A program made the translations under genes and the position numbers. A model generated the notes under the pieces. That model was not told where the DNA came from and searched no databases. It worked only from the letters and a program-made list of their open reading frames with translations. Shown here piece by piece: positions 1 through 9,768 of a stretch of DNA of 9,768 bases. Numbering within the stretch: position 1 is the first letter of the stretch; every line of letters starts with the position of its first letter. The stretch comes from Nitrospinae bacterium RIFCSPLOWO2_12_FULL_45_22 (GTDB lineage Bacteria > 2-12-FULL-45-22), in the NCBI GenBank assembly GCA_001803565.1, contig MHDQ01000119.1, positions 1-9,768 on the forward strand, in the 5' to 3' direction.

Positions 1-25
1 CTTTTAACTCTTTTGCTGTTTCCAT
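1..25 (-). CDS. 5' start of an unidentified gene running off the left edge
   Basis: Only the first eight codons are inside the window, reading METAKELK on the minus strand from an ATG at 25-23. The start is supported by a strong purine-rich ribosome binding site, GGGAGGGG on the minus strand (30-37), which places the GGAGG core about 6 nt from the ATG. This matches the SD/ATG layout of the other minus-strand genes here. It lies about 520 bp beyond the end of the thiolase gene, with a repeat element between, so it may not share that operon. The product cannot be identified from eight residues. Confidence 0.6.
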
Positions 26-29
26 ATGA

Positions 30-37
30 CCCCTCCC
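30..37 (-). promoter_or_regulatory. Ribosome binding site of the partial left-edge gene
   Basis: The minus strand reads GGGAGGGG followed by TCAT and then ATG. It is the main reason for calling a gene start at position 25. Confidence 0.6.
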
Positions 38-146
38 AAAATCAATTCTTTCAGTCTTAGCTGTTTAGTCTTTATTGCTATATTTATTGAAATATAACAG
101 TTCAGCCCCTATCGAAAATGAATGTCATTCCGACCCCTTCGCCCCT

Positions 147-256
147 GTAATTCCGAGCGAAGCGAGGAATCTTTTATTGGAGCTCAGGGTAAACTCCGGG
201 TGGAATCTTTATTTACCTCTGGACTGGGAAAGATTTCTCGCTGCGCTCGAAATGAC
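147..256. repeat. MITE-like palindromic repeat with 26-bp imperfect terminal inverted repeats
   Basis: The left arm (147-172, beginning gtaattccgagcgaag) and the right arm (231-256) are inverted repeats that match at 22 of 26 positions by eye, around a core of 58 bp. Elements with arms of this 'gtcattccgagcgaagcgaggaatct' type are common dispersed repeats in many anaerobic bacteria; translated, they give the familiar spurious peptides 'SERSEES' and 'IPSEARN'. A second partial copy of the outer end (gtcattccga, 124-133) sits just to the left, which suggests a nested or decayed neighbour copy. The element is non-coding and carries no transposase, so any mobility would depend on an enzyme encoded elsewhere. 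The two short reading frames across it are artefacts of the repeat. Confidence 0.75.
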
Positions 257-542
257 AAAGAACCTGAACTGTTACACGAGAATTTAATGAATCATATAAA
301 GCACATTATACTTGTATTTCTATCACAGCCCTACCAGCGGCATGGGGGAACGTACCCAGCAGTCCGGTGCATGTTCTGTACGGATGCTTACCGAGTTTCA
401 TAAGAAACACCGGCCTGCATATCCGAGGATGAACTCCAAGAATATTTCTTCTACCGCAAAAACGTCAATAAGTAGTCCCCTCAACACCATGCGCATTTGT
501 TACTGTGTAATCTGCCTCTTCTATGTCAAGGTGTTCAAACGG
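257..542. other. Intergenic stretch with no recognised gene
   Basis: This lies between the thiolase stop and the palindromic repeat. No frame on either strand has both a plausible start site and recognisable protein content. An imperfect hairpin is visible around 363-384 (tccggtgca / tgtacgga). No convincing rho-independent terminator for the thiolase operon was found. The stretch may be decayed mobile DNA, but I cannot assign it. Confidence 0.4.
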
Positions 543-1757
543 CTAAGGAAGGCCAATAATGGTTACATTACAGGCAAATTTTCCTGGATGTCCTCCCTGG
601 TTATGGGCCAGGGCGAGCCTTTGATCTGTCTTCCATTTCTTCTTCTGGCGAGAAGGTTCCTGCGCCCTTCCTTGAATTTGTTTGTAGTTTTCATAGGTCT
701 CCCGGCAGCCGCTTGCGCCTATGGGATGGCCGAAGGATTTCAAGCCACCGCTGATATTGACTGGCATCTCTCCTTCGAGGTAATAGGCATCCATATCAGA
801 CATCTGTTCTTTATATTTCCCTTGTTCACAAAGGAGGAGTGATTCGGTCGCTATAAGCTCCGCAATAGAGAAACAATCGTGGAGTTCAACCAAATCTATT
901 TCCTTCCGTGGGTCTTTTATCCCTGCCTGTTCATATGCCTGTCTGACCGCACCTTCTGTTTCATCCCACCAGGTAAAATCGTAATCGGTTAAAACCTTTC
1001 CCATGCCCGGACCTGAAGCGGCGCCGAAACCCTTAAACACAACATAATCATCCCTGAAATTTTTGGCATCTTCGGTCCGACAAAGTATAGCTGCTGAGGC
1101 ACCATCGGTTACTCCGCAGCAATCAAACAATCCCAGGGGCCAGGAAATCATTGGTGCCTTTATGACTTGTTCTTCGGTTATCTCTCTCCGGAGGTGGGCT
1201 TTGGGATTTCTGGCGCCATAATGATGGCTCTTCACGGAAATTTTTGCCAATAGCTTCTTCCCTTCTTCTGGGGTTAGACTGTATTTAGCGAAATAACTGG
1301 TTGCGGCTAATGCATAACGCGTGGGTGCACTCACACCATAGAAGTAGACCGGTCGCCATGCCTCTGTGCCGCTTGTCGTCGGGCCAGTGGCTAATCCACC
1401 AAAACCCACATCTTTCATCTTCTCGGCCCCAATAACAAGGACAAGGTCGAATGCCTTGGCAATCAGCGCGTAACAAGCATTTCTCAGCGCCTCCTGCCCT
1501 GTGCCACAGGCATTTTCCACCCGGGTACAAGGTTTGGATCCCAGTTTCAAGGGAGAGGCTAAAGTCCCAGCGGCAGTGGTGTTGTACATGGTTCCAATCC
1601 AGGCCGCTTGAATATCATTTGACCCTATGCCGGCGTCTTCATATGCCTCATAAGCGGCCTCGATGACTAAATCCTCAATGCCTACATCCCATCTCTCCCC
1701 AAATTGGGTGCACCCCATACCAACTATAGCAACTTTGTCTTTAATGCTTTCTGCCAT
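543..1757 (-). CDS. SCP2-type thiolase (acetyl-CoA acetyltransferase family)
   Basis: A 404-residue protein of the lipid-transfer/SCP-x thiolase family, which cleaves 3-ketoacyl-CoA or condenses two acyl-CoAs in the cytoplasm. Visible landmarks are the N-terminal VAIVGMGCTQFG segment, the nucleophile motif NACGTGQEA with Cys84, the ELHDCFS motif with His293, and GHPIGASG with His344. The C-terminus is HNQGGHPGKFACNVTIIG, where His385 and the GG pair replace the second catalytic Cys loop of classical thiolases, as is usual in this subfamily. The length is normal. ATG 1757 follows an AGGGAGGGG ribosome binding site. The stop of the upstream HMGCS/OB-fold gene is only 15 bp away, so the two are almost certainly co-transcribed and probably form a complex, as archaeal thiolase/HMGCS and BbsB/BbsA do. 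The family call is firm; the acyl-CoA substrate is unknown. Confidence 0.93.
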   Translation of the reverse strand: MAESIKDKVAIVGMGCTQFGERWDVGIEDLVIEAAYEAYEDAGIGSNDIQAAWIGTMYNTTAAGTLASPLKLGSKPCTRVENACGTGQEALRNACYALIAKAFDLVLVIGAEKMKDVGFGGLATGPTTSGTEAWRPVYFYGVSAPTRYALAATSYFAKYSLTPEEGKKLLAKISVKSHHYGARNPKAHLRREITEEQVIKAPMISWPLGLFDCCGVTDGASAAILCRTEDAKNFRDDYVVFKGFGAASGPGMGKVLTDYDFTWWDETEGAVRQAYEQAGIKDPRKEIDLVELHDCFSIAELIATESLLLCEQGKYKEQMSDMDAYYLEGEMPVNISGGLKSFGHPIGASGCRETYENYKQIQGRAQEPSRQKKKWKTDQRLALAHNQGGHPGKFACNVTIIGLP

Positions 1758-1772
1758 TTTTCCCCTCCCTTG

Positions 1773-3191
1773 CTATACTCTTATTGGTCGTGGCTTCCAG
1801 CAATAGTTGTGGATGCCCGATCCGTCATGAAGGTTTCTTAATGTCATTTCTACCCTCATACCCACGCTGACCTTTCCTGGTTCACGATCGGTCAATACGC
1901 CAACATACCTCCCTCCCCCCTCAAGGTCAATCACGCAACTGATACTGGGCAAATCTTTCACCATAGCCCTTTCGTCCATAGCAAAGCTGAAAACAGTTCC
2001 TTGTTTATCCGAAAGCCTCACCTCTTCATAATCATCTTTAGTCCGGCAAACGGCACACACCCGCTGTATGGGATGCTGAATAGTGCCGCAACTCCGGCAC
2101 TTCCCTCCATGAAACCTGAGAAATTGGTTGCGTTCTCTCCATAGGGATGCGAGAGAGGAAATATCTGGTGGCCTGCGCTCAGCCTCCCACACCATCAGAT
2201 CACGAAAGAGGAGGTATTTGCCATAATTGGAAAGCTTGAGTTTTGAGTCAAGATGGCGTTTTATTCCACGCCTGTCTTTCATTTTTTCAATGTTTTCAGT
2301 AACGCTCAAACTGAAGGCATCAGCACCATCGCTATAGTTTGCAAGCAAAATCTTATCGCCCGGCTTTGCCTCTTCCAATGCCGCAATCAGCATCATGGGG
2401 GCAAGGGCACAGCCCGTATGACCCACACTGTCAAATAGAGGCTCCTGTATCTTTTTCGGATCTAACCCCAATATCTTAACCATTGCTGCGTGCCTCCTTG
2501 CATCTGGGGCGTACAGGACGAACTTAGAAAAATCTTCTTTGGCCAACTTATGCTTAGTCATTAAGCCCTTAATAGCCCGGGGAAGATGTTTCTCATAACC
2601 CTCTTCAATGATAAACCTGTCTTCCCAGGTGAGCAGATAGGTATCCTTCTCCTTTCTCCACCCGTCCATGAACTCACTATAGATGGTGTAGGTTCCGTCT
2701 ATTTCTACAGCAACATCTGTATCGCCCAGAATGATCGCCGCAGCTCCATCACCAAAGAGCGGTTCGGAACCAGAGTTAGGAGCAGGGAGACGGCAATCGG
2801 CAGTGGCGATGACTACCCTCTTTGCCGTTCCGCTTTTCACCGCTTCAGTACCTGCTTTCAAGGCGCTGGTTCCCGCCCGGAGAGAATTGGTAAAGTCAGC
2901 CGTGAAAAATTCCCCATCTACAGGAAAATCGAGTCCAGCGGCTATGATACTGGCACATTGCTTTTCTCGGTAAGGGGGGGTGTTTGAGGCAAAATAGAGG
3001 CCATCCGCCTGACGCTCCATGCTGCCCAGCGCGTCAATACAAGCTTCCACGGCCATCGTTATGGTATCTTCATCGAAGTTCGCGACTGCTTTTTCCCCTC
3101 TCCCTGTGGTGCCGCCCCAAACCTGGGCCAACAACTCCCGACTCATGCGGTATATCGGTATGTAAGCACCATAAGAAATTATTCCTACCAT
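1773..3191 (-). CDS. HMG-CoA-synthase-like protein fused to a zinc-ribbon/OB-fold (DUF35) domain
   Basis: A 472-residue two-domain protein. Residues 1 to about 310 are a thiolase-superfamily fold of the archaeal-type HMG-CoA synthase kind: MVGIISYGAYIP start, GEKAVANFDED, FGDGAAAIILGD, and GHTGCALAPM near 257-266. Residues about 358-470 are a DUF35 domain: a zinc ribbon with Cys365, Cys368, Cys379 and Cys382, then an OB-fold running through GTVFSFA, YVGVLTD and VGMRVEMTL. In archaea the DUF35 protein is usually a separate subunit bridging thiolase and HMGCS; here it is fused. By eye, the positions of the catalytic Glu, Cys and His hold Asn70 (ASNTPPY), Leu104 (NSLRAGT) and Tyr227 (VLYAPDAR), so classical synthase activity is unlikely. 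ATG 3191 has an AAGGAGA ribosome binding site at 3198-3204. It precedes the thiolase gene by 15 bp and probably supplies that enzyme's partner subunit. Confidence 0.88.
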   Translation of the reverse strand: MVGIISYGAYIPIYRMSRELLAQVWGGTTGRGEKAVANFDEDTITMAVEACIDALGSMERQADGLYFASNTPPYREKQCASIIAAGLDFPVDGEFFTADFTNSLRAGTSALKAGTEAVKSGTAKRVVIATADCRLPAPNSGSEPLFGDGAAAIILGDTDVAVEIDGTYTIYSEFMDGWRKEKDTYLLTWEDRFIIEEGYEKHLPRAIKGLMTKHKLAKEDFSKFVLYAPDARRHAAMVKILGLDPKKIQEPLFDSVGHTGCALAPMMLIAALEEAKPGDKILLANYSDGADAFSLSVTENIEKMKDRRGIKRHLDSKLKLSNYGKYLLFRDLMVWEAERRPPDISSLASLWRERNQFLRFHGGKCRSCGTIQHPIQRVCAVCRTKDDYEEVRLSDKQGTVFSFAMDERAMVKDLPSISCVIDLEGGGRYVGVLTDREPGKVSVGMRVEMTLRNLHDGSGIHNYCWKPRPIRV

Positions 3192-3280
3192 GTTTCGTCT
3201 CCTTCTATCATGATGGTCCTGTCTCCCTCAATAGCTATCACATTCCTTCCCCTTTTCGGTTGAGGCTGTTTTCAGCCTTT

Positions 3281-3457
3281 TCAAGTTGCTATAGCTATGG
3301 TTAATCCAAGAGAGACATCTATTGCAGGGGCCTTCCTGGCCTCTTCCCAGAACTTCTCATTCCGTATATCCACAGGTTTGGAAATCAGAAAGACATGTCG
3401 CCCAGCCCTTTCGGGTTGATCAAGGCTAAAGGCTTGTGGGACATGCTCGGTGATCAC
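3281..3457 (-). pseudogene. Possible gene remnant or small unrecognised ORF (58 codons, GTG start)
   Basis: The minus strand is open from a TGA near 3492 to a TGA at 3281-3283. From a GTG at 3457 the peptide begins MITEHVPQAFSLDQPE, continues through GRHVFLISKP and KFWEEARKAP, and ends GLTIAIAT. The composition, with charged and hydrophobic residues mixed, looks more protein-like than the shadow frames. However, there is no ATG and no ribosome binding site, and I do not recognise the family. A 6-bp GC stem (3263-3268 / 3273-3278) follows the stop directly. It could be the tail of a decayed gene lying upstream of the HMGCS/thiolase pair, or chance. Confidence 0.25.
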
Positions 3458-3581
3458 TGTGGTAAATTTTTGCTTTTTGCGGGGGAGTCAGTATTATCAG
3501 GAATTTTGTTTATAGCCTTTTTAAGTCTGCAAAGAGACATTAAATTTTCCCCAGTTTAGAGAGATATTAGCTTTTTTAATA

Positions 3582-3710
3582 TTGCTACAGAGGCCCAGAG
3601 AACGCAGAGGAAGGGTAGTTGCAGAGCCCGGGTACCCCATGGGTGCTGCTTAAACTTTTACCTTTATGGCAGGGCAAGGCCCTGCTGCTACTCTGTGTCC
3701 TCTGTGGCTA
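3582..3710. repeat. Dispersed intergenic repeat with 'acagagg..cagag' inverted ends
   Basis: The left end (ttgctacagaggcccagag, 3582-3600) and the right end (ctctgtgtcctctgtggcta, 3691-3710) are imperfect inverted repeats with a 2-nt length difference. The left end continues with a further cagagg unit. The interior holds a perfect 7-bp hairpin, gcagggc-aag-gccctgc (3669-3685). Repeats with 'gccacagaggacacagag' ends recur between genes in many bacterial genomes. It is non-coding and could be a small non-autonomous element. Confidence 0.6.
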
Positions 3711-3718
3711 AATGTCTG

Positions 3719-3769
3719 AAAAGTTTTAGGGAAAAACTTTTGTCTCTAAATTTTGCTCAAACAAAATTT
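3719..3769 (-). terminator. Two tandem AT-rich palindromes after the radical SAM genes, possible terminator
   Basis: Just downstream of the first-from-left radical SAM gene are two perfect palindromes: aaattttg / caaaattt (3748-3755 and 3762-3769, 6-nt loop) and aaaagtttt / aaaactttt (3719-3727 and 3733-3741, 5-nt loop). On the minus strand the second ends in TTTT. They sit where a transcription end is expected, between the gene stop and the dispersed repeat. The stems contain almost no GC, so termination strength is doubtful. Confidence 0.35.
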
Positions 3770-3772
3770 CTA

Positions 3773-5578
3773 TTAAATCAACCGCATTCTGAATTCCTGT
3801 ATAGGCCCAGGGGTCGTCCCTTTGGGGGCCCAAATATTATCAACGTATCCCAGGAGTTTCTTGAAGGTATCTTCTTTAAACCCCCGAAAATTTCTATAGA
3901 ATTCATATTTCTTATCCCTTACCGGATAAACGACTTTATAGGGAGACCCGTTTTCCCCTTTTCCGTTTTTCTCATAGATATACATCTTGAAAGGTTCCTG
4001 CTTAGGGTGGCGATTTTGGGGATCAATATGCTCCTGAAGTTTTGCCTGGAAGGCCTTGGTCAGGACATAATAGGACATGATCTCCTGAGATGGGGTGGGT
4101 TTCCCGAAGTTCTTTATGTACCGCTCCTCGGTCTGCCTAATTCTACGTCGCACCAGACCATTGGGGGCAAAATGTTCACAGGCCCGGATCATGGGATAGA
4201 GCATTTCAGCACCCTCTTTATGAAGCCCGGCCCGCTGGTCTCGCAATAAGGGGTTATTAGATGCCCGACACCAGTCGTAACCATTGAGCTCTACCTTGAG
4301 CTGCCGCATTACCGTGGGGCCCCAGGTATGATAAAATTTACGATAGCCCTCTAAGATTAGATGCTCAATCTCATGGGGCTCAAAATTCTTATGCTTATAG
4401 CCACCTCCATAGAAATTTATATCGACCCAGGGGACATCATATACCCGCCCTTCTTCCTGGAGCCGGTCCCAGAGGGGAGTGCCGGGAAAGGGAAAGACCC
4501 GACTGATCTGGTGGGTGGTCATCTCACAGGCAACATAATAATTGATATCCTCCAGGATATTTACCCGGTCATGGAAATCAAACCCCAACATCAGACCGCC
4601 ACTACAAGATATCCCCCTCTTTAGAAGGCTATGGATAGTATCCTTGGCATCTCCTGTCCTCTTCTGATAGCCTTCCTTGGGGGCAAACTTTGACTCCACA
4701 CCGATAAAGGTGGCCTTAAATCCATTCAAAGGTAATTCATCAAAGTCGTACTGGCTCAGGGACTCTACGCTACTGGGTGATACCCAATTGATTTTCCTGA
4801 GACCAAACTCGGTATCTTCCTGGATAAGCCGGCCTACTTCCCGAACCTCATTGGTATATTTCAACCAATCTTCATCATAGATACTCACCATTATCGTATC
4901 GGGATAGGTCCGATAGACCTTTTTTATATCCTCAAAGATTTTATCTGGGGGAGAGATCTGAATTCGGTTATTGTCGTGCATCTCTGTCGTCGCGCAAAAA
5001 TCACAGGCACTGGGACAGCCCAACCCCGCGGTAACCCATCCCATATTCCCTTTAGGATGATGATCTATCCAGGGAAGATTATCGCCACAGCGTGGTAAAA
5101 GGTTTTGGGTAATGGGGGCATCGACTGGTTCTCCCAGCAGCTTGCGGAAGAAACTGACCCCTTCTCCCTTACAAATATAATCCGCATGCTCTTTCTTGAA
5201 ATCCTCTGGATAATAGGCATTGAGGGCCAGGGCCCCATAATGGCCCAGGACAATCTTGCTCTGGGGAGATAACTTACGGATCATCTTGCACATATCCAGA
5301 GTGATATCCATACAGGTCTGGAAAAAGCTTATCCCCACAAAGTCATATCCTTTTTTTACCTCTTTTTCAAAATAGTCCCAGGTAGGGTACTCCAGGAAGA
5401 TCGAGGGTACGGAGATATTCTGGGCAATGGTATGTACCCCCTGGCAGTGGACATGACCACTCAAGGTAAAGATATCCTGCTGCTGCGTGAAGCGCTGGAA
5501 GGAAATATCAGTCAAGGATACATTATTAAACTGGATGGGATAGGGCTGGCAGGGAGTAGAAAATAATATCTTCGTCAT
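3773..5578 (-). CDS. B12-binding-domain radical SAM protein (paralogue 1)
   Basis: A 601-residue cytoplasmic iron-sulfur enzyme. Residues 1 to about 150 resemble a cobalamin-binding Rossmann domain, ending in the typical GHYGALALN...DYICKGEG stretch. The radical SAM domain follows, with the cluster motif GLGCPSACDFC (Cys188, Cys192, Cys195) and barrel segments such as SGGLMLGFDFHD. The last 170 or so residues are an uncharacterised C-terminal domain. The frame stays open for 44 codons upstream, but I start at ATG 5578: it has a GGAGGAAGG ribosome binding site and lines up exactly with the start of the neighbouring paralogue (MTKILFSTPC against MPKILFSTPC). Family members use S-adenosylmethionine and cobalamin for methylations or other radical reactions. 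The N-terminal FTQQQDIFTLSGH segment marks an uncharacterised branch. The substrate is unknown. It is probably co-transcribed with paralogue 2, 172 bp upstream. Confidence 0.9.
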   Translation of the reverse strand: MTKILFSTPCQPYPIQFNNVSLTDISFQRFTQQQDIFTLSGHVHCQGVHTIAQNISVPSIFLEYPTWDYFEKEVKKGYDFVGISFFQTCMDITLDMCKMIRKLSPQSKIVLGHYGALALNAYYPEDFKKEHADYICKGEGVSFFRKLLGEPVDAPITQNLLPRCGDNLPWIDHHPKGNMGWVTAGLGCPSACDFCATTEMHDNNRIQISPPDKIFEDIKKVYRTYPDTIMVSIYDEDWLKYTNEVREVGRLIQEDTEFGLRKINWVSPSSVESLSQYDFDELPLNGFKATFIGVESKFAPKEGYQKRTGDAKDTIHSLLKRGISCSGGLMLGFDFHDRVNILEDINYYVACEMTTHQISRVFPFPGTPLWDRLQEEGRVYDVPWVDINFYGGGYKHKNFEPHEIEHLILEGYRKFYHTWGPTVMRQLKVELNGYDWCRASNNPLLRDQRAGLHKEGAEMLYPMIRACEHFAPNGLVRRRIRQTEERYIKNFGKPTPSQEIMSYYVLTKAFQAKLQEHIDPQNRHPKQEPFKMYIYEKNGKGENGSPYKVVYPVRDKKYEFYRNFRGFKEDTFKKLLGYVDNIWAPKGTTPGPIQEFRMRLI

Positions 5579-5582
5579 GATA

Positions 5583-5592
5583 CCTTCCTCCG
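5583..5592 (-). promoter_or_regulatory. Ribosome binding site deciding the start of radical SAM paralogue 1
   Basis: The minus strand reads CGGAGGAAGG, ending 4 nt before ATG 5578. This favours the internal ATG over the upstream in-frame start at 5710, which would add 44 residues absent from the paralogue. Confidence 0.75.
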
Positions 5593-5750
5593 TTACAATG
5601 AAAAAAGCGTTGAAGATGACTGCTATAGGCCCTCTGTTAGAACTGGGGATCGCGGGAGTAGGAATCAGGATGGGGAAATCAGAAAGTTTACCCCACACCT
5701 GATCACTCACCCCTGTTGCTGATAGCTGATGCTAAATGCTTACAAAGGTC

Positions 5751-7559
5751 TTAGAGCAGTTTAAATTTTACCGATGAAGAGATAGCAGGAGATTCCTCGG
5801 CCTCTGCTATGCGATCCTTATCCAGGAAAGGCATGAGCTTACCCAAGGCCCCTTCCTTTATCCCCCTCCATGCCTGGTAAAACTCATATCCACGATCCCT
5901 TACTGGATAGAGGACTTTGTATGGCGCCCCGTTTTTCCCTTGGCCATTCTTTTCATAGATATAGACCTTGAAGGGTTCCTGCTTGGGATGCCGGTTGCGG
6001 GGGTCTATAGCCTCTTGGATCTTGGCCCGGAAGGCCTCAGCCAGGACAAAGTAGGACATTACCTCCTGAGATCGACGGGGTTTGCCAAAAAGCTTGATAT
6101 AGCGCTCCTGAGTTTGCCTGATCCTCCTCCTTACCAGTCCGTTTGGCGCAAAGTGTTCACAGGCCCTAATCATAGGGAATAGCATCTGAGCGGTCTCCTG
6201 ATGCAATCCAGCACGCTCTTGCCTCAACAGTTTATTATTACTGGCCCGACACCATTCGTAGCCATTTAATTCCACCTTTAGCAGACGCATAACAGTAGGA
6301 CCCCAGGTCTCATAAAACTTTCGATAGCCTTCAAGGGTTAAACTCTCGAGTTCATGAGGCTCAAAATTTCGATATTTCATTCCCCCACCATAGAAGCTCT
6401 GGTCTACCCATGGTATATCATACAACCTATCTTCTTCCTTTAGGCGGTGCCAGAGAGGTGTCCCGGGAAAAGGCGAAACCCGGCTGATTTGGTGGTTGGT
6501 CATCTCACAGGCTATATAATAGTTTATATCCTCCAGGATATTAACCCGATCATGGAAATCAAATCCCAACATCAGACCACCAGAGCAAGTTATCCCTCTG
6601 CTTAAAAGCTGGTGGATGGTGTCTTTGGCTTCTCCTGCCCTCTTCTGGTAACCTTCTGTAGGGGCAAATTTTGACTCTACGCCGATAAATGTTGCCTTAA
6701 AGCCAGTGAGGGGTAATTCGTCCCATGCGTACTGGCTCAAAGACTCGACACTGCTGGCCGCTACAAAGTTAATCTTTCTCAGGCCAAATTCGGTATCTTC
6801 TTGAATAAGTCTACCGAGCTCACGGACTTCCTCGGTATATTTGAGCCAATCTTCATCATAAATTATTATTCCCATGGTTTCAGGAAAAGTCTGATAGACC
6901 CTTTTTATCTCCTCAAATAATTTATCTGGCGGATAGAGCTGTATCCTTTCATTCGCATGCATCTCGGTAGTGGCACAAAAATCGCAGGCACTGGGGCAGC
7001 CTAGACCAGCAACCACAAACCCCACCGCCCCCCGGGGGTGCTTATCTAACCAGGGTAAGTTATCACTGCACCGAGGAAATTGTCGCTGTTCAATGGGGGC
7101 ATCAATAGCTTCTCCCAGCAATTGCCGGAAGAAGGATACTCCTTCACCAATGCAGACATAGTCAGCATGTTCCCGTTTAAAATCCTCTGGAAAGAAGGCA
7201 TTAAAGGCCAGGGCGCCATAATGTCCTAACACTATCTTGGTATGGGGGGATAGTCTTCGGATCATCCGGCACATATCCAACACGATATCCATACAGGTCT
7301 GAAAAAAAGTGATTCCAATGAAATCGTACTCTTTTCTGACTTCCTTTTCAAAGTAGTCCCAGGTAGGATATTCCAAGAAGATGGAAGGGGCGGAGATGTT
7401 CTGGGCAATTAAATGGGTTCCGTGGCAATGCATATGGCCACTCATGGTAAAGATATCCTGTTGTTGGGTGAATCGCTGAGAAGAGGCATCGGTTAAAGAG
7501 ACATTGTTGAATTGCGTTGGGTAAGGCTGGCAGGGGGTGCTAAATAATATCTTGGGCAT
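5751..7559 (-). CDS. B12-binding-domain radical SAM protein (paralogue 2)
   Basis: A 602-residue protein colinear with paralogue 1. By eye about 80% of the first 195 residues are identical, with no gaps and the same cluster cysteines (Cys188, Cys192, Cys195 in GLGCPSACDFC). The B12-binding-like N-terminal domain (GHYGALAFN...DYVCIGEG), the radical SAM core and the roughly 170-residue C-terminal domain are all kept. Differences concentrate in residues 151-183 and the last 30 residues. ATG 7559 has an AAGGAGGGA ribosome binding site (7566-7574). It is the first gene behind a good sigma70-like promoter at 7684-7712, so it probably leads a two-gene transcript. Both copies retain cluster ligands and full length, so both are likely active. 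They may act on successive or different substrates, or as a heterodimer. The family is clear; the reaction is unknown. Confidence 0.92.
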   Translation of the reverse strand: MPKILFSTPCQPYPTQFNNVSLTDASSQRFTQQQDIFTMSGHMHCHGTHLIAQNISAPSIFLEYPTWDYFEKEVRKEYDFIGITFFQTCMDIVLDMCRMIRRLSPHTKIVLGHYGALAFNAFFPEDFKREHADYVCIGEGVSFFRQLLGEAIDAPIEQRQFPRCSDNLPWLDKHPRGAVGFVVAGLGCPSACDFCATTEMHANERIQLYPPDKLFEEIKRVYQTFPETMGIIIYDEDWLKYTEEVRELGRLIQEDTEFGLRKINFVAASSVESLSQYAWDELPLTGFKATFIGVESKFAPTEGYQKRAGEAKDTIHQLLSRGITCSGGLMLGFDFHDRVNILEDINYYIACEMTNHQISRVSPFPGTPLWHRLKEEDRLYDIPWVDQSFYGGGMKYRNFEPHELESLTLEGYRKFYETWGPTVMRLLKVELNGYEWCRASNNKLLRQERAGLHQETAQMLFPMIRACEHFAPNGLVRRRIRQTQERYIKLFGKPRRSQEVMSYFVLAEAFRAKIQEAIDPRNRHPKQEPFKVYIYEKNGQGKNGAPYKVLYPVRDRGYEFYQAWRGIKEGALGKLMPFLDKDRIAEAEESPAISSSVKFKLL

Positions 7560-7683
7560 GATCTATCCCTCCTTAGCAATGTGAAGCCATAATATCGCCA
7601 CATGAATCCTACCAGACGATTGGTCAATTATTATGGCCAGTTACATATTCAAGATTATCTGTTCATATCTCGAATAATAGTTC

Positions 7684-7712
7684 AGAATATATAATGTCGA
7701 AAAAATTGTCAA
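7684..7712 (-). promoter_or_regulatory. Sigma70-like promoter for the radical SAM genes
   Basis: On the minus strand a perfect TTGACA (-35, 7707-7712) is followed by a 17-nt AT-rich spacer and TATTCT (-10, 7684-7689). An overlapping TATATT at 15-nt spacing is an alternative -10. The expected start of transcription is near 7677, giving a leader of about 120 nt before ATG 7559. Confidence 0.6.
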
Positions 7713-7748
7713 GAAGTTATTTTGGAATACTCAACACCCAGTGACAGG

Positions 7749-7771
7749 TTTATGACCCAGGGGGTCATAAA
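7749..7771. promoter_or_regulatory. Perfect 23-bp palindrome, probable operator upstream of the radical SAM promoter
   Basis: The arms tttatgaccc (7749-7758) and gggtcataaa (7762-7771) are a perfect 10-bp inverted repeat around a 3-nt centre. Its centre lies about 83 bp upstream of the predicted transcription start, a spacing compatible with an activator site. It also lies 58 bp past the end of the CoA-transferase gene, but no T-run follows the stem on the minus strand, so a terminator is less likely. The binding protein is unknown and no regulator gene is present in the window. Confidence 0.5.
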
Positions 7772-7828
7772 AACTTCCATAAGAAGGCAAAAAATTTTTA
7801 ATACCAAAGTTATGGTTTGTTTCTCCTA

Positions 7829-9148
7829 TTAAATTATCTTCTCCCCTTTTAGTCCCTCCAGATCTCCTCCCGTCAGGCCCAAATACTTGCCATAAATATA
7901 TTCATTATCAGCACCTATAGGCTTAGCAACCGTCTTGATGCGCGGTGGCGTCTTAGAGAAGCGAATAGGGAGGGGAGAGACGGTCATTTTTCCATAGTAA
8001 GGATCGTCAAAGTCTATGACAGAACCCCTAGCCCGATAATGGGGTTCCTGGCATATGTCTTTTGCATTCATCACCGGGGCACAGACGAAAGAGTATCTAT
8101 CCGCTATTTCCCGCAACTCATCCCGTGTGTATTGGCTAATCCAGGTATCGATGGTTGCCATGAGCTCCTCCTGATTTTCTACCCGTTCGTAATTGTTCAG
8201 AAAGCGGGGGTCATTTTTTAATTCCGGTTTTCCCATGGCCTCACACAGATTATGGAATATCTTATTGCTTCCACAGCCAATAATTACATACCCATCACTG
8301 CACTTTGTTACATAATAAGGGGCGACCACATCGTTTTTGTTACCCCGGCGCTCAAAAATATCCTTAAAGACACTATATCTAACCAGGGTATAATCCGAAA
8401 TCCTTATTAGTCCTTCAATCTGAGAAAATTCAATAAATTGTCCTTCACCCGTCTTTTCCCGATAATAAAGGGCAGCCATAATAGCAGCAAAACCCCAAAT
8501 AGCCCCTACTGTATCACCGATCCCTAATGACTGGGTGGGAATACCGGGATATTTGGGGTCATCTTCAGGAAAGCCAGTCGCATAAAGCTTACCTCCATAT
8601 GCCTGGGCCAGCAGATCATAAGAGATCATATCTGCTTTAGGTCCCCATTGTCCCGGTCCATTGGTAGCCAGATAGATAAGACGGGGGTTTTCTTTGTTTA
8701 GATGACGATACCCTAATCCCCACTTATCCATAGCCCCTGCCCGGAGGTTTTCGAGAATGACATCGGTATCAGGCATTAGGGCAAACTTCTTAAATATTTC
8801 CTGACCTTTCTGGGTAGTTATATCGAGTGTGACATGATATTTATTTCTCGCAGTGGTAAAGGTAATCAAATTCGATCCCTTTATTTCATGCTTCCTAGAA
8901 CCAGCATAGCGGATAGTATCGCCACCCATAGGGAGATTCTGACGATTTCCTGGCGGCAACTCAAATTTTATAACCTCAGCCCCTAACTCTGCCATAAAAC
9001 AGGAAACCATAGGACCGTTTAAGGCAGTGGCGACCTCAAGTACCCTTACCCCTTTTAACAATTCAGGCTTTTCCCTGACTTTGGATGGATCAAACATAGA
9101 CCTGGCATAATCATGATACTCTTCCTTTTTCCATTCACTCTTTTGCAT
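7829..9148 (-). CDS. CaiB/BaiF family (family III) CoA-transferase
   Basis: A 439-residue cytoplasmic enzyme that transfers CoA between carboxylic acids through enzyme-anhydride and thioester intermediates on an aspartate. Family landmarks appear in order: LKGVRVLEVATALNGP (31-46), LGAEVIKFE, NKYHVTLDI (102-110), ILENLRAGAMDKWGLGY (131-147), and SYDLLAQAYGG (176-186) with Asp178 in the position of the catalytic aspartate. GIGDTVGAIWGFAAIMAALYYREKTGEGQFIEFSQIE (209-245) follows. An extra 30 or so residues precede the usual N-terminal start, making it slightly longer than typical members. ATG 9148 follows a GGGAGGA ribosome binding site (9156-9162). It is the first gene of the cluster, 269 bp ahead of the radical SAM genes, which have their own promoter. 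By analogy with BbsEF and BaiF it would activate an acid to its CoA ester, but donor and acceptor cannot be read from the sequence. Confidence 0.93.
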   Translation of the reverse strand: MQKSEWKKEEYHDYARSMFDPSKVREKPELLKGVRVLEVATALNGPMVSCFMAELGAEVIKFELPPGNRQNLPMGGDTIRYAGSRKHEIKGSNLITFTTARNKYHVTLDITTQKGQEIFKKFALMPDTDVILENLRAGAMDKWGLGYRHLNKENPRLIYLATNGPGQWGPKADMISYDLLAQAYGGKLYATGFPEDDPKYPGIPTQSLGIGDTVGAIWGFAAIMAALYYREKTGEGQFIEFSQIEGLIRISDYTLVRYSVFKDIFERRGNKNDVVAPYYVTKCSDGYVIIGCGSNKIFHNLCEAMGKPELKNDPRFLNNYERVENQEELMATIDTWISQYTRDELREIADRYSFVCAPVMNAKDICQEPHYRARGSVIDFDDPYYGKMTVSPLPIRFSKTPPRIKTVAKPIGADNEYIYGKYLGLTGGDLEGLKGEKII

Positions 9149-9230
9149 ATTCCTATCCTCCCATTATGCCCCAACCTCGGGGGTTTGGCTTACTATTTGA
9201 CAAATCCATATGGAATAAAAAAAAGGGGGT

Positions 9231-9251
9231 ATTCACTTGACTCAAGTGAAT
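9231..9251. promoter_or_regulatory. Perfect 21-bp palindrome upstream of the CoA-transferase gene
   Basis: The arms attcacttga (9231-9240) and tcaagtgaat (9242-9251) are a perfect 10-bp inverted repeat around one base, 83 bp before ATG 9148. Size and symmetry suit a dimeric repressor of the TetR or GntR kind. On the minus strand the palindrome is followed by ACCCCC and eight T (9224-9217), and a GGG lies on its other side, so a terminator or attenuator is an alternative reading. No clear -35/-10 pair was found nearby. Confidence 0.45.
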
Positions 9252-9684
9252 TTTCCCTAACATATTGAACTTATTGGGTTTCTGTACATTTCATTGTGTG
9301 AGGCCAGGATGTGTAATAAGTCTCTATATTTCAATAAGTTAGCTGTTGCATACTTGAACAAAGGGGATACCCCCTTTAAAAAAATAAAAAACATATGGGA
9401 GGAATCACCTATCAGTGGTGAATGAGACAGAAGAAACAACGGGCATGTCCAGGTACCGGTACTGGGGGAGGTGAGCTAGCACTGATATTTCTTTGTTTTT
9501 GGCGAAAGCTGGCAGTCGAACGGTCGCTTCAAAAGTGCAGACTGGTGATTACTCCTCATCAACTCAACAACCAGTGAAAATCTGGATTCAAAGACCAATT
9601 AATTATTTGAATAATGAGGTATTCGAACAGCTAGTCGAATTTTATTATATCCTTGTGTGATATGTCAACCTCTTATTATGTTTT
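9252..9684. other. Intergenic region without a convincing gene
   Basis: Both strands hold only short frames. A TTG-start frame at 9257-9439 (minus) and an ATG frame at 9422-9577 (plus, 51 residues) lack good ribosome binding sites and recognisable content. The stretch contains a hairpin at 9360-9377 and a short inverted repeat attcga/tcgaat at 9621-9640. It separates the CoA-transferase gene from the insertion-sequence-like end. Confidence 0.45.
9360..9377. repeat. GC hairpin aaagggg-atac-ccccttt next to an A-rich tract
   Basis: A perfect 7-bp inverted repeat with a 4-nt loop, followed on the plus strand by aaaaaaataaaaaacatatggg. The ATACCCCCTTT...CATATGG pattern recurs in inverted orientation at 9206-9234 beside the 21-bp palindrome. 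The function is unknown. Confidence 0.4.
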
Positions 9685-9768
9685 TGTCAAGCCAAAATAG
9701 AAATGTCCTCTTTTTACCAAAATAGAAATGTCCGGTTTTAAGGTACTGGAAGTATCCGTTCTCTCTCC
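9685..9768. mobile_element. Probable terminus of an insertion sequence running off the right edge
   Basis: Two identical 17-bp direct repeats, ccaaaatagaaatgtcc, lie at 9692-9708 and 9717-9733, exactly 25 bp apart, just inside a 'tgtcaagcc' end. Repeated short blocks of this type near a TGT end are typical of IS21-like and related element termini, where they bind transposase. No transposase coding sequence falls inside the window, so the exact boundary and the family are uncertain. Confidence 0.45.

Follow-up and report, generated by a model that had tools for sequence, protein, structure and literature searches.

The DNA analysed here, referred to as the window, spans the whole of contig C119 (9768 nt), which belongs to a 3.67-Mb, 321-contig assembly that is 85% complete. 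In the labels used below, G000 is the source genome, other G-numbers are other genomes, C denotes contigs and L denotes loci read. The open-reading frame listing placed five genes inside 543-9148, all on the minus strand, in the 5′ to 3′ order CaiB, radical SAM 1, radical SAM 2, HMGCS-OB and thiolase, in agreement with the preliminary description, which had reported a CaiB-type transferase, tandem B12-type radical SAM proteins, an HMGCS/OB fusion and a thiolase in one strand-consistent run. The features are as follows.

7829-9148, minus strand: CaiB/BaiF (class III) CoA-transferase, 439 aa, recognised by PF02515
7684-7712, minus strand: sigma-70-like promoter match TTGACA-17-TATTCT in the CaiB/RSAM1 gap, a weak feature matched by consensus only
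5751-7559, minus strand: radical SAM protein 1 (RSAM1), 602 aa, recognised by its motif and AlphaFold fold matches
3773-5578, minus strand: radical SAM protein 2 (RSAM2), 601 aa, recognised as a paralogue of RSAM1 and by its start site
3192-3772, no strand: 581-bp intergenic gap between RSAM2 and HMGCS-OB, no gene recognised
1773-3191, minus strand: pseudo-HMGCS/OB-fold fusion (HMGCS-OB), 472 aa, recognised by Pfam and alignments
543-1757, minus strand: SCP2-type thiolase, 404 aa, recognised by Pfam, NCBIfam and alignment

HMGCS-OB and the thiolase, 15 bp apart, are the only tightly spaced genes at the locus; the other gaps are 269 bp (CaiB/RSAM1), ~172 bp (RSAM1/RSAM2) and 581 bp (RSAM2/HMGCS-OB). 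The start of RSAM2 was taken as an ATG preceded by a GGAGGAA site, while the frame as called mechanically begins at a GTG at 5710. The 581-bp gap suggests that the RSAM pair and HMGCS-OB/thiolase are transcribed separately, and the promoter-like match at 7684-7712 is weakly consistent with separate transcription of the RSAM pair, so that the locus likely comprises two to four transcription units. The repeat search found no inverted repeat of at least 14 nt in the 581-bp gap, which does hold a short repeat-like sequence, agccacagaggacacagag ... ctctgcgttctctgggcctctgtagc. Repeat-like intergenic sequence, which includes an ORF that translates as ...CNSERSEES... as well as the motif agccacagaggacacagag, was seen at 122-403 and 3590-3710 of the window and probably represents repetitive or mobile elements. 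An inverted repeat of 17 nt, 82% complementary and with a 1-nt spacer, lies at 9224-9258, ~80-110 bp upstream of the CaiB start, and is a possible regulator site.

RSAM1 and RSAM2 are tandem paralogues with 76-78% identity and are sisters in the tree (support 100/99). RSAM1 consists of an N-terminal B12-type Rossmann domain, a radical SAM domain with the motif C188-x3-C192-x2-C195 and a helical C-terminus, and the three cysteines were invariant in 58 homologous sequences. Pfam matches to the radical SAM and B12-binding domains fell under the curated cut-offs (PF02310, 28.3 bits versus a cut-off of 32.1). The AlphaFold model of the RSAM protein (pLDDT 92) matched the solved B12-fold radical SAM structures AprD4 (Z 20.2), TsrM (16.6) and OxsB (16.2). 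CysS and TokK were matched too, and the matches span both the B12-type domain and the barrel. The CxxxCxxC motif and partial TIM-barrel fold expected of the radical SAM superfamily are both present, as is the N-terminal B12-type Rossmann domain, TsrM and OxsB having been matched over both domains. All five solved enzymes resemble the family in having an N-terminal Rossmann domain and a radical SAM barrel (Z ~12 to 20), but they share only 12-14% identity with it and have other gene neighbours. Because a PDB sequence search with the family profile gave no match at E 0.01 and no NCBIfam family claims the proteins, the RSAM family is uncharacterised as far as PDB and NCBIfam go. The nearest curated NCBIfam family, the hopanoid-associated radical SAM protein HpnJ, gave scores of 44.4 and 41.1 bits against a cut-off of 577.6, placing the RSAM proteins outside it. 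In the literature, nothing was found that identifies the family, and the main text of the paper on the benzene 'Magic' cluster does not mention radical SAM.

AprD4, a dehydratase and the top structural match, has the B12 fold but is not known to need cobalamin, so cobalamin use by the RSAM family, though likely, is unproven. Genes for cobalt uptake (NikR, CbiQ, an ABC ATPase and CbiM; L012 8108-11556, G000 contig C288) lie upstream of another RSAM copy in the source genome, on the same strand, which indirectly favours cobalamin use.

In HMGCS-OB, Pfam recognised a ChsH2-type OB fold and a rubredoxin-like zinc ribbon fused to ACP_syn_III, the OB part being a PhlB-like zinc-ribbon/OB-fold domain (DUF35). 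Alignment to 6esq_I showed that the three catalytic positions of HMG-CoA synthase are replaced (Glu by Asn, Cys by Leu and His by Tyr). All three residues were missing in each of 14 fused HMGCS-OB proteins examined, from several phyla, and were retained in all three unfused HMG-CoA synthases from the same search. Without the catalytic Glu, Cys and His expected of that enzyme, HMGCS-OB is predicted not to be an HMG-CoA synthase and its HMGCS domain to be catalytically dead. A role in the mevalonate pathway was considered and rejected because these active-site residues are gone. Given the loss of the active site in every fused protein examined, annotation of fused HMGCS-OB proteins as HMG-CoA synthase is unwarranted. 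The adjoining thiolase (PF22691/PF00108) belongs to the PRK06157 equivalog (NF004810, 478.7 bits; cut-off 403) and, when aligned to 6esq_A, retains the catalytic Cys (ENACGTG) and His (GHPIGASG).

The best solved matches were PhlA-type proteins and 6esq for the HMGCS part, the 6esq DUF35 subunit for the OB part and the 6esq thiolase for the thiolase (186 bits). The arrangement of a thiolase retaining Cys and His beside an HMGCS-like and OB/zinc-ribbon component is that of the PhlACB and thiolase/HMGCS/DUF35 genes. The archaeal thiolase/HMGCS/DUF35 complex (6esq) has all three folds of the window proteins, but its HMGCS is an HMG-CoA-forming enzyme with Glu, Cys and His in place, whereas the window protein lacks all three residues. 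In PhlACB of Pseudomonas protegens (5m3k), PhlA lacks the key Cys and Glu and catalysis is carried out by the thiolase subunit PhlC only (PMC6392133). HMGCS-OB likewise is without the catalytic Cys and Glu, and both systems include a zinc-ribbon/OB component and a catalytic SCP2-like thiolase. Unlike PhlACB, in which the HMGCS-like and OB parts are separate, the window fuses them in one protein, and it carries no phloroglucinol pathway genes. PhlACB proper carries out a CoA-independent acyl transfer to a phenol, and the likeness of the window module to it is one of sequence. It is plausible that HMGCS-OB is a fused PhlAB-like scaffold for a working thiolase. In such a module (Module A), the two proteins would assemble like the archaeal complex or PhlACB, with the HMGCS domain as a dead scaffold and the OB domain bridging the subunits, and the thiolase alone would make or cleave C-C bonds adjacent to the thioester.

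Five HMGCS-OB genes are present in the source genome, with a thiolase adjoining on contigs C131, C174 and C196, and ten adjacent HMGCS-OB/thiolase pairs besides the window pair were found in six genomes. From these counts, HMGCS-OB/thiolase is a general module that recurs without RSAM genes; no RSAM-family gene occurred within the stretches read around the other HMGCS-OB copies of the source genome. At one of these loci (L149, G000 contig C196), the pair lies near two acyl-CoA dehydrogenases, one of them pimeloyl-CoA-dehydrogenase-like, and near BzdN-like benzoyl-CoA-reductase genes.

The single CaiB gene of the window, upstream of which the contig stops at 9768, encodes a class III CoA-transferase, as PF02515 (CoA_transf_3) was matched over its full length (338 bits, profile 1-366 of 366) and the catalytic Asp of the GYD/SYD motif is retained (alignment to 4ed9). 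Its score was under the cut-off of every NCBIfam equivalog, and the source genome contains ~26 PF02515 matches. As a member of this family, CaiB would transfer CoA to a carboxylic acid intermediate.

These five genes had been read in the preliminary description as a possible counterpart of bbs-type pathways, with cobalamin radical SAM chemistry in place of the glycyl-radical step. Such a dedicated pathway, in which CaiB would load CoA, the two RSAM proteins would activate or rearrange the acyl chain instead of a glycyl-radical enzyme, and HMGCS-OB/thiolase would remove acetyl-CoA, draws on the strand-consistent run of the genes. Like the window, the Bbs enzymes of benzylsuccinate beta-oxidation include a CaiB-family transferase, an SCP2-like thiolase and an OB-fold partner. 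However, the fumarate-adding enzyme is absent from the window, the Bbs CoA-transferase consists of two subunits (BbsEF) where the contig, up to its end, shows one CaiB gene, and we know of no HMGCS domain or component in the Bbs enzymes or in bbs pathways generally. The window proteins were also far under the cut-offs of the BbsB/BbsA models, with the Bbs thiolase models giving 165 bits of 750 (NF053628) and 25.4 bits of 250 (NF053627). With the HMGCS part predicted to be dead and HMGCS-OB/thiolase recurring without RSAM, comparison does not support a bbs-like series built from the CaiB, HMGCS-OB and thiolase of the window. The proposed replacement of the glycyl-radical step fared no better, as four glycyl-radical enzymes, whose type is uncertain, are encoded in the source genome (L197, L199 and L200 on G000 contigs C15, C176 and C8, and a fourth on C318), so there is no sign of RSAM standing in for a missing one. 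The three that were typed (C15, C176 and C8) scored under every curated NCBIfam cut-off. The 581-bp gap, with the separate transcription it suggests, likewise argues against a dedicated pathway, as does the absence of the gene set at the other RSAM loci of the source genome and at every other locus compared.

About five RSAM copies were found in the source genome: two in the window, one on C298, one on C267 and one apparently split over C288/C146. On C298, an acyl-CoA dehydrogenase lies 84 bp downstream of the RSAM copy and is nearest to cyclohexanecarboxyl-CoA dehydrogenase, yet under its cut-off (409 of 575 bits). On C146, the split copy adjoins two HGD-D proteins, relatives of benzoyl-CoA reductase and 2-hydroxyacyl-CoA dehydratase subunits, as well as a 3-hydroxyacyl-CoA dehydrogenase. 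CaiB was near RSAM at two source-genome loci (the window and C298) and HMGCS-OB/thiolase at the window only. The chance of finding CaiB beside at least two of five RSAM loci is ~0.03 (~26 CaiB matches in 3.67 Mb) and that of finding the HMGCS-OB module beside at least one is ~0.085 (5 HMGCS-OB genes in 3.67 Mb), figures computed with five trials although the five copies occupy four loci as places. The evidence from the same genome is therefore weak by itself.

These figures speak for an adjacency that arose by chance, the RSAM pair having a non-CoA role (for example in lipid, cofactor or natural product modification) in a genome full of CoA genes. A further RSAM copy, which sits between MetK and NrdD, fits that explanation. 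In the other genome of the phylum compared (G001), however, the gene order is acyl-CoA dehydrogenase, EtfB, EtfA, radical SAM, so that an acyl-CoA dehydrogenase adjoins RSAM in both phylum genomes (C298 and G001). As G001 is the only other phylum genome compared, all statements on the lineage are based on two genomes.

To find RSAM loci in other organisms, an alignment-based scan of contigs was used, a single-protein query having matched nothing. A first scan with few probes covered 79 loci in other organisms and showed CaiB, HMGCS-OB or thiolase near none of them, and ~20 further loci added one thiolase and nothing else of this set; the RSAM loci read from other phyla lacked both CaiB and HMGCS-OB. 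The expectation that these genes would travel with the radical SAM family thus did not hold for the set itself, but a broader association with acyl-CoA genes did appear. Outside the phylum, 8 of 25 loci of the close RSAM subfamily had a CoA gene within 6 kb compared to 3 of 70 loci of distant relatives (Fisher p = 0.0008), and with strong hits only the counts were 4 of 25 and 0 of 70 (p = 0.004); these p-values are descriptive, because the close/distant split was chosen after the data had been seen, with more probe proteins and loci than in the first scan. No CoA gene was present within 6 kb at the remaining 17 of the 25 close loci. Several of the CoA probe proteins came from one cluster, that of G288, which biases the counts towards this genome and its phylum-mate G150. 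Control stretches of the same genomes, 105 kb in total from arbitrary contigs, contained no CoA gene. Neighbourhoods were read stretch by stretch, and in GC-rich genomes some ORF tables list antisense ORFs rather than the real gene.

Clusters around the close subfamily in other phyla include acyl-CoA dehydrogenase, acyl-CoA ligase and, once, thiolase. In the large G288 cluster (L164/L175, contig C226), radical SAM, Asp-nucleophile hydrolase and acyl-CoA dehydrogenase genes are present twice each, alongside single genes for a BcrAD/DUF2229 activase, a thiolase, an acyl-CoA ligase, an epimerase and a ferredoxin-nitroreductase; reduced forms of the cluster occur in G150, G025 and G391. The occurrence of acyl-CoA clusters in at least two other phyla, together with the dehydrogenase adjacency within the phylum, argues against chance; the near absence of CoA neighbours from the distant relatives is in its favour, and on balance we regard chance adjacency as an improbable explanation.

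Outside the phylum, the commonest RSAM neighbour is an alpha/beta hydrolase of the haloalkane-dehalogenase/epoxide-hydrolase type, with an invariant Asp nucleophile plus Asp/His. It adjoins RSAM in all five loci of the sister clade of the lineage's RSAM genes (L038, L039, L040, L043 and L120), a clade that includes Desulfobacterales, Lokiarchaeota and others. An orthologue in the source genome (C114) is unlinked to RSAM and 81% identical to that of G001; in G001, 2.7 kb separate the hydrolase gene from another HMGCS-OB/thiolase pair. This proximity, and the pairing of the RSAM family with a thiolase in the G288 acyl-CoA cluster, speak for a single dedicated pathway at the window, which we nonetheless think unlikely. 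The second recurring neighbour is an ATP-driven activase of ~1,400 aa with BcrAD and DUF2229 domains (beside RSAM at L039 4270-8517, L163 539-4915, L041 14105-18319 and others), and as a speculation these activases could be ATP-driven electron donors to the RSAM family.

A more specific possibility is that RSAM methylates an acyl-chain carbon, by analogy with CysS and TokK, cobalamin-dependent methylases whose substrates are linked to pantetheine. Both enzymes are among the structural matches, and their solved complexes contain pantetheinylated substrates. MetK lies 770 bp upstream of the RSAM copy that it shares with NrdD as neighbours, and a homocysteine S-methyltransferase gene adjoins the G001 hydrolase orthologue, but each adjacency comes from a single locus. 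The dehydratase AprD4 and OxsB match equally well or better, and the reaction cannot be read from the fold. Methylation would be a sub-case of the explanation that we prefer, and we judge it quite unlikely.

The explanation that we prefer, with slightly better than even confidence, is that the window brings together separate modules, probably all serving anaerobic acyl-CoA catabolism, in which an uncharacterised RSAM pair lies beside two general CoA modules. The gene set of the window recurred at no other locus compared. Module B would be the two duplicated copies of the B12-fold radical SAM family, which is expanded in the source lineage and which in other phyla is linked with Asp-nucleophile alpha/beta hydrolases, BcrAD/DUF2229 activases, acyl-CoA dehydrogenases and acyl-CoA ligases. 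Its members would most likely carry out a radical modification of an acyl chain, as a CoA thioester or free acid, and would probably depend on cobalamin. The broad idea of an RSAM role in acyl-CoA metabolism is thus supported.

Two findings are the most useful: the fused HMGCS-OB family has lost its catalytic residues, and across phyla the RSAM family is partnered by an Asp-nucleophile hydrolase and by enzymes of acyl-CoA metabolism. The RSAM/hydrolase gene pair, found from Desulfobacterales to Lokiarchaeota, offers a compact two-gene target for expression and assay. The characterised B12-fold radical SAM enzymes known to us act mainly in the chemistry of cofactors, RNA, proteins and antibiotics. 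As a tentative and somewhat doubtful proposal, the RSAM family may be a new class of B12-dependent enzyme acting on carboxylic acids or CoA thioesters while a recalcitrant and possibly alicyclic substrate is degraded anaerobically, working with the Asp-nucleophile hydrolase and the ATP-driven activase in several phyla, including Lokiarchaeota, and multiplied in the source phylum. Should this hold, it would be the first B12-fold radical SAM enzyme known to us to work in central carbon breakdown.
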